Positions 1-64,000 of a stretch of DNA of 64,000 nt are shown piece after piece. The notes below the pieces were generated by a model. The model saw only the letters and a program-made list of their open reading frames with translations, made no database searches and was not told where the DNA came from. Position 1 is the stretch's first letter, and every line of letters starts with the position of its first letter. The DNA comes from Novosphingobium aerophilum. Lineage in GTDB: Bacteria > Pseudomonadota > Alphaproteobacteria > Sphingomonadales > Sphingomonadaceae. The DNA lies in assembly GCF_014230305.1 (NCBI RefSeq), contig NZ_JACLAU010000017.1, positions 1 to 64,000 of the forward strand, read 5' to 3'. Made by a program: the position numbers and the translations under genes.

Positions 1-30
1 TTCCGGGGTGGGTGGCCACCCACCCCGGAA
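1..30. repeat. Perfect 30-bp palindrome
   Basis: Two 15-base arms with no loop read the same on both strands, beginning TTCCGGGGTG. It could be a bidirectional terminator for a gene off the left edge or a REP-like element. There is no T-tract on either side. Nothing protein-like is visible in bases 1-317 apart from this palindrome and the repeat at 91-162. Confidence 0.75.
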
Positions 31-90
31 CTTCATCGCTTCCACCAAAACGAGACACTCTCGTCCAGATACAAGGGGGCCGGTTGCTGT

Positions 91-162
91 CCCCCTCCAC
101 CCCGCTGCCTGCGGCAGCGCGGTCCCCCTCCCCCGTTGTGCTTCGCAAAACGGGGGAGGATC
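91..162. repeat. Half copy of the nested palindromic element, upstream of purF
   Basis: The order CCCCTCCACC, a small hairpin (CCGCTGCC..GGCAGCGCGG), TCCCCCTCCCC, a second small hairpin and GGGGGAGGAT follows the same plan as one arm of the elements inside ligA (30003-30160) and truB (59951-60092). Only one arm is present, so this looks like a solo or decayed copy. It lies about 155 bases before purF, so it may be part of that gene's leader. Confidence 0.6.
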
Positions 163-317
163 TCAACGTCCGCTCTCAGGCCAAACCCGACCTCCCCGCT
201 TCGTCCCCGCAAATGGCGGAAACCGGCCCCACCAACCCTTGCCTTTCGCGGCGTTAGGAGCCAAATGCGCGCGCAACTTGGGGACGCTTCGCAGGCCCCG
301 GCGCCGGACCAGACTTC

Positions 318-1808
318 ATGACCATGATCGACAGCTCTTCCGATGCGACCCCGTGGGACATCGACGCCGACAAGCTGGGCGAGGAGTGCGGCATCTTCGG
401 GGTGATCGGCACCCGCGACGCCGCCCCGATGACCGCGCTGGGGCTCCATGCCCTGCAGCACCGCGGGCAGGAGGCGGTCGGCATCACCAGCTTCGACGGG
501 CAGGAATTCTATTCCCGCCGCGGGATCGGCCATGTCGCCGCCAACTTCTCCAGCGCCGAGGCCCTGGCCGAACTGCCCGGGATCATGGCGGCGGGCCACG
601 TGCGCTATTCCACCACCGGCGGTTCGGGGCTGCGCAACGTCCAGCCACTGTTCGCCGATCTGGCCTCGGGCGGCTTCGCCATCGCGCACAACGGCAACAT
701 CTCGAACGCGATGCACCTGAAACGCGATCTGGTGCAGAAGGGGGCGATCTTCCAGTCGACCTCGGACACCGAGGTGATCATCCACCTCGTCGCGACCAGC
801 CGCTATCCCACCCTGCTCGACCGCTTCGTCGATGCCCTGCGGCTGGTCGAAGGCGCCTATGCCCTGATCTGCATGACCCCGGCGGGCATGATCGCCTGCC
901 GCGATCCCATCGGCATCCGCCCGCTGGTGATGGGTCGCCTGGGCCCCAAGGGCAAGGGCGGCGCCACGGTCTTCGCCAGCGAGACGGTCGCGCTCGACGT
1001 GGTCGGGGCCGAATTCGTCCGCGAGATCGAGCCGGGCGAACTGGTCGAGGTCGATCTGGACGGCAAGGTCCGCTCGCACCGCCCCTTCGGCAATCCCTCG
1101 GCGCGGCCCTGCATCTTCGAGCACGTCTATTTCAGCCGTCCGGATTCGCGGATGGGCGGCCAGTCGGTCTATCAGGTGCGTAAGGCGATCGGCCGCGAGC
1201 TGGCGCGCGAATCGCTGGCCGATGCGGACATGGTGATCCCCGTGCCCGACAGCGGCGTGCCCGCCGCGCTGGGCTATGCCCAGGAATCGGGCCTGCCCTT
1301 CGAACTGGGCATCATCCGCTCGCACTATGTGGGGCGCACCTTCATCCAGCCGTCGGACGGCGCGCGCCATGCCGACGTCAAGCGCAAGCACAACGCCAAC
1401 CGCGCGATCGTGGAGGGCAAGCGGATCGTCCTGATCGACGATTCGATCGTGCGCGGCACCACCAGCCTCAAGATCGTGCAGATGATGCGCGAGGCCGGCG
1501 CGGCCGAGGTGCACATGCGCATCGCCAGCCCGCCGACCGAGCATTCGTGCTTCTATGGCGTCGACACGCCGGAACGGTCCAAGCTGCTGGCCGCGCGGAT
1601 GGACGTGAAGGCGATGGGCGAATTCATCCAGGCCGACAGTCTGGCCTTCGTGTCGATTGACGGGCTGTACCGGGCGGTCGGCCTGGCTGGCCGTGACAAT
1701 GCCTGCCCGCAATTCTGCGATGCCTGCTTCAGCGGCGAGTATCCGACGCGGCTGACCGATCTGGCCGAGCGCGAAGGCCTGACCAAGCCGGTCGAGAAGG
1801 TCGCCTGA
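318..1808 (+). CDS. purF: Amidophosphoribosyltransferase
   Basis: PurF catalyses the first committed step of purine synthesis, making 5-phosphoribosylamine from PRPP and glutamine in the cytosol. The protein has 496 residues. The N-terminal Ntn-hydrolase glutaminase domain has its nucleophile in GEECGIFGV; Cys24 would become the N-terminus after removal of a 23-residue propeptide. The C-terminal phosphoribosyltransferase domain has the PRPP motif VLIDDSIVRGTT. Cys265, Cys411, Cys467 and Cys470 match the spacing of the four [4Fe-4S] ligands of the Bacillus-type enzyme. The start at 318 lacks a clear Shine-Dalgarno site; Met3 is an alternative. An SDR gene follows after 4 bases, so the two are probably one operon. 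Confidence 0.97.
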   Translation: MTMIDSSSDATPWDIDADKLGEECGIFGVIGTRDAAPMTALGLHALQHRGQEAVGITSFDGQEFYSRRGIGHVAANFSSAEALAELPGIMAAGHVRYSTTGGSGLRNVQPLFADLASGGFAIAHNGNISNAMHLKRDLVQKGAIFQSTSDTEVIIHLVATSRYPTLLDRFVDALRLVEGAYALICMTPAGMIACRDPIGIRPLVMGRLGPKGKGGATVFASETVALDVVGAEFVREIEPGELVEVDLDGKVRSHRPFGNPSARPCIFEHVYFSRPDSRMGGQSVYQVRKAIGRELARESLADADMVIPVPDSGVPAALGYAQESGLPFELGIIRSHYVGRTFIQPSDGARHADVKRKHNANRAIVEGKRIVLIDDSIVRGTTSLKIVQMMREAGAAEVHMRIASPPTEHSCFYGVDTPERSKLLAARMDVKAMGEFIQADSLAFVSIDGLYRAVGLAGRDNACPQFCDACFSGEYPTRLTDLAEREGLTKPVEKVA

Positions 1809-1812
1809 ACCG

Positions 1813-2535
1813 ATGACCGCTGCGGACAAGCCCTTCGCCGGGCAGCTTGCCCTTGTCACCGGCGCCAGCAAGGGCATCGGCGCCGCCACGGCCGAGGCCC
1901 TGGCGGCGGCCGGGGCCCATGTGATCCTGACCGCGCGCGACACCAAGGCGCTGGAGGCGGTCGAGGACCGCATTCACGCCGCCGGCGGCACCGCCACGAT
2001 CGCCCCGGTGGACCTGGCCGAGGCCGACGGGATCGCCCGGCTGGCGACCGCCATCCGCAGCCGCTGGACCACGCTCGACATCCTGGTGATCAACGCCGCG
2101 ATCCTGCCGCAGCTCACCGCGGTGACCCAGATCGACCAGCCCAGCCTGAACAAGGCGCTGACGGTCAACGTCCTCGCCACCCAGGCCCTGCTCGCCCACT
2201 TCGATCCGATGCTGCGCACCAGCACGAACGCGCGGGTGATCGGGCTGACCAGCACCGTCGCCACTGATCCGCGCGCCTATTGGGGGGCCTATGCCAGCAC
2301 CAAGGCAGCCTTTGAGGTGCTGCTCGATTGCTACGCGCAGGAGGTGCGCAACATCTCCAAGGTCCGGGTGACCATCGTCAATCCGGGCGCGACCCGCACC
2401 GCCATGCGGGCGCGAGCCTACCCCGGTGAGGACCCGGCTTCGCTGAAGGGACCGGAAGTGGTCGCCGATCGGCTCGTGGCGCTGCTGGGCGAGGACTTCG
2501 CCAGCCCCTACCGCGAGACCATTAACCGCGCCTGA
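1813..2535 (+). CDS. SDR family NAD(P)-dependent oxidoreductase
   Basis: This is a classical short-chain dehydrogenase of 240 residues. The N-terminal cofactor motif is TGASKGIGAAT near residue 17, the structural NAA motif is in VINAAILP, and the catalytic Tyr-Lys pair is in AYASTKAAF with an upstream Ser in LTSTVA. The substrate cannot be told from sequence. It starts 4 bases after the purF stop, so it is probably co-transcribed with purF, although no purine reaction needs an SDR. The family call is firm and the role is unknown. Confidence 0.9.
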   Translation: MTAADKPFAGQLALVTGASKGIGAATAEALAAAGAHVILTARDTKALEAVEDRIHAAGGTATIAPVDLAEADGIARLATAIRSRWTTLDILVINAAILPQLTAVTQIDQPSLNKALTVNVLATQALLAHFDPMLRTSTNARVIGLTSTVATDPRAYWGAYASTKAAFEVLLDCYAQEVRNISKVRVTIVNPGATRTAMRARAYPGEDPASLKGPEVVADRLVALLGEDFASPYRETINRA

Positions 2536-2620
2536 CAAGCCTTTCGCAACCCACAAGTGTCACTTTTCATTCGGAAAACCCGGATGGAGGGAGGAACGCC
2601 CGGGGCTGTCAGGAAGGACC

Positions 2621-2980
2621 ATGCGCATGACCGGCATTCCCCGCGACGTTCCCTATGACAAGGCCGCCCAGGAAGACCGCTGCTCGCCCCGGGCCAGGGT
2701 CGGTATTCCTGCCACGCTCCGCGCGTCCGGCGGGCGATCCTTCCACACCGTCGTTCATGACCTGTCGCTCGCCGGGTTCTGTGCCTCGGCAGTGAACCGG
2801 CTGGCGCCCGACACGATCTGCTGGATCACCCTGCCAGGCCTGCAATCGCTGCAATCGCGCGTGATCTGGTGGGACGCCAGCCTGGTCGGCTGCGCGTTCG
2901 AGACGCTGCTCAGCCCCTTCGTGCTCGAAAACATCGTCGCGCGCTGGCAACACGAGACCACCTTCCGCAGCGCGGTGTGA
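2621..2980 (+). CDS. PilZ domain protein
   Basis: This is a stand-alone PilZ domain of 119 residues and is predicted to bind cyclic di-GMP. The two binding motifs are visible: an arginine cluster (RCSPRAR, residues 20-26) and DLSLAGF about 25 residues later, matching RxxxR and D/NxSxxG. There is no output domain, so it would act by binding a partner. AGGAAGG sits just before the ATG. It is separated from the purF-SDR pair by 85 bases and may have its own promoter. Confidence 0.88.
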   Translation: MRMTGIPRDVPYDKAAQEDRCSPRARVGIPATLRASGGRSFHTVVHDLSLAGFCASAVNRLAPDTICWITLPGLQSLQSRVIWWDASLVGCAFETLLSPFVLENIVARWQHETTFRSAV

Positions 2981-3080
2981 TCGGGCTGAGCGGACGGCGG
3001 GGCCTGGTCCGGATCGGGTGGGGAGTGGGCGTTGGCCTGCGGCTGCGGATAGAAGGGCCAATAACCCTGCCCTATTTCCC

Positions 3081-3109
3081 CCAACCCCGCTCAGGCTGAG
3101 CGGGGTTGG
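3081..3109. terminator. Hairpin between convergent genes
   Basis: Arms CCAACCCCGCTCA and TGAGCGGGGTTGG pair perfectly over 13 bases with a 3-base loop. It lies between the converging PilZ and photolyase genes. A U-run is lacking, so it could be a terminator or a plain repeat. Confidence 0.5.
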
Positions 3110-3186
3110 GTGCGGAACCAGAGCGGTATTTCAAGTCCGACTTTGAACGCCAGCGGTCATTGGGGCTGGTCCACCCCGCCTCTGTC

Positions 3187-3299
3187 CCCGTCATCCCAGC
3201 AAAGGCTGGGATCTCTCTCCGGATAGCGCGGCTTCGAAAACGCACATGCCGCGGGAGCACAATCGCCAGAGATGCCAGCCTGCGCTGGCATGACGGGAC
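3187..3299. repeat. Imperfect inverted repeat with CGTCATCCCAGC-type ends
   Basis: Arms of about 30 bases (3187-3216 and 3271-3299) pair imperfectly, and each carries its own small hairpin (CCCAGC..GCTGGG and GCCAGC..GCTGGC). CGTCATSCC-type ends recur at 18262-18289 and 59134-59213, so this is one of a family of dispersed REP-like repeats. Confidence 0.65.
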
Positions 3300-3356
3300 G
3301 CGGGCGCAAAACGCCGTACCAAGCCCCCCGGTCGGGCGGCTCCCGTCAAGAGCCGC

Positions 3357-4727
3357 TCACTCCCCCTTGATCGCCGCGAAGGCCGCCAGTGCCCGGGCGC
3401 GACCCTCCGCATGAGCGATGATCGGGCGCGGATAGCGCGGCGGCCGGCGGACCGGATCGTGGATCTCGGCATCGGACAGGCCGGCCAGTTCGGGGACCCA
3501 GCGCCGGATGTAGTCGGCCGCCTCGAACTTGGCCGACTGGGTGAGCGGCGCCATGATCCGCACGAACATGTTGGCGTCCACCCCGCTGCCCGCGCTCCAC
3601 TGCCAGTTGACGCTGTTCTGGGCATAGTCGGCATCGACCAGGGTGTCCCAGAACCACTGCTCGCCGCGCCGCCAGTCGATCAGCAGGTGCTTGATCAGGA
3701 ACGAAGCCACGATCATCCGGACGCGGTTGTGCATCCAGCCGGTGTGCCACAGCTCGCGCATGCCGGCATCGACGATCGGGTAGCCCGTCTGCCCGCGCTG
3801 CCAGGCGATCAGGTCCGCCTCCGCCTCGGGCCCGGTGCGCCAGGCCAGGGCATCGAACTGGGCCTTGCCGTTGCGGCCACCATAGGCGGGGAACTGCAGG
3901 ATGATGTTCTGGGCATAGTCGCGCCAGCCCAGCTCGCCCAGGAAGGTGTCGACCGATCCGCCCTGATCGGCCACGGCATGCCAGACCTGCGCGGGAGAGA
4001 CTTCTCCGAAATGGAGGTGGGGTGAGAGCATCGCCGTGCCGGGCAGGGCCGGCAGGTTGCGGCGCTGTTCGTAGCGCTGCGCCCGCACGACGAACTGCGC
4101 GAGTCGCGCTCGCCCCCCCTCCTCGCCCGGCGACCACGTGTCGCTCAGGCCGCCGGACCAGTCGGGACGGGTGGGTCGGAGCTTCCAGTCCTCGAGCCGT
4201 TCGCTGGCGGGCCAGTAGGCCGGAGCCTCGAGCCTGGCGGGCGGAGCCAGCGGTGTCGGCGGCGGCAAGTGCTGCTGCAGCGCGCGCCAGAACGGGGTGT
4301 AGATCTTGTAGAGCCCCCCGCTTCCGGTGGTCACCGTGCCCGGCGGGGCGAGATAGTTGCCGTGGTGCAACTGCAGGTCGAACTGCTGCTCCACCGCCCG
4401 CTCGGCGTTGCGCCACCAGGGCTCGTAATGATGCAGGGCATGGACCGTGCGCGCGCCCGTCTCGCGCCGGATCGCCGCGAGCTCCTCGTGGCAGCGGCCC
4501 CGCCGCAGGATCAGCCGCGATCCGAGCGCCTGCAGGTCGGCCGCCAGGCTGGCCAGGCTGTGGTGCAGCCACCAGCGCGATGCGGCGCCCATCCGGCGGT
4601 GCTGGGCAATCTCGTCATCGAGGACATAGACCGGGATGACCGGCCCCTTCCGGGCAGCGGCAAGGAAAGCCGCCTGGTCGGCCAGGCGCAGATCGCGTCG
4701 GAGCCAAACGATTGAAGGCGTAGTCAT
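3357..4727 (-). CDS. phrB: Deoxyribodipyrimidine photolyase
   Basis: This flavoenzyme of the class I CPD photolyase/cryptochrome family (456 residues) splits UV pyrimidine dimers in DNA using blue light. The N-terminal antenna domain begins IVWLRRDLRLADQ, a family hallmark. The FAD-binding region near residues 308-370 shows TGYPIVDAGMREL, GWMHNRVRM and AQNSVNWQW. The length is normal for the class. It stands alone between convergent PilZ and co-directional korB, with no SOS box in front of it. Confidence 0.95.
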   Translation of the reverse strand: MTTPSIVWLRRDLRLADQAAFLAAARKGPVIPVYVLDDEIAQHRRMGAASRWWLHHSLASLAADLQALGSRLILRRGRCHEELAAIRRETGARTVHALHHYEPWWRNAERAVEQQFDLQLHHGNYLAPPGTVTTGSGGLYKIYTPFWRALQQHLPPPTPLAPPARLEAPAYWPASERLEDWKLRPTRPDWSGGLSDTWSPGEEGGRARLAQFVVRAQRYEQRRNLPALPGTAMLSPHLHFGEVSPAQVWHAVADQGGSVDTFLGELGWRDYAQNIILQFPAYGGRNGKAQFDALAWRTGPEAEADLIAWQRGQTGYPIVDAGMRELWHTGWMHNRVRMIVASFLIKHLLIDWRRGEQWFWDTLVDADYAQNSVNWQWSAGSGVDANMFVRIMAPLTQSAKFEAADYIRRWVPELAGLSDAEIHDPVRRPPRYPRPIIAHAEGRARALAAFAAIKGE

Positions 4728-4773
4728 CGCGTCCGGGTACCGAAACGGTTGCGCGGATTGCCAGCGGGTTTCT

Positions 4774-4801
4774 CCGGACCTGCCCCAAGAGACAGGTCCG
4801 G
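4774..4801 (-). terminator. Hairpin downstream of korB
   Basis: CCGGACCTG and CAGGTCCGG form a perfect 9-base stem with a 10-base loop, 8 bases after the korB stop on the minus strand. There is no U-run after it, so its role as an intrinsic terminator is uncertain. Confidence 0.45.
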
Positions 4802-4808
4802 CCCGGGC

Positions 4809-5864
4809 TTACGCCGGATCGCCCGCGGTGCCGCTGACGGTCCAGGTCTGCCCCTTGGCCAGGAGCTTGCCGAGATCGGCCGCCTTGCCCTCGCGCGCCT
4901 GACGGTCCTGGCCCAGAACGGCGTCCTCATAGGTCGGCCGCGGATCGTCGTAGAGCACGCCCAGAGCCATCGGGAAGGGTCCGAACGGCATTTCGACCAG
5001 CATGTGGGCGATCGCCTTGTTGCGCACGTTGTGGACGATCACCCCGGCACCCTGCCAGTCACCATCGACCACATCGACAACCTTGAGCATCAGGGTTTCG
5101 AGATCGAGCGCGATCCCCTTGATCCCGCCCGACTTCTCCGATCCGAACAGCATCGGCTCGCCGTCCTTCAGCCACAACTGGCTCTGCTCGGCCCCCTTGG
5201 GCGCGGCGAAGTCGTCGAACCGGTCCTTGTTGTAGACGATGCAGTTCTGGAAGATCTCGATGAAGGCCGCGCCCTTGTGGGCATGGGCGGCCTTGAGCAC
5301 GCTCGGCAGTTCCTTCGACACGTCGAAGCCGCGGGCGATGAACCGCGCCCCCGAACCCAGCGCGAAGGCGCAGGGCAGCGCCGGGTGGTCGACCGAGCCC
5401 ATCGGGGTCGACGGGCTGGACGTGCCCTCACGGCTGGTCGGCGAGTACTGGCCCTTGGTCAGGCCGTAGATCTCGTTGTTGAACAGCATGATCTGGCAGT
5501 TCAGGTTTCGGCGCAGCAGGTGCATGGTGTGGTTGCCGCCGATCGACATGCCATCCCCGTCACCGGTCACCAGCCAGACATCGAGGTCCGGATTGGCCAG
5601 CTTGATCCCCGTCGCCACGGCCGGCGCGCGGCCGTGGATCGTGTGGAAGCCATAGCTTTCGATGTAGTAGGGGAAGCGGCTGGAGCAGCCGATGCCCGAA
5701 ACGAACACGGTGTTGCTGGGGTCGGCGCCCAGCTCAGGCAGGGTGCGCTGCACCGCCTTGAGGATCGCATAGTCGCCGCAACCCGGGCACCAGCGCACCT
5801 CCTGGTCGGTCTCCCAGTCCTTCAGCGTGGTCTGGACCTTCGAGATGGGGGTCATGTCGTTCAT
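4809..5864 (-). CDS. korB: 2-oxoacid:ferredoxin oxidoreductase, beta subunit
   Basis: This is the thiamine-diphosphate subunit of a 2-oxoacid (probably 2-oxoglutarate) oxidoreductase, which makes acyl-CoA and CO2 and passes electrons to ferredoxin. In 351 residues it shows CPGCGD at 26-31 and the TPP/Mg motif GDGDGMSIGGNH at 101-112, as in KorB/PorB proteins. It lies 11 bases after the fused gamma-alpha gene and completes a two-subunit enzyme. Sequence alone cannot separate 2-oxoglutarate from pyruvate specificity; the alpha-subunit architecture favours the 2-oxoglutarate type. Confidence 0.92.
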   Translation of the reverse strand: MNDMTPISKVQTTLKDWETDQEVRWCPGCGDYAILKAVQRTLPELGADPSNTVFVSGIGCSSRFPYYIESYGFHTIHGRAPAVATGIKLANPDLDVWLVTGDGDGMSIGGNHTMHLLRRNLNCQIMLFNNEIYGLTKGQYSPTSREGTSSPSTPMGSVDHPALPCAFALGSGARFIARGFDVSKELPSVLKAAHAHKGAAFIEIFQNCIVYNKDRFDDFAAPKGAEQSQLWLKDGEPMLFGSEKSGGIKGIALDLETLMLKVVDVVDGDWQGAGVIVHNVRNKAIAHMLVEMPFGPFPMALGVLYDDPRPTYEDAVLGQDRQAREGKAADLGKLLAKGQTWTVSGTAGDPA

Positions 5865-5875
5865 GGTTGTTTCCC

Positions 5876-7762
<1,887 letters not shown>

Positions 7763-7831
7763 TCTTGTCCTCGCAGGGGGCAATTCCCCCGATATTGCGC
7801 CTGGTTCCGGGCCCGGCTCTCGATCGTGTCG

Positions 7832-7861
7832 CCCTAAGCCACCGGCTCGCGCGGGCCGCAA
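7832..7861 (-). promoter_or_regulatory. Possible promoter for korAB
   Basis: On the minus strand, TTGCGG and TTAGGG are separated by 18 bases, about 70 bases before the korA ATG. The form resembles the better candidates before sdhC and atpI, but the match is weak. Confidence 0.25.
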
Positions 7862-8047
7862 TCCAGAAAAACGTCAGGCCCACAAACCGATGCTTTCAGC
7901 CAAAGGCCGTCGCATTCGCCTAGTCAAGCCCGGAGCGTGACGGTAACGCGCATTCATGCCCCCGCACCCGGCCTATCTTGGGCCGCGTGGCGCGGAATCA
8001 AGGAACGGGCCCGACGAAGGCCCGGCCAAGCGAGAACAGGACCGCAG

Positions 8048-8542
8048 ATGAACGATTTTTCCGCCCTGCCCTATCGTCCCTGCGTGGGCGTGATGCTGGT
8101 CAACCACACCGGGCAGGTCTTCGTCGGCAAGCGGATCGACACACGGCCCGGCACCTCCGAAGGCGACGCCTGGCAAATGCCCCAGGGCGGGATCGACGAT
8201 GGCGAGGATCTGCGAACCGCCGCGCTGCGCGAGCTGTTCGAGGAAACCGGCGTCGGCGAGAGCCTCGTCACGATCATCGCCCAGACCCGCGAGGAGCTGC
8301 TTTACGACTTGCCCGACGAGCTGATGGGCAAACTGTGGGGCGGCCGCTTCCGGGGGCAGCGCCAGCACTGGGTGCTGGCCCGCTTCACCGGAAGCGATGC
8401 CGATATCGATCTGGAAGCCCACGATCCGCCGGAGTTCCGGGAGTGGAAATGGGTGGCGGCCGAACAGTTGCCCGACCTCATCGTGCCCTTCAAGAAGCGC
8501 GTCTATCGCGCTGTTGTTGAAGAGTTTCGTGAACTGATCTGA
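8048..8542 (+). CDS. rppH: RNA pyrophosphohydrolase (Nudix)
   Basis: RppH removes pyrophosphate from the 5' end of mRNAs and so opens them to decay; it may also hydrolyse dinucleoside polyphosphates. The 164-residue protein carries the Nudix box GX5EX7REUXEEXGU at residues 47-69 (GGIDDGE..RELFEETGV). ALPYRPCVGVMLVN at the N-terminus is typical of the alphaproteobacterial family. ATG 8048 is used because AGGA lies before it and family members start here; an in-frame ATG-free extension back to 7937 has no family match. Confidence 0.93.
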   Translation: MNDFSALPYRPCVGVMLVNHTGQVFVGKRIDTRPGTSEGDAWQMPQGGIDDGEDLRTAALRELFEETGVGESLVTIIAQTREELLYDLPDELMGKLWGGRFRGQRQHWVLARFTGSDADIDLEAHDPPEFREWKWVAAEQLPDLIVPFKKRVYRAVVEEFRELI

Positions 8543-8549
8543 GCCGAAC

Positions 8550-9053
8550 TCAGTTGGTCACGGTCGGGCTGGGCTTGATCGCCTCGGCCGAGACCACCTG
8601 GGCGGCACCGGCCTTGGCGATCAGACCGGCCAGCTCGCGCGTTTCCGGGCAGGCATCGCCGCACAGGCCCTGCAGCCGGGTCAGATTGCGCTTGGCCTTC
8701 TCGATCGCGCCCTTTTCCACCAGGGCGGCACCCTCACCGGAAATGGCGGTCAGGTTCTGGGGGTCGCGCTCCAGCGCCTCGCGATAGTAATGCAGCGCCT
8801 TGCCCTGCAGTCCCTGCCGCCGGGTGGCTTCGGCCAGGTCCAGCGTGATTGCCGTGGCACCCGGCTGGATCGCCAGCGCCGATTCGAAGGCATCGATCGC
8901 CGCGTTGGGATTGCCTCCGGCAAGGGCCGCCCGGCCCTGCGACACCAGCGCCGCGGCCCGCGGATCGAGCGGTTGCGGCGGCGCGGAATGGCCCACGCTG
9001 GCCGACAGGGCCAGCGCCAGGGACAGGGCAACACCGGCCGGGGCAAAGCGCAT
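8550..9053 (-). CDS. Secreted tetratricopeptide-repeat protein
   Basis: This is a 167-residue protein with a Sec signal peptide (residues 1-23, cut near GHSA) and about three TPR units (for example RAALAGGNPNAAIDAFESAL and ALHYYREALERDPQ). Its target is not visible; TPR proteins of this size are periplasmic scaffolds. The start at 9053 has GGGAGG placed ideally, so the earlier in-frame start at 9077 is rejected. It follows the rRNA methyltransferase gene, which ends 85 bases upstream on the same strand. Confidence 0.8.
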   Translation of the reverse strand: MRFAPAGVALSLALALSASVGHSAPPQPLDPRAAALVSQGRAALAGGNPNAAIDAFESALAIQPGATAITLDLAEATRRQGLQGKALHYYREALERDPQNLTAISGEGAALVEKGAIEKAKRNLTRLQGLCGDACPETRELAGLIAKAGAAQVVSAEAIKPSPTVTN

Positions 9054-9137
9054 CAGATCCTCCCGCAAGTCCATCACGATGCCGCCAATCCCCCCGCGAT
9101 CGCTACGGGAACAGACATGCTCATGAGCGGCTGCGTA

Positions 9138-10310
9138 TCATAGCCGTTCCAGCCTTGCGACGAAAAACCCGTCGGTCCCGTCATGGTACGGCGTCAGCCG
9201 CACCCCGTCGCCGCGCGGGCGTCCGGCCCCCAGCGCCAGCGGCGCCGCGCGCCAGCCGGGATGGCGCACCAGAAAGCCCGAAACCTGATCGGCGCCCTCG
9301 GCATCGAGCAGCGAGCAGACCACGTGGATCAGCCGTCCCCCCGGCCGCACCAGCGCCGCGGCGACATCCAGCAGCCGGGCCTGCAGCACGGTCAGCCGCG
9401 CCAGTTCCCGCTCGTCCAACCGCCAGCGCGCTTCGGGATTGCGACGCCAGGTGCCGGTGCCGGAACAGGGGGCATCGACCAGCACGGCATCGGCCCGGCC
9501 CGCCCAGTCGGCGAGGGCCGCCGCCTCGCGCCCGCCATCGAGCAGCCGCGTGGTGGCGATGGTCACCCCGGCCCGCTCTGCCCGCGGCGGCAGGCGCGAC
9601 AAGCGGGCGCGGTCGGCATCGCAGGCCAGCAGCGTGCCGCGATTGTCCATGGCCGCCGCCAGCGCCAGGGTCTTGCCGCCCGCCCCTGCGCAAAGATCGA
9701 CCACGGCCTCGCCCGGCTGCGCTCCAACCGCGGCGCAGACCAGCTGCGAACCGGCATCCTGCACCTCGATCGCACCGGCCAGATAGGCTTGCCATTGTTC
9801 CACCGGGGTGCCGGGGGGAAAGCGGCGGGCGAAAGGGGCCGGAGTCGGCTCGCCGGGTTCGGGCAGCTCGGCCAGGGCCGCCTTGAGCCCGTTGATGCGG
9901 ATGTCGAGCGGGGCGCGGTCCAGCAGGGCCCGCAGCTCGGGACCGTCCAGCCCGCTTGCGGTCAGGGCCTGCTCCAGCCAGACCGGAGCGACCCCGGCCG
10001 GGGCCACCGGATCGTCGGCAGCGATCGGCGCCGGGGCGTGGCGTGAGCCGTCGAACAGGATCGCCAGCGCGGGATCGTCCTGCGCCAGCCGCAGGACCGC
10101 GGCACGGCCGCTGGCGGGGATGTCTCCGCAGGCGCGAATCGCATCGTAGACGATGGCCCGGACCGCCCGCCGATCGCTGCTGCCGGCAAAGCGCCGGGTG
10201 CGGAACCATTCGGTGAACAGCCGGTCGGCCGGAGCGCCCTTGGTCCGCGCCGCGGCGATCACCGCATCGAGGATCTCGATCGCGGCCTGGACGCGCGCCT
10301 GCGGGGTCAT
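9138..10310 (-). CDS. rsmB: RsmB-like rRNA cytosine-C5 methyltransferase
   Basis: The protein is predicted to methylate a cytosine of 16S rRNA using S-adenosylmethionine. In 390 residues it has an N-terminal RNA-binding (NusB-like) region and a C-terminal Rossmann methyltransferase. AdoMet motif I is VDLCAGAGGKTLAL, motif IV is VDAPCSGTGTWRRNP, and the catalytic-cysteine motif is VVCSLL. ATG 10310 is preferred; the frame stays open upstream through an inverted repeat (10371-10433), which would only add repeat-encoded residues. The symbol is by family; RsmF-type specificity cannot be excluded. Confidence 0.88.
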   Translation of the reverse strand: MTPQARVQAAIEILDAVIAAARTKGAPADRLFTEWFRTRRFAGSSDRRAVRAIVYDAIRACGDIPASGRAAVLRLAQDDPALAILFDGSRHAPAPIAADDPVAPAGVAPVWLEQALTASGLDGPELRALLDRAPLDIRINGLKAALAELPEPGEPTPAPFARRFPPGTPVEQWQAYLAGAIEVQDAGSQLVCAAVGAQPGEAVVDLCAGAGGKTLALAAAMDNRGTLLACDADRARLSRLPPRAERAGVTIATTRLLDGGREAAALADWAGRADAVLVDAPCSGTGTWRRNPEARWRLDERELARLTVLQARLLDVAAALVRPGGRLIHVVCSLLDAEGADQVSGFLVRHPGWRAAPLALGAGRPRGDGVRLTPYHDGTDGFFVARLERL

Positions 10311-10370
10311 GACGCGGCCCGCCGGAGCGCACAGGTCACAAGCAATGGGGATTGAACCATACCTGACCTC

Positions 10371-10433
10371 GTTCGTGTCGAGCAAAGTCGAGACAGGCCG
10401 CCCATCCGTGTCTCGACTTCGCTCGACACGAAC
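10371..10433. repeat. Inverted repeat GTTCGTGTCGAGC-type, upstream of rsmB
   Basis: Arms of 25 bases (10371-10395 and 10409-10433) match with one mismatch around a 13-base loop. Similar TCGAGCGAAGTCGAGACA repeats are common between genes in sphingomonads. It is open in the rsmB frame but lies outside the preferred coding start. It also sits just downstream of guaB and could serve as its terminator, although there is no U-run. Confidence 0.8.
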
Positions 10434-10484
10434 GGATGCAGGGAAGCGCAACGGCCATTCAGGCCGTCGGCGACTCCCCCGATC

Positions 10485-11966
<1,482 letters not shown>

Positions 11967-12091
11967 CTAGAGGGCCTGTTTCGGAGCCGCCCGGGGCCCC
12001 TGGGGTCGATTGTGGCGGCCCATGTAACCGCACGGGTGGCCGGGCACAAGGCGGTTGCCGACGGTTTCGGTCGCCCCTTGAGGCACGCCGC

Positions 12092-13603
12092 TCAACGCGC
12101 CAGAGGCACCCGGCGCGGGTCGGCGAACCACTTGCCCAGCGCGACCAGGAAGCTGACGTCCTCGGCCGCGCCGCCCAGCTCCAGCCCGGGCTTCACCACG
12201 TCGCTCGGCCGGTGATAATCGCTGTCGAAGAACCGCTCGAGCAGGGTCAGGTCGCCATAGGCGCTGGTCACCATCACGGCGGGCACGTCATGCTGGAGCA
12301 GCATCCAGCCGTCCTGGCGCTTGACGTAATCGTTGGCCTGGCTGCCGGCCACGACTGTCCGACGGTTCGCCTTGGCCACGGCCAGGATCTGCGGATCGAG
12401 CGGGGTCATCCCCCGGCCCACGATCGCGAGGGGAGTCCCCGCCGGAGCGATCGCGACCGAATCGATGTTGAAGGCAGCCACCACCTGCTTGAGCGGCAGG
12501 GGGGGATTCTCCATCAGCGCCGCCGCGCCCAGCAGGCCCAGCTCCTCGGCCGTGGTCGCGACGAAGTAGATGTCCCGCTCCGGTTGCGGGGCCCGGCTCA
12601 GCCGCCTGGCCACCTCGGTCAGCGCCGCCACGCCGCTGGCGTTGTCGACGGCCCCGTTGCAGATGGCATGTTCGGCCGGAGGCGAGGCGCATTTGCCGAA
12701 GTGATCCCAATGCGCCAGGAACATCACCGCTCCGCTGTCCGGCCGGCGCCCTTCCAGCTTGCCGATCAGGTTGTGGGTGCGGATGGTGGTCTCGCGGGTG
12801 GTGGCCTCCATCGTCGCCAGCAGATCGAGCGGGCGCGGGACGAAGGCCGGATCAGCCGCCGCCGCCTTGAGCGCGGCCAGATTGGTCCCACTGCCCAGCA
12901 GCAGGCGATCGAAGCTGTCGGCGCCGATGAAGGCCTCCAGGTCCCCTCCCGGCATATCGCTCGCCAGGGCATAGCCGGAGCGCCGGCGCCGGGCCGCAAC
13001 CTGGTCGAGCGTCCGATCGCTGTCGAGCACGGTCAGCACCGCGGCGGCGCCCGCCTTGAGCAGGGCGTTCTGACGGTCGCTGTCGCGCTGCCCGCCATCG
13101 AGCAGCACGGCGACCCGTCCGGCCAGTTCGTTGCGCCCCAGCCGGTCGGTGCGGATGCCAGCGCCGACGAACAGCATCGGGGCGTTCTCGATCAGTGCCC
13201 GCTTGCCCGAGGTCAGCGTCAGCACCGCCCCGGGCGGCACATAGAGCCGCTTGCCCTTGCGCGCGAAGACGGCGGCGGAGGCGGCCGGTTCGCGGGCCAC
13301 CAGGGTCACCGGCGCGAACCACGGGTGCCCGGGATCGTTGGTGCCGGACACCAGGCCGATGTCGAACCATTGCTTGCCCAGGTAACGCAGCGTCTTGGCC
13401 TCGCCCTCGGTGCCGGGTTCACGGCCCTCGAACTCGTCGCTGGCAAGAACGCGGATATGGGCCAGGAGCGCCGCCTCGAGCGCCGTGTCACGGCGCGGCG
13501 GGGGCGCGGCCGCAGCGAATTCAGGCGCAGGGGCCAGGATCAGGGCGGCCGCCAGCACGCCCCACCGGGCCACACGCTTCATCGCTGCACCCACACGCTT
13601 CAT
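12092..13603 (-). CDS. M28 family metallopeptidase, exported
   Basis: This is a zinc aminopeptidase-like enzyme of about 503 residues with a Sec signal peptide. A PA-type domain sits in the middle, and the M28 catalytic region has HWDHFG, GAVDNASGVAAL (bridging Asp) and TAEELGLLGA (catalytic Glu and ligand). The substrate is probably peptides in the periplasm or outside. Two in-frame ATGs, 13603 and 13582, come from a 15-base sequence repeated 21 bases apart; both leave the signal peptide intact, so the exact start is open. Confidence 0.88.
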   Translation of the reverse strand: MKRVGAAMKRVARWGVLAAALILAPAPEFAAAAPPPRRDTALEAALLAHIRVLASDEFEGREPGTEGEAKTLRYLGKQWFDIGLVSGTNDPGHPWFAPVTLVAREPAASAAVFARKGKRLYVPPGAVLTLTSGKRALIENAPMLFVGAGIRTDRLGRNELAGRVAVLLDGGQRDSDRQNALLKAGAAAVLTVLDSDRTLDQVAARRRRSGYALASDMPGGDLEAFIGADSFDRLLLGSGTNLAALKAAAADPAFVPRPLDLLATMEATTRETTIRTHNLIGKLEGRRPDSGAVMFLAHWDHFGKCASPPAEHAICNGAVDNASGVAALTEVARRLSRAPQPERDIYFVATTAEELGLLGAAALMENPPLPLKQVVAAFNIDSVAIAPAGTPLAIVGRGMTPLDPQILAVAKANRRTVVAGSQANDYVKRQDGWMLLQHDVPAVMVTSAYGDLTLLERFFDSDYHRPSDVVKPGLELGGAAEDVSFLVALGKWFADPRRVPLAR

Positions 13604-13779
13604 CGCCCCTTTTGTGAACGACAACGCTTTGGGGGACAAGGTTTCCCCCAGAAAATGCGCAACCGTTGCATCAAAGTGACGCCTGCCCCTGCGGACAGGG
13701 TTGAGGGTCCGATCAGCCCCGGAGAACAGCGCGTGCGGAGGGGTGGTCGGGGCGGTGCCCGTTGGTCATTGGCTGTCGG

Positions 13780-14535
13780 TCATTGGGCCGTCCAGCCCCC
13801 GTCCATCGAGATGTTCGATCCGGTGATCTGCTGCGCCGCATCGCGGCACAGGAACACCGCCAGTTCGCCCAGATCGGACGGCTTGGCGAAGTCCTTGGTG
13901 GGCTGGCGTTCCAGCAGGACCTCGCTGATCACCTGCTCGCGCGTCATGTTGCGGGCGGCCATCGTATCGGGAATCTGGTTCTCCACCAGCGGGGTCCAGA
14001 CATAGCCCGGGCTGATGCAGTTCGCGGTGATCCTGGTCAGCGCCAGTTCGAGCGCCAGGGTCTTGGTCAGGCCCGCCAGACCGTGCTTGGCCGCGACATA
14101 GGCCGACTTGTAGGGCGATGCGGTCAGCGAGTGGGCGCTGGCGATGTTGATGATCCGTCCCCAGTTCTGCGCCTTCATGTGCGGGATCGCCAGGCGGCAG
14201 GCATCGAAGGCGGCGGTCAGGTTCAGCGCGATGATCTGGTCCCACTTGGCCACCGGGAAGTCCTCGACCGGGGCGACGTGCTGCATCCCGGCATTGTTGA
14301 CCAGGATGTCGACCGCGCCGGCGGCCGCCATCATCGCTTCGACCCCGGACCGCTGCGACAGGTCGGCGGCGACGTGGCTGGCCTGCAGTTCGTCGCACAA
14401 CTGCGCGATCAGCTCGGGCGCGCCGAACCCCGACAGCACCACATCCGCCCCCTCCGCGCGCAGGGCGCGGGCAATGGCCAGGCCGATGCCCGAAGTGGAT
14501 CCGGTGACAAGGGCCCGCTTGCCGGCAAGAAACAT
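13780..14535 (-). CDS. bdhA: 3-hydroxybutyrate dehydrogenase (SDR)
   Basis: This SDR of 251 residues converts 3-hydroxybutyrate to acetoacetate with NAD+, as used when polyhydroxybutyrate or ketone bodies are consumed. The cofactor motif is TGSTSGIGLAIA, then NNAGMQHVAPVE, the catalytic Ser-Tyr-Lys lies in IASAHS and YKSAYVAAKHG, and the C-terminus reads ISMDGGWTAQ. NAGMQHVAP and AHSLTASPYKSAY are typical of BdhA. The start at 14535 has GGGAG seven bases upstream. It diverges from the zinc metallopeptidase gene. Confidence 0.92.
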   Translation of the reverse strand: MFLAGKRALVTGSTSGIGLAIARALRAEGADVVLSGFGAPELIAQLCDELQASHVAADLSQRSGVEAMMAAAGAVDILVNNAGMQHVAPVEDFPVAKWDQIIALNLTAAFDACRLAIPHMKAQNWGRIINIASAHSLTASPYKSAYVAAKHGLAGLTKTLALELALTRITANCISPGYVWTPLVENQIPDTMAARNMTREQVISEVLLERQPTKDFAKPSDLGELAVFLCRDAAQQITGSNISMDGGWTAQ

Positions 14536-14654
14536 GATCGACTCCCGTACGTTGATCGGCCAAGCTGGCCGGGTGGTGAGCGGCAACTGGAGGCCATCTG
14601 GACCGCGGCGGGCCGCCCTGTCCAGCACGATGTTGCGCTGCAACGAGGGGAACG

Positions 14655-15599
14655 ATGAGGCTCGACGATTTCGATCCGGACGCCATCGACGTGGAGGATC
14701 AGCGCGGCGGCAATTTCGGCGGTATGGGGGGCGGACTGCCCCTGGGCATCGGCGGTGGCCAGCTGGGCTGTGGCACCCTGGTGATCGTGGTGATCGCGGC
14801 GCTGGTGTTCGGGGTGAACCCGCTGCAACTGGTGGGTTCGCTGGACCAGGGTGGCGGTACCCAGGTGGGCGGTGCGCTGCCCGGGCAGGTGGCCGGACAG
14901 CAGGGCCTGCCGGGCGAAACCCGCCGGGCCGGAACCACCGTCACCGAAATATGCTCGGTCGACGAGGCCAGCCGCGACAGCTGCCAGGCGCTGAGCTCGC
15001 TCAACAAGACCTGGGAACCGATCTTTCGCGCCGGGAACCTGCCGTTCCAGCGGCCCCGGCTGGTGTTCTATTCGCAGAACGGCCGATCGGGCTGCGGCGC
15101 GGCGCAGAGCGCGATGGGGCCGTTCTATTGCCCATCCGACAACGGCATCTACCTCGACACCGATTTCTACCGCGAGCTGGAGCAGCGCTTCGGGGCCAGC
15201 GGGGACTTCGCGCGCGACTATGTGATCGCCCATGAGTACGGCCACCACATCCAGAACCTCCTGGGTCTGTCGGAGCAGGTCCACCGGCTGCAGCAGCGCG
15301 CCGGTGACGAGGCCACGGCCAACCGCCTGTCGGTCCGGCTCGAACTGCAGGCCGATTGCTACGCCGGGGTCTGGGCGGCGAAGAACGCCAGCCGGATCGA
15401 GCCGGGCGACTTGCAGGAAGGCCTGACCGCGGCGCACCAGATCGGCGACGACACCCTGATGAAGGGCGCAGGGCGGCGGCCGATGGAGGACGCCTTCACC
15501 CACGGATCGAGCGCGCAACGCATGGAATGGCTGAAGCGCGGGATCGAATCCGGCAACGAAGATGCCTGCGACACCTTCGCCGACCTGAAGCGGCGGTAG
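14655..15599 (+). CDS. Neutral zinc metallopeptidase, YpfJ family
   Basis: This is a membrane-anchored protein of 314 residues. A charged N-terminus is followed by one membrane segment near residues 38-55 (TLVIVVIAALVFGVNPLQL). The peptidase domain shows HEYGHH, with the HExxH zinc motif at residues 193-197, and a later Glu in LELQADCYAG that fits the third ligand. The C-terminal part has the family sequence GSSAQRMEWLKRG. No substrate is known for the family. GAGGGG before the ATG supports the start. Confidence 0.9.
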   Translation: MRLDDFDPDAIDVEDQRGGNFGGMGGGLPLGIGGGQLGCGTLVIVVIAALVFGVNPLQLVGSLDQGGGTQVGGALPGQVAGQQGLPGETRRAGTTVTEICSVDEASRDSCQALSSLNKTWEPIFRAGNLPFQRPRLVFYSQNGRSGCGAAQSAMGPFYCPSDNGIYLDTDFYRELEQRFGASGDFARDYVIAHEYGHHIQNLLGLSEQVHRLQQRAGDEATANRLSVRLELQADCYAGVWAAKNASRIEPGDLQEGLTAAHQIGDDTLMKGAGRRPMEDAFTHGSSAQRMEWLKRGIESGNEDACDTFADLKRR

Positions 15600-15658
15600 G
15601 GCGGAACCGTCCCCGCGATCGAACGTAGCCCTCGCGCGGCCAGTCGAAAGGGACAGAG

Positions 15659-16255
15659 ATGCAACGAGGATGGCTGATCGGACTGGCCCTGGCAGTGCTC
15701 TCCAGCCCGCCGCTGCACGCGCAGGACACCGCGCCCGGCAAGGCGCCCGAACAGGACGACAGGCCCTCCCGTCCGGTGACCGACCGCGATCCCAACGCGG
15801 TCGACGTGATGGCCACCCCGGTCAGCGACCTCAATCTGCGCAAGGGCGAAATCCCGCCGATCCTGCTCGCCGCCCAGGAGGCCCCCTACTCGCTGGCAGG
15901 CTTGCGCCATTGCGCCGAACTCGGCGCCGAGGTCCGCCGCTTCGATGCGGTGCTGGGCGATGACTTCGACGTGGCCGAAGCGGCCAACCGCAAGCTCAGC
16001 GCGGGCAAGGTCGCCCAGTCGGTGGTCGGCTCGTTCATCCCCTTCCGCGGCCTGATCCGCGAGATATCGGGTGCGAACGAGAGCGAACGGCGCCTGCAGT
16101 ACGCGATCTATGCCGGGAGCGCCCGGCGGGCATTCCTCAAGGGCGTGGGATTGCAGCGGGGTTGCCCATGGCCCGCCCGCCCCGCGACGCCAGCCGTGAT
16201 CGCGCGGGTCCGGGCTGCGGCCGAGGCGGCGAAGGACAAGCCCAAGACGCCCTGA
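15659..16255 (+). CDS. Secreted protein of unknown function
   Basis: I do not recognise this protein. It has 198 residues with a clear Sec signal peptide (cut near LHAQ, residue 22), a Pro/Asp-rich linker and a mostly helical remainder with two cysteines (HCAEL and RGCPW) that could pair in the periplasm. AAGGGAC lies ahead of the ATG. It follows the YpfJ-type peptidase by 59 bases and may share its transcript. Its GC-rich codon use matches its neighbours. Confidence 0.75.
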   Translation: MQRGWLIGLALAVLSSPPLHAQDTAPGKAPEQDDRPSRPVTDRDPNAVDVMATPVSDLNLRKGEIPPILLAAQEAPYSLAGLRHCAELGAEVRRFDAVLGDDFDVAEAANRKLSAGKVAQSVVGSFIPFRGLIREISGANESERRLQYAIYAGSARRAFLKGVGLQRGCPWPARPATPAVIARVRAAAEAAKDKPKTP

Positions 16256-16362
16256 ACGTCGAGGGCGCATCAGGGGTTGGTGGACCACCGACAAGGGTGG
16301 GGAGAGGCCATGGGGCCCACGGGGACCCGGCCTGCCAGGCCCGTGCTGACCCGTAGAAGATC

Positions 16363-16453
16363 ATCGTCGTCCCGGGCTTGACCCGGGACAGGGCTGTTCT
16401 TTCCCCACCGTTGCCCCGCAAGCCCTGCCCCGGCTCAAGGCCGGGGCGACGAT
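16363..16453. repeat. Imperfect inverted repeat with CGTCGTCCCGGGC-type arms
   Basis: Arms of 32 bases (16363-16394 and 16422-16453) pair with about five mismatches, and each contains its own small hairpin (CCCGGGCTTGACCCGGG and CCCCGGCTCAAGGCCGGGG). This 'hairpin within an arm' plan is shared with the other repeats in the window. Confidence 0.7.
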
Positions 16454-16502
16454 AGAAGGGCGTAGCCTGATGTCCGTGTAGGGTGGGGAGCTGCCGTTCT
16501 TC

Positions 16503-16545
16503 GATCCTCCCCTGTTTCATCCGCAGGATGCAACGGGGGAGGATC
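16503..16545. repeat. Inverted repeat GATCCTCCCC..GGGGGAGGATC
   Basis: Arms of 20 bases pair with two mismatches over a 3-base loop. The CCTCCCC and GGGGAGG ends resemble part of the nested palindromic element in ligA and truB and the half copy near purF, so this may be a degenerate relative. Confidence 0.6.
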
Positions 16546-16610
16546 GGAAGGTCCAAAATCATTCAAAAAGCCGCCGTTGGAACTGCCCCCCGCCCCTTTT
16601 CGGGACCCCG

Positions 16611-18131
16611 TCAGTACTTGCCCGGGGCGCCCCAGACCACCAGCTTGACCCGTCGGCCCGCCGGCAGGGTGGTGACCCCGGCGGGGATGCCGTTGAGCAC
16701 GCGGAAGCGGTCCTCGCGCGCATCGTCGAACGCCATGCGGGCGGAGAGCGACCCGACCGTGTCCGCCTTGCCCACCGTGACGACCTGGATCACCCGCGGA
16801 CGCACCGCGGCCGCTTCGGCGGCGGTCATCCGGCGAAAGCTCTGCACCAGCGGCGCCAGGTTGCCGAGACCCGCCCCGCGCGGCGCGATCACGGTGAAGG
16901 TGTAGGCCGTGTTGGCCGAGGCGGCGATCGCGACCACCGTCGCGTCGACCGCCTGATTGCCCGAACTGGCCCCCAGGGTGGCGGTGGCGGCGGTCATGCC
17001 GTTGATGGTGGTGCGCTGCGGGGTGACGTTGACCCGGGCATTGGCCTGCCCGGTCAGCGCCGCGAACCCCTTGGTCACCAGGGCATCGAGGTTGCCATCG
17101 AAGCGTCCGCCGGTGAAGCTGGCCTGGCCGCCCTGCCCGGTGGTGGGGGTGATGGTCACGGCCTCGGCCCCGTTGTTCATGCCGTAGCCGACCGGGGCGG
17201 TGAACTGGATGCGATCCGCCGGATAGCGGAACACCTGGCCTTCGATCACGCCCTGGGCCGGGTCGTCACCATAGATCATGCCATTGAGCGCCAGCAGGAA
17301 GGCATCGCCATTGCGCAGCCCCCCGCTGGCCGTCTGCTGCCGCGCCCGCTGGAGCGACCGGGCGACGCGCGCGGCGGGATCGGGGTGGGACATGGCCCAA
17401 CCGGGAGTGGTCCGGCTCTGCCCGGTGAGCCGGGCGTCGAGGCTGGTCTGGGCCGCCAGCGAGGCGAGGATGTCCGAGCTTGCCGTGGCGTCGTACCCGG
17501 CCTTGCGGGCGTAAACCACGCCGAGATCATCGGCCTCGAACTCGTCCTGCCGCGAATGGGACATGACATTGCCGACCACCAGCCGCTGGATGCCGACCTG
17601 CCCCAGTTGCCCGCCGATCTGGCCGAGCGCACCGTTGCCCAGCACCGCCCCGAGCAGCGTCTGCCCCAGGGTGCCGAGCAGCACGCTGCGTTGGGTCACC
17701 TTCTGGCGCCGGTCGGTGTGGCGGGCCGCGATGTGGCCGGTCTCGTGCCCCAGCACGAAGGCCAGCTCGGCCTCGTTGTTCATCAGCGCCAGCAGCCCGC
17801 GCGTGGTGTAGACATAGCCGCCCGGGACGGCAAAGGCGTTGGGCACGCCCGAATTGAGCAGCTTGAAGCTGAAATCGCGTTCCACCCCGGCAATGCCGGA
17901 CTGCTGCGCCACCTTCAGCCCGATCTGCTTGACCAACTGGGCCTGCGGACCGGAATAGGGCCCGCCGTATTCCGCGGTCAGGTCCGGATCGGCCTGGGCC
18001 CCGGTCTGCTTGTCCGCCGCGGAAATCGACTGCGGCCCGGGGACGGCAATGGTGCCGCCCGACGACTGGGCCATGGCGGGGGCTGCCAGGGCCAGGGCCG
18101 CAACGGCCGCGAGCCAGGTGGGGTGCTTCAT
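16611..18131 (-). CDS. M48 family zinc metalloprotease, periplasmic
   Basis: This is a BepA/LoiP-type peptidase of 506 residues, predicted to work on outer-membrane proteins in the periplasm. A signal peptide (residues 1-21, ending AMAQ) precedes the M48 domain with HETGH at 129-133 and the third zinc ligand in FEADDLGV. The family motif SRQDEFEAD is present. The C-terminal 60 residues resemble a LysM-like fold, a common addition. The start at 18131 follows AGAAGACGAGG and gives the signal peptide directly, so the longer open frame is not used. Confidence 0.9.
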   Translation of the reverse strand: MKHPTWLAAVAALALAAPAMAQSSGGTIAVPGPQSISAADKQTGAQADPDLTAEYGGPYSGPQAQLVKQIGLKVAQQSGIAGVERDFSFKLLNSGVPNAFAVPGGYVYTTRGLLALMNNEAELAFVLGHETGHIAARHTDRRQKVTQRSVLLGTLGQTLLGAVLGNGALGQIGGQLGQVGIQRLVVGNVMSHSRQDEFEADDLGVVYARKAGYDATASSDILASLAAQTSLDARLTGQSRTTPGWAMSHPDPAARVARSLQRARQQTASGGLRNGDAFLLALNGMIYGDDPAQGVIEGQVFRYPADRIQFTAPVGYGMNNGAEAVTITPTTGQGGQASFTGGRFDGNLDALVTKGFAALTGQANARVNVTPQRTTINGMTAATATLGASSGNQAVDATVVAIAASANTAYTFTVIAPRGAGLGNLAPLVQSFRRMTAAEAAAVRPRVIQVVTVGKADTVGSLSARMAFDDAREDRFRVLNGIPAGVTTLPAGRRVKLVVWGAPGKY

Positions 18132-18261
18132 CCTCGTCTTCTCCCCGACAGAGCCCGGATGCCGGGCCTTTGGCGGGAATATAGGCAGGGGTCCGGCCGG
18201 TTCCACTCAAATTCGCGGAGACATTTCGATCCGCCGGGGAGCACAGGCGCTCCCCATCCCT

Positions 18262-18289
18262 CGTCATGCCAGCGCAGGCGGGCATGACG
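18262..18289. repeat. Short hairpin CGTCATGCC..GGCATGACG
   Basis: A 9-base perfect stem lies between the molybdenum oxidoreductase genes and the M48 gene. It is a REP-like unit or a terminator for the upstream operon; no U-run is seen. Confidence 0.55.
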
Positions 18290-18331
18290 GGGATCGAGCA
18301 TGGCAGGCTCAGTACCCGGCCAGATTGAGGG

Positions 18332-20524
18332 CTAGGCTTTGGCCTGATCCCGGATCGGCAGGGTGCGGACGCGCTTGCCGGTCAGAGCGAACAGGGCGTT
18401 GACCAGGGCCGGAGTGGCCGGAGGCACGCCCGGCTCGCCGATCCCGCCCATCGGGGCTCCGCTTTCGATAAAGTGGACATCGATCACGGTTGGCGCCTCG
18501 GCCAGGCGCAGGATCGGGTAGTCGGCAAAGTTCGACTGCACCACCGCGCCCTTGTCGAGCGTGATCTCCTCGGCGATCGCGGTCGACAGCGCCTGGATGA
18601 TCCCGCCCTGGATCTGCGCCTCGGCGTTGCGGGGGTTTACCGTGGTCCCGCAATCGACCACCGCCGTGACCTTGCGGACCAGCGGCAGACCATCCTCGCG
18701 CAGCCCGGCCTCGACCACTTCCGCCACGATCGTGCCGAAGCACTCGACCAGGGCGATGCCGCGTGCCGTCCCGGCCGGCAGCGGCGATCCCCAGCCGGCG
18801 CGGCGGGCCGCCTCATCCAGCACCTTCGCCTGGCGCGATCCATCGGCCAGGTGCTTGCGGCGGAAGCGGTAGGGGTCCTCACCGGCGGCATGGGCCAGCT
18901 CATCCATGAAGCTTTCGGTCCAGTAGCCGAACTGGTTCGAATTGACCGAGCGGAACGGGCCGTCGATCTGGTTGGTCTTGTACTTGAAGTGGCGCCGTTC
19001 GGTCGCTGGAACCTGATAGACGAACCCCACCTCGCCCTCGACGTTTTCGCCCTGGACATAGTCGGTGCGCAACGCCGCGATGCGGCCATCCTTCAGCGCC
19101 GCGGTCAACCGGGCCGAGGACTGGACGCGGTACGAGCCGTGCTGCAGCTCCTGCTCGCGGCTCCAGATGAGCTTGACCGGCCACGGGCACTGGCTCGCCA
19201 CCTTCACCACCTGGTCGATGATCTCGCACTGGTCCGGAAAGCGCCGGCCGAAGCCGCCGCCCATGATCGTGGTGTGGACGGTCACGGCCTCTTCCGGCAG
19301 CCCGGCCGCCTTCGCCGCCATCTGCCGGGTGCGGAGCGGGTCCTGCAGCCCGGCCCAGATGTCCAGCCGATCGCCCTGGCGGTGCGCAGTCAGCGCAAAC
19401 GGCTCCATCATCGCGTGGTGCAGGTAGGGCACGCGATAGTCGGCGGTGATGACCTTGGCCGCCTTGTCCTCAAGCGCGGCGGCAACATCCCCGGCCTTGC
19501 TGACCTTGTCGGGCTTGTTCGCGTCGCGCAGCCGATCCTGGGCGGCGAAAATCCCCGGCGAGTTGAGCCCGCCATGACCGCCATCGGAAAACTGGGGAGC
19601 CAGCGCGCGGACGCCCTTCAGCGCGGGCCAGTAGCCCTTGCCGACCACCACCACGGCATCGTCCAGCCGGATGACCTTTTCCACCCCGGCCACGGCCAGC
19701 GCGGGCTTGTCATCCACCCCGGTCAGCTTGCCGCCCCGCACCGGGGCCATGGCCAGGGTCGCGACCCGCATGTCCGGGAGCTTCACGTCCATGCCATAGA
19801 CCGCCGATCCGTCGACCTTGCCCGGAATGTCGCGCCGCGGCGGGGACTGGCCCACCGCCTTGCCGGCGCGGGCCGGCAGGGGTTCCGGTTCGGACCACAG
19901 CGTCCGCTGCGCCGCAGCCTCGGCGATCTCGCCGATCCGCAGCGACCGGCCGCTGGCCGCATGGCTGGCGCGCCCGCCGGCCAGGACGATGTCGCCTTCG
20001 CCCACCTTGAGCCGTTCGGCCGCCTCTTCGATCAGGAGCTTGCGGGCCCCGGCCGCGGCACGGGCCAGGGTCAGCCGGCCGGTGAAGCGGATCGCCGATG
20101 ATCCGCCGGTCATCTGCATTGGCATCGCCCGCGCCGCGAAACCGAGCAGCGAGGCCGGGAGCGACTTGAAGATCGCTCCGAACGCGTCGGCCCCGAACCC
20201 CTCGATGATCCCCGGATTGGCGAAACCGGGCATGGCCGGCGCCTGCTCGACCACCACCTGGGCCGGATCGATGCCAAGCTCCTCGGCCACGATCTGGGCC
20301 TGGGCCGTGTGCGAGCCCTGGCCGAAGTCGATGGTCGGCGAATAGAGCGTCACCGTATCGTCGGGCGCGATCTTGAGGAAGGCGGCAAAGCCCCCTTCCC
20401 CGGGCTTGACCGTGGCGCTTTGCGCATCGGCCAGGGCCTTGCTGCCGCTCCACTTGAGCCCGAACACACCGGCTCCGGCCAGGGCCATCGAGCCGAACAG
20501 GAAAACCCTGCGCTTGATCCCCAT
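18332..20524 (-). CDS. Molybdopterin-binding oxidoreductase large subunit (IorB-like)
   Basis: This xanthine dehydrogenase-family subunit of 730 residues is the catalytic part of a two-subunit aldehyde or N-heterocycle hydroxylase such as isoquinoline 1-oxidoreductase. The N-terminus (IKRRVFLFG followed by a hydrophobic stretch) looks like a Tat signal. Cofactor-binding features include TIMGGGFGRRF and the late GIGEPGVPP with its Glu in the active-site position. It overlaps the iron-sulfur subunit gene by one base (TGATG). No FAD subunit is present, as is usual for this group. The true substrate is unknown. Confidence 0.88.
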   Translation of the reverse strand: MGIKRRVFLFGSMALAGAGVFGLKWSGSKALADAQSATVKPGEGGFAAFLKIAPDDTVTLYSPTIDFGQGSHTAQAQIVAEELGIDPAQVVVEQAPAMPGFANPGIIEGFGADAFGAIFKSLPASLLGFAARAMPMQMTGGSSAIRFTGRLTLARAAAGARKLLIEEAAERLKVGEGDIVLAGGRASHAASGRSLRIGEIAEAAAQRTLWSEPEPLPARAGKAVGQSPPRRDIPGKVDGSAVYGMDVKLPDMRVATLAMAPVRGGKLTGVDDKPALAVAGVEKVIRLDDAVVVVGKGYWPALKGVRALAPQFSDGGHGGLNSPGIFAAQDRLRDANKPDKVSKAGDVAAALEDKAAKVITADYRVPYLHHAMMEPFALTAHRQGDRLDIWAGLQDPLRTRQMAAKAAGLPEEAVTVHTTIMGGGFGRRFPDQCEIIDQVVKVASQCPWPVKLIWSREQELQHGSYRVQSSARLTAALKDGRIAALRTDYVQGENVEGEVGFVYQVPATERRHFKYKTNQIDGPFRSVNSNQFGYWTESFMDELAHAAGEDPYRFRRKHLADGSRQAKVLDEAARRAGWGSPLPAGTARGIALVECFGTIVAEVVEAGLREDGLPLVRKVTAVVDCGTTVNPRNAEAQIQGGIIQALSTAIAEEITLDKGAVVQSNFADYPILRLAEAPTVIDVHFIESGAPMGGIGEPGVPPATPALVNALFALTGKRVRTLPIRDQAKA

Positions 20525-21036
20525 CACGCGGCTCCCTGGGCTTGTGCGGCCGGCTGGCCGGGCGCAGCCTGATTTGTGGCGGCCTGAATCGTGGCGGCAT
20601 GGATCGCAGCGCGGATCCGGGGATAGGTGCCGCAGCGGCAGATGTTGGTCATGGCCTCGTCGATCTGGGCATCGCTGGGCTTGCCGGTGCGGCCAATCAG
20701 GGCCACTGCCGCCATGATCTGGCCGGACTGGCAATAGCCGCACTGCGGCACCTGCTGGTCGATCCAGGCCTGCTGGACCGCATGGAGCGTGCCGTCCGCG
20801 CCTTTGAGCCCTTCGATCGTGGTGATCGCCTTGCCGGCCGCATCTCCGATCGGCAGCGAGCACGAGCGGACCGGTTCGCCATCGACATGCATCGTGCAGG
20901 CCCCGCAGGCCGCGATTCCGCAGCCGAACTTGCTGCCCGTCAGCCCAAGCTCCTCGCGCACCGCCCACAGCAGCGGCGTATCCGGCTCACCCTGGAACGT
21001 GACCTTGCGGCCGTTGACCGTCGCTTCGATCGGCAT
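20524..21036 (-). CDS. (2Fe-2S)-binding oxidoreductase small subunit (IorA-like)
   Basis: This electron-transfer partner of the molybdopterin subunit has 170 residues. The first cluster motif is [11 protein letters not shown] near residue 38 (plant ferredoxin type), and the second is [10 protein letters not shown] with [11 protein letters not shown]. This fits the two [2Fe-2S] centres of the family. The C-terminal tail is Ala/Gln-rich. ATG 21036 is chosen as the family N-terminus ([12 protein letters not shown]). It lies downstream of sdhA but is separated from it by a strong terminator, so it should have its own promoter. Confidence 0.9.
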
Positions 21037-21137
21037 GCCGGCATTCCCCTCCACGCAGGCCTTAAGCGGCCCGTTGACTGACCCTAGGACATGGGCAGGG
21101 AACGGAGCAAGTGACCATGCAGGCGGCCGATACGACA

Positions 21138-21167
21138 AAGGGCCGGAGCGTCGCCGCCCCGGCCCTT
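21138..21167 (-). terminator. Rho-independent terminator after sdhA
   Basis: AAGGGCCGG and CCGGCCCTT form a perfect 9-base GC-rich stem. On the minus strand it is followed by a short T stretch. It lies 25 bases after the sdhA stop and before the iron-sulfur subunit gene, and marks the end of sdhCDA. Confidence 0.75.
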
Positions 21168-21191
21168 GTTGATTGTCCTGTGCGGACGGCG

Positions 21192-23000
21192 TCAGTACAC
21201 GCGCTTCTTCGGCTTGATGTACTCGACATCGTCGGTCAGCGTGAACTCGTGGACCGGGCGATAATCGATCTTTACCGCGCCGCCCTGGCCGCCCCAGCCT
21301 TCGAACCAGGTGGCGGTGTGCTTCATCCACTCGGCATCGTTGCGGTCGGGGAAGTCCTCGTGCGCATGGGCGCCGCGGCTTTCCTTGCGGTTGTGCGCGC
21401 TGTGCAGGGTCACGGTCGCCTGGCTGATCAGGTTGTCGAGCTCGAGCGTCTCGATCAGGTCCGAGTTCCAGATCAGCGAGCGGTCGGTCACCTTGATGTC
21501 CTGCATCCGCTGATAGGTCTGGGCCAGCTTGTCCTTGCCCTCGGCCATCAGCTCGTCGGTGCGGAACACGGCGGCGTGGAGGCTCATCGTGCGCTGCATC
21601 TCGGTGCGGATTTCGGCGGTCGACGAGCCCCCCTTGGCGTGGCGGAAGTGATCCAGCCGCGACAGGGCCATATCCGCCGAGTCCTTGGGCAGTTCGTTGT
21701 GCGCGGTGCCCGGCTTGATGATCTCCTTCAGGCGATGCCCGGCGGCGCGGCCGAACACCACAAGGTCGATCAGCGAGTTCGAGCCCAGGCGGTTGGCGCC
21801 ATGGACCGACACGCAGGCTGCCTCGCCCACCGCGAACAGGCCGGGGACGACCGTTTCCGGATTGCCGTCGGCCCCGATGGTCACGACCTCGCCCATGTAG
21901 TTCGTGGGGATGCCGCCCATGTTGTAGTGGACGGTCGGCACCACCGGCAGCGGCTGGCGGGTCAGGTCCACGCCGGCGAAGATCTTGCCGCTTTCGGTGA
22001 TGCCCGGCAGACGCTCGGCCAGCACCTTGGGATCGATGTGATCGAGGTGCAGGAAGATGTGGTCCTTGTGCGGGCCGACGCCGCGGCCTTCGCGGATTTC
22101 CATCGCCATCGAGCGCGAGACGACGTCGCGGCTGGCGAGATCCTTGGCCGAGGGGGCATAGCGCTCCATGAAGCGCTCGCCCTCGGAGTTGGTCAGATAA
22201 CCGCCCTCGCCGCGCGCACCTTCGGTGATCAGCACGCCCGCGCCGTAGATCCCGGTCGGGTGGAACTGCACGAACTCCATGTCCTGCAGCGGCAGGCCGG
22301 CGCGCAGCACCATGCCGCCACCGTCGCCGGTGCAGGTGTGGGCCGAAGTGGCGGTGTAGTAGCAGCGGCCATAGCCGCCGGTCGCCAGGACCACGGCGTG
22401 CGACTTGAAGCGGTGGATCGAGCCGTCATCGAGGCAGATCGCGATCACGCCGCGGCACTGGCCGTTTTCCATGATCAGGTCGATCGCGAAGTATTCGATG
22501 AAGAAGTCCGCCGCGTACTTCAGGCTCTGCTGGTACAGGGCGTGCAGCATGGCATGGCCGGTGCGGTCGGCCGCGGCGCAGGTGCGCTGCACCGGCGGGC
22601 CTTCGCCCATGTTCTGCATGTGGCCGCCGAACGGACGCTGGTAGATCGTGCCATCGGCGTTGCGGCTGAACGGCACGCCGGCATGCTCCAGCTCGTAGAC
22701 CGCCTGGGGCGCCTCGCGCACCATGTATTCGATCGCGTCCTGGTCACCCAGCCAGTCCGACCCCTTGACGGTGTCGTACATGTGCCAGGTCCAGTGGTCC
22801 GGCGTGTTGTTGCACAGCGAGGCGGCGATCCCGCCCTGCGCCGCGACCGTGTGCGAGCGGGTCGGGAACACCTTGGTGATGCAGGCGGTCCGCAGTCCGG
22901 CCTCGGCCGAGCCCATGGTGGCGCGCAGGCCCGAACCGCCGGCGCCGACGACCACCGTGTCATAGGTGTGGTCGATGATCTTGTAGGCAGGGGCGGTCAT
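21192..23000 (-). CDS. sdhA: Succinate dehydrogenase flavoprotein subunit
   Basis: This is the catalytic subunit of complex II, oxidising succinate to fumarate with covalent FAD. In 602 residues it has the FAD fold [14 protein letters not shown] near residue 16, the flavinylation region [10 protein letters not shown] with its His, the active site HPTGIYGAG, and the C-terminal [13 protein letters not shown]. Length and motifs are normal. It starts 2 bases after sdhD and ends before a terminator. The expected sdhB is not next to it. Confidence 0.97.
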
Positions 23001-23002
23001 TA

Positions 23003-23383
23003 TCAGGCTCCGAGCGCGAGACGGACGATGGAGAGGACGCCGAAGGCGGCACCGGCGAAGGCGGCCAGATCGAGCGCCAGCAGGAAGATCAGCTTGCTGC
23101 CGTGTTCGTGCTGGTAATCCTCGATGACCACCCGCAGGCCGGCGCGGGCGTGCCAGAAGTTGACGATCACGAACAGGACCATGGCGGTTGCCGGGACGGG
23201 CTTGGAAATCCAGGCCTTGACCGTCAGGTAGTTGTAGGCGGGCAGCAGCAGCAGCGAGACGAGCAGATAGATCGAGACGAGCAGGCTGGCGAGGCCGGTG
23301 AAGCGTTCCTGCAGCCAGGTGCTCGCGCCGCTGTGCGCCGAGCCCAGGCCGCGGACGCGGCCGATCGAGGTTCCGTTACCCAT
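23003..23383 (-). CDS. sdhD: Succinate dehydrogenase membrane anchor subunit
   Basis: This is the small heme/quinone-site anchor of complex II, with 126 residues. Three membrane segments can be seen at about residues 28-50, 60-80 and 95-118. [16 protein letters not shown] is the family signature, with a heme-ligand-type His. The start at 23383 lies 11 bases after the sdhC stop and gives a normal length. It sits in the sdhC-sdhD-sdhA operon. Confidence 0.93.
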
Positions 23384-23394
23384 GACGAGGTTCC

Positions 23395-23799
23395 TTAGCG
23401 CGCGAGGATGATGGCCCAGGTGCCGATGGTCAGCAGGATCGAGAAGACGATCGTCAGGACCGACCAGCGGGCGTTGGTCTCCAGCTCGTACCCCGCGCCG
23501 ATGTCGAGCACATAGTGGCGAAGGCCGGTGGCGGTGTGCTGCCAGAAGGCCCAGGTCAGACCGATCAGCACGAGCTGGCCGACCGGGTGGACCATGCATT
23601 TGACGAACTGGGCATAGGTCTCGGGCCCGCTGGCCAGAGCGCCGAGCCAGTAAAGCAGGACGGCCAGGCCGAGGAGCGACAGGCCGGATCCGGTGACGCG
23701 GTGCAGGATCGAGACGAGCATTGCCGGGCCCCAGCGCCAGATCTGCAGGTGGGGCGAAAGCGGACGGTTGCGGGTGCCAACCTTGTTCGCACTGGCCAT
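23395..23799 (-). CDS. sdhC: Succinate dehydrogenase cytochrome b556 subunit
   Basis: This is the larger anchor subunit of complex II, with 134 residues and three membrane segments. RPLSPHLQIWRW and SILHRVTGSGL are the SdhC signature (quinone-site Ser and Arg), and WQHTATGLRHYVLD contains the conserved heme His. The start at 23799 gives the typical N-terminus. It is the first gene of sdhCDA, with a candidate promoter at 23874-23901. Confidence 0.94.
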   Translation of the reverse strand: MASANKVGTRNRPLSPHLQIWRWGPAMLVSILHRVTGSGLSLLGLAVLLYWLGALASGPETYAQFVKCMVHPVGQLVLIGLTWAFWQHTATGLRHYVLDIGAGYELETNARWSVLTIVFSILLTIGTWAIILAR

Positions 23800-23873
23800 C
23801 TTCGCGGTATTCCTCAAGTTGTTCCGGCTTTTCGCCGGTGACAGGCGGTGGGCTGCCCCCGTCCGCGCGTTCC

Positions 23874-23901
23874 CCCTTAGTGATTCCGCGCTGCGGTGCA
23901 A
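23874..23901 (-). promoter_or_regulatory. Candidate promoter of sdhCDA
   Basis: On the minus strand TTGCAC and TAAGGG are 16 bases apart, about 75 bases before the sdhC ATG. The -10-like TAAGGG also occurs in the candidate promoter of the atp operon. No start site is known. Confidence 0.4.
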
Positions 23902-23973
23902 GCACAAGCGGCGGTCACCCGTACCAATGCGCAGGTGCTTTGCCTTGCGCCCGCTTGGCCCTATGGACAAGCC

Positions 23974-24858
23974 ATGCCCCTGCCTTTCGCAACTCTCCCT
24001 GTCCTGCTGCTTGCCGCCACGCCCGTCGCTCCTGCCGCTCCCGTTCCGCCCACGGTCCCGCAAGCCTGCGCCGGCCGCGATGGCTGGAGCGAACCCACTG
24101 TGCCGCAAAGGATTTTCGCGAATGTCTGGTATGTCGGAACCTGCGGCATCAGCGCGATCCTGATCACCTCGGCCCAGGGCCATGTGGTGATCGACGGTGG
24201 TCCGCGCGATGCTGGCGGGCTGATTGCCGCCAGCATCGTCAAGGCCGGTTTCCGCCTCGGCGATGTCCGCTGGATCCTGTCCAGCCACGAACACCATGAT
24301 CACGCCGGCGGGATTGCCGAACTGCAGCGCCTGACCGGAGCGAAAGTGGCCGCGACCGCGCCCAACGCCGCGGTGCTCGAAACCGGGGTCCCGGCTCCCC
24401 AGGATCCCCAGTCCGGCGATCTCACGCCTTTCCCGGCGGTACGGGTCCGCCGGGTGCTGCGCGATGGCGAGGTGCTGCATCTGGGTCCGATCGCGATCAA
24501 GGCCCATGCCACGCCGGGTCATTCCCCCGGTTCGACCAGTTGGACCTGGCGCGCCTGCGAGGGGCGGACCTGCCATGCCATGGCCTATGCCGATTCCATT
24601 TCGGCGGTGGCCGCCCCGGGTTACCGCTTCACCGATCATCCCGACTATGTCGCCGGCTTCCGCAAGGCGCTCGCCCGGGTCGCCTCGCTGCCCTGCGATC
24701 TGGTGATCACCCCTCACCCGTCGGCCAGCAACCTGTTCGACCGGCTGGCCGGCAAGGCCCCGCTGGCCGAAACCGGCGCTTGTCGACGCTATGCCTCGCA
24801 GGGGTTTGCCGGGCTCCAGGCCCGACTCGCCAGCGAAGCCAAGGAGGCCCGCCCGTGA
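23974..24858 (+). CDS. Subclass B3 metallo-beta-lactamase
   Basis: This is a secreted zinc enzyme of 294 residues predicted to hydrolyse beta-lactams. A signal peptide (about residues 1-20) is followed by the lactamase fold. The zinc ligands are all in place: HEHHDH at 105-110 (His116, His118, Asp120, His121 in standard numbering), His183 in TPGHSPGSTSW (His196) and His248 in ITPHPS (His263). The cysteine ligand of B1 enzymes is absent, as in B3. It overlaps prmA by 4 bases (GTGA). Activity is inferred, and other B3-fold hydrolases exist. Confidence 0.87.
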   Translation: MPLPFATLPVLLLAATPVAPAAPVPPTVPQACAGRDGWSEPTVPQRIFANVWYVGTCGISAILITSAQGHVVIDGGPRDAGGLIAASIVKAGFRLGDVRWILSSHEHHDHAGGIAELQRLTGAKVAATAPNAAVLETGVPAPQDPQSGDLTPFPAVRVRRVLRDGEVLHLGPIAIKAHATPGHSPGSTSWTWRACEGRTCHAMAYADSISAVAAPGYRFTDHPDYVAGFRKALARVASLPCDLVITPHPSASNLFDRLAGKAPLAETGACRRYASQGFAGLQARLASEAKEARP

Positions 24859-25778
24859 GCTGGAAGATCACCGCGTTCGCTCCGCGACCCGTGGTCGAGG
24901 CGGCCCTGATCGCGCACGAGGACGTGTTCGACTGGGACCCCGATATCGTCATTTCCGGCAGCGAAGTGGCCGAGGACCAGCCCGAGGACTGGCGTCTGGA
25001 GGCCTGGCTGCCCCGCCGGCCGACCCGGGCGGACCGCGCCGCGGTGGCCGGCCTCTTCGCGGGCGATGTCCCTGACCTGACCGTCGAGAAGCTGCCCGAG
25101 ACCGACTGGCTCACCCTGTCGCAGCAAGGGGTTCAGCCGATCCGCGCCGGCCGGTTCCACGTCCACACCCCCGAACATCCCGCTGCGGACGAACCGGGGC
25201 TGCGCGATTTTGTCATTCCCGCCAGCCAGGCCTTCGGGACCGGCCAGCATGCCACCACCTCGGGCTGCCTGACCATGCTGACCGAAATGCGGCGGCGCGG
25301 CGTGATCGTGCGCAATTGCGCCGATATCGGCACCGGCACCGGCCTGCTGGCCTTTGCCGCGCTGGACCTCTGGCCGCGGGCCCTGGCCACCGCCAGCGAC
25401 ATCGACCACGTCTGCACCGGCGTGGTGATCGACAACGCGGGCGCCAACGGCGTGCCGCTCGGCGCCGGGTCGGGCCAGCTGACGATGCTGATCGCGGATG
25501 GCATGGATCACCCCTTGCTGACTGCGCGGGGCCCCTATGACCTGATCATCGCCAATATCCTGGCCGGGCCGCTGATCAGCCTGGCGCCCGACTTCGGCCG
25601 GCACCTCGTCCCTGGCGGCCACCTGTTGCTGGCCGGCCTGCTCGAAACGCAGGAAGCCCAGGTCCGCTCGGCCTGCCGGGCCGCCGGACTGCGCCTGGCC
25701 GCACGGCTGGTCCGGGGCGACTGGTCGATCCTGTGGCTGCGCAAGCGGACCGACTGGCGCAGGCCGAGGGGGCGATAG
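24855..25778 (+). CDS. prmA: Ribosomal protein L11 methyltransferase
   Basis: PrmA methylates lysines and the N-terminus of ribosomal protein L11 with S-adenosylmethionine. The 307-residue protein has an N-terminal substrate-recognition region and a C-terminal methyltransferase, with FGTGQHATTSGCL, motif I DIGTGTGLLAFAAL and the catalytic-loop motif IIANILAGPL. The start is GTG 24855: AAGGAGG lies 7 bases before it, and the GTGA overlap with the lactamase stop implies coupled translation. Confidence 0.93.
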   Translation: MSWKITAFAPRPVVEAALIAHEDVFDWDPDIVISGSEVAEDQPEDWRLEAWLPRRPTRADRAAVAGLFAGDVPDLTVEKLPETDWLTLSQQGVQPIRAGRFHVHTPEHPAADEPGLRDFVIPASQAFGTGQHATTSGCLTMLTEMRRRGVIVRNCADIGTGTGLLAFAALDLWPRALATASDIDHVCTGVVIDNAGANGVPLGAGSGQLTMLIADGMDHPLLTARGPYDLIIANILAGPLISLAPDFGRHLVPGGHLLLAGLLETQEAQVRSACRAAGLRLAARLVRGDWSILWLRKRTDWRRPRGR

Positions 25779-25950
25779 CCTGCGATCCGGGCAACCGCCG
25801 CGTCCACTTTCGGCGACCACCCTGCCTCAACGGGCATGTTGACAAAATCAATTTCGGGAAACGCCGCTTAGGGCGTTCTGCATAGAGTCGGTGCAACCGA
25901 ATGCATTGATTCTCAACCTAGAGCGGCCTCGTCCAAAAAGGAAGTTGGCG

Positions 25951-27363
25951 ATGCTGCGGTGGTTCGAACGCGATGCTCCGATCCGGGTGAAGTTCCGGTT
26001 CATGCTGGCGGTTCACGGCAGTCTGTCCGCCCTGGGCCTGCTGGCCACCGTGGCCGCCGCGCGATCACCCGGAGCTCTGTGGCCCATCGGGGTCTCGGCC
26101 CTGGTCCTGCTGGCGACGCTCACCCTGGTTCCGCTGTTCAGCCGCCTTGTCTGCACGCCCTATGTGGACACGGTGGTCCGCATGGAGGCTCTGGCCGGGG
26201 GCGACATCGACAGCCCGGTGCTTTACACCCAGCATCACGATTGCGTCGGCCGAATGACCAAGGCCATGGCCGTGTTTGCGCACAACGTCCGGTCCATTCG
26301 CGAATCGGAAGCCGCCCTCGAACGGATCGTCAGCACCATGCGCCAAGGGCTGCAGCACCTGGCCAGCAAGGACCTGTCGATCACCCTGAACGAACCGCTG
26401 GCACCGGAGTACGACCAGCTGCGCCAGGACTTCAATCGCGCCACGGCGGCGCTGCGCGAAACCATCGGCGCGGTGCTTGACGCGGCTTACGATATCCATG
26501 CCAGCGCCTCGGAAATCCGCGCCGCCACTGACGATCTGTCGACCCGCACCGAACAGAATGCCGCGGCCATCGAAGGCACCACCCGCGCGATGAGCGAGGT
26601 GAGCACCGGCGTTCAGACCAACGCCGAGTCCGCGGCCGAGGTCAACCGCTCGGTCAGCCAGGTCCATGGCGAGGCCAGCGAAGGCGGCCGCGTGGTCGAT
26701 CGGGCGGTCGATGCGATGCAGGCCATCCACACCTCCGCCCAGGAGATCTCCAAGATCGTCGGCGTGATCGACGGGATCGCCTTCCAGACCAACCTGCTGG
26801 CACTCAATGCCGGGGTCGAAGCCGCGCGGGCCGGGGAAGCCGGCAAGGGTTTCGCCGTCGTGGCCAACGAGGTCCGCGCCCTCGCCCAGCGCTCGGCCGA
26901 CGCCGCGCAAGAGATCAAGGCCCTGATCAGCCGTTCGAACAGCCAGGTCGAGCAAGGCGTGGCCCTGGTCGGAGAGACTGGCTCGGCCCTGGCCAAGATC
27001 GTGGATCGCATCGGCCAGGTGCGCGGCAGCGTCCAGTCGATCGCCGATACCGCTGGCCGCCAGGCGACAAACCTGTCCCAGGTCAACGGCTCGATCGGCG
27101 AGATGGACCGCATGACCCAGCAGAACGCCGCCATGGTCGAACAGAGCACCGCTGCCGCGCGCGGGCTGGCGGATCGCGCCGACGAACTCACCCGGCTGGT
27201 CAACGCCTTTCGCACCGGCCATGCCCCGCAAGCCGCCGCGCGGCATGCCACCCCCGCGCCGCGCGTTCCGTCATCGCAAGCCGCCCGGCCGGCGTCCCGG
27301 CCGGCCGTGGCCGGCAACCTGGCCCTCGCCGAGGCGCCGCAGGATGACTGGTCCGCCTTCTAA
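25951..27363 (+). CDS. Methyl-accepting chemotaxis protein without periplasmic sensor
   Basis: This is a transducer of 470 residues. Two membrane segments (about 17-37 and 43-66) are joined by only a few residues, so there is no periplasmic ligand-binding domain. A HAMP region and a long coiled-coil signalling domain follow, with the conserved hairpin [20 protein letters not shown]. The last residues are DWSAF, an xWxxF tail like the CheR-binding pentapeptide. ATG 25951 is chosen for its AAGGAAG site. Its stop overlaps the stop of the convergent permease gene. No other che genes are in the window. Confidence 0.92.
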
Positions 27364-28727
27364 CGGCGGCCCGGCCGGCCCCGCACGGCGTAGATCGCTC
27401 CGCCCAGGAGATTCCAGATCAGGCAGGCGATCAGGGTCTTGGTCGGCAGGCTGATGAACAGGTAGAGGCACCCCGCGACGGCCCCGCAGCCGACCAGGAT
27501 GCCCCCCGGCACCCGGAACGGCCGGTCGGCCTCGGGCTGCCGGCGGCGCAGCGTGATCAGGCAGATGCCCACCGCGGCAAAGGCGATCAGCGTCCCGGCA
27601 TTGGCCAGGGCGGCGATCTCCGAGATCGGCAGGATGCCGGCCAGCACCGCCACGATCACGGCGGTCAGCGTGGTCACCCGCGTCGGGGTTCCGCGCGCGC
27701 CGAGCCGGGCCAGCGAGGTGGGCAGGAAGCCGTCACGCGCCATGGCGAGGAAGATCCGGCTCTGGCCATAGAGGAAGCCGAGCAGCACGGTGGGCAAGGC
27801 GATGATCGCGGCAATCGCGACCACCCGCGCCACCCCTTCGCGGCCCATCTGGCGCAGGATCAGCGCCAGCGGCTCGGGGCTCTGGGCAAAGTCGGCGAAG
27901 GGCCGCGCGCCAATCGCCGCGGCGGCCACCAGCACGTAAACCAGCGTGCAGATCGCCAGCGAACCCAGGATCCCGATCACCAGATCGCGTCCGGGATTGT
28001 GCGCCTCCTCGGCGGCCGTGGAAATGGCGTCGAAGCCGTAGAAGGCAAAGAAGATGATCGCCGCGGCGGCCATCACGCCGCGCTCGACCCCGTCCGGGCC
28101 CAGATGCTTGCTGAAGCCATAGGGCATGAACGGGGTCAGGTGCGAGGCATCGAACGCGGGTAGTGCCACCAGGACGAACAGGCTGAGCGTCAGGATCTTG
28201 ACCACGACCAGCACGGTGTTGATCCGCGCGCTTTCCCGCGTGCCCAGCGCCAGCATGCCCGCCACCACGGCGATGATCAGGATCGCCGGCAGGTTGACGA
28301 TCCCGCCCAGCTCCGGCCCCTTCACCAGCGCGCCCGGAACGCCGACCGCCTCGAGCAGCGGGGCGGCATAGCCGGACCAGCCGACCGCGACGGTCGAGAC
28401 GACCAGCGAATACTCCAGGATCAGGCTCCAGCCGACGATCCAGCCGATGCCCGGACCCAGCACCTTGTGGCTGTAGCTGTAGGCGCTGCCCGCTGCGGGC
28501 ATCATCGCCGAGAGTTCGGCATAGGCGAGCGCCGCGCAGGCGCAGATCGCTCCGGCGATGGCGAAGGACAGGAGCACCGCCGGCCCCGCCCGATCCGCGC
28601 CGACCCCGATCAGCGTCAGAATGCCCGTGCCGACGATCGAGCCGACCCCCAGCGCGATCAGGTGCGGCCAGGACAGGCTGCGGGTCAGCGGGGCATGAGG
28701 AGATGCGGTCGGTTCGGTCGGGATCAT
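27360..28727 (-). CDS. APC superfamily amino-acid permease
   Basis: This is an inner-membrane amino-acid/cation transporter of 455 residues with about 12 membrane segments. The first segment contains [17 protein letters not shown], the unwound helix motif of the family, and [22 protein letters not shown] marks segment 6 and the next loop, as in cationic amino-acid transporters. The substrate is unknown. The start at 28727 has AGGAAG at good distance. It converges with the chemoreceptor gene, overlapping by 4 bases at the stops. Confidence 0.9.
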
Positions 28728-28866
28728 ATGGGCTTCCTGGGATCGCTGGGGCGGCGATACTTGCCGCAAGATCGCCGCTCCGCAATGGCCCGGCGCGGGT
28801 TAGCCACGGTCGGATCGGGTCCCGCCCGACCCGGTCCTGCGGGCCGGGCGAAAGGCAAGCCGGGCC

Positions 28867-29589
28867 CTAGCCGGCCGGCTTGCGGAAGCGCAGGACCATC
28901 TGGTCGGTCGCGTCGTGCAGCTTGAACACCGGCAGGGTGTGATCGTCCTCGACCCGGCGCAGCGCCATCGATTCGTCGTCCATGACGAAGCCGGCCCTGA
29001 GCACGCCGCTGATGACTGCCGCCTCGTCGATGCGGTGCAGGGTGCCGGCCTCGCTTGTCCCGGTGCCCGCCGCGCCGCGATGGTCAACCACCAGGTAGGT
29101 CCCGCCGGGCTTGAGCGCGGCAAACGCCGCCTTGTTCGTGGCATCGGCGTTGCCGCCGCGCAGGTAGAGATCGTGATAGTTCTGGCTGGTCCAGATCATG
29201 TCGAGCTTTTCCGGGGCGGCGATGGCATCGCCCCGCACCAGCCTGACGTTGGGATAGGCCTTAAGTATCGGATCGAAGCGCTCGGTCATGCGGCTCGGGC
29301 CGGTGCCGGGCAGCCAGGCATAGACCGTCCCGCGCGGCCCCACGGCCCTGGCGAACAGGCGCGAGAAGTACCCGGTCCCGGGCAGCAGCTCACCGATCTT
29401 CATGCCGGGACGGATCTGGGCGAAGGCCAGCATCTCGGCGGGCTTGCGCGCCGCATCGCGGGCCGTGTCATCGGCCGGACGGGCCTTGTCCGCCACGGCC
29501 GCAGCGATCGGGGCCGCCGGCTTGGCCAGCGCCGGAGCGGTTAGCGCCAGCGCCACGGCGCCGGTCAGGATCTTTGCCATCACACGCAT
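28867..29589 (-). CDS. Exported class I SAM-dependent methyltransferase-like protein
   Basis: This Rossmann-fold methyltransferase of 240 residues belongs to a family of predicted methyltransferases that carry a signal peptide. Residues 1-22 form a Sec signal (ending APALAKP). Motif I is IGELLPGTGYFSRLFA, followed by AVGPRGTVYAW, and LKPGGTYLVVDHRG is the strand 5-6 region. GGAG lies 8 bases before the ATG. S-adenosylmethionine is not expected in the periplasm, so the substrate and activity are puzzling. Confidence 0.82.
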   Translation of the reverse strand: MRVMAKILTGAVALALTAPALAKPAAPIAAAVADKARPADDTARDAARKPAEMLAFAQIRPGMKIGELLPGTGYFSRLFARAVGPRGTVYAWLPGTGPSRMTERFDPILKAYPNVRLVRGDAIAAPEKLDMIWTSQNYHDLYLRGGNADATNKAAFAALKPGGTYLVVDHRGAAGTGTSEAGTLHRIDEAAVISGVLRAGFVMDDESMALRRVEDDHTLPVFKLHDATDQMVLRFRKPAG

Positions 29590-29617
29590 GCCCAGTCTCC
29601 TCGTTTGGCGGACCACC

Positions 29618-32490
<2,873 letters not shown>

Positions 32491-32493
32491 CGC

Positions 32494-34158
32494 TCAGGCC
32501 TGCTCGAGCAGGCGATCCGCCTGGGCGCGGGCCTCGGGAGTCACCTCGGCGCCAGACAGCATCCGGGCAATCTCCTCCTGCCGCCCGGCCGCATCGAGCA
32601 GGGCGACCGAGGTGCGCGTGACGGTCCCCTCGCTCGACTTCTCGATGAAGTAGTGCCGGTTGCCGCGCGCGGCGACCTGCGGACTGTGCGTGACGGCCAA
32701 CAGCTGGCCACCCGCCGCCAGACGGGCCAGCCGCTCGCCGATCGCGCTGGCCACCGCACCGCCGACCCCGCGGTCGATCTCGTCGAAGATGACCGTCGCC
32801 GCCCCGCCTTCCTCGGCCAGGGCAACCTTCAGTGCCAGGATGAAGCGCGACAGTTCGCCGCCGCTGGCGATCTTGCCGAGCGGAGCGAAATCGGCACCGG
32901 GGTTGGTGGCGATCAGGAATTCGACCGCGTCCATGCCCCCGGGACCCCAGCGATCTTCGGGCAGGCGCAGCACCTGGGTGCGGAAGCGCGCGGCGTCCAG
33001 CCGGAGGGGCGCAAGCTCGGCCGCCACGGCGCGATCCAGCCGCTGCGCCGCTTCGACCCGCATGACCGACAGCGCCTCGGCCCGGGCCTGGTACTCAAGC
33101 TGGGCTTCCTGCGCGCTGGCCGCCAGAGCGGCGATCTCGCCCTCGCCGCCTTCGATCGCGTCGAGCTGGGCCCGCATCACCTGCATCCGGTCGGGCAGAT
33201 CGTCCACCGCGCAGCCATGCTTGCGCGCGGCGGCGCGCAGATCGAACAGGCGCGTCTCGATCCGGTCGAGCGCGGCGGGATCGTGGGCCAGCGCCTCGGC
33301 GGCGGCCGAAAGACGATCCTCGGCTTCCCCGGCCTCGACCACGGCACGGTCCAGCGCGGCCAGCGCCTCGGCCAGCAGCGGGTGCTCGGCAGCGATCCGG
33401 TCGAGCCGCCGCGCCGCGCCGCGCAGTTGGGCCAGCGCCGAATCCGATCCGAGCCACAAGTGCTGAAGCTCGGCCAGATCCCCGGCGAGCTTTTCGCCCT
33501 TCTGCATCGTGGCCCGGGCCAGTGCGAGCTCGTCCTCCTCCCCGGCAACGGGTGCAAGGGCCGTCAGCTCGGCCAGGTGCGCCAGCAGCAAGTCCTGGTC
33601 AGCCGCCGCCTGGGCCACCCGCGCCCGCAAGGCGGACAGCCGGTCCTCCGCCATGCGCCAGGTGCGCCAGGCGGCCTCGACCCCGGCCACGTCCGCCCGG
33701 GCGTAGCGATCGAGCAGGGCGCGGTGTCCCCGCGGATTGACCAGGCCGCGATCGTCATGCTGGCCATGCAATTCGACCAGAAACGCCGCGATATCGCGCA
33801 ACAGGGCCACGCCCACCGGCTGGTCGTTGAGGAAGGCCTTGCTGCCGCCATCGGGCTTGAGCTGGCGCCGGACGATCAGTGGTTCGCCGGGCTCCAACTC
33901 GACCTCGGCCTCGGCCAGCGCGGCGCGGATGCCCTCGGGCAGGACCTCGAACTCGAAACTGGCCGAAACCGATGCCTTGTCCTCGCCCGCCCGCACCAGC
34001 CCGCTGTCGGCGCGGTTGCCCAGCACCAGGCCGAGCGCATCGAGCAGGATGGATTTGCCCGCGCCGGTCTCGCCGGTCAGCACGCCCAGCCCGCGCCCGA
34101 ACTCCAGGTCGAGCGCCTCGATCAGGACGATGTTGCGGATCGCAAGTCGGGTCAGCAT
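32494..34158 (-). CDS. recN: DNA repair protein RecN
   Basis: RecN is an SMC-like ATPase that holds DNA ends during double-strand break repair. In 554 residues the Walker A motif GETGAGKSILLDAL is at about 30-43, a long coiled coil fills the middle, and the C-terminal lobe has the ABC signature region (SGGELSRF) and Walker B VIFDEIDRGVGG. It leads the recN-GNAT-ligA cluster. A perfect SOS box lies 14 bases before the ATG, so it is predicted to be repressed by LexA. Confidence 0.95.
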   Translation of the reverse strand: MLTRLAIRNIVLIEALDLEFGRGLGVLTGETGAGKSILLDALGLVLGNRADSGLVRAGEDKASVSASFEFEVLPEGIRAALAEAEVELEPGEPLIVRRQLKPDGGSKAFLNDQPVGVALLRDIAAFLVELHGQHDDRGLVNPRGHRALLDRYARADVAGVEAAWRTWRMAEDRLSALRARVAQAAADQDLLLAHLAELTALAPVAGEEDELALARATMQKGEKLAGDLAELQHLWLGSDSALAQLRGAARRLDRIAAEHPLLAEALAALDRAVVEAGEAEDRLSAAAEALAHDPAALDRIETRLFDLRAAARKHGCAVDDLPDRMQVMRAQLDAIEGGEGEIAALAASAQEAQLEYQARAEALSVMRVEAAQRLDRAVAAELAPLRLDAARFRTQVLRLPEDRWGPGGMDAVEFLIATNPGADFAPLGKIASGGELSRFILALKVALAEEGGAATVIFDEIDRGVGGAVASAIGERLARLAAGGQLLAVTHSPQVAARGNRHYFIEKSSEGTVTRTSVALLDAAGRQEEIARMLSGAEVTPEARAQADRLLEQA

Positions 34159-34171
34159 CGGCAGGCCATAT

Positions 34172-34186
34172 GTTCGCGCGCTGTTC
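34172..34186. promoter_or_regulatory. LexA operator (SOS box) upstream of recN
   Basis: GTTC-GCGCGCT-GTTC matches the alphaproteobacterial LexA site GTTC-N7-GTTC exactly. It lies immediately before recN, a classic SOS gene. This is the only such site I found next to a repair gene here; phrB, radC and ligA show none. Confidence 0.85.
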
Positions 34187-34241
34187 TAGCGAAGGCAAGC
34201 GGCGAGGTCACGCCATTGCGCCGCGGCGATCACCAGTTTTT

Positions 34242-34406
34242 TGTTCGCGCAGAGGCACAGAGGCGCAGAGATCTTCCGCGTGCCCCCCCCCCCCGCGAAG
34301 CGGGCGCAACAACCGGTGCGATCCAATGCGCAGTTTGAACAAGAGCGCGGCGCTGCCGCTGCCGCGACCTCTTTGCGCCTCCGCGCCTCTGCGCCTCTGC
34401 GCGAAC
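34242..34406. repeat. Long inverted repeat with GTTCGCGCAGAGGC-type arms
   Basis: Arms of about 29 bases (34242-34270 and 34378-34406) contain near-tandem CAGAGGCGC units and are nearly reverse complements. They are flanked by TTTTTTG and CAAAAAA. The centre includes a run of about eleven C residues and has no coding potential. It separates recN from the atp operon, and together with the SOS box and the terminator it accounts for the 34187-34463 gap. Confidence 0.7.
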
Positions 34407-34412
34407 CTGAAC

Positions 34413-34436
34413 AAAAAACCCCCGCCGAAGCGGGGG
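34413..34436 (-). terminator. Rho-independent terminator of the atp operon
   Basis: On the minus strand the stem CCCCCGC/GCGGGGG with a TTCG loop is followed by six T residues, 27 bases after the atpF stop. This is a textbook intrinsic terminator. Confidence 0.9.
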
Positions 34437-34463
34437 CTTTTGCATAACCAATGACGTCCCGGA

Positions 34464-35009
34464 TCAGATCCCGGCGATCGCCTGATCGACCAGCGCCTTG
34501 TCGGCCCCGGCATCGTGGCGGGCCTTGATCAGCGAACCGGCCGCAGCGGTCGCGGCCGCAGCCGCGCGGGCGCGCAGGTCCTGGACGGCCGCCAGTTCGG
34601 CGGCGGCGATCTTCTCGCCCGCCATCTTTTCCCGCCTGGCGATCAGGTCGGTCGTGTCCGCCTCGGCCTTCTTGACGATGGCTTCGGCCTCGTGCCGGGC
34701 ATGGTCGAGCATCTCGGCCGCCTCGCGTTCGGCATTGGCGATCTTGTCGGCATACTCCTGGCGGAGCGCCTCGGCCTCGGCCCGCAACTGCTTGGCCTCG
34801 TCGAGCTGATGGCGGATTTCCGCGATCGACTTGTCGAGCCCCGACGTGATCACGCCGGGAACCTTCTTCCACAGCATGACGAGGATCAGCGTGGTCATCG
34901 CCAGGGCGACGAACCAGCCGGCGCCGAGCCCGGCCACGGTCGGTTCGGCGGCTTCGTGGCCGCCAGCATGCTCGGCAGCGGCGGCGAGCAGGGCAATCAG
35001 ATCAGCCAT
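34464..35009 (-). CDS. atpF: F0F1 ATP synthase subunit b
   Basis: This is half of the peripheral stalk that holds the F1 head. It has 181 residues with one membrane segment near 30-48 (WFVALAMTTLILVMLWKKVPG) and a long charged helix (AKQLRAEAEALRQEYADKIANAEREA) that dimerises with b'. Its start overlaps the b' gene by 8 bases, with AAGGAAG before the ATG. It is the last gene of the F0 operon; F1 genes are elsewhere, as in most alphaproteobacteria. Confidence 0.93.
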   Translation of the reverse strand: MADLIALLAAAAEHAGGHEAAEPTVAGLGAGWFVALAMTTLILVMLWKKVPGVITSGLDKSIAEIRHQLDEAKQLRAEAEALRQEYADKIANAEREAAEMLDHARHEAEAIVKKAEADTTDLIARREKMAGEKIAAAELAAVQDLRARAAAAATAAAGSLIKARHDAGADKALVDQAIAGI

Positions 35010-35493
35010 GGAGCGCTTCCTTCACCGCGCCGCGCGCCGTGGCGGCATCGACGGTCAGGCCTGCCAGCCGGGCAACGATGTCCCCGGCCGCCTCGGCCGC
35101 GACGGCCTCGATCTCATCCAGCGCGCCGGCCCGGGCCGCCGCGATGCGCGCCTCGGCCTCGGCCAGGCGGGCATCGATGCCCTGCCCTGCCACCGCCAGC
35201 CGCGCTTCGGCCGCCTTGGCCGCTTCGGCCTTAGCCGCGGCGATGGTCGCCTGGGCCTCGGCACGCTGACGATTGGCCTGGGTGCGCCAGGCCTCTTCCT
35301 GGGCGTCTGCCGCCTTCCGCGCGGCATCCGCCGCAGCCAGATCCGCGGCGATCTGCTTGTCGCGCGCATCGACCGTCGCCATGACCTTGGGCACCATGCC
35401 CCGGCCGACGACGAAGAAGACAAGGCCGAAGAACACCAGCAGCCAGAAGATCTGGCTGGAATAGGTGGTGGCCAGCTGAGCTATCTGAGGCAT
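35002..35493 (-). CDS. atpG: F0F1 ATP synthase subunit b'
   Basis: This is the second, diverged peripheral stalk subunit found in alphaproteobacteria and photosynthetic bacteria. It has 163 residues: a membrane segment near 12-32 (SSQIFWLLVFFGLVFFVV) followed by an Ala-rich coiled coil starting KVMATVDARDKQIAADL. It pairs with subunit b. The symbol atpG for b' varies between databases; atpF2 and atpX are also used. It lies between atpE and atpF. Confidence 0.92.
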   Translation of the reverse strand: MPQIAQLATTYSSQIFWLLVFFGLVFFVVGRGMVPKVMATVDARDKQIAADLAAADAARKAADAQEEAWRTQANRQRAEAQATIAAAKAEAAKAAEARLAVAGQGIDARLAEAEARIAAARAGALDEIEAVAAEAAGDIVARLAGLTVDAATARGAVKEALHG

Positions 35494-35585
35494 TGCACAG
35501 GTCCCGGGCTGGAACGGGTCGACCCGGGGCGGAGCGTCCGGTGAAGGAGCGCCGCCGCCCGCGGGCGGTCAGTCGGTCGAATTCG

Positions 35586-35813
35586 TCAGGCGACGAAGAC
35601 GAGGATCATCGCGACGACGAACGACAGCAGGCCCAGAAGTTCCGCGGCGGCGAAGCCGATGAACAGGCGGCCCTGCTGGCCGTCGGCAGCGCCCGGATTG
35701 CGCAGCGCGCCTTCCAGGAACTTCGCGAAGACGTTGCCCACACCGAGCGAGGCCAGGCCAGCGCCGATTGCGGCCAGGCCAGCACCGAGAAGCTTTGCGC
35801 TCTGAGCGTCCAT
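35586..35813 (-). CDS. atpE: F0F1 ATP synthase subunit c
   Basis: This proteolipid forms the rotating c-ring that carries protons. It has 75 residues in two hydrophobic helices. Helix 1 has the glycine packing motif (GAGLAAIGAGLASLGVG), the loop has RNP at 38-40, and helix 2 carries the essential proton-binding Glu58 in FAAAELLGL. AAGGAG lies 9 bases before the ATG, in keeping with the high expression needed for many copies per complex. Confidence 0.96.
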   Translation of the reverse strand: MDAQSAKLLGAGLAAIGAGLASLGVGNVFAKFLEGALRNPGAADGQQGRLFIGFAAAELLGLLSFVVAMILVFVA

Positions 35814-35860
35814 GTCAAAAACTCCTTGTTCTTATTCCGTTAGGGAATGTGTTTGAGAAA

Positions 35861-36643
35861 TCAGTGGAGGTTCTCAGCGTCGTTCAGATAGACGCAGGTG
35901 AGAAGGGCGAAAACGTAAGCCTGGATCCCGGCGACCAGCAGCTCGAGCGCGCAGATACCAACCATCAGCACGAAGCTGGGCAGCGCGGCGATGCCGAAGG
36001 TGAGCGCGCCGCCGTTGGTGCCCGAGATGACGAAGCCGGACAGCACTTCCAGCAGGACGTGGCCGGCCATCATGGCGACGAACAGACGCAGGCCGAGCGA
36101 GAACGGGCGCACCATGAACGAGATCAGCTCGATCGGGAAAATGATCGGGATCATCAGCACGGGCGTGCCGTGGGGCACGAACAGCGAGAAGAAGTGCAGG
36201 CCGTGCTTGGCGAAGCCGACCACCAGCACGATCGAGAAGCTCATGATCGCGAGCACCCCGGTCACCGTGAAGTGGCTGGTCGGGGTGAACGGGTGAAGGC
36301 CGACCAGGGCCAGCGGGAGCAGGCCGAGCAGGTTGGCGAACAGGATGAACATGAACAGCGAGAACACGTAGGGCAGGTACTTGCGCCCGTTGGCCCCGAT
36401 GTTCGAGCGCAGCAGATCGTCGACGAAGCCGGTGAAGCTTTCCACCGCCATCTGCCAGCGACCGGGAACGACCGCCTGCTTCGCGCCGCCACCGATGAAC
36501 ACCATCAGGACAAGGGCGGTGATCGCCATCCACAGCGCCGAATTGGTGAAAGCGATGTTGTAGCCCGCGATCGCCAGATGATCGGTGCCGAACAACGGCT
36601 CGATCGTGAACTGGTGTACCGGATCGACCTTGCCTTCCGCCAC
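35861..36643 (-). CDS. atpB: F0F1 ATP synthase subunit a
   Basis: This is the stator subunit that forms the proton half-channels against the c-ring. It has 260 residues with about five or six membrane segments. The essential Arg lies in FSLGLRLFVAMMAGH, and PFTPTSHFTVTGVLAI and the C-terminal ELLVAGIQAYVFALLTCVYL are family hallmarks. GTG 36643 is used as start because homologues begin (M)AEGKVDP-HQFTIEPLF; the longer open frame has no family match. Confidence 0.93.
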   Translation of the reverse strand: MAEGKVDPVHQFTIEPLFGTDHLAIAGYNIAFTNSALWMAITALVLMVFIGGGAKQAVVPGRWQMAVESFTGFVDDLLRSNIGANGRKYLPYVFSLFMFILFANLLGLLPLALVGLHPFTPTSHFTVTGVLAIMSFSIVLVVGFAKHGLHFFSLFVPHGTPVLMIPIIFPIELISFMVRPFSLGLRLFVAMMAGHVLLEVLSGFVISGTNGGALTFGIAALPSFVLMVGICALELLVAGIQAYVFALLTCVYLNDAENLH

Positions 36644-36686
36644 TTTCCGTAACCCCGTGTTCGACCAAAAATCTTTGCCAATCAAC

Positions 36687-37007
36687 CTATTCAGGCGGAC
36701 GGCTGGCAATTCGGATGATGTTCCGGAAGGCCACGACGCCCCCCATGCACAACATCACGAGGAGCCCCTGGTGCCGTGTCGTGCCCAGGGCCTGGTCCAC
36801 GACCCAGCCGATGAACGCGCCACCTGCAAGCCCCCCCACCAGCTCACCCAGCACCCGGTTGCCCATGCGATAGTTCGCGTCGGACTCCGTCTTGACCGGG
36901 GCATTGCGCTGTTCTTCCCGCTCGCGCGCGGCCTTCAGCCGCTGCTCGAGCGCGTCGATCCGCGCGTCTTCGCCGATGGACTTCTCTTCGGGTGTTTCGT
37001 CGGTCAC
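36687..37007 (-). CDS. atpI: ATP synthase protein I (AtpI)
   Basis: This small membrane protein helps assemble the c-ring. It has 106 residues: a charged N-terminal half (EQRLKAAREREEQ) and two membrane segments near 62-100, with GGAFIGWVVDQALGT as the family motif. The GTG start at 37007 is supported by GGAGCAAGG. It is the first gene of the F0 operon, downstream of the promoter at 37069-37097. Confidence 0.85.
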   Translation of the reverse strand: MTDETPEEKSIGEDARIDALEQRLKAAREREEQRNAPVKTESDANYRMGNRVLGELVGGLAGGAFIGWVVDQALGTTRHQGLLVMLCMGGVVAFRNIIRIASRPPE

Positions 37008-37068
37008 GCCTTGCTCCGCGGTCTGTGGTGCTCGGCACGCCCAACGGTCACCCGCCGAGAGCGCCGCC

Positions 37069-37097
37069 CCCTTAGGCGGGCGGTTAAACCGAGTCAA
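37069..37097 (-). promoter_or_regulatory. Candidate promoter of the atp operon
   Basis: On the minus strand TTGACT is followed, after 17 bases, by TAAGGG. The -10-like box lies 62 bases before the atpI start. TTGACT is a near-consensus -35 box, and TAAGGG matches the box before sdhC. Confidence 0.5.
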
Positions 37098-37153
37098 CCG
37101 CATCGGCTTTGTCCTTTGGTATGCCGTCCCGGCCCCATGGCCGCCAAACAGCA

Positions 37154-37171
37154 ACCCCGCCGGAGCGGGGT
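37154..37171 (-). terminator. Terminator of the ydbH-ynbE-ydbL operon
   Basis: ACCCCGC and GCGGGGT form a 7-base stem with a CGGA loop, 45 bases after the ydbL stop. On the minus strand it is followed by a T-containing tail (TGCTGTTTGG). Confidence 0.6.
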
Positions 37172-37215
37172 CGCGGCGGGGTCACGGCAAGGGCGGCCGC
37201 GCGGGCCGGCGAAGC

Positions 37216-37617
37216 TCAGGGACAGCGCGGATCGCGTTGCGGCGGGGCGCTGGTCCGGGTCGCCCACGAACCGTCGGGCGCCTGGTACTTCTCGCCGGGC
37301 GCTGTCCGGGCAATGGCCTGGCAACCGGCGGTGAAGGCATACTCCTCGACCGTGGCGTGCTGGGCCTGGGCCTGCTGGGCGTAGACCGCCTTGCGCTTGA
37401 TGTTGAGGTCCTCGACCAGGGCCTTCAGATCCCCGCTCGGCGGGACGACGAAGCCGAGGTAGCCGTCCATCCGCTCACCCACCTGCCCGGCGGCGCGGGC
37501 GGCGGCATAGGCCGGGTCGCGCTGGGCGAGCGCCGGGGCCGCGACCAGGGCGGCGCCGAGCGTGGCGGCCAGGACCGCGACGGAGACAGAGCGGCGAAAC
37601 AGGGTGGCGGCCATCAT
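37216..37617 (-). CDS. ydbL: YdbL family protein (DUF1318)
   Basis: This is a periplasmic protein of 133 residues with a signal peptide (cut near PALAQ, residue 32). The core around RAAGQVGERMDGYLGFV and LVEDLNIKRKAVYAQQA matches DUF1318/YdbL. In E. coli YdbL modulates the YdbH-YnbE envelope bridge. The start overlaps the ynbE stop (TGATG), and a second ATG follows directly. The C-terminal half (after residue 95) is an extension with two Cys residues. Confidence 0.85.
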   Translation of the reverse strand: MMAATLFRRSVSVAVLAATLGAALVAAPALAQRDPAYAAARAAGQVGERMDGYLGFVVPPSGDLKALVEDLNIKRKAVYAQQAQAQHATVEEYAFTAGCQAIARTAPGEKYQAPDGSWATRTSAPPQRDPRCP

Positions 37618-37838
37618 CAGAAAATCTCCGGGTTCTTCTCGATCGTCTTGTCCGCATCCGCGGCCAGGCGGTAGACCACCTCCTGCTGGATGTTGATGTT
37701 GAGTTCGATGACGATCGGCTTGTCGGGCGCATTCACCGAAATGCACCCCCCCGTCGCCAGCGATCCCGCCACCAGCATTCCTGCCGCCAGCATCACCTTA
37801 TGGCCCCGAACCCGGCCCCGCTTGCTTCGTCCCTGCAT
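37617..37838 (-). CDS. ynbE: YnbE family outer-membrane lipoprotein
   Basis: This small lipoprotein has 73 residues. The signal ends in a lipobox, LATGGC, making Cys32 the lipidated residue. The mature part, with INIQQEVVYRLAADADKTIEKNPEIF, is the YnbE core. In E. coli YnbE multimers extend the YdbH lipid bridge at the outer membrane. The start at 37838 is the first ATG giving a signal peptide; a TTG at 37874 is also in frame. It lies between ydbH and ydbL, as in enterobacteria. Confidence 0.85.
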   Translation of the reverse strand: MQGRSKRGRVRGHKVMLAAGMLVAGSLATGGCISVNAPDKPIVIELNINIQQEVVYRLAADADKTIEKNPEIF

Positions 37839-37885
37839 CGGCAGCGTTTTCGCAAGCGAAGCGCGATCGGTCAATTCACGAGGGA

Positions 37886-40800
37886 TTATGGCTTGGTCTC
37901 GCTGACTGGGGGCTGAATGCCGGGCGCCACGGGCCTGGCCTGGGCCGGACGCGACAGGGGACGCCCCTGCGCATCGACCAGGCCCAGGCTGCGCGGGTCC
38001 TTGATGTAGGCCGGATCGTACATCGCCTTGACCGAGGTGATCAGGCTGTAGAACGGCGCGCGCAGGTTGACGTTGAACTGCAATGGCAGGCGGGCCAGGC
38101 GGCGGGTGAGGATGTTCTGCCGCGTCCCGTCGCCCTGCTTGACCCCGTCGAACCGGACGCGGGTGACGATCTCGCCCTCCAGCGCTCCGTCCATCGCGAT
38201 CCGCATCGCGCGATAATCGAGCGACTTCAGCGCATCGAAGGCGAAATTGGCGATCGGCGACAGGTCCTTGTAGGTCAGGGCCCCGACATAGGACAGGTTG
38301 CCGCCCGGCGGGCGCGAGACCAGCAGTCCGCCCTCGATCCGCCCCCCGTTCTCGTCGAACACCAGCGGCAGGCTGCCGTCGAAGGATCCGTTGGCGGAGA
38401 GGTTGCTCAACTCCATCCGCTCGATGAAGTGCGCGGCATCGAGCCCGGCAATGTCGATCACGAAGCGCCGCGTCTCGGCCACGCCGAATCGCAGTTCGGT
38501 GGGTCGCAGCGCGATCGCCCCGCCCAGGAACGGCCAGCGCGCGCCCTCGATCGCCACGACCGAGCCGGGCTTGAGCTGGAACCGCATCTCGCCGTCGAGC
38601 GCCTCGATCCCCGGGTTGATCGAAGCGATGGTGATCCGCTGGTGCGGCGCGGTGACCAGGCCGAGCAGATCGGTGAACTCCACCTCGCCGCGGATGCCCT
38701 TGGCGGGGCCGAACGCGGCGGCCAGGTCCAGCGCCGCGGTGCGGAACCGGCCGGTGCTGCGCAGGCGATCCCCGGCCCAGTCGATCCGCCCCTCGCCTTC
38801 GACCGTTCCGCTGACATTGGCGACCACGCCCAGCAACTGGCGGGTCAGTTGATCGGGCTGGAGCGCCTTGTCGAAGGTCAGCCTGGCCACGTCCAGGTCG
38901 GCATGGCCCCGGGCCGTCGCCAGATCATGGACCAGCGCGACGCGGGTCACGTCGCGACGCGATTCTGGCTCGCTCAGGCGGGCGCTCGCGGTGATGCGGT
39001 TGTCGGCCAGGGTCAGGCTGGCGCCGGCGGCCTGCAAGGGCTCGAACCGGGGGACCCGCTCACGGTCTTCCAGCCTGAACTGGGCATCATCGATGGTCAG
39101 CCGGCCACCAGCGTAGCGCCAGGTCCCCGCTGCCTCGCGCAGGTCAAGCGGAACGGCGGCCAGCCGCACGTCGGCCCCGGCGAAGGTCCCGGCGGGATCG
39201 CCCGACAGCCGGGCCTTGAGATCGGCAATGCGGAAGTGGCTGGCCGTCGCCGCCGGGCCGAGCGTGATATCGAGCGCGCTGACGAACAGCCCGCCCGGTT
39301 CGGCATAGCCCGCCGCTCCGCTGGAGATCCGCAACGGCGTGCCGCCCAGCCGTCCGGCGAGGTCGAGCGAGGGCGTTCCCACCGCCAGCCGCAGTCCCCG
39401 GCCATCGTCCCGCACGATCGCCCCGCCGGCGACCGGGCACAGCCTCAGGCCGGGACCATCCAGCGCCAGATCCGCGATCGCCAGGGTGGTGAACGTCACC
39501 TTGGTGCAGGCCGGCCACAGCGCGAGGCGCCCGCGCGCATCGCGCCGTCCCGCGATGGGCACGGTCAGACCGGTCACCTGCCCGCCGGGCAGGGCGCCGC
39601 TGGCCTGCACGGCCCCGGCAAAGGCCAGGGCGCCGCTGCGATCCTGCTCCACGATCAGACGCGGCACCGCCAGCCGGGCCGAGCCCGCCCGATAGTCGGC
39701 CATGGTCAGGCTGATCCGGGTGCGGCCCCGCAGGCCCGGTTCCAGCCGGGCGCTGATTTGCGGCAAGTCACGCCCGGCCGTCACCAGATTGCCAGCCAGC
39801 CGCGCGGGCCCCTGCCCGATTCCCAACTGCAGCCGTGACAGCGCCAGCAGGGTCGTGCCGCTGCCGCCGGTCAGCCGCCCCTGCGGCACCACCAGGTTCA
39901 AACCTAGCGCCCCGGCGCGCAGCACGTAGTGCGCGCGCAGATGGCTGCCGCGCTCCTCGCGCGCGAGCGCCGTGCGCATCTGCCGCAGCAAGGGCGCGGC
40001 CAGCGTCTCGGCCCCACCCTGCTCCAGCGCCCCGAGCCGCCGGCGCAGCTCCGCGCCCGCCCGCACGCCCCCGGCATCCAGCGTGCCTTCCACCTCGACG
40101 CGATCGAGCGCGCCGCGGCTGCGCAGGACCCCGGACAGCGCGAGCGTTCCGGCGGCGGCCTGGGCCTGCTCCAGACCACGCCCGATGAGGTCATAACGGG
40201 CGGTCAGACCAGCGCCGCGATAGGTGGCATCGATCGCGCCGTTCCAGCCAATCGCCCGAACATCACCGGCAGCCATGGCCCTGGTCTGCAGCGTGATCCG
40301 CCCCGATCCGCCATAGAGCGACCGGTCCCCGCGCAGCGCCAGCCCCATGGTCACGTCCCGGGCCGCCAGCCCCCCCCGGTCCGGACAGGACACCCCGCCC
40401 AGCCGGAGCGGCCCGTCCAGGGCCGGGCGGGCCCGCTCGATGCGGACCTGGCCGAACAGACTGGCCCGCTCAAGCGTGCAGCCACCCGCCCGAAGCTGCG
40501 GGGCGACAAGCCCGAGATGGCCGACGAAACCGTCGCGCAGTCCGCCCTGCCCTTCGAACGAGACCCCGATCGGCCCATGGTCACCCAGCAGCCGCGCCCG
40601 TCCGTCCTGCACCGTGAGGTTGAGCGCGGGAAGCTGCGGTGGCTGGCCGTCCGAGGGTCCGAAGAGGAGCGGATCGAGCACCCCGAAGCTGATCCGGTTC
40701 CCCTGCCAGGTTCCGTAAATCCGGGGCCGGGTGAGGCGCACCGCGCCGATCCGCGGGCCACCAAGCCCGAACGACAGGACAACCTCGGCTCGCGGAATCA

Positions 40801-41107
40801 CCAGATCGGGATCGGCCGGATGGCCGATCACCACATCGCGCAGCACCTGCCGCGTGGGGCCGATCGATTCGATCCGATAGGTGGCCGGCAGCTTGAGGTC
40901 GCGCAACTGGCTGGCGATGACGCCATCGGCGATACGCTCCCGCGCCAGCCAGACGGTGCCCAGACCGGCGAGGATCAGCAACCCGGCCGAGGCCATCCAG
41001 CGCCACCGGCGCGAGGTCGATCCCGCGGGCCATTCAGCCGCGCCCGGTTCGGGCTCGATCGGCACGGCGCGGGGCGCGGGGGGATCGTCGGCGGCGGCCT
41101 CGCTCAT
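37886..41107 (-). CDS. ydbH: YdbH family AsmA-like intermembrane protein
   Basis: This is a large envelope protein of 1073 residues. A Pro/Glu-rich cytoplasmic N-terminus precedes one membrane anchor at about 37-54, and the rest is a periplasmic beta-rich domain like TamB, YhdP and YdbH, thought to form a hydrophobic groove that carries phospholipids to the outer membrane. The C-terminal dicarboxylate-transport-like region contains the run near MELSNLSANGSFDGSLPL. The order ydbH-ynbE-ydbL matches E. coli and supports the call. A Pro-rich tail ends the protein. Confidence 0.85.
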   Translation of the reverse strand: MSEAAADDPPAPRAVPIEPEPGAAEWPAGSTSRRWRWMASAGLLILAGLGTVWLARERIADGVIASQLRDLKLPATYRIESIGPTRQVLRDVVIGHPADPDLVIPRAEVVLSFGLGGPRIGAVRLTRPRIYGTWQGNRISFGVLDPLLFGPSDGQPPQLPALNLTVQDGRARLLGDHGPIGVSFEGQGGLRDGFVGHLGLVAPQLRAGGCTLERASLFGQVRIERARPALDGPLRLGGVSCPDRGGLAARDVTMGLALRGDRSLYGGSGRITLQTRAMAAGDVRAIGWNGAIDATYRGAGLTARYDLIGRGLEQAQAAAGTLALSGVLRSRGALDRVEVEGTLDAGGVRAGAELRRRLGALEQGGAETLAAPLLRQMRTALAREERGSHLRAHYVLRAGALGLNLVVPQGRLTGGSGTTLLALSRLQLGIGQGPARLAGNLVTAGRDLPQISARLEPGLRGRTRISLTMADYRAGSARLAVPRLIVEQDRSGALAFAGAVQASGALPGGQVTGLTVPIAGRRDARGRLALWPACTKVTFTTLAIADLALDGPGLRLCPVAGGAIVRDDGRGLRLAVGTPSLDLAGRLGGTPLRISSGAAGYAEPGGLFVSALDITLGPAATASHFRIADLKARLSGDPAGTFAGADVRLAAVPLDLREAAGTWRYAGGRLTIDDAQFRLEDRERVPRFEPLQAAGASLTLADNRITASARLSEPESRRDVTRVALVHDLATARGHADLDVARLTFDKALQPDQLTRQLLGVVANVSGTVEGEGRIDWAGDRLRSTGRFRTAALDLAAAFGPAKGIRGEVEFTDLLGLVTAPHQRITIASINPGIEALDGEMRFQLKPGSVVAIEGARWPFLGGAIALRPTELRFGVAETRRFVIDIAGLDAAHFIERMELSNLSANGSFDGSLPLVFDENGGRIEGGLLVSRPPGGNLSYVGALTYKDLSPIANFAFDALKSLDYRAMRIAMDGALEGEIVTRVRFDGVKQGDGTRQNILTRRLARLPLQFNVNLRAPFYSLITSVKAMYDPAYIKDPRSLGLVDAQGRPLSRPAQARPVAPGIQPPVSETKP

Positions 41108-41183
41108 CGTCCTACCCTTGCGCTCTCGCCTGCGGAAAGGCAATGCTGCCGGTTCGGGTCGCACGCTCCCCAGGAGGACCGTA

Positions 41184-41906
41184 TTGACCTCTCCCGACAT
41201 GTTCGACGACGATCCCGATGCCCCGCCGGCAGCCCAAACCGGCTCGGCCGGCCATCGCGGGCGGCTCCGGGCCCGGCTGCTGGCCGGCGGGATCGATGCC
41301 TTGGGCGACCATGAGATTATCGAGCTGCTGCTGATGGGCGCGATCCCGCGGCGCGATGTCAAGCCGCTGGCCCGCAGCCTGCTGCAACGCTTCGGCTCGC
41401 TGGCGGCGGTGCTCAACGCTGATCCCCGGGCCTTGCAGCACCACCCGGGCATGGGCGAGGCCAGCGCCGCCGCCCTGCGGATCGTGGCCATCGCCGCCCG
41501 GCGCCAGGCGCGCGAGCAGGTCCGCGCCAGTCCGGTGCTCAGCTCGTGGCAGGCGCTGATCGACTACCTGACCATCGACATGGCCCATCTGACGGTGGAA
41601 CGGGTTCGCATTCTCTATCTCGACACCCGCAACATGCTGATTCTCGACGATCATGTCGGCGATGGGTCACTCGACGAAGCGGCGATCCATCCGCGCGAGG
41701 TGATCCGCCGGGCGCTCGACATCGGCGCTGCGGCGCTGATCCTGGTGCACAACCACCCGTCCGGATCGCCCGAGCCGAGCCGGGCGGATATCCAGATCAC
41801 CCATCGCATCGCCGAGGCCGGGCGGCTGCTGGGGATCACCGTTCACGATCACGTGATCGTCGCCCGCGGCGGCCATGTCTCGCTCCGCGCCAAGGGTCTG
41901 ATATAG
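41184..41906 (+). CDS. radC: RadC family JAB-domain protein
   Basis: This protein has 240 residues: an N-terminal helix-hairpin-helix region (residues 25-95, with HPGMGEASAAALRIV) and a C-terminal JAB/MPN metalloprotease-like domain with the zinc motif HNHPSGSPEPSRAD. RadC was once linked to DNA repair, but its role is unsettled. The start is TTG 41184, because AGGAGG lies six bases before it, while ATG 41199 would be too far from that site. It diverges from ydbH. Confidence 0.9.
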   Translation: MTSPDMFDDDPDAPPAAQTGSAGHRGRLRARLLAGGIDALGDHEIIELLLMGAIPRRDVKPLARSLLQRFGSLAAVLNADPRALQHHPGMGEASAAALRIVAIAARRQAREQVRASPVLSSWQALIDYLTIDMAHLTVERVRILYLDTRNMLILDDHVGDGSLDEAAIHPREVIRRALDIGAAALILVHNHPSGSPEPSRADIQITHRIAEAGRLLGITVHDHVIVARGGHVSLRAKGLI

Positions 41907-41939
41907 GGAGCCGATGAGCGAATCCGGAAAGCCGGCCTG

Positions 41940-42671
41940 ATGTGCCTTGCCGCCCTGGCCCATCAGGCCCACCCGCGATGGCGGCTGGTGATCGCGGCCA
42001 ACCGGGACGAATTCCACGCCCGCCCCGCCGCTCCGCTGGCCCGCTGGACCGATGGCAGCGGGATCATCGGCGGGCGCGACCTGTCCGCCGGAGGGACCTG
42101 GCTGGGCCTGACCGAGGCCGGGCGGCTGGCGCTGGTGACCAATTACCGCGTGCCCGGCTTTCCCCGCCCCGAGCGTCCGTCACGCGGGGGGCTGGTCACC
42201 GCGGTGCTGGGCGGGGCGGACCCGGCTGCGGCCGGGCTCGCCGCGATGAATCCCTGCACGCTGCTGACGGTCGACCCGGCCGGGGCCTGCATCCACGGCA
42301 ACCATCCCCAGCCCCAGGCCAACCCGCTGACGCCGGGGGTCCATGGCCTGTCGAACGGGCCGATCAGCCCGCCCTGGGCCAAGACCCGCCGGGTGATGGA
42401 CGCGCTGGAACGCTGGCTCAGGCAGGCCGCCACCGGCGATCCCGCCCCGCTGTTCGCCGCCCTGGCCGACCGCACGCCGACCGCCGCCACCTGGGACGAG
42501 GGCGGCCCGGAGCCCCGCCTGTCCAGCGTGTTCATCGCCGATCCGGACTATGGCACGCGGTGTTCCACCGTCGTGCTGGTCGACCGGGATGGGCAAGGCA
42601 CCATCTGCGAGCAGCGGTTTGATGCGGACGGCCGCCCCGCAGGGACGGAAACCATCGCCTTTCGCTGGTGA
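41940..42671 (+). CDS. NRDE family (TANGO2-like) protein
   Basis: This 243-residue protein begins MCLAALAHQ and carries the signature NRDE at about residues 20-23 (AANRDEFHARP), which defines the family. GGRDLSAGGTWLGLTEAGR, a second family block, follows. The N-terminal Cys suggests an Ntn-hydrolase-like fold, but no activity is established; TANGO2 homologues in eukaryotes affect lipid and heme handling. It lies between radC and purB, all on the plus strand. Confidence 0.9.
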   Translation: MCLAALAHQAHPRWRLVIAANRDEFHARPAAPLARWTDGSGIIGGRDLSAGGTWLGLTEAGRLALVTNYRVPGFPRPERPSRGGLVTAVLGGADPAAAGLAAMNPCTLLTVDPAGACIHGNHPQPQANPLTPGVHGLSNGPISPPWAKTRRVMDALERWLRQAATGDPAPLFAALADRTPTAATWDEGGPEPRLSSVFIADPDYGTRCSTVVLVDRDGQGTICEQRFDADGRPAGTETIAFRW

Positions 42672-42768
42672 AAGCGGCCCGCCCCCTGTCCCGGGGCCTT
42701 GCCATTCGCCGCCCTGCGCCCTAGCGGCCCGCAGCAGCACCGCGCCCTTGTCCGCCAGGAGTCGAACC

Positions 42769-44082
42769 ATGGTCCCCCGTTACGCCCGCCCCGCGATGAC
42801 CGCGATCTGGGAACCGGAAGCGCGCTACCGGATCTGGTTCGAGATCGAGGCCCATGCCACCGAGAAGCTGGGTGAACTGGGCGTGGTTCCGCCCAGCGGG
42901 GCCAAGGCGCTGTGGGACTGGTGGGCGACCAACCCGGCGATCGACGTCGCCGCGATCGACGCGATCGAGGCGGTGACCAAGCATGACGTCATCGCCTTCC
43001 TCGACTGGGTAGCGCAGCAGGTCGGTCCAGAGGCGCGCTTCATGCACCAGGGCATGACCAGCTCCGACGTGCTCGACACCACCCTGGCCGTGCAACTGAT
43101 GCGCGCCGCCGATATCCTGCTGGACGATCTGGATGCCCTGCTCGCCGCGATCAAGCGCCGGGCGCTGGAGCACAAGTACACCCCCACCATCGGCCGCAGC
43201 CACGGCATCCATGCCGAACCGACCACCTTCGGCAAGAAGCTGGCCGAGGCCTATGCCGAATTCAGCCGCTGCAAGACCCGCCTGATCGCCGCGCGCGCCG
43301 AGGTGGCGACCTGCGCGATCTCCGGCGCGGTCGGCACCTTCGCCAATATCGATCCTTCGGTGGAAGAGTATGTGGCCGAGAAGCTGGGCCTGGCGGTGGA
43401 GCCCGTTTCGACCCAGGTGATCCCGCGTGACCGGCACGCGATGTTCTTTGCCACGCTGGGGGTGATCGCCAGCTCGATCGAGCGGCTGGCGGTCGAGATC
43501 CGCCACCTGCAGCGCACCGAGGTGCTCGAGGCCGAGGAATACTTCTCGCCCGGCCAGAAGGGGTCGAGCGCGATGCCGCACAAGCGCAACCCGGTCCTGA
43601 CCGAGAATCTGACCGGGCTGGCCCGCATGGTCCGCTCGGCCGTGGTTCCGGCGCTGGAGAACGTGGCGCTGTGGCACGAACGCGACATCTCGCACTCTTC
43701 GGTCGAGCGCTTCATCGGCCCCGACGCCACGATCACGCTCGACTTCGCGCTCGCCCGCCTCACCTCGGTGGTCGACAAGCTGCTGGTCTATCCCGAGCGG
43801 ATGCAGAAGAACCTCGACAAGATGGGGGGCCTGGTCCACTCGCAGCGGGTCCTGCTGGCCCTCACCCAGGCCGGGCTGGAGCGCGACGCGGCCTACCGGC
43901 TGGTCCAGCGCAACGCCATGAAGGTGTGGGAATCGGACGGCCAGCTCAACCTGATGGAACTTCTCAAGAATGATCCGGAAGTGACTGCTGCACTTACGAT
44001 TGAGCAGATCGAAGACAAGTTCAACCTGGACTATCACTTCAAGGCGATCGACACGATCTTCGCCCGGGTGTTCGGCGAATAG
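42769..44082 (+). CDS. purB: Adenylosuccinate lyase
   Basis: PurB cleaves SAICAR and adenylosuccinate, releasing fumarate, in purine synthesis. The 437-residue protein has the N-terminal VPRYARPAMTAIW, MTSSDVLDT, the His loop TIGRSHGIHAEP, and the superfamily signature GSSAMPHKRNPV near residue 265, whose flexible loop carries the catalytic Ser. AGGAG lies 7 bases before the ATG, so the long upstream open frame is not used. It is the third purine gene in the window after purF and guaB. Confidence 0.96.
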   Translation: MVPRYARPAMTAIWEPEARYRIWFEIEAHATEKLGELGVVPPSGAKALWDWWATNPAIDVAAIDAIEAVTKHDVIAFLDWVAQQVGPEARFMHQGMTSSDVLDTTLAVQLMRAADILLDDLDALLAAIKRRALEHKYTPTIGRSHGIHAEPTTFGKKLAEAYAEFSRCKTRLIAARAEVATCAISGAVGTFANIDPSVEEYVAEKLGLAVEPVSTQVIPRDRHAMFFATLGVIASSIERLAVEIRHLQRTEVLEAEEYFSPGQKGSSAMPHKRNPVLTENLTGLARMVRSAVVPALENVALWHERDISHSSVERFIGPDATITLDFALARLTSVVDKLLVYPERMQKNLDKMGGLVHSQRVLLALTQAGLERDAAYRLVQRNAMKVWESDGQLNLMELLKNDPEVTAALTIEQIEDKFNLDYHFKAIDTIFARVFGE

Positions 44083-44104
44083 GGCTCGTTCGCGCGCGTC
44101 CCGC

Positions 44105-45457
44105 TCAGAAGCTCAAGGTCAGGTTCAGGCTGCCATAGCGCGTGGTCGCCCCGGGCGGGGCGTTGGGGGCCGTGCGCAGGAAGCGCCCCTTGGCGAGCAG
44201 CACGGTGGTGATCTCGAACCGCCAGCGCTGCGGCACCAGCCACCAGCGGATGCGCCCGTCGAACTGGTGCCCGGCCCAGGTCCCCGAGGCGCCGCTGACG
44301 TCACGCACGCCGGTCGAGGAGAACGCATCGCGGCGGTCGGCCAGCCATAGCGCGCGATAGCCGAGAAAGGCATCGACCCGCTTCGACGGCGTCACCTCCA
44401 CCCGGATCCCGGGCGAGACGACATTGCTGCGGACGATCGCGTTGTAGAGCCCGGCCGGGGCGAGATCGGCCCGGCGCATGCCGTAGAGCGTGTCGAAGCG
44501 GCCATAGGAGCCCCCCGGCCCATCGCCGCTCGCCCGGTCGAACTCCAGTTGCACGTGCGGCTGCCACGGCCCGGTGAAGCTGTAGCCGACATGGGCCCGC
44601 ACGAAACTGGCGCTGACCGACTGGCGCGGGGCACCCGCCGCCGCCGTGGCGCTGATCGAGCCCCACTGGTAGATACCCTCCAGCCCCCACTCCACCGCGC
44701 CGGGGCGCGGCTCGCGGACCAGGCGCAGGCTCAGCGTATCGAGCGAGCGGTCGCGACTCGGCCGCCCGGGAACATCGCGCTCGCCGAGGTGGAGGAAGGC
44801 GATCTCGCGCAGCAGCGGCGAGCCCTTGCGCTGCTGCGCCAGGAACCCGCCCCACAGCACCGTGTCGAAGCTTTCCTTGTCCAGCGCGAAGCGGTTGGCG
44901 CGCAGCCCCGGCCCGTCGTCGGGCAGGCGCAGCAGCGGCAGGGCATAGAACACCGTGGCCTTGATCCCCGAGGGCGTGGCGATATCTCCGCGCAGGCCGG
45001 TGAAGGCGGTGATCGTGTTGCGATAGTCGTCGATCGCCACCAGCCGGCGGGACCCCAGCGAGAGGCCGAGCCGCCCGGCCTGGACGCTGGCCGTGCTGCC
45101 CGGCCCGAACACCGGCCCCAGATCGGCCTGGACATAGGCAATCACCGGCTCGAGCGTGTTGACCTCGCCCGTGCCCAGCGGCGTGCCCGGGTTGGCGCCC
45201 CCCACACGGCTGTCGTGCAGTTCGCCGACCAGGTGCAGCCAGTCGCGCTGCCAGGCGGCGCGGATCTGGGTGCGGCTTTCGTAGAGGACGTCGTGGCTGT
45301 TGGCTCCGGTGCGGGCCTGCCCGTCGATGGCATCCAGGCGCAGGCGGATCGTGCCGGTCACGGTCAGGCCGTCATGGCCGGTCTCCGCCCGCAACGGCGC
45401 CCCCGCTGTGCCGGCCAGGGCCCCGAGCCCGGCCAGCGCGATCGCACTCCAACGCAT
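44105..45457 (-). CDS. Alginate-export-like outer-membrane barrel protein
   Basis: This protein has 450 residues, a signal peptide (cut near LRAE, residue 24) and then alternating beta-strand sequence ending in LTLSF, an outer-membrane insertion signal. The region with QAGRLGLSLGSRRLVAIDDYRN resembles the alginate-export (AlgE) domain family. Substrate is unknown; members in sphingomonads are often named only by domain. AAGGGGG precedes the ATG at 45457. It converges with purB after 22 bases. Confidence 0.8.
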   Translation of the reverse strand: MRWSAIALAGLGALAGTAGAPLRAETGHDGLTVTGTIRLRLDAIDGQARTGANSHDVLYESRTQIRAAWQRDWLHLVGELHDSRVGGANPGTPLGTGEVNTLEPVIAYVQADLGPVFGPGSTASVQAGRLGLSLGSRRLVAIDDYRNTITAFTGLRGDIATPSGIKATVFYALPLLRLPDDGPGLRANRFALDKESFDTVLWGGFLAQQRKGSPLLREIAFLHLGERDVPGRPSRDRSLDTLSLRLVREPRPGAVEWGLEGIYQWGSISATAAAGAPRQSVSASFVRAHVGYSFTGPWQPHVQLEFDRASGDGPGGSYGRFDTLYGMRRADLAPAGLYNAIVRSNVVSPGIRVEVTPSKRVDAFLGYRALWLADRRDAFSSTGVRDVSGASGTWAGHQFDGRIRWWLVPQRWRFEITTVLLAKGRFLRTAPNAPPGATTRYGSLNLTLSF

Positions 45458-45554
45458 GGGTCCCCCTTCTGCCCACCCCCGGGCAGCCCCGCGACAATAG
45501 CATGACGGGGCCCGTGCGCACACAGGCCCCTCAGGTTTCAGGCGTATGACACCG

Positions 45555-48062
45555 TCAGAACGAGACCTTGATCGTCCCGCCGAAGGTGCGGGGATCGCCC
45601 GGCTGGCCGGCGATCAGCCCGACATTGCCCGGCGCGACCTGCAGCAGGTCCATGAAGTTGGTGTCGAAGGCGTTGCGCACCCAGGCGAAGACGTCGAGCC
45701 CTTCCCCCCGGAAGCCGGCGCGGACGTTGGTCAGGGCATAGGCATCGACCACGGTGTAGCGCGACGGGGAAGCGTTCGAGTTCCAGCTCGACCGGTAGTT
45801 GCCGTCGACCCCGAAGTAGATCTGCCCGTCCTTCTCGAGCAGCTTGGCCGGCACGTTGTATTCCGCCCCATAGGAGAAGGCCCACTTCGATACGCCCGGC
45901 AGCGCCTGGCCCGAGATGTCGCAGGCGCGAGGGCTGGGCGAACCGGGCACCCCGGCCAGCGACAGGTCCGGCGTCACCCCCACCGCATAGAAGGTGCCGC
46001 CAGCGAGTTCCGGCGGGCACGGCGCGTTGGTGAAGCGCTTGTACTTGGCGTCGGTGTAGGCGCCGTTGGCATAGGCGGTGAACCGGTCGCTGGCGACGAT
46101 CTTGAAATCGGCCTCGATCCCCTGCGAACGGACCTTCTCGGCATTGGCCAGATAACCGCGCACCGTGCCGAACTGGCCGCCATTCACCGTCGCCTGGAAG
46201 TCCTTGATGTCGGTGATGAAGGCGCTGAGGTTGAAGGTCGCGCGGCGGTCGAGGAACTGGGTCTTCAGGCCAGCCTCGAAGTGCAGGACCGATTCCGGGC
46301 GGACCGTGCTGGTGCTGAGGTCCGGCTGGTTGTTGGCGTCAAGCGGGAGACCGTTCTGGTTGATGCCCAGGGTCTTGAAGCTCTTGGCGAAGGTCACATA
46401 GCCCAGCACGTCGCGGGCGAACTTGTAGTTGACGTTGAAGTCATAGGTGAAGTTCCAGGCGCTGGCCGAGGGCGTGGTCAACTGCGGCTGGTAGACCCCG
46501 CACTGCGCGGTCAGCACGGCGTTCCCGGCGGTCGCCGTGGGGGCGCAACTGGGGATCACCACGCCGGCTCCGGTGGTCACCACGCGCTGGTAGAACCCTT
46601 CCTTCTTGTCGTAGTTCAGGCGCACGCCGGGCTGGATGGTCAGCTCGGGAGTCAGCTTCCAGCTGGCCTGGCCGAACAGCGCGGCGCTGTCGCTCTTGAG
46701 GTACTGGGTGTTGGTCGCGGTCAGCCCGGCCAGCGTCGCCGGGATGTTGGCCACATTGGTCGGCGAAGTGGACGGCGACAGGCTCCACAGCGCGGCGTCA
46801 GTGCCCTGCTGCTCGGTGCCCTGGGTGTCGATCCGCTGCTTGAACCCGAACAGACCGACCACGAAATCGATCGTGTCGCCCGAGTAATTGTAGCGGAACT
46901 CCTGGCTGTACTGGTTCTGCTGCGACGGGTTCTGCGACTTGGCGACGATCGACAGACCGGTGAAGTCGCGATCGTTCTCGGGCTTCCAGTCCCAGAAGCG
47001 CCAGGCCGTGATCGAGGTCAGGCTGCCCGCGCCCAGCTCCCAGTTGGCCTTGAGCGAGACGCCGCCGATCTTGTTGCCGGCGTTCAGGTTGGAATCGAGA
47101 TCGGTCAGGCGATCGTACGGATTGGTGCTGGGCACGGCATAGTTGCGCCCGGGATTGGCCGCGTTGATCGCCGCGACACGGGCGGCGTACTGGCGGTTGA
47201 GCGCGCGCTGGGTCAGCCCGGTGCGGACATAGACCGTGCCGCAGCATTCCGGATCCTGCGCGCTGTAATCGCCCGAGAGGGTCAGCGAGAGCGTGTCGCT
47301 CGGTTTCCACAGCAACTGCGCGCGCAGGCCGATGTTGTCCTGCGCGTTGATGAACTGACGGCTCGTGACGTTGTAGATCGTGCCGCGGCGGCTGGTGACG
47401 GCGCCGGCCAGCCGGATCGCGACGGTGTCCGACAGCGGACCGGACACGGCCGCCTTGCCCTGCTTGAAGTTGAGGTTGCCCACGGTCAGCTCGGCCCGCC
47501 CCTCATAAGTGAAGGTCGGCTGGTTGCTGGTGATGTTGATCGCCCCGGCGGTGGTGTTCTTGCCGTAAAGCGTCCCCTGCGGCCCGCGCAGCACCTCGAC
47601 CTGGGCGATATCGAGGAAGTCGAAGGTCGCGGCGGCGACGCGCGCGTTGTAGACGTCATCCACATAGATGCCCACGCCCTGCTCGAAGCCGTCGCTGGTC
47701 AGCCCGAACGGCGCCCCCAGCCCGCGGATGTTGACCGAGGTGTTGCGCGGGTTGGAGGTGTAGACCTGCAACGTCGGCGCCAACTGCTGCAGGCGCACGA
47801 TGTTGAAGTTGCCGGTCGATTCGACGCTGTCCGCCTTGATCACCGAAATCGCCAGCGGCACGGCCTGGGCGGCCTCCTGGCGGCGGCGGGCGGTGACGAT
47901 GATGACGTCGCCGCGCGCGCCCGTCGCGTCATCGTCGACCTGGGCGGCGGCAGGCTCGCCCGGGGCAACGGCATCGGCGGCGAGCGCGGCTTCGGGCAGA
48001 AGGGTCAGGCCGGCGGCCAGGGCGGTGGCGGCCAGCAGGCCGGAACGGACGAACGTATGCAT
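45555..48062 (-). CDS. TonB-dependent receptor
   Basis: This outer-membrane active transporter has 835 residues. A signal peptide ends near ALAAD (residue 29), followed by a TonB-box-like segment (IIVTARRR) and a plug domain with VEVLRGPQGTLYGKNTTAGAI. The 22-stranded barrel ends in TIKVSF. It resembles the Fec/Cir-type sphingomonad receptors of unknown substrate. The YezD-like and Rrf2 genes upstream suggest a sulfur-related ligand, but that is inference. ATG 48062 is used since the signal peptide starts there. Confidence 0.9.
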   Translation of the reverse strand: MHTFVRSGLLAATALAAGLTLLPEAALAADAVAPGEPAAAQVDDDATGARGDVIIVTARRRQEAAQAVPLAISVIKADSVESTGNFNIVRLQQLAPTLQVYTSNPRNTSVNIRGLGAPFGLTSDGFEQGVGIYVDDVYNARVAAATFDFLDIAQVEVLRGPQGTLYGKNTTAGAINITSNQPTFTYEGRAELTVGNLNFKQGKAAVSGPLSDTVAIRLAGAVTSRRGTIYNVTSRQFINAQDNIGLRAQLLWKPSDTLSLTLSGDYSAQDPECCGTVYVRTGLTQRALNRQYAARVAAINAANPGRNYAVPSTNPYDRLTDLDSNLNAGNKIGGVSLKANWELGAGSLTSITAWRFWDWKPENDRDFTGLSIVAKSQNPSQQNQYSQEFRYNYSGDTIDFVVGLFGFKQRIDTQGTEQQGTDAALWSLSPSTSPTNVANIPATLAGLTATNTQYLKSDSAALFGQASWKLTPELTIQPGVRLNYDKKEGFYQRVVTTGAGVVIPSCAPTATAGNAVLTAQCGVYQPQLTTPSASAWNFTYDFNVNYKFARDVLGYVTFAKSFKTLGINQNGLPLDANNQPDLSTSTVRPESVLHFEAGLKTQFLDRRATFNLSAFITDIKDFQATVNGGQFGTVRGYLANAEKVRSQGIEADFKIVASDRFTAYANGAYTDAKYKRFTNAPCPPELAGGTFYAVGVTPDLSLAGVPGSPSPRACDISGQALPGVSKWAFSYGAEYNVPAKLLEKDGQIYFGVDGNYRSSWNSNASPSRYTVVDAYALTNVRAGFRGEGLDVFAWVRNAFDTNFMDLLQVAPGNVGLIAGQPGDPRTFGGTIKVSF

Positions 48063-48186
48063 GATCCAATCCTTGCGTAAGGGAATGGATGCATCCGGAG
48101 GCCCGGTCTGCATCGAAAGGGTCCGGCGGAACGCGGCCGGGACGCGGGGTAAGACCTTGCGGACAGCCGGTGCCCGGCAGGTCCGG

Positions 48187-48375
48187 TCAGGTGAAGCGCT
48201 GGCGCTCGGTCACTTCGAGCTGGACCACCCGGCCATCGTGGATGGTCAGACCGATCGTGCCGTAGCGCAGCCGGGCAATCGCCTTGGCGACCGCATCGAG
48301 CGCAATGCTTGCCACCTGATCGGCCGGCGGCGTCTCGCGCGGCGGCAGGGGCTGCGGATGATTCGGGTTGGCCAT
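48187..48375 (-). CDS. YezD family protein (DUF2292)
   Basis: This is a 62-residue protein. The C-terminal 40 residues (AIARLRYGTIGLTIHDGRVVQLEVTE) match the short DUF2292/YezD domain; the N-terminus is Pro-rich. The function is unknown, but YezD-type genes often sit with sulfate or sulfonate uptake genes. AAGGAGG lies 10 bases before the ATG. It precedes the TonB receptor by 124 bases on the same strand, behind the AT-rich operator candidate at 48407-48426. Confidence 0.8.
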   Translation of the reverse strand: MANPNHPQPLPPRETPPADQVASIALDAVAKAIARLRYGTIGLTIHDGRVVQLEVTERQRFT

Positions 48376-48406
48376 GACAGGGTGCCTCCTTCGGGCTCCC
48401 CGTTTA

Positions 48407-48426
48407 ACTCTACCTAATCAGTAGAC
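48407..48426. promoter_or_regulatory. AT-rich inverted repeat, possible Rrf2 operator
   Basis: CTACCTAATCAGTAG (48410-48424) has 4-base inverted arms in an AT-rich island unlike the surrounding GC-rich DNA. It lies between the Rrf2 gene and the YezD/TonB-receptor genes, 35 bases before the YezD ATG, where an operator would be expected. Confidence 0.45.
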
Positions 48427-48470
48427 AACTGTAGGATCGCTTGCCGGTGGCAAAGCTGAGGTTTGTCGGC

Positions 48471-48926
48471 TCAGTCCGCCAAGGCCGGGGCCGGATCGTC
48501 CGCGAAGGGCGGCTCGACCTCGATCGGATCGGCCAGGGTCATCCGGTCGAGCATGGCCGCCATCTCGTCGCGCAGGGTCAGCATCAGCCCGCGCAGGCGG
48601 CATTCCACCTCCGGCAGGCAATTGGTGCAGTGTTCGTGCGCATTGCGGCTGGCGCAGGGCACCAGGGCCAGGCTGCCGCGGGTCAGGCGGATGATGTCGC
48701 CATAGCGGATGTCGACCGGCGGCAGGGCGAGCTCATAGCCGCCATCGCGGCCGCGATGCGAGATCACCAGACCTTCGCGGACCAGCTCGGCCAGGATCAC
48801 GGTCAGGAACTTGCGCGGGATGTTCTGCGCTTCGGCCACGGCGTCCAGCCGCACCGCCCCCTGCTGCCAGTGATCGGCCAGGTGCTGCAGCGCGCGGATC
48901 GTGTAGCGGGTCTTCTGCGAGAGCAT
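48471..48926 (-). CDS. Rrf2 family transcriptional regulator
   Basis: This winged-helix regulator has 151 residues. The DNA-binding region is at residues 1-65 (MLSQKTRYTIRALQHLA, then IPRKFLTVILAELVREGLV and GRDGGYELA). Cys91, Cys100, Cys103 and Cys109 form a cluster in the wing region, where IscR-type members bind an iron-sulfur cluster, although the spacing differs from IscR. It could sense sulfur, iron or redox state and act on the downstream YezD and TonB-receptor genes. Confidence 0.9.
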   Translation of the reverse strand: MLSQKTRYTIRALQHLADHWQQGAVRLDAVAEAQNIPRKFLTVILAELVREGLVISHRGRDGGYELALPPVDIRYGDIIRLTRGSLALVPCASRNAHEHCTNCLPEVECRLRGLMLTLRDEMAAMLDRMTLADPIEVEPPFADDPAPALAD

Positions 48927-48983
48927 GGGTCACCATGTGCCCTCGCCCGGCGGGAAGTCAACCGTACCGGTAGAAATGCCCGG

Positions 48984-49781
48984 TCAGGCGGCCGACGAAT
49001 CCGGCGCGTACTTCTGCATCAGCGCAAAGGCGCGCTGATACCATTCGTCGCCGGGGTAATTGCGGCCGAGCACCGCCGCCGCCTTGCGCGCCTCGTCGGG
49101 CAGGCCGAGCGACAGATAGCTCTCGGTCAGGCGGAAAAGCGCCTCAGGCGTGTGGCTGGTGGTCTGGTACTTGTCGACCACGGTGCGGAAGCGCAGCGAG
49201 GCCGCCAGCCACTTGCCCTCGCGCTGGTAGGCCCGGCCGATGGTCATTTCCTTGCCCGCCAGGTGATCGTTGATCAGGTCGAGCTTGAGCCGCGCATCGG
49301 CGGCATAGCGGGTGTTGGGGTAGCGCCGCATCAGCTCGTTCATCGAGGCGAGCGCCTGGGCCGTGGCCTTCTGGTCACGCGTGACGTCGCTGATCTGCTC
49401 GTACTGGCTGATCGCGATCAGGTAATAGGCGTAAGGCGCGTCCTTGTTGCCCGGGTGGATCGACAGGAACCGCTGCGCCGCCTGGATCGCCTTGATGTAA
49501 TCGCGCGCCGCATAATAGCTGAAGGCGCTCATCAACTGGGCGCGACGGGCCCAGGGCGAATAGGGATGCTGCCGCTCGACCTCGTCGAACAGGGCCGCCG
49601 CTTCCTTCACCCGGCCCCGGTCGAGCCGGTCCTTGGCGGCGAGGTACAGCGTATCGACGTCGCGCGCGACATAGGCCGTGTCGCGCGTCTTGCCGCCCCG
49701 GCCGCCGCACCCGGTGGTGAGCAGCAGGGCCGTGGTGGCGACGGCGAAAACGGCGAGCTTGAACGGCGAACGGGTCTGCAT
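48984..49781 (-). CDS. bamD: Outer-membrane assembly lipoprotein BamD
   Basis: BamD is an essential partner of BamA in outer-membrane protein insertion. It has 265 residues. A signal with lipobox LLTTGC makes Cys25 the lipidated residue. About five TPR-like helical pairs follow, with RVKEAAALFDEVERQHPYSPWARRA-type repeats and DYIKAIQAAQRFLSIHPGN as family features. The gene stands alone, downstream of nothing co-directional within 60 bases except the DUF3142 pair. Confidence 0.94.
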   Translation of the reverse strand: MQTRSPFKLAVFAVATTALLLTTGCGGRGGKTRDTAYVARDVDTLYLAAKDRLDRGRVKEAAALFDEVERQHPYSPWARRAQLMSAFSYYAARDYIKAIQAAQRFLSIHPGNKDAPYAYYLIAISQYEQISDVTRDQKATAQALASMNELMRRYPNTRYAADARLKLDLINDHLAGKEMTIGRAYQREGKWLAASLRFRTVVDKYQTTSHTPEALFRLTESYLSLGLPDEARKAAAVLGRNYPGDEWYQRAFALMQKYAPDSSAA

Positions 49782-49845
49782 GGCGTCAGGCTATAGCCAG
49801 CGCGGGGATGAACGCCAAGTGAAAGGACAGCACCCATCCCCCGCC

Positions 49846-50565
49846 CTACCGGCGTTGAGGCGCCAGCAGGAACTCCACGGTCCCCCGGTAGAGCGGATCA
49901 CGCCGCAGAGCGGCCGGTTCACGCCACCGGCCATCGGCCACGATCCCGACCCGGTAGGGCAGGTGCAGCCGCCCCAGCCCCGCCAGATAGCGGTCGTAAC
50001 CCGGAATCGTGCGCCGCCCCTGGTAGGTCTGGACCACGATCTCGTCGACGACACCAACGAGCCCGTCCAGATCGGCGCGAGCGCCGTTCGCGCTCCAGTC
50101 GAGCAGCCCGGTAACCGACAGCCGCGTGCCGGGAGGCAGGCGGCGGCGCAGATCGGCGAGGAACATCCGGTAGCCGGCCAGCCCGCGGGTCGCGGCATCG
50201 AAATCGATCTGCACGCTGATCACCCGATTGCCGGCCGCGCGCCATTGCCGCAGCAGCCGCTGCAACTGGGCGTGGGTCTCCTCATCCCAGTCGAGCCGCT
50301 CGGTGCGGACCACCAGCCACAGGTCGGGGCCCGCGATGCGTGGCACCGCGCGGAGCGGCACGAGCCGGCCGGGCTGGCCGTGCCGCACCTCCCCCGCCAG
50401 CAGGTAGACCGTTTCGGCTTGCGCCAGCCCGGACGGCGCCGGCACCCCCGCCCAGAGGAAATAGGCCCCGCCCTGCCCTCCGGCCAAGGGATCGGGCCCG
50501 CAACCGGCCAGCACAAGGCCCGCCGCCAGGGCCAGCCTTCGTCCAGGCTGAGCACGCCGGATCAC
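49846..50565 (-). CDS. DUF3142 domain lipoprotein
   Basis: This is a predicted lipoprotein of 239 residues. VLAGCG forms the lipobox at Cys22. The DUF3142 body has ISVQIDFDAATRGL and VDEIVVQTYQGRRT, typical of a TIM-barrel-like, glycosidase-related domain with acidic residues in the QIDFD motif. No activity is established. The GTG start at 50565 overlaps the stop of the upstream 712-residue gene (GTGA), so the pair is translationally coupled and probably acts together in the envelope. Confidence 0.82.
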   Translation of the reverse strand: MIRRAQPGRRLALAAGLVLAGCGPDPLAGGQGGAYFLWAGVPAPSGLAQAETVYLLAGEVRHGQPGRLVPLRAVPRIAGPDLWLVVRTERLDWDEETHAQLQRLLRQWRAAGNRVISVQIDFDAATRGLAGYRMFLADLRRRLPPGTRLSVTGLLDWSANGARADLDGLVGVVDEIVVQTYQGRRTIPGYDRYLAGLGRLHLPYRVGIVADGRWREPAALRRDPLYRGTVEFLLAPQRR

Positions 50566-52700
50566 CAGTAATAGGACAACTTGCGGGCCCAGCGGCTCTG
50601 GGGATAGTCCCGCTTCAAGCGCAGGAACCAGGCCTTGCGCTGGCTTACCGGGACCTCCGCTCCGCCGCAGCCGTTGTAACCGCTGGGAGCATAGCAGTTG
50701 ACGGCACGGTACAAGGCATAGGCCTTGTCATCGGCGCCCGCCGCCGGATCGGCCATGACCTGGGCATAGATCGTGCCCCGGCTCAACGGCTTGCCGGGGA
50801 ACAGGCTGGGCGTGCCGCCCAGTTCGTCGGACGGCGGCGCGACATCGGGCTGGGAGAACCCATCGAAACCGTTGAGACGCCAGAACTCGCCAAGGCACAG
50901 CTGTGCGCGCGGGTTGGCCGGACTCCGGGCGAGCGTCGCCACCGTGGCGGTCAGGGCCGGACAGGCATAGTCCGGGCCGGTGGTCTCGCCCGCGGTGAAC
51001 AGCCCGACCGGAATCGCCTCCGCCGCGATCAGGTCCCACAGTCCGCCCTTGGCATCGGCTCCGGCGGGCACCAGCCCCCGGCTGGCCAGGAATCCGGCGT
51101 AGTCGCCACGGCTGAGCTGCTTGTAAAGCAGGGTGAACAGGGCAAGGTCGCGTTCGTGCCCGGGCCGGTCGGCGGCTAGCGCCGCTCCCCGCAGCAACGC
51201 CGGACCGGCGGAATGGAGCAGCAGGATCTCGCGAACGGTCCGGTCGGTGATGGGCGAGCCCGGCGCGAAGACCTCGCCCAGCTTGCCGCGGCGCTCAAGG
51301 TTCATCGCCAGGGCCAGCTCGACCGTGGGGCGCTGCCACAGACCGGTCGCGCCGCCCAGCAGGTCGCGCCAGAACCCGGCCTCGTTGGGATCGCGCAGGG
51401 CGGCCAGCGCCAGTCCACGCAGGACCTGGCGGCTGAAGGCCAGCGGACCGTAGCCCGGCTGGCGGGCGTCATCGGGCAGCAGCCGCAGCACCTGCTTCAT
51501 GTCCTTCTGCACGGCAAAGGCATGACTGGCCTGCAGGTACTGGAACAGGTCTGGCCGGGCCGCGAAGCGGGGCGCCTGGGCCTGCAGCTCCATCAGGGTC
51601 AGCCCATTGTCCAGCGGGGCGCGGCCGCTGCCCGCATCCTGGGTGTACTGCCGCATCCGCATCAGGTCCCACACGGCGAGCAGCACCGGCCCCTCGATCG
51701 CGCTGCCGGCATCCTTCGCGAACAGCAGCTTGGCGTCGATCTCCTGGACCAGGCGTCCCGCATCCTCGTGATCCGGTGCGACCGAGCCGAGCAGCGCGGT
51801 GTAGAGCCGGGCCAGCGCGGCGTTATCCCCCTCGAGCCAGACCGTGCGACGCACCAGCCCTCTCGCGGAATCCGCATAGAGCCCCTGGGGATGGGTGGCG
51901 ATGTAGCCCAGAAACCCGCCACGGGCCCGCAACAGGGTCACCCGATCCACCTTCTCGGGCCCGGCGAAATCGCCCCACTCGCCAAAGGCACCCGCCATGG
52001 CCGCGTTGAGATCGGTCCGCGCCACCATGTAAAGCGCCGCCTCGGCCAGCCAGGGATCGGCCGGCACCTTGCTGCCCTTGGCCGGCAGCAGTCCCGCGAA
52101 GCCCTCCCGCGCTTCGGCCCAATGCCCGGCGTAAAAGGCATCGGCGGCCTGGAGATAGGCCAGGAACGCCCGGCCCGGGGCCGACGCGATTCCCTCGGGC
52201 CAGGGCGCCTTGGGGGCATCGCTGGCCTCGCAGGTCGCCTTGAGCCGCGCCCGCGCCGCGACCAGCGCGGTGCCTTCCGCCCCGGGCAGCCCCTTGTTGG
52301 CCCGGACCGCCCGTTCGAAATCGCTGTCGCCCGAACCCAGGCTGACGCAGACCGAGGCCCAACCGCCATAGCCCGCTCCTCCGTCGGGCCAGTAACCGGC
52401 CTGCAGCCGGTCCCAGTCGAAGAAGGTGTTGCCCATGTCCTGCCAGGGATAGTCGGGCTTGGGGTAGACCCTGGGCCCGGCCCCCGCCGGGAGACGGTCG
52501 CGCAGCAGGAGCAGCAGGTTCACGCGGGTGTCGTTGCCCGGGGCCAGATAGATCCGGTCGCCGCAGTCCGACCCGGACGAAGCCAGGATCCAACTGGGAC
52601 TGCAGGAGTAGTCGGAGCTGGCCTGGCTCATCCCCGCTGGCACCAGCGCGGCGAAAATGGTCGCGACCGTGGCGAGCAGGCGGTTGGCGTGGCGCGGCAT
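50562..52700 (-). CDS. Large secreted protein of unknown function, paired with DUF3142
   Basis: I cannot name a function. The protein has 712 residues, with a Sec signal peptide (residues 1-27, ending SQASS), then about ten cysteines, often paired (for example YSCSPSW and DCGDR), and a largely helical, TPR/SEL1-like body including AFYAGHWAEAREGFAGLL. The C-terminus, with FLRLKRDYPQSRWARKLSYYW, looks like the helical repeats of YfiO-type proteins. GGGGGAG precedes the ATG at 52700. Coupling to the DUF3142 gene suggests a two-protein periplasmic complex. Confidence 0.75.
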   Translation of the reverse strand: MPRHANRLLATVATIFAALVPAGMSQASSDYSCSPSWILASSGSDCGDRIYLAPGNDTRVNLLLLLRDRLPAGAGPRVYPKPDYPWQDMGNTFFDWDRLQAGYWPDGGAGYGGWASVCVSLGSGDSDFERAVRANKGLPGAEGTALVAARARLKATCEASDAPKAPWPEGIASAPGRAFLAYLQAADAFYAGHWAEAREGFAGLLPAKGSKVPADPWLAEAALYMVARTDLNAAMAGAFGEWGDFAGPEKVDRVTLLRARGGFLGYIATHPQGLYADSARGLVRRTVWLEGDNAALARLYTALLGSVAPDHEDAGRLVQEIDAKLLFAKDAGSAIEGPVLLAVWDLMRMRQYTQDAGSGRAPLDNGLTLMELQAQAPRFAARPDLFQYLQASHAFAVQKDMKQVLRLLPDDARQPGYGPLAFSRQVLRGLALAALRDPNEAGFWRDLLGGATGLWQRPTVELALAMNLERRGKLGEVFAPGSPITDRTVREILLLHSAGPALLRGAALAADRPGHERDLALFTLLYKQLSRGDYAGFLASRGLVPAGADAKGGLWDLIAAEAIPVGLFTAGETTGPDYACPALTATVATLARSPANPRAQLCLGEFWRLNGFDGFSQPDVAPPSDELGGTPSLFPGKPLSRGTIYAQVMADPAAGADDKAYALYRAVNCYAPSGYNGCGGAEVPVSQRKAWFLRLKRDYPQSRWARKLSYYW

Positions 52701-53164
52701 GGCATCTCCCCCGGAACGGATAGAACATGCGCGGGAGACGCGGCGGCTGGCAATGGGCATCGTGATTGTTTCACCCCATCTTGCCGTTCCCTCATGGTTG
52801 CTCCAGCGACAAACGGTTGGGCAAAGACCGGACGTGGCCATGGGACAGGGGCATCGACGGGCAAACCGGCCCGGCCGGCACCCGGGTGGCCCCTGCGTCT
52901 CGGCGCCGACCGATTGGTGGTGTGTTCCGGGAAACGGCCACCGTTGCCGGGACCAGCCAGGCCCAGAACCGAACGACAACAGCGCATCGGTCCGGACGCG
53001 AAGAAAGCCAAGGTAGAGGCCCACCGTTGCCCGAGCTTGGCCCGCACGAGCGCATTCCAGGCATTTGCACTTGCGAACCCGGTGGAGCGCCCGCAGACTC
53101 GCCCGGGTTGCTCGAAACCGGGGCAAACCGAATCCGGACCACCCAGGCTGAGACCCATAGGCTC
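52701..53164. other. Divergent intergenic region, no gene seen
   Basis: This 464-base stretch separates the large secreted protein from the O-antigen-ligase-like gene. The plus frame is open through it, but the translation is Arg/Gly/Pro-rich with no recognisable protein features. It must hold promoters for both sides; I cannot identify them. Confidence 0.6.
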
Positions 53165-54595
53165 ATGATCTCCATTCCGCTGGTTTATCTGATTTTTGCC
53201 GCAGGTTCGGTTGCATTCCTGCTCACCCGAAAGGCGGTCCAGGCCGCCAGGGCCAGATCCTATGCCGCCGTGATCTATCTGGGTGGCCTCGCCCTGCTCC
53301 CGGCCGAAGCCTATTACGACATCGATCCTAACGTGGCGGTGCCGTTGTGGATCATGGGCGTACTGATCCCAACCCCATTCTTCATGCTCCACAAGGCTTG
53401 GATTGTGGCCCTAACGGCCTTGGTCGCGGCAGCCTGGTGCGATTTCCCCCGTCTGCTGACCTTCCGTCCGAAAATGGTCGATCTTCCTGTTGTGCTGTTC
53501 TGCCTGTGGCCCCTGGCACAGGCGGTCCTATTTGTCCCTGACCCCGATCCGCCAACGCTTCGGATTGTGATGTTGCTGATCGGCAACTGGGCGGTGCCAT
53601 GGTTCCTGGGACGCATCTACTTCTCGCGGGCCGAGGACCGGGTTGTGCTGATCGATGCACTGATCCTCTTTTCGCTCCTGCTGCTGCCGGTCAGCCTGAT
53701 CGAAACGGTCAGCCCGCTCCGGGTCCATCAGCTGCTTTACGGGCCGCACCCTTTCGACGCGGACGGCGTGACGCGTTATTGGGGCTATCGTCCCATGGCC
53801 TTTTTCGAGCACGGCAATCAGTACGGGATCTGGATTGCGGCAGCCGCGGTTGCGGCGTGGTGGCGGGCCCGGTTCTCTGTCGGCCCCGCGTCTCGGGGGG
53901 GGCAGTGGGTTCTGGCGGCAATCCTGATCGCCATGACCGTGAGTGCCCAGTCTGTAGGGGCGATCTGCCTGATGGTCCTGGCAATAGCCTGGCTGGAGGT
54001 TGCACCCTGGCTTGAGCGACACAACGGCATCTACAGGCTGGGCCTGCTATCCTTGACCGGCGGTGCCGGACTGGTCCTCGAGGGCACAGTGTCCCTCACC
54101 AGCTTTGGCGTGACCGCCGATCGCATCGCAAGGCTGTTCGGGTTCCTTGAAGGAATCGGCCGTTACTCACTCGAATGGCGGATCAACCGGGCGATCGCCA
54201 ATCTGCCTCAGGTCCAGTCGTTCTTGGTAACCGGCAGAGGTCGATGGGACTGGTACACGACCTTCCGGCCCTGGGACCTGACCCTCATGATCGTCGGCTT
54301 TTTCGGTCTTATCGGGCTGACATTGGTCGTGCTGATGATCGTCGCCGCAGTCTACCGACCATCGTCGATCGCACCGGCACCGAGGCAATCGTCCCGCTAC
54401 GTCGCGCTGGCGCTGATCGGGATGACCATCTTTGATGCGCTCATGAACACCTATGTTTTTCTCCCGGCGCTGGTGCTGCTGGGCTCGCTCCCCCGGAAAG
54501 CCACCCCTGAACAGGCCGGAGCCGGTCGACCCGCGGCGCGACGATCGGGCCATTCAGGGCCGGTCGCACCGGCGCTTGACCGTTCCAACTCATAA
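53165..54595 (+). CDS. O-antigen-ligase/polymerase-like membrane protein
   Basis: This is a polytopic inner-membrane protein of 476 residues with about ten membrane segments and a large periplasmic loop near residues 190-220 (the HPFDADGVTRYWGYRP region) containing the RPMAFFEHGNQYG motif. This layout and the Wzy/WaaL-like RP..EHG pattern suggest a glycan polymerase or ligase; no domain call is certain. ATG 53165 begins the first membrane segment, but the Shine-Dalgarno site is weak. The base composition is visibly less GC-rich than its neighbours, which may indicate transfer. No other glycan genes are adjacent. Confidence 0.72.
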   Translation: MISIPLVYLIFAAGSVAFLLTRKAVQAARARSYAAVIYLGGLALLPAEAYYDIDPNVAVPLWIMGVLIPTPFFMLHKAWIVALTALVAAAWCDFPRLLTFRPKMVDLPVVLFCLWPLAQAVLFVPDPDPPTLRIVMLLIGNWAVPWFLGRIYFSRAEDRVVLIDALILFSLLLLPVSLIETVSPLRVHQLLYGPHPFDADGVTRYWGYRPMAFFEHGNQYGIWIAAAAVAAWWRARFSVGPASRGGQWVLAAILIAMTVSAQSVGAICLMVLAIAWLEVAPWLERHNGIYRLGLLSLTGGAGLVLEGTVSLTSFGVTADRIARLFGFLEGIGRYSLEWRINRAIANLPQVQSFLVTGRGRWDWYTTFRPWDLTLMIVGFFGLIGLTLVVLMIVAAVYRPSSIAPAPRQSSRYVALALIGMTIFDALMNTYVFLPALVLLGSLPRKATPEQAGAGRPAARRSGHSGPVAPALDRSNS

Positions 54596-54606
54596 GGAAC
54601 CCGCCA

Positions 54607-54972
54607 ATGGCCGATCATGCCACCCCCAACCTGCCCTCGCGTGACTTCACCGCGACGGCCGCATTCTTTGCCGCGCTGGGCTTTGGCGAGAGCTGGCGGG
54701 ACGCAGGGTGGATGATCCTCGAACGCGGGGGGCTGACCCTGGAGTTCTTTCCCTACCCCGATCTCGATCCCGCGCAGAGTTCGTTCGGCTGCTGCCTGCG
54801 GCTCGACGATGTGGCGGCGTTCTGCGCGGTCATCGAGGCGGCCGGAGTGCCCGAGACGACCGTCGGCTGGCCGCGGTTCCATCGTCCCCGGCGCGAGGCC
54901 TGGGGCGGCTGGGTCGGCGCGCTGATCGATCCCGACGGGACGCTGTTGCGGCTGGTGCAGGAGCCCGACTGA
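54607..54972 (+). CDS. VOC family protein, bleomycin-resistance-like
   Basis: This single vicinal-oxygen-chelate domain protein of 121 residues resembles the bleomycin-binding proteins (TPNLPSRDFTATAAFFAALGF at the N-terminus, WMILERGGLTLEFFP and GALIDPDGTLLRLVQ later). Binding proteins of this type act as dimers in the cytosol and sequester the drug; binding here is inferred. AAGGAA lies before the ATG. It follows the ligase-like gene by 11 bases and may share its transcript. Confidence 0.85.
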   Translation: MADHATPNLPSRDFTATAAFFAALGFGESWRDAGWMILERGGLTLEFFPYPDLDPAQSSFGCCLRLDDVAAFCAVIEAAGVPETTVGWPRFHRPRREAWGGWVGALIDPDGTLLRLVQEPD

Positions 54973-54987
54973 GCGCGATCGGCAGCG

Positions 54988-55008
54988 CTATTGCTTGGAG
55001 CGCAATAG
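54988..55008. promoter_or_regulatory. Perfect inverted repeat CTATTGC-N7-GCAATAG
   Basis: Two 7-base arms around a 7-base spacer lie immediately upstream of the promoter candidate. The position and symmetry suit an activator or repressor site. The regulator is unknown. Confidence 0.45.
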
Positions 55009-55011
55009 TAC

Positions 55012-55039
55012 TTGCAATTTTGTTTCAACCATGTATATG
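55012..55039 (+). promoter_or_regulatory. Candidate sigma-70 promoter upstream of the cspA locus
   Basis: TTGCAA and TATATG are spaced by 16 bases inside an AT-rich island. This gives a predicted transcript with a leader of about 275 bases before the first small ORF. Confidence 0.5.
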
Positions 55040-55321
55040 ACAATTACCCATCGTCGAATGCGACGAAACCTGGCCGCGCCTGCCGCGCCCGTTCGTTTCC
55101 TTTCATCCCTCAGGGTTCCGCGCCGGGATTCGCCCGTGCGCGGGCAATAGCTTACCCCCGGCCGCCCCTAGCGAGGCAGGCCGGAACCCCGGGACTGTCG
55201 AACCGTAGACGGCGCCAGACGCCGCTTCTGTCCGGGCCGCAGCGCTGCATGACCATCCCGGTCATGCCCGCTCCGACCCGTCCCGTTTTGATTGGGCAGC
55301 ACGCCTGCCCCAGAGGACTTC

Positions 55322-55474
55322 ATGAACACCAGTTATGCCGGCACCGCCCGGTGCCATCCGACCCACTCACGCCCGATCACGGCGTATCGTTCCACCCATG
55401 AACGCCCCGAGGGCGCCATGTCGCTCCTGCCCGTCACCGAGCTGCGCCGTCTGGTTGCAGCGATGGTCGATTGA
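55322..55474 (+). CDS. Small hypothetical protein upstream of cspA (50 residues)
   Basis: I do not recognise it. It begins MNTSYAGTARCHPTHSRP and ends LLPVTELRRLVAAMVD, an amphipathic helix. AGAGGA is five bases before the ATG, and a stable hairpin lies just upstream, which could hide the site at one temperature. It is followed by another small ORF 17 bases on. Coding status is likely but unproven. Confidence 0.5.
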   Translation: MNTSYAGTARCHPTHSRPITAYRSTHERPEGAMSLLPVTELRRLVAAMVD

Positions 55475-55491
55475 GCGGGACAGACCAGCGC

Positions 55492-55692
55492 ATGGACCTC
55501 AACCTCGAATATGCCGCGCATCAGCACGCGCTGATGCAGGCCGAGGCCGCCGGGACATCGGTGGCCCGGCAGGATCACCTGCTGCGGGCCGATCGGATCG
55601 CCCGGCGCATCACCCTGTTCCAGGACCGGCTCGGCGCTGCCGCGGCCTGCGCCTGGAGCACCCTCCATCTGGCGGCCTCCGGGCATGCCTGA
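55492..55692 (+). CDS. Small hypothetical protein upstream of cspA (66 residues)
   Basis: Not recognised. The sequence MDLNLEYAAHQHALMQAEAAG continues as a single helical, Arg/Ala-rich stretch (RADRIARRITLFQDRLGAAAAC). It has normal codon bias for the region, unlike a random frame. It follows the 50-residue ORF and precedes cspA, probably on the same transcript. Confidence 0.55.
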   Translation: MDLNLEYAAHQHALMQAEAAGTSVARQDHLLRADRIARRITLFQDRLGAAAACAWSTLHLAASGHA

Positions 55693-55905
55693 TCATCCCG
55701 CCCCGGCACACGGCCGGTGCGGCCCGCTTGCTCTCGTTGATCTTTCGACGGGGCTCGACGCCTTTCCCGATCCGATCGGGCCAACAGCAACAGGGCCTCG
55801 GCTCGGTGGCTGCAAGACGACGACCTCCTTTCATTTGACGACTGGACGCACGACCCCGCCGGCACTCCCGCCGGTGGACACTTCGTTTCTTGAAAGGAAA
55901 CGCGC

Positions 55906-56112
55906 ATGACTATCGGAACCGTAAAATTCTTCAACGAAGACAAGGGCTATGGCTTCATCCAGCCGGATGATGGCGGCAAGGACAGCTTCGTTCACATCTC
56001 GGCCGTCCAGGCCGCCGGCATGGCCACCCTGCAGAAGGACCAGCGCGTCTCCTACGTGGTGGAAGCCGGTCGCAACGGCAAGGAATCGGCGGTCAACATC
56101 GCCAGCGCCTGA
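55906..56112 (+). CDS. cspA: Cold-shock protein (CspA family)
   Basis: This is a single cold-shock domain of 68 residues that binds RNA and single-stranded DNA. RNP1 is KGYGFIQP and RNP2 is DSFVHIS, both complete. It begins MTIGTVKFFNEDKGYG, as is usual. AAAGGAAA lies six bases before the ATG. The 213-base gap before it holds no clear gene. A GC hairpin (about 56118-56152) lies after the stop. Whether it responds to cold is not visible. Confidence 0.95.
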   Translation: MTIGTVKFFNEDKGYGFIQPDDGGKDSFVHISAVQAAGMATLQKDQRVSYVVEAGRNGKESAVNIASA

Positions 56113-56180
56113 TTCACACGCCCGGGCTGGCACCCCTGCGGTGCCGCCCGGGCTGTCCTCCTCTCCGCGGAGTGCCTGCC

Positions 56181-56384
56181 ATGACCCTGAGCTACGAATT
56201 CGTCATCGCCCGTGCCGAACAGGCGACGCGCGAGGCCGATGAAGCCCAACTGTCCAATGTGCGCGACCGGGCCCTGCGCTCGGCTGCGGCCTGGCAGGTG
56301 ATGGCCGACCGCATCGTCAAGCACGCCGAGGAACGCGCCGAGGCGCTGCGGGCCAAGCAGGTGGAGCAATCGGCCGCCGGCTGA
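56181..56384 (+). CDS. Small hypothetical protein downstream of cspA (67 residues)
   Basis: Not recognised. It is nearly all charged helix (ARAEQATREADEAQLSNVRDRALRS and EERAEALRAKQVEQ), suggesting a coiled coil. GGAG is nine bases before the ATG. Codon use fits coding DNA. It may be co-transcribed with cspA across the GC hairpin between them. Confidence 0.6.
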   Translation: MTLSYEFVIARAEQATREADEAQLSNVRDRALRSAAAWQVMADRIVKHAEERAEALRAKQVEQSAAG

Positions 56385-56427
56385 GCCGAGCGCGGACCGA
56401 GACGGACTACATTCTCCCGAGACACCG

Positions 56428-56529
56428 TCGCCCCTGCGGCGGCCGGGGCCTGACCCACCTGGTTCGCCTGCGCTGCGCGCGCATGGTCGGGAGAGGTCGG
56501 GTCGGGCCCCTGCCTCCGCAGGGGCGACC
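56428..56529. repeat. Imperfect inverted repeat GTCGCCCCTGCGG-type
   Basis: Arms of 30 bases (56428-56457 and 56500-56529) pair with about five mismatches, each with a CCCCTGC..GCAGGGG-like inner part. It has the same general plan as the other repeats in the window but a distinct sequence. Confidence 0.65.
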
Positions 56530-56605
56530 TGTCGTGTTCGGGCCAGGCAGGCGAGACCAGCCGCCAATCGGCTCCGATGAGCCTGGGGTCCGTCGAACCA
56601 CAGAA

Positions 56606-56639
56606 AAAGGGCAGGAAGCCGACCGGCTCCCTGCCCTTT
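56606..56639 (-). terminator. Rho-independent terminator of pnp
   Basis: AAAGGGCAGG and CCTGCCCTTT form the base of a long stem, which continues through GGAGCC/GGCTTCC. On the minus strand it runs into five T residues. It lies about 50 bases after the pnp stop. Confidence 0.85.
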
Positions 56640-56688
56640 GTCATGTCCGTGGACCCGATCCCCGCCCGTGGGCGGGAATCCGCCGGGA

Positions 56689-59001
56689 TCAGTCGTCGCC
56701 CTTGAGGAACGCCGGGATGTGATCCGGATTGCCACCCTCGTCGCGATCGCGACGCGGGCGATCCCCGCCGTCGCGACGCGGGCCGCGATCGCCACCGCCA
56801 TCGCGGCGCGGTCCGCGGTCCCCACGGGGGCCACGACGATCGCCGCGATCGCCACGGTCACCGCGCGGTTCGCGGGGTTCGCGCGGCGGACGGGTGTCCT
56901 CCAGCGCCTCGCCGGTCTCCTGGTCGACCACGCGCATCGACAGGCGGACCTTGCCGCGCTGGTCGATCTCGAGGACCTTGACGAAGACCTCCTGGCCTTC
57001 CTTGACCACGTCGGTCGGCTTTTCCACGCGCTCGTTCTTCATCTCGCTGACGTGGACCAGACCGTCCTTGCCGCCCATGAAGTTCACGAAGGCGCCGAAG
57101 TCGACGATGTTGACGACCTTGCCCTTGTAGACCTTGCCGACCTCGGCTTCCTCGACGATGCCGAGGATCCAGTTCTTGGCCGCTTCGATCTGCGACAGGT
57201 CGGACGAGCTGATCTTGATCAGGCCCTCGTCGTCGATGTCGACCTTGGCGCCGGTGGTGGCGACGATCTCGCGGATCACCTTGCCGCCGGTGCCGATCAC
57301 GTCGCGGATCTTCGACTTGTCGATCTGCAGCGTCTCGATGCGCGGGGCATGGGCCGAAAGCTCGGTCCGCGCCTCGCCCAGGGCCTTGGTCATCTCGGCC
57401 AGGATGTGGGCGCGGCCTTCCTTGGCCTGCTTCAGCGCGACCTCGAAGATCTCGCGGGTGATGCCCGCCACCTTGATGTCCATCTGCATCGTGGTGATGC
57501 CTTCGCTGGTGCCGGCCACCTTGAAGTCCATGTCGCCCAGGTGATCCTCGTCACCCAGGATGTCCGAGAGGATCGCGAAGTCCTTGCCTTCCAGGATCAG
57601 GCCCATGGCGATGCCCGAGACCGGACGCTTCACCGGCACGCCGGCGTCCATCATCGACAGGCAGCCGCCGCAGACGGTGGCCATCGACGACGAACCGTTG
57701 GACTCGGTCACGTCCGACAGGACGCGGATCGTGTAGGGGAACTCGTCCTTGCTCGGCAGGACCGGGTGCAGCGCGCGCCAGGCGAGCTTGCCGTGACCCA
57801 CTTCGCGACGGCCCGGCGCACCGAAACGTCCAACTTCGCCAACGGAGTACGGCGGGAAGTTGTAGTGGAGCATGAAGCTTTCGTAGCGCAGGCCTTCCAG
57901 CCCGTCGATCATCTGCTCGGCGTCCTTGGTGCCCAGGGTGGTGGTGCAGATGGTCTGCGTCTCACCGCGGGTGAACAGGGCCGAACCGTGGGTGCGCGGC
58001 AGGAAGCCGACCATCGATTCGATCGGGCGAACCTGGGTGGTGGTGCGCCCGTCGATCCGCTGGCCGTCCTTGAGGATGGCGGTGCGGACGATGTCGGCCT
58101 CGACCTTCTTCATGGTCTTGATCGCGACCATCTGGGTCTGCGGGCCTTCATCGGCGAAGGCGGCCTTGGCCTTGGCGCGGGCTTCGTTCAGCGCGTTCGA
58201 GCGGGCCGACTTGTCGGTCAGCTTGTAGGCCGCGGCGACATCCTTGCCGACCAGGTCCTTGAGCTTCTTCTTGATGTCGGCGGTGTTGTCGGTGAGGTCG
58301 ATCTGCCAGGGTTCCTTGGCAGCCTTCTCGGCTAGCTGGATGATCGCGCCGATCACCTTGCGGCATTCGTCGTGCGCGAACAGCACAGCGCCGAGCATCT
58401 CGTCTTCCGACAGCTCCTTGGCTTCCGATTCCACCATCATCACGGCGGAGTCGGTGGCGGCGACGACCAGGTCGAGCCGGCCTTCGCTCAGCGCGACGTC
58501 CTGCTTCGGGTTGAGCACGTATTCGCCATCGATGTAGCCGACGCGCGCGGCGGCGATCGGCCCCATGAAGGGCACGCCCGAGATGGTCAGCGCGGCCGAG
58601 GCGGCGATCATCGCGACAACATCGGGCTCGGTCTCGCCGTCATAGCTCAGCACCTGGGCGATGACGTTGATCTCGTTGTAGAAACCTTCGGGGAACAGCG
58701 GGCGGACCGGACGGTCGATCAGGCGGGAAACCAGCGTTTCCTTTTCCGTCGCGCCGCGTTCGCGCTTGAAGAAGCCGCCCGGGATGCGGCCGGCGGCCGA
58801 ATACTTTTCCTGGTAGTGCACGGTCAGCGGGAAGAAGTCCTGGCCTTCCTTCACCGACTTGGCGGCGGTCACCGCGCAAAGCACAACGGTTTCGCCATAA
58901 GTGGCGAGGACCGCGCCGTCAGCCTGACGGGCAATGCGGCCGGTTTCGAGGGTGAGGGTCTTTCCGCCCCACTCCAGCGATACTGTCTTGACGTCGAACA
59001 T
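56689..59001 (-). CDS. pnp: Polyribonucleotide nucleotidyltransferase
   Basis: PNPase degrades RNA from the 3' end with phosphate and is part of the degradosome. In 770 residues it has two RNase PH domains (the second with [21 protein letters not shown]), then a KH domain ([16 protein letters not shown] near 565) and an S1 domain ([18 protein letters not shown] near 630). The C-terminus is an Arg/Gly/Asp-rich low-complexity tail of about 60 residues. AAGGAAA precedes the ATG. It follows rpsO, the classical order. Confidence 0.97.
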
Positions 59002-59133
59002 GGTGTTTCCTTCAGCCCGCGGGCCCTATTGCCGGCGGGGTTTGCTGCCGGGGTAATGCCGTCCCGGTCCGGTGCGGGGCACTTTGCGCCCCAATGGCCG
59101 AGGCTGCCGAATTGCGAACCTCTGACCCCTAAT

Positions 59134-59213
59134 CGTCATCCCCGCGAAGGCGGGGATCCATTCATCCACCTGGCACAGTTGCCAGATGGATCCCCGCCTT
59201 CGCGGGGATGACG
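59134..59213. repeat. Long inverted repeat between rpsO and pnp
   Basis: Arms of 28 bases (59134-59161 and 59186-59213) are perfect reverse complements with a 24-base loop. Each contains the small hairpin CCCCGC..GCGGGG. It could fold into a stable hairpin in the rpsO-pnp transcript. In E. coli this spacer holds the RNase III site that controls pnp, so an analogous role is possible. Confidence 0.85.
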
Positions 59214-59225
59214 CAAAACGTAAAC

Positions 59226-59245
59226 GGCCCGCCGAAGCGGGCCGA
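59226..59245 (-). terminator. Hairpin after rpsO
   Basis: CGGCCCGC and GCGGGCCG form a perfect 8-base stem with a TTCG loop on the minus strand, 9 bases after the rpsO stop, followed by TTTAC. It is a probable terminator or attenuator, so pnp may also have its own promoter. Confidence 0.75.
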
Positions 59246-59254
59246 ACGTTCGCG

Positions 59255-59524
59255 TCACTTACGCAGACCCAGCTTCTGGATCAACGCGTTGTAGCGCTCG
59301 ACATCCTTCTTCTTCAGGTAGTCGAGCAGGCTGCGGCGCTTGTTGACCATCATCAGCAGGCCGCGGCGCGAATGGTTGTCCTTGTGGTGGCCCTTGAAGT
59401 GCTCGGTCAGGTTGCGGATGCGCTCGGTGAGGATCGCGACCTGCACTTCCGGCGAACCGGTGTCGCCCGCCTGACGGGCGTTGTCCGTGATGATTTCCTG
59501 CTTGCGTTCGGCAGCAACCGACAT
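59255..59524 (-). CDS. rpsO: 30S ribosomal protein S15
   Basis: S15 is a primary 16S rRNA binder in the small subunit. It has 89 residues with the family features [15 protein letters not shown] and [20 protein letters not shown]. The start at 59524 gives the standard length; the earlier in-frame codon at 59533 is not needed. It lies 5 bases after truB in the truB-rpsO-pnp order. Confidence 0.97.
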
Positions 59525-59529
59525 GCTCT

Positions 59530-60564
59530 TCACTCCGCGACATCGGGAAGGTTGAAACCCCGGCTGACGGTCAGGCTTCCGCCCGAAAGCTCGACCAGCG
59601 CGAGTGGCCGTTGGCCGGCCCGCGCCCAGTAAAGCCCGTCATCGTGGGGCAGTCCGGTCAGAACGCGGCCCTGGTGGACCGCCCTTGCCTGTTCCGGACC
59701 GAGGTCAAGAGCCGGGATGTCGACCAGCCCTGCCTCCAGCGGCAAGAGTACGTTCTCAAGGGGGGCGCCCTTACCCACTTCGTTCAGTTTGTCCAGCGAA
59801 ATCGCCTGATTTTCGCCGAACGGCCCCGCCTTCAGGCGGCGCAGCATGGTGACATGCCCCACCGTGCCGAGCGCGCGGGCGATGTCGCGGGCCAGGCTGC
59901 GGATGTAGGTGCCCTTGGAGACGTGGGCCTGGAGGGTGATGGAGCCCAGTTCCTCCCCGGCACGGGGAGGGGGACCAGCCACAGGCTGGTGGAGGGGCAT
60001 CATCGGGGATGCACCCGCTTCTCCGTTCGCACGACCATGCCCCTGCCCCTCCACCATGCTTTGCATGGTCCCCCTCCCCGTGCCGGGGAGGATTTTCAGC
60101 GCAAACACAATCACCCCGCGCGACTTGAGCGCCACCTCCGCCCCCGCCCGGGCCAGGTCATAGGCCCGCTCGCCATCGACCTTGATCGCCGAATAGGCGG
60201 GCGGAACCTGCTCTATAGGGCCGGTGAAGCGGGGCAGGATCGCCTCGACCTCGGTCAGCGAGGGGCGCGTCTCGCTCTGAGCGACGGCCTTGCCCTCCAG
60301 ATCGAGCGTGTCGGTCTCCACCCCGAAGGCCACGGTGAACGCATAGACCTTGCTGGCATCCAGCATCCGCCCGCACAGCTTGGTCGCCTCGCCCAGGGCG
60401 ATCGGCAGGATGCCGGTGGCGAGCGGATCGAGCGTGCCGCCATGGCCCACCTTGATCCCCTTGCCGAAGCCTGCCTCGCGCAGGTTGCGCTTCACGGCCG
60501 CGACGGCCTGGGTCGAACCCAGACCGAGCGGCTTGTCGAGCACGATCCAGCCACTGGGGCTCAC
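59530..60564 (-). CDS. truB: tRNA pseudouridine-55 synthase with an in-frame repeat insertion
   Basis: TruB makes pseudouridine 55 in the T-loop of tRNAs. The protein has 344 residues against about 300 in relatives. The catalytic motif [10 protein letters not shown] has Asp46; [21 protein letters not shown] and [12 protein letters not shown] follow. Residues of about 158-205 (from ILPGTG to AGEEL) are encoded by the palindromic element 59951-60092, lying between the catalytic core strands. Removing them restores the normal length. The GTG start overlaps the M50 gene (GTGA). Confidence 0.94.
59951..60092. repeat. Nested palindromic element inside truB
   Basis: This is a 142-base element. Its outer arms (59951-59999 and 60044-60092) are 49 bases each and are reverse complements except in the inner hairpin. 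TCCTCCCCGGCACGGGGAGG forms a small hairpin at each end. It is open in the truB frame. The C-terminal side is read in the same frame as in ligA (PPR-GEE), while the N-terminal side is read one base shifted. Confidence 0.9.
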
Positions 60565-61250
60565 GCGTTGGCCACCAGGTCGGCCAGACGCAGGTAATGG
60601 CCCAGCACCCAGTCAACCGGCGGGCCGACCAGGCGTCCCACCGGATCGAACCCCGGGATGACCTGGGGCAGGACCACCAGCAGCAGCAGGACCAGCATGA
60701 ACCCGGTCCGGCGAATGCCCGCATAGGCGGCGGCAAGGCGGCGCGGCAGCAGGCCTTCGACCACGTGCGATCCGTCGAAGGGGGGGATCGGCAAGAGGTT
60801 GAACAGGGCGAGGAAGACGTTGATCGACAGAAAGTTGAACAGGTTGAGCGCGACAAATCCGACGATCGGCCCGGCCGGGGCGCCATCGGCCAGACGCACC
60901 ATCAGACCGAGCACCACGGCCCCGAGCGCCGCCAGCACCAGATTGCTCCCCGGCCCGGCCAGCGCCACCAGCATCATGTCGCGGCGGGGATTGCGCAATT
61001 GCCGGGGCACGACCGGAACCGGCTTGGCCCAGCCGAACACCGGCATGTGCGCCAGCGCCAGCATTCCCGGCAGGATCACGGTCCCGACGGGATCGACATG
61101 GCGCAGCGGATTGAGGGTCAGCCGGCCCATGTCATCGGCGGTCGAATCGCCCAGGAGCCGGGCAACATAGCCATGCGCGACCTCGTGAAACACGATCGCC
61201 ATGACCAGCGGCAGGATCAGCGCCGCGCCCTGATAAAGGGTATCACTCAT
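60561..61250 (-). CDS. Site-2 protease family (M50) membrane metallopeptidase
   Basis: This intramembrane zinc protease-like protein has 229 residues and about six membrane segments. The zinc motif HEVAH is at 22-26 in the first segment, and the second motif NLLPIPPFDG (third ligand Asp) lies near residue 155. The compact form without a PDZ domain is common in bacteria; the substrate is unknown. It overlaps the GNAT gene by 4 bases (ATGA) and truB by 4 bases. Confidence 0.9.
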   Translation of the reverse strand: MSDTLYQGAALILPLVMAIVFHEVAHGYVARLLGDSTADDMGRLTLNPLRHVDPVGTVILPGMLALAHMPVFGWAKPVPVVPRQLRNPRRDMMLVALAGPGSNLVLAALGAVVLGLMVRLADGAPAGPIVGFVALNLFNFLSINVFLALFNLLPIPPFDGSHVVEGLLPRRLAAAYAGIRRTGFMLVLLLLVVLPQVIPGFDPVGRLVGPPVDWVLGHYLRLADLVANA

Positions 61251-61798
61251 GCGCGGCGCGCCTCCCACTCGTCGCGCAGGATCGAAAAATAGGCCGTGTC
61301 GCGCACATGGCCGGTCCAGGTCACCCGATCGCGCCGGTGGACGCCCTCGGGCTGGGCGCCCAGCTTGCGGATCGCCGCCTGGCTGCGCTGGTTGCGGGCA
61401 TCGACCTTCAGGCAGACCCGTTCCAGCCCGCAGGCGAAGGCGTGATCGAGCATCAACTGCTTCATCCGCCGGTTGAACCCGGTGCCACGCAGCCGCGGGA
61501 CGATGTAGGTGTTCCCGATCTCGATCGACCAGCCCGGCGCGTTGTGGGCCAGCCAGCCGGTCATCCCGACCACCTCGTCCCCCTGCCGCACCGCATAGAT
61601 GCGGCGGGCAGGACCGCCGGCCAGCATGGCCTCGAACTGCCCGTCGAACTCTTCGCCCAGATAGTTGTGCGGATAGATGTCCCAGATCGCCGGGTCCTGC
61701 GCACAGGCCCGGCGCAGGGCTTCGCGATCCCCGGCGGTCAGCGGATCCAGCCGCAAGTCGCCTTCGGCCAGGGGCACGTAGAGCCCGGCGTCAGCCAC
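61247..61798 (-). CDS. GNAT family N-acetyltransferase
   Basis: This is a RimJ/RimL-type acetyltransferase of 183 residues. [26 protein letters not shown] contains the acetyl-CoA loop and [22 protein letters not shown] is the classical C-terminal signature. It may acetylate a ribosomal protein or small molecule. The start is GTG 61798: GAGG is six bases before it and it overlaps the tdk stop. It belongs to the tdk-GNAT-M50-truB-rpsO-pnp run. Confidence 0.88.
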
Positions 61799-62366
61799 GC
61801 AGCGCCTCGGTGAAATGGCGGCGGCACAGCGCGACATAGCGGTCGTTCCCGCCGATCTCGGTCTGCTCGCCGGCCCGGACCGCGGCGCCGCTTTCGTCGA
61901 CGCGCAGGTTCATCGTCGCCTTGCGTCCGCAGTGGCACACGCCCTTCAGCTCCACCAGGGTATCGGCAATGCCCAGCAGCACCGCCGAACCGGGGAACAG
62001 GTTGCCCTGGAAATCGGTGCGCAGGCCATAGCAGAGCACCGGAATGCCGCCCTCGTCGGCCACCCGGGCCAGTTGCCAGACCTGCTCGGTGGTCAGGAAC
62101 TGCGCCTCGTCCACCAGCACGCAGGCAAGCGGCTGGACCCGGTGCGCGGCGAGGACGCGGTCCCACAGGTCCGTCGCAGGCGCAAAGGCATGGGCCGGCG
62201 CGGCCAGGCCGATCCGGCTGGCCACACCATCCCCGTCGCGCGTGTCGATCGCGGCGGTCCACAGCATCGTGGTCATGCCGCGCTCACGGTAATTGAAGTC
62301 CGCCTGGAGCAGGTTGGTGGACTTCCCCGCGTTCATGCTGGCGTAGTAGAAATAGAGCTTGGCCAT
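61791..62366 (-). CDS. tdk: Thymidine kinase
   Basis: Tdk phosphorylates thymidine with ATP in salvage. This type II enzyme has 191 residues. The P-loop is SMNAGKST near residue 10, the catalytic Glu is in VDEAQFL, and a zinc ribbon has CHCG plus LCRRHF. The lasso with [11 protein letters not shown] is normal. ATG 62366 fits the family N-terminus ([16 protein letters not shown]); ATG 62381 is also in frame. Neither has a strong Shine-Dalgarno site. Confidence 0.93.
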
Positions 62367-62443
62367 GTGGGCACTGGACATAGCGATTGGCGCAGGAAAG
62401 ACCAGCACGGGGATTCCTGCGGGGCGCATGACGAGGTGACGTG

Positions 62444-63028
62444 ATGGCCACACTGCAGCACATGACCCGCCCGATCCTGCTCCAGTTGCTGGCCATGGGC
62501 CTGATGGGAGCCGCGCCCGCCCCGCAGAGCTACCGGCTGGACGAGGCGCGCAGCTCGGTGGCCGCCCGGGTCGCCTTCTTCGGCCTGGCCAGCAAGACCG
62601 CCCACTTCCCCCGACCATCGGGGCGGGCCGAGCTGTCTCCGGATCGCCCCGACATGATCGGCCTGGTGGTGGACATCGACGCCCGCGCCCTCACCGCGCC
62701 CGATCCCGTGACCCTGTCCCGGCTGCGCGGCCCCGCCTTCTTCGATGTCGAACACCATCCCCGGGTGCGCTTTGCCGGATCGCGCATGACCATGACCTCA
62801 CCGGTCACGGCGACCATCGCCGGCGAACTGACCGCCAAGGGGGTCACCCGGCCCGTCACGCTGCAGGTCACTTTCGCGCAGCCTCCGGGCAAGGCCGGCC
62901 CGCAGGACCCGATTCATTTGACCGGCCATGCCACGATCAACCGCCGCGATTTCGGCATGACCGCCTGGCCGCTGATCGTCGGCCGGATGGTGAAGATCAC
63001 CATCGACGGCTGGCTCCTGCCGGACTGA
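62444..63028 (+). CDS. YceI family exported lipid-binding-like protein
   Basis: This periplasmic protein of 194 residues has a signal peptide and a lipocalin-like YceI domain ([19 protein letters not shown] at the start, [18 protein letters not shown] and [16 protein letters not shown] at the end). Homologues bind isoprenoid-type ligands; the ligand here is unknown. GAGG lies seven bases before the ATG. It sits on the opposite strand between rbfA and tdk. Confidence 0.88.
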
Positions 63029-63098
63029 CACTCTGGTTCGGCCGCCCGGGATGCCGCCCCGGCCCGCCGATGCCGATTCCATGCCAGTGGAAAGGCCG

Positions 63099-63512
63099 CT
63101 AGTCTTCCGAAAGGCCCTCGTCGCGCCCGATATCGCGCACGACGCGGGGGTCATTCAACAGGGCATCGATCCGGCTCGCCTCGTCGAAGCTCTCATCGGG
63201 CAGGAACTTGATCTTCGCCGCGTACTTGGTCTTGAGCTTGCCCGCGACCTCCTTCTGGAAGAACGCGGTGTGCGTGCGCAGGGCCTTGAGCACGATGTCC
63301 TCGTCCGCCCCCAGTAGCGGCTTCACGAAAACCGTCGCGTGGCGCAGGTCCGGGCTCATCCGCACCTCGGTGACCGAAATCGTGTGCGCGGTCAGCACAT
63401 CGTCGTGGACGATCTGGCGCATCAGCAGCTCGGAAATGACGTGGCGCACCTGTTCGCCCACCTTGAGCAGACGGACGGAGCGGGTTTCGGGCGTGGCGTG
63501 CTGACGGGACAT
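63099..63512 (-). CDS. rbfA: 30S ribosome-binding factor RbfA
   Basis: RbfA helps mature the 16S 5' end and is needed for cold adaptation. In 137 residues it has the KH-like domain with [19 protein letters not shown] and an extended C-terminus, [17 protein letters not shown]. It normally precedes truB; here tdk, GNAT and M50 genes and the opposite-strand yceI gene lie between. It starts 7 bases after the upstream DUF1697 gene. Confidence 0.95.
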
Positions 63513-63518
63513 GGCGCC

Positions 63519-64000
63519 CTATGTAGTGGCTTCGGCCAGTTTGGCCAGAATGCGTTGCAGCGACCGGCGGTTGCGGGCCGTACCGTGCAAGCCCAGCCGC
63601 CGCTCGATGAAGGCGTTCGACAGCCGGCTCTGCCCGACTCCATCGACGAAATCGATGTAGAGCGCCCGATCCCCCGCGGCGATGCGCTCCGGTCCGCGCG
63701 CGGCGTGGTCGGCGACCAGCTTCGCCAGGGCCGCCGGATCGGGCTGACCGGACAGGAGCATGGCATGGACCTGCGCCTCGTCGCCATCGGCAAAGGGATC
63801 GGCCGCCAGCAGCGCGACCAGCTCCGCTCCGCTGCGCACCGCGACATGGCTGGCGATGTCGAACCGCTCAGCCATCATGTGGGCGAACAGCTCTTCCAGC
63901 CCCTCGGTCGGACGATCATCGAAGGAAAACAGCACGTTGCCGCTGGCCACCACGGTCTCGACCCCGGTGAAGCCCTCACGCTCGAAGGCCCAGCGCAGGT
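63519..64000 (-). CDS. DUF1697 family protein, partial
   Basis: The 5' end lies beyond the right edge; about 160 residues are visible. LRWAFEREGFTGVETVVASGNVLFSF at the visible start is the DUF1697 motif (spaced as F..V..Y-SGNV), followed by a helical region with FIERRLGLHGTARNRRSLQRI. The function is unknown. A GTG at 63953 is internal to the family pattern and is not the start. Confidence 0.85.
   Translation of the reverse strand, partial: LRWAFEREGFTGVETVVASGNVLFSFDDRPTEGLEELFAHMMAERFDIASHVAVRSGAELVALLAADPFADGDEAQVHAMLLSGQPDPAALAKLVADHAARGPERIAAGDRALYIDFVDGVGQSRLSNAFIERRLGLHGTARNRRSLQRILAKLAEATT

Follow-up and report, generated by a model that had tools for sequence, protein, structure and literature searches.

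The window analysed here, a stretch of 64,000 nucleotides from Novosphingobium aerophilum, carries two conserved genes that are interrupted in frame by copies of one palindromic element. The truB gene encodes tRNA pseudouridine-55 synthase, and a Pfam scan of its product finds the domains TruB_N and TruB_C_2. The ligA gene encodes an NAD-dependent DNA ligase, with Pfam matches around its insert to the ligase domain, HHH_2 (first half) and BRCT. The features of both loci are as follows.

29618..31801, minus strand: ligA (NAD-dependent DNA ligase) with the second copy of the palindrome; start chosen at 31801
30006..30157, minus strand: second palindrome copy, in frame in ligA (HhH region), 152 bp
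59530..60564, minus strand: truB (tRNA pseudouridine-55 synthase), 344 aa, from the open reading frame and its translation
59951..60092, minus strand: palindromic REPIN-like element, in frame in truB, 142 bp
59951..59999, plus strand: arm 1 of the truB element, 49 nt
59952-59970: outer hairpin of arm 1, CCTCCCC..CGGGGAGG
within arm 1: inner hairpin, CCAGCC..GGCTGG, a stem that covaries among copies
60000..60043, no strand: spacer of the truB element, 44 nt (48 nt by a shorter arm definition)
60044..60092, minus strand: arm 2 of the truB element, inverted, 49 nt
60073-60091: outer hairpin of arm 2
within arm 2: inner hairpin, CCATGC..GCATGG

A palindrome in truB and its copies in the genome

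The original prediction described a 142-bp nested palindrome that adds about 48 residues (158-205) to TruB, and we recovered it at exactly 59951-60092, where it encodes these 48 residues in an open frame. Its 49-nt arms are 90% complementary with 44 nt between them. Folded as single-stranded DNA, the palindrome reaches -63.2 kcal/mol, compared with -31.7 +/- 3.2 for 200 shuffles (z = -10). The spacer had no significant match among the spacers of the other 27 copies in the genome, and a search of positions 59100-60600 against Rfam returned no family and no intron.

The insert occupies a beta-hairpin turn, and its counterpart is missing from the aligned chains of solved TruB structures. The alignments of 1sgv and 1r3f pass directly from profile position 162-163 to 200-203, and the listed stretch of 1k8w stops at profile position 162. 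In an AlphaFold model of TruB, which is weak (mean pLDDT 65.7, 11 sequences) and was used for insert placement alone, residues 161-200 have pLDDT values of 26-37 by blocks and lie between strands at 149-158 and 208-215. The inserted loop may well be disordered, and TruB presumably remains active.

The same element had been predicted in ligA, where it is indeed present, at 152 bp under the same end definition rather than the 158 proposed. TruB (PPPRAGEE) and LigA (SPPRSGEE) share the reading frame of the C-terminal arm but not that of the N-terminal arm (LPGTGRGT in TruB), just as the prediction had it. Its suggestion that the element lengths themselves keep the frame did not hold: the copies in truB, ligA, glyS and trmD measure 142, 152, 146 and 124 bp, none a multiple of three. 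Compared with the empty alleles common in the genus, truB has a net gain of 126-129 nt, ligA of 135 nt, glyS of 147 nt and trmD of 129 nt. Therefore the junctions lost or gained some flanking bases, and what survived was in frame. All 26 inserts that we measured across genomes (truB 15, glyS 7, trmD 2, ligA 2) are in frame and free of stops, although insert-bearing genes were found by protein search and open ones may be favoured. This pattern speaks for translation straight through the insert. Moreover, 100 of 139 distinct arms are stop-free in all six frames, compared with a mean of 47 and a maximum of 56 for single-base shuffles, a control that keeps single-base composition only.

How widely is the element dispersed? 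The original prediction proposed counting its copies across the genome and inside genes. In the source genome (4.19 Mb in 119 contigs), the 142-bp query gave 76 match rows on both strands, or about 33 places after merging by eye, and at least 28 of the copies are two-ended. If two mismatches at most are allowed, the end motif occurs 78 times on the forward and 83 times on the reverse strand, and its mirror control 9 and 8 times. Most copies end in TCCTCCCC..GGGGAGGA, and their arms, some 49 nt long, reach 96% identity from one site to another. A uniform subfamily accounts for 18 of the 28 two-ended copies, sixteen of 131 bp and two of 179 bp. Most of its 131-bp members have similar flanking bases, and these copies may have spread within a larger repeat. 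The spacers of the remaining ten copies are mostly unrelated, the exceptions being L009, which resembles L010, and L015, which resembles the 131-bp subfamily.

Five of these ten copies, 124-152 bp long, lie in frame within conserved genes, namely truB, ligA, trmD, glyS (beta subunit) and metH (activation domain). Pfam matches span or flank the element in TruB, LigA, TrmD, GlyS and MetH. Five is a lower bound, as the Pfam scans took in 15 of the 28 copies, with 19 spanning frames between them. Counting in-gene copies by open frames alone was rejected, and only Pfam-supported copies were counted, because GC-rich DNA yields many spanning frames. The truB site is a turn between strands; those in ligA, trmD, glyS and metH are probably exposed as well.

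Two other observations concern the repeat family in this genome. The two 179-bp members of the uniform subfamily (L075, G000:C48:19038-19216; L076, G000:C33:15447-15625, with G000 the source genome) hold a 48-bp segment inside one arm, apparently a nested insertion. In addition, an element end falls in the first 250 bases or so of contigs C24, C26, C45 and C91, and the family probably breaks the assembly.

Filled and empty sites across Novosphingobium

The elements have inserted into truB, ligA, trmD, glyS and metH, and relatives have empty alleles of truB, ligA, trmD and glyS. Of 99 genomes in the genus, 95 yielded a TruB, and we read the turn in 90. It is short in 69 of the 90 (among them L042, which has a solo hairpin out of frame) and long, open and in frame in 15. 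L087 has an insert with runs of N, and the remaining five run off the end of a contig, three of them within a visible element. The exceptions to the frame pattern in truB are L042, from an assembly with a contamination value of 6, and L087 with its runs of N.

The 19 long turns among the 90 are of at least six kinds. Thirteen match an arm beside a DUF559 gene, with L087 uncounted. The match of L087 to such an arm is of low complexity (E 8e-4); the L087 insert matches a palindrome at position 10370 of the window. The inserts of L024 and L117 hold different inverted repeats, seen by eye, and on this basis we take them to be repeat families. Long turns in L033, L088 and L090 were unassigned as to origin in the comparisons with arms and repeats. 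On a TruB tree built without the turn, the 19 long turns in 87 rows (L108, L118 and L042 left out, 3 of the 90) take 17 changes, and shuffles take a mean of 17.6 and a minimum of 14. The presence of a long turn is scattered over the tree as if at random.

The idea of a mobile element tolerant of coding sites, put forward in the original prediction, thus gains support from the dispersed copies and the five Pfam-supported in-frame genes of one genome, and further support from the 69 of 90 short turns, the absence of the insert from solved TruBs and its scattered distribution on the tree. Inheritance of the same residues by TruB homologues through descent, named there as the outcome that would leave no insertion, was not seen among the truB genes of the genus.

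A separate question is whether the truB site was entered repeatedly or whether one old insertion of a single family in an ancestor was lost in most species. We consider the old insertion possible though doubtful, and it is a caveat to the mobile-element idea at this site. The inserts of one family (family a) share their start nucleotide and phase in seven species (L022, L023, L028, L032, L034, L035 and L038), as an old insertion would have it; a related insert in L025 starts 6 nt earlier. What appear to be short scars of the outer hairpin are left in L044, L042 and perhaps L105. However, the 17 changes on the tree are no fewer than in shuffled data, other kinds of element occupy the same turn, and most short turns carry no recognisable scar.

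The other genes show the same mixture of filled and empty sites. Elements of at least four kinds, and probably of a fifth, occupy the glyS turn in 7 of 18 Novosphingobium genomes. The trmD site is filled in 2 of 18 by two kinds, and that of ligA clearly in 2 of 17 by two kinds, with two further long loops of doubtful nature. Across the four genes, 22 of 37 inserts and long variants have a match to a DUF559 arm, as against 2 of 141 empty alleles, where the 37 include contig-end stubs (L108, L118), LigA length variants from other genera (L297, L300, L301) and two doubtful loops (L279, L282), none of them arm-matched. The two arm-matching empty alleles look like scars.

DUF559 genes between hairpin arms

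One of the ten copies outside the uniform subfamily of the source genome is 501 bp long (G000:C23:60398-60898) and holds, between its two arms, an open reading frame of 144 aa for a DUF559 protein, the end of which runs into one arm. DUF559 is the sole gene-sized cargo among the 28 two-ended copies. How general is this arrangement? DUF559 is present in 50 of 59 genomes of the genus. We took 73 loci, four from the source genome and 69 others that were mostly the strongest matches, and found inverted hairpin arms flanking 61 of the 73 genes (blastn E<1e-5). The same test on pseudo-genes passed in 0 of 58 in the same loci and in 1 of 189 in truB loci. The 12 genes with no arms at this threshold include L144 and L147, two of the four from the source genome. 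In a named collection, an alignment headed by this DUF559 family retrieved 578 relatives; arms flank 75 of the best 80 of them, and at least four loci are shared with the 73. By their titles most of the 80 are from Sphingomonadales, three from Caulobacter, one from Arthrobacter and one from Microvirga, and some are named only to class or phylum. Class-wide, DUF559 occurs in 43 of 115 genomes and arms pass the test in 16 of 29 loci.

Several DUF559 loci have similar flanks in many species, which suggests frequent vertical inheritance of the master locus. By the similarity of their flanking bases, L146, L337, L339, L343, L364 and others, in several Sphingomonadales, appear to hold the gene at the same place, directly upstream of the same gene, presumably ispE by our reading of the open frame in L013. 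A second DUF559 gene of the source genome (L145, G000:C93, 1413-1925) is enclosed by perfect 41-bp inverted hairpins that belong to a different arm family.

What kind of protein is DUF559? Its predicted structure (pLDDT 90.5) has 3hrl and 3r3p as best solved relatives, and by sequence the matches are 7e-26 for 3hrl and 1.6e-4 for 3r3p. Foldseek aligns the model with 3r3p, the homing endonuclease I-Bth0305I, at E 1.8e-4, and more weakly with 1vsr, the Vsr endonuclease (probability 1.00, E 0.011). Several acidic residues and one His (E, D, E, D, H and D) are retained in 68-71 of 71 DUF559 sequences and are candidates for the catalytic residues. In the part consulted, one study already assigns a DUF559 protein to the EDxHD family of homing enzymes (PMC9403480), and another describes VsrA, a Caulobacter DUF559 protein, as a putative repair nuclease with a proposed role in mismatch repair (PMC12907096). 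In the literature searched, judged largely by titles and the openings of abstracts, we found no report linking DUF559 to palindromic repeats, and sphingomonads have no occurrence in the consulted part of PMC3733652.

The association between DUF559 and the elements is strong, as far as sequence comparisons can establish it. On a DUF559 tree of 71 of the 73 rows (the others fell to a length or stop filter), the arm cluster takes 7 changes for 7 states over the 50 rows whose arm cluster has two or more members, and 300 shuffles gave a minimum of 26 and a mean of 30. At least three element matches were found in 42 of 45 genomes with the matching DUF559 clade and in 18 of 54 without it (Fisher 4e-10), where the clade cut of E<1e-18 and the count of three were set after the tables had been inspected and the matches per genome are lower bounds (8 candidates scored per genome). 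Loss of DUF559 or incomplete genomes could lie behind some of the 18, although G046, with a completeness of 100, 23 element matches and no DUF559 match, stands against a strict need for the gene. Among the 15 inserts for which arms from their own genome were in hand, the own-genome arm ranks first for seven (permutation P 0.001), four of them from the source genome; for the other eight it does not rank first, and five of these match no arm of their own genome. Because the cuts were post hoc and a single genome supplies four of the seven own-genome matches, our confidence in the DUF559 link is slightly lowered. The tree agreement and the co-occurrence, in statistics uncorrected for kinship, are also partly shared ancestry. 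Shared ancestry is likewise expected in the repeat association of single-copy RAYTs, according to the part of PMC3116915 consulted.

The arms themselves bear marks of constraint. All four inner positions of the inner-hairpin stem are paired in 26 of 71 cases, compared with a shuffled mean of 1.9 and maximum of 7, in a count that assumes one fixed stem layout and undercounts shifted stems. These two-sided changes suggest that the folded arm is under selection. We found no convincing target-site duplication in 83 arm-flanked DUF559 elements, mostly TCCTCCCC-ended, with k-mers of 2-8 and end offsets. The largest excess of direct repeats, for 2-mers (38 vs 26), arises from an A..T extension of the terminal inverted repeat.

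How the elements may move, and known systems

We propose that the truB insert is probably a non-autonomous REPIN-like palindrome that is moved by a Vsr-like DUF559 nuclease, not by a RAYT, and is tolerated in turns of coding regions. In the mobile unit, a variable spacer of 32-60 nt would separate two inverted arms that measure about 45-49 nt and contain two hairpins apiece. The presumed mobiliser is the DUF559 protein, a predicted Vsr-like endonuclease of the EDxHD type, whose 501-bp copy on C23 would be a 'REPtron'-like master locus and which would act on the arms in trans. It may nick or cut the folded arms or the target, and repair of the break may copy the arm-spacer-arm unit, as in homing. 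New copies would land in genes too, where those that survive would be in frame and in tolerant turns, helped by arms that are mostly stop-free in six frames. The interrupted gene would then be translated straight through the insert. A wider reading, towards which we lean somewhat less firmly, is that in sphingomonads and probably other Alphaproteobacteria a domesticated Vsr-like/EDxHD DUF559, in place of a transposase, sustains REPIN-like doublets as a class of mobile DNA, with an arm family recognised by each nuclease clade, and that in the process surface turns of core enzymes are rewritten time and again in frame, with short peptide scars left after the doublets decay.

Could the palindromes be moved by an unrelated transposase, with DUF559 often carried along as a passenger or kept as a domesticated neighbour? 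By their flanks, many DUF559 loci seem to have been passed on vertically at fixed sites, 18 of the 54 genomes that lack the matching DUF559 clade have at least three element matches, and VsrA of Caulobacter is proposed, in the part of the report consulted, to have a cell role in mismatch repair (PMC12907096). However, the arm family closely tracks the DUF559 tree, DUF559 is the one gene-sized cargo of the 28 two-ended copies, its predicted fold is that of a homing endonuclease, and a Y1 transposase was not found in the source genome. We therefore regard the passenger explanation as unlikely. The last of these points bears also on a classical REPIN moved by a RAYT, a Y1 tyrosine transposase, encoded elsewhere. 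The layout is alike, with an inverted doublet, a variable spacer, compensatory hairpin changes and dispersed copies, as far as the consulted part of PMC3116915 describes it. Yet a search for PF01797 gave 0 matches in the source genome, for which reason a RAYT mobiliser was rejected, while the same search was positive in 5 of 14 control genomes, including Caulobacter. The ends are TCCTCCCC in place of GTAG/CGTC tags and at least five copies lie inside genes, so that a RAYT is very improbable here.

Two further explanations dispense with movement or with the insert itself, and we give each very little credence. The sequences might be immobile GC-rich bidirectional hairpins, such as terminators or protein-binding sites, that converged locally; they are rich in hairpins and in GC, and many copies lie outside Pfam-supported genes. 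Local convergence is hard to reconcile with arms of about 49 nt that are up to 96% identical between sites, with empty alleles in relatives and insertion within coding turns, and with the negative Rfam search of positions 59100-60600. Alternatively, the insert might be removed from the mRNA like an intron, or be bypassed by ribosomes, as its strong hairpin and the kinship of DUF559 with an intron homing nuclease could suggest. The 26 measured inserts are all in frame and stop-free, a constraint unexpected for a segment that is removed, and Rfam found no intron in the same interval; intron-like removal was rejected on this conservation of frame.

Protein-coding palindromes are reported from Rickettsia and Wolbachia, and for the Rickettsia palindromic elements (Ogata et al. 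2000, 2002) we rely on the consulted parts of two reviews (PMC2229807, PMC10969869). As described there, they are palindromes of about 105-150 bp in several families that lie in frame in unrelated conserved genes. The elements studied here likewise have lengths of about 100-150 bp in several families and sit in frame in unrelated conserved genes. They differ, by description, in belonging to another lineage, in having a proposed partner nuclease, and in that several families occur at one turn of truB and likewise of glyS. The REPIN-RAYT or REPtron systems, again from the portions consulted (PMC3116915, PMC6006769), share with them the inverted hairpin doublet, the variable spacer and the dispersed copies, as well as a gene flanked by its own repeat family and co-evolving with it. 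Our elements show the inverted doublet with spacer and covarying hairpins. In contrast to REPIN-RAYT as described, they have a DUF559 nuclease of Vsr/EDxHD fold in place of the Y1 HuH transposase, longer arms and no GTAG/CGTC tag, and where REPINs are extragenic, at least 5 of the 28 two-ended copies are inside genes. Unlike EDxHD homing endonucleases, DUF559 apparently sits in no recognised intron or intein, and its gene lies between hairpin arms that are also found as short dispersed copies. Bacterial MITEs and the Caulobacter CIR elements are also short, with inverted repeats and many copies, and CIR is alphaproteobacterial too; by the descriptions consulted, CIR is intergenic (PMC10969869, PMC2229807). 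The target duplication of MITEs was not seen in the 83 arm-flanked DUF559 elements.

What is new here is the DUF559 link, as in-frame palindromes and a REPIN-type layout were already known. We know of no named agent that moves protein-coding palindromes. A free-living group shows the same phenomenon here: several element families share one site, and there is a candidate for the agent. Should DUF559 prove to move the arms, a domain still named for its unknown function would gain a role, REPINs would have a second solution that needs no HuH transposase, and essential enzymes would have a testable source of new loops.

Three further inverted repeats lie in the window. At 34243-34406 are 28-nt arms (GTTCGCGCAGAGGCACAGAGGCGCAGAG) 108 nt apart; compared with the inserts and the DUF559 arms, this repeat gave only a short C-rich match, to L087. 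At 59134-59213, adjoining a gene that we take to be rpsO, is a perfect 28-nt inverted repeat (CGTCATCCCCGCGAAGGCGGGGATCCAT), the arms of which resemble the GlyS insert of G006 (87% over 23 nt, E 0.002). At 10370-10434 is another palindrome, with CGTTCGTGTCGAGCAAAGTCGAGACA arms. In G011, a member of its family occupies the ligA loop (82% over 65 nt) and probably the truB turn too (96% over 27 nt).
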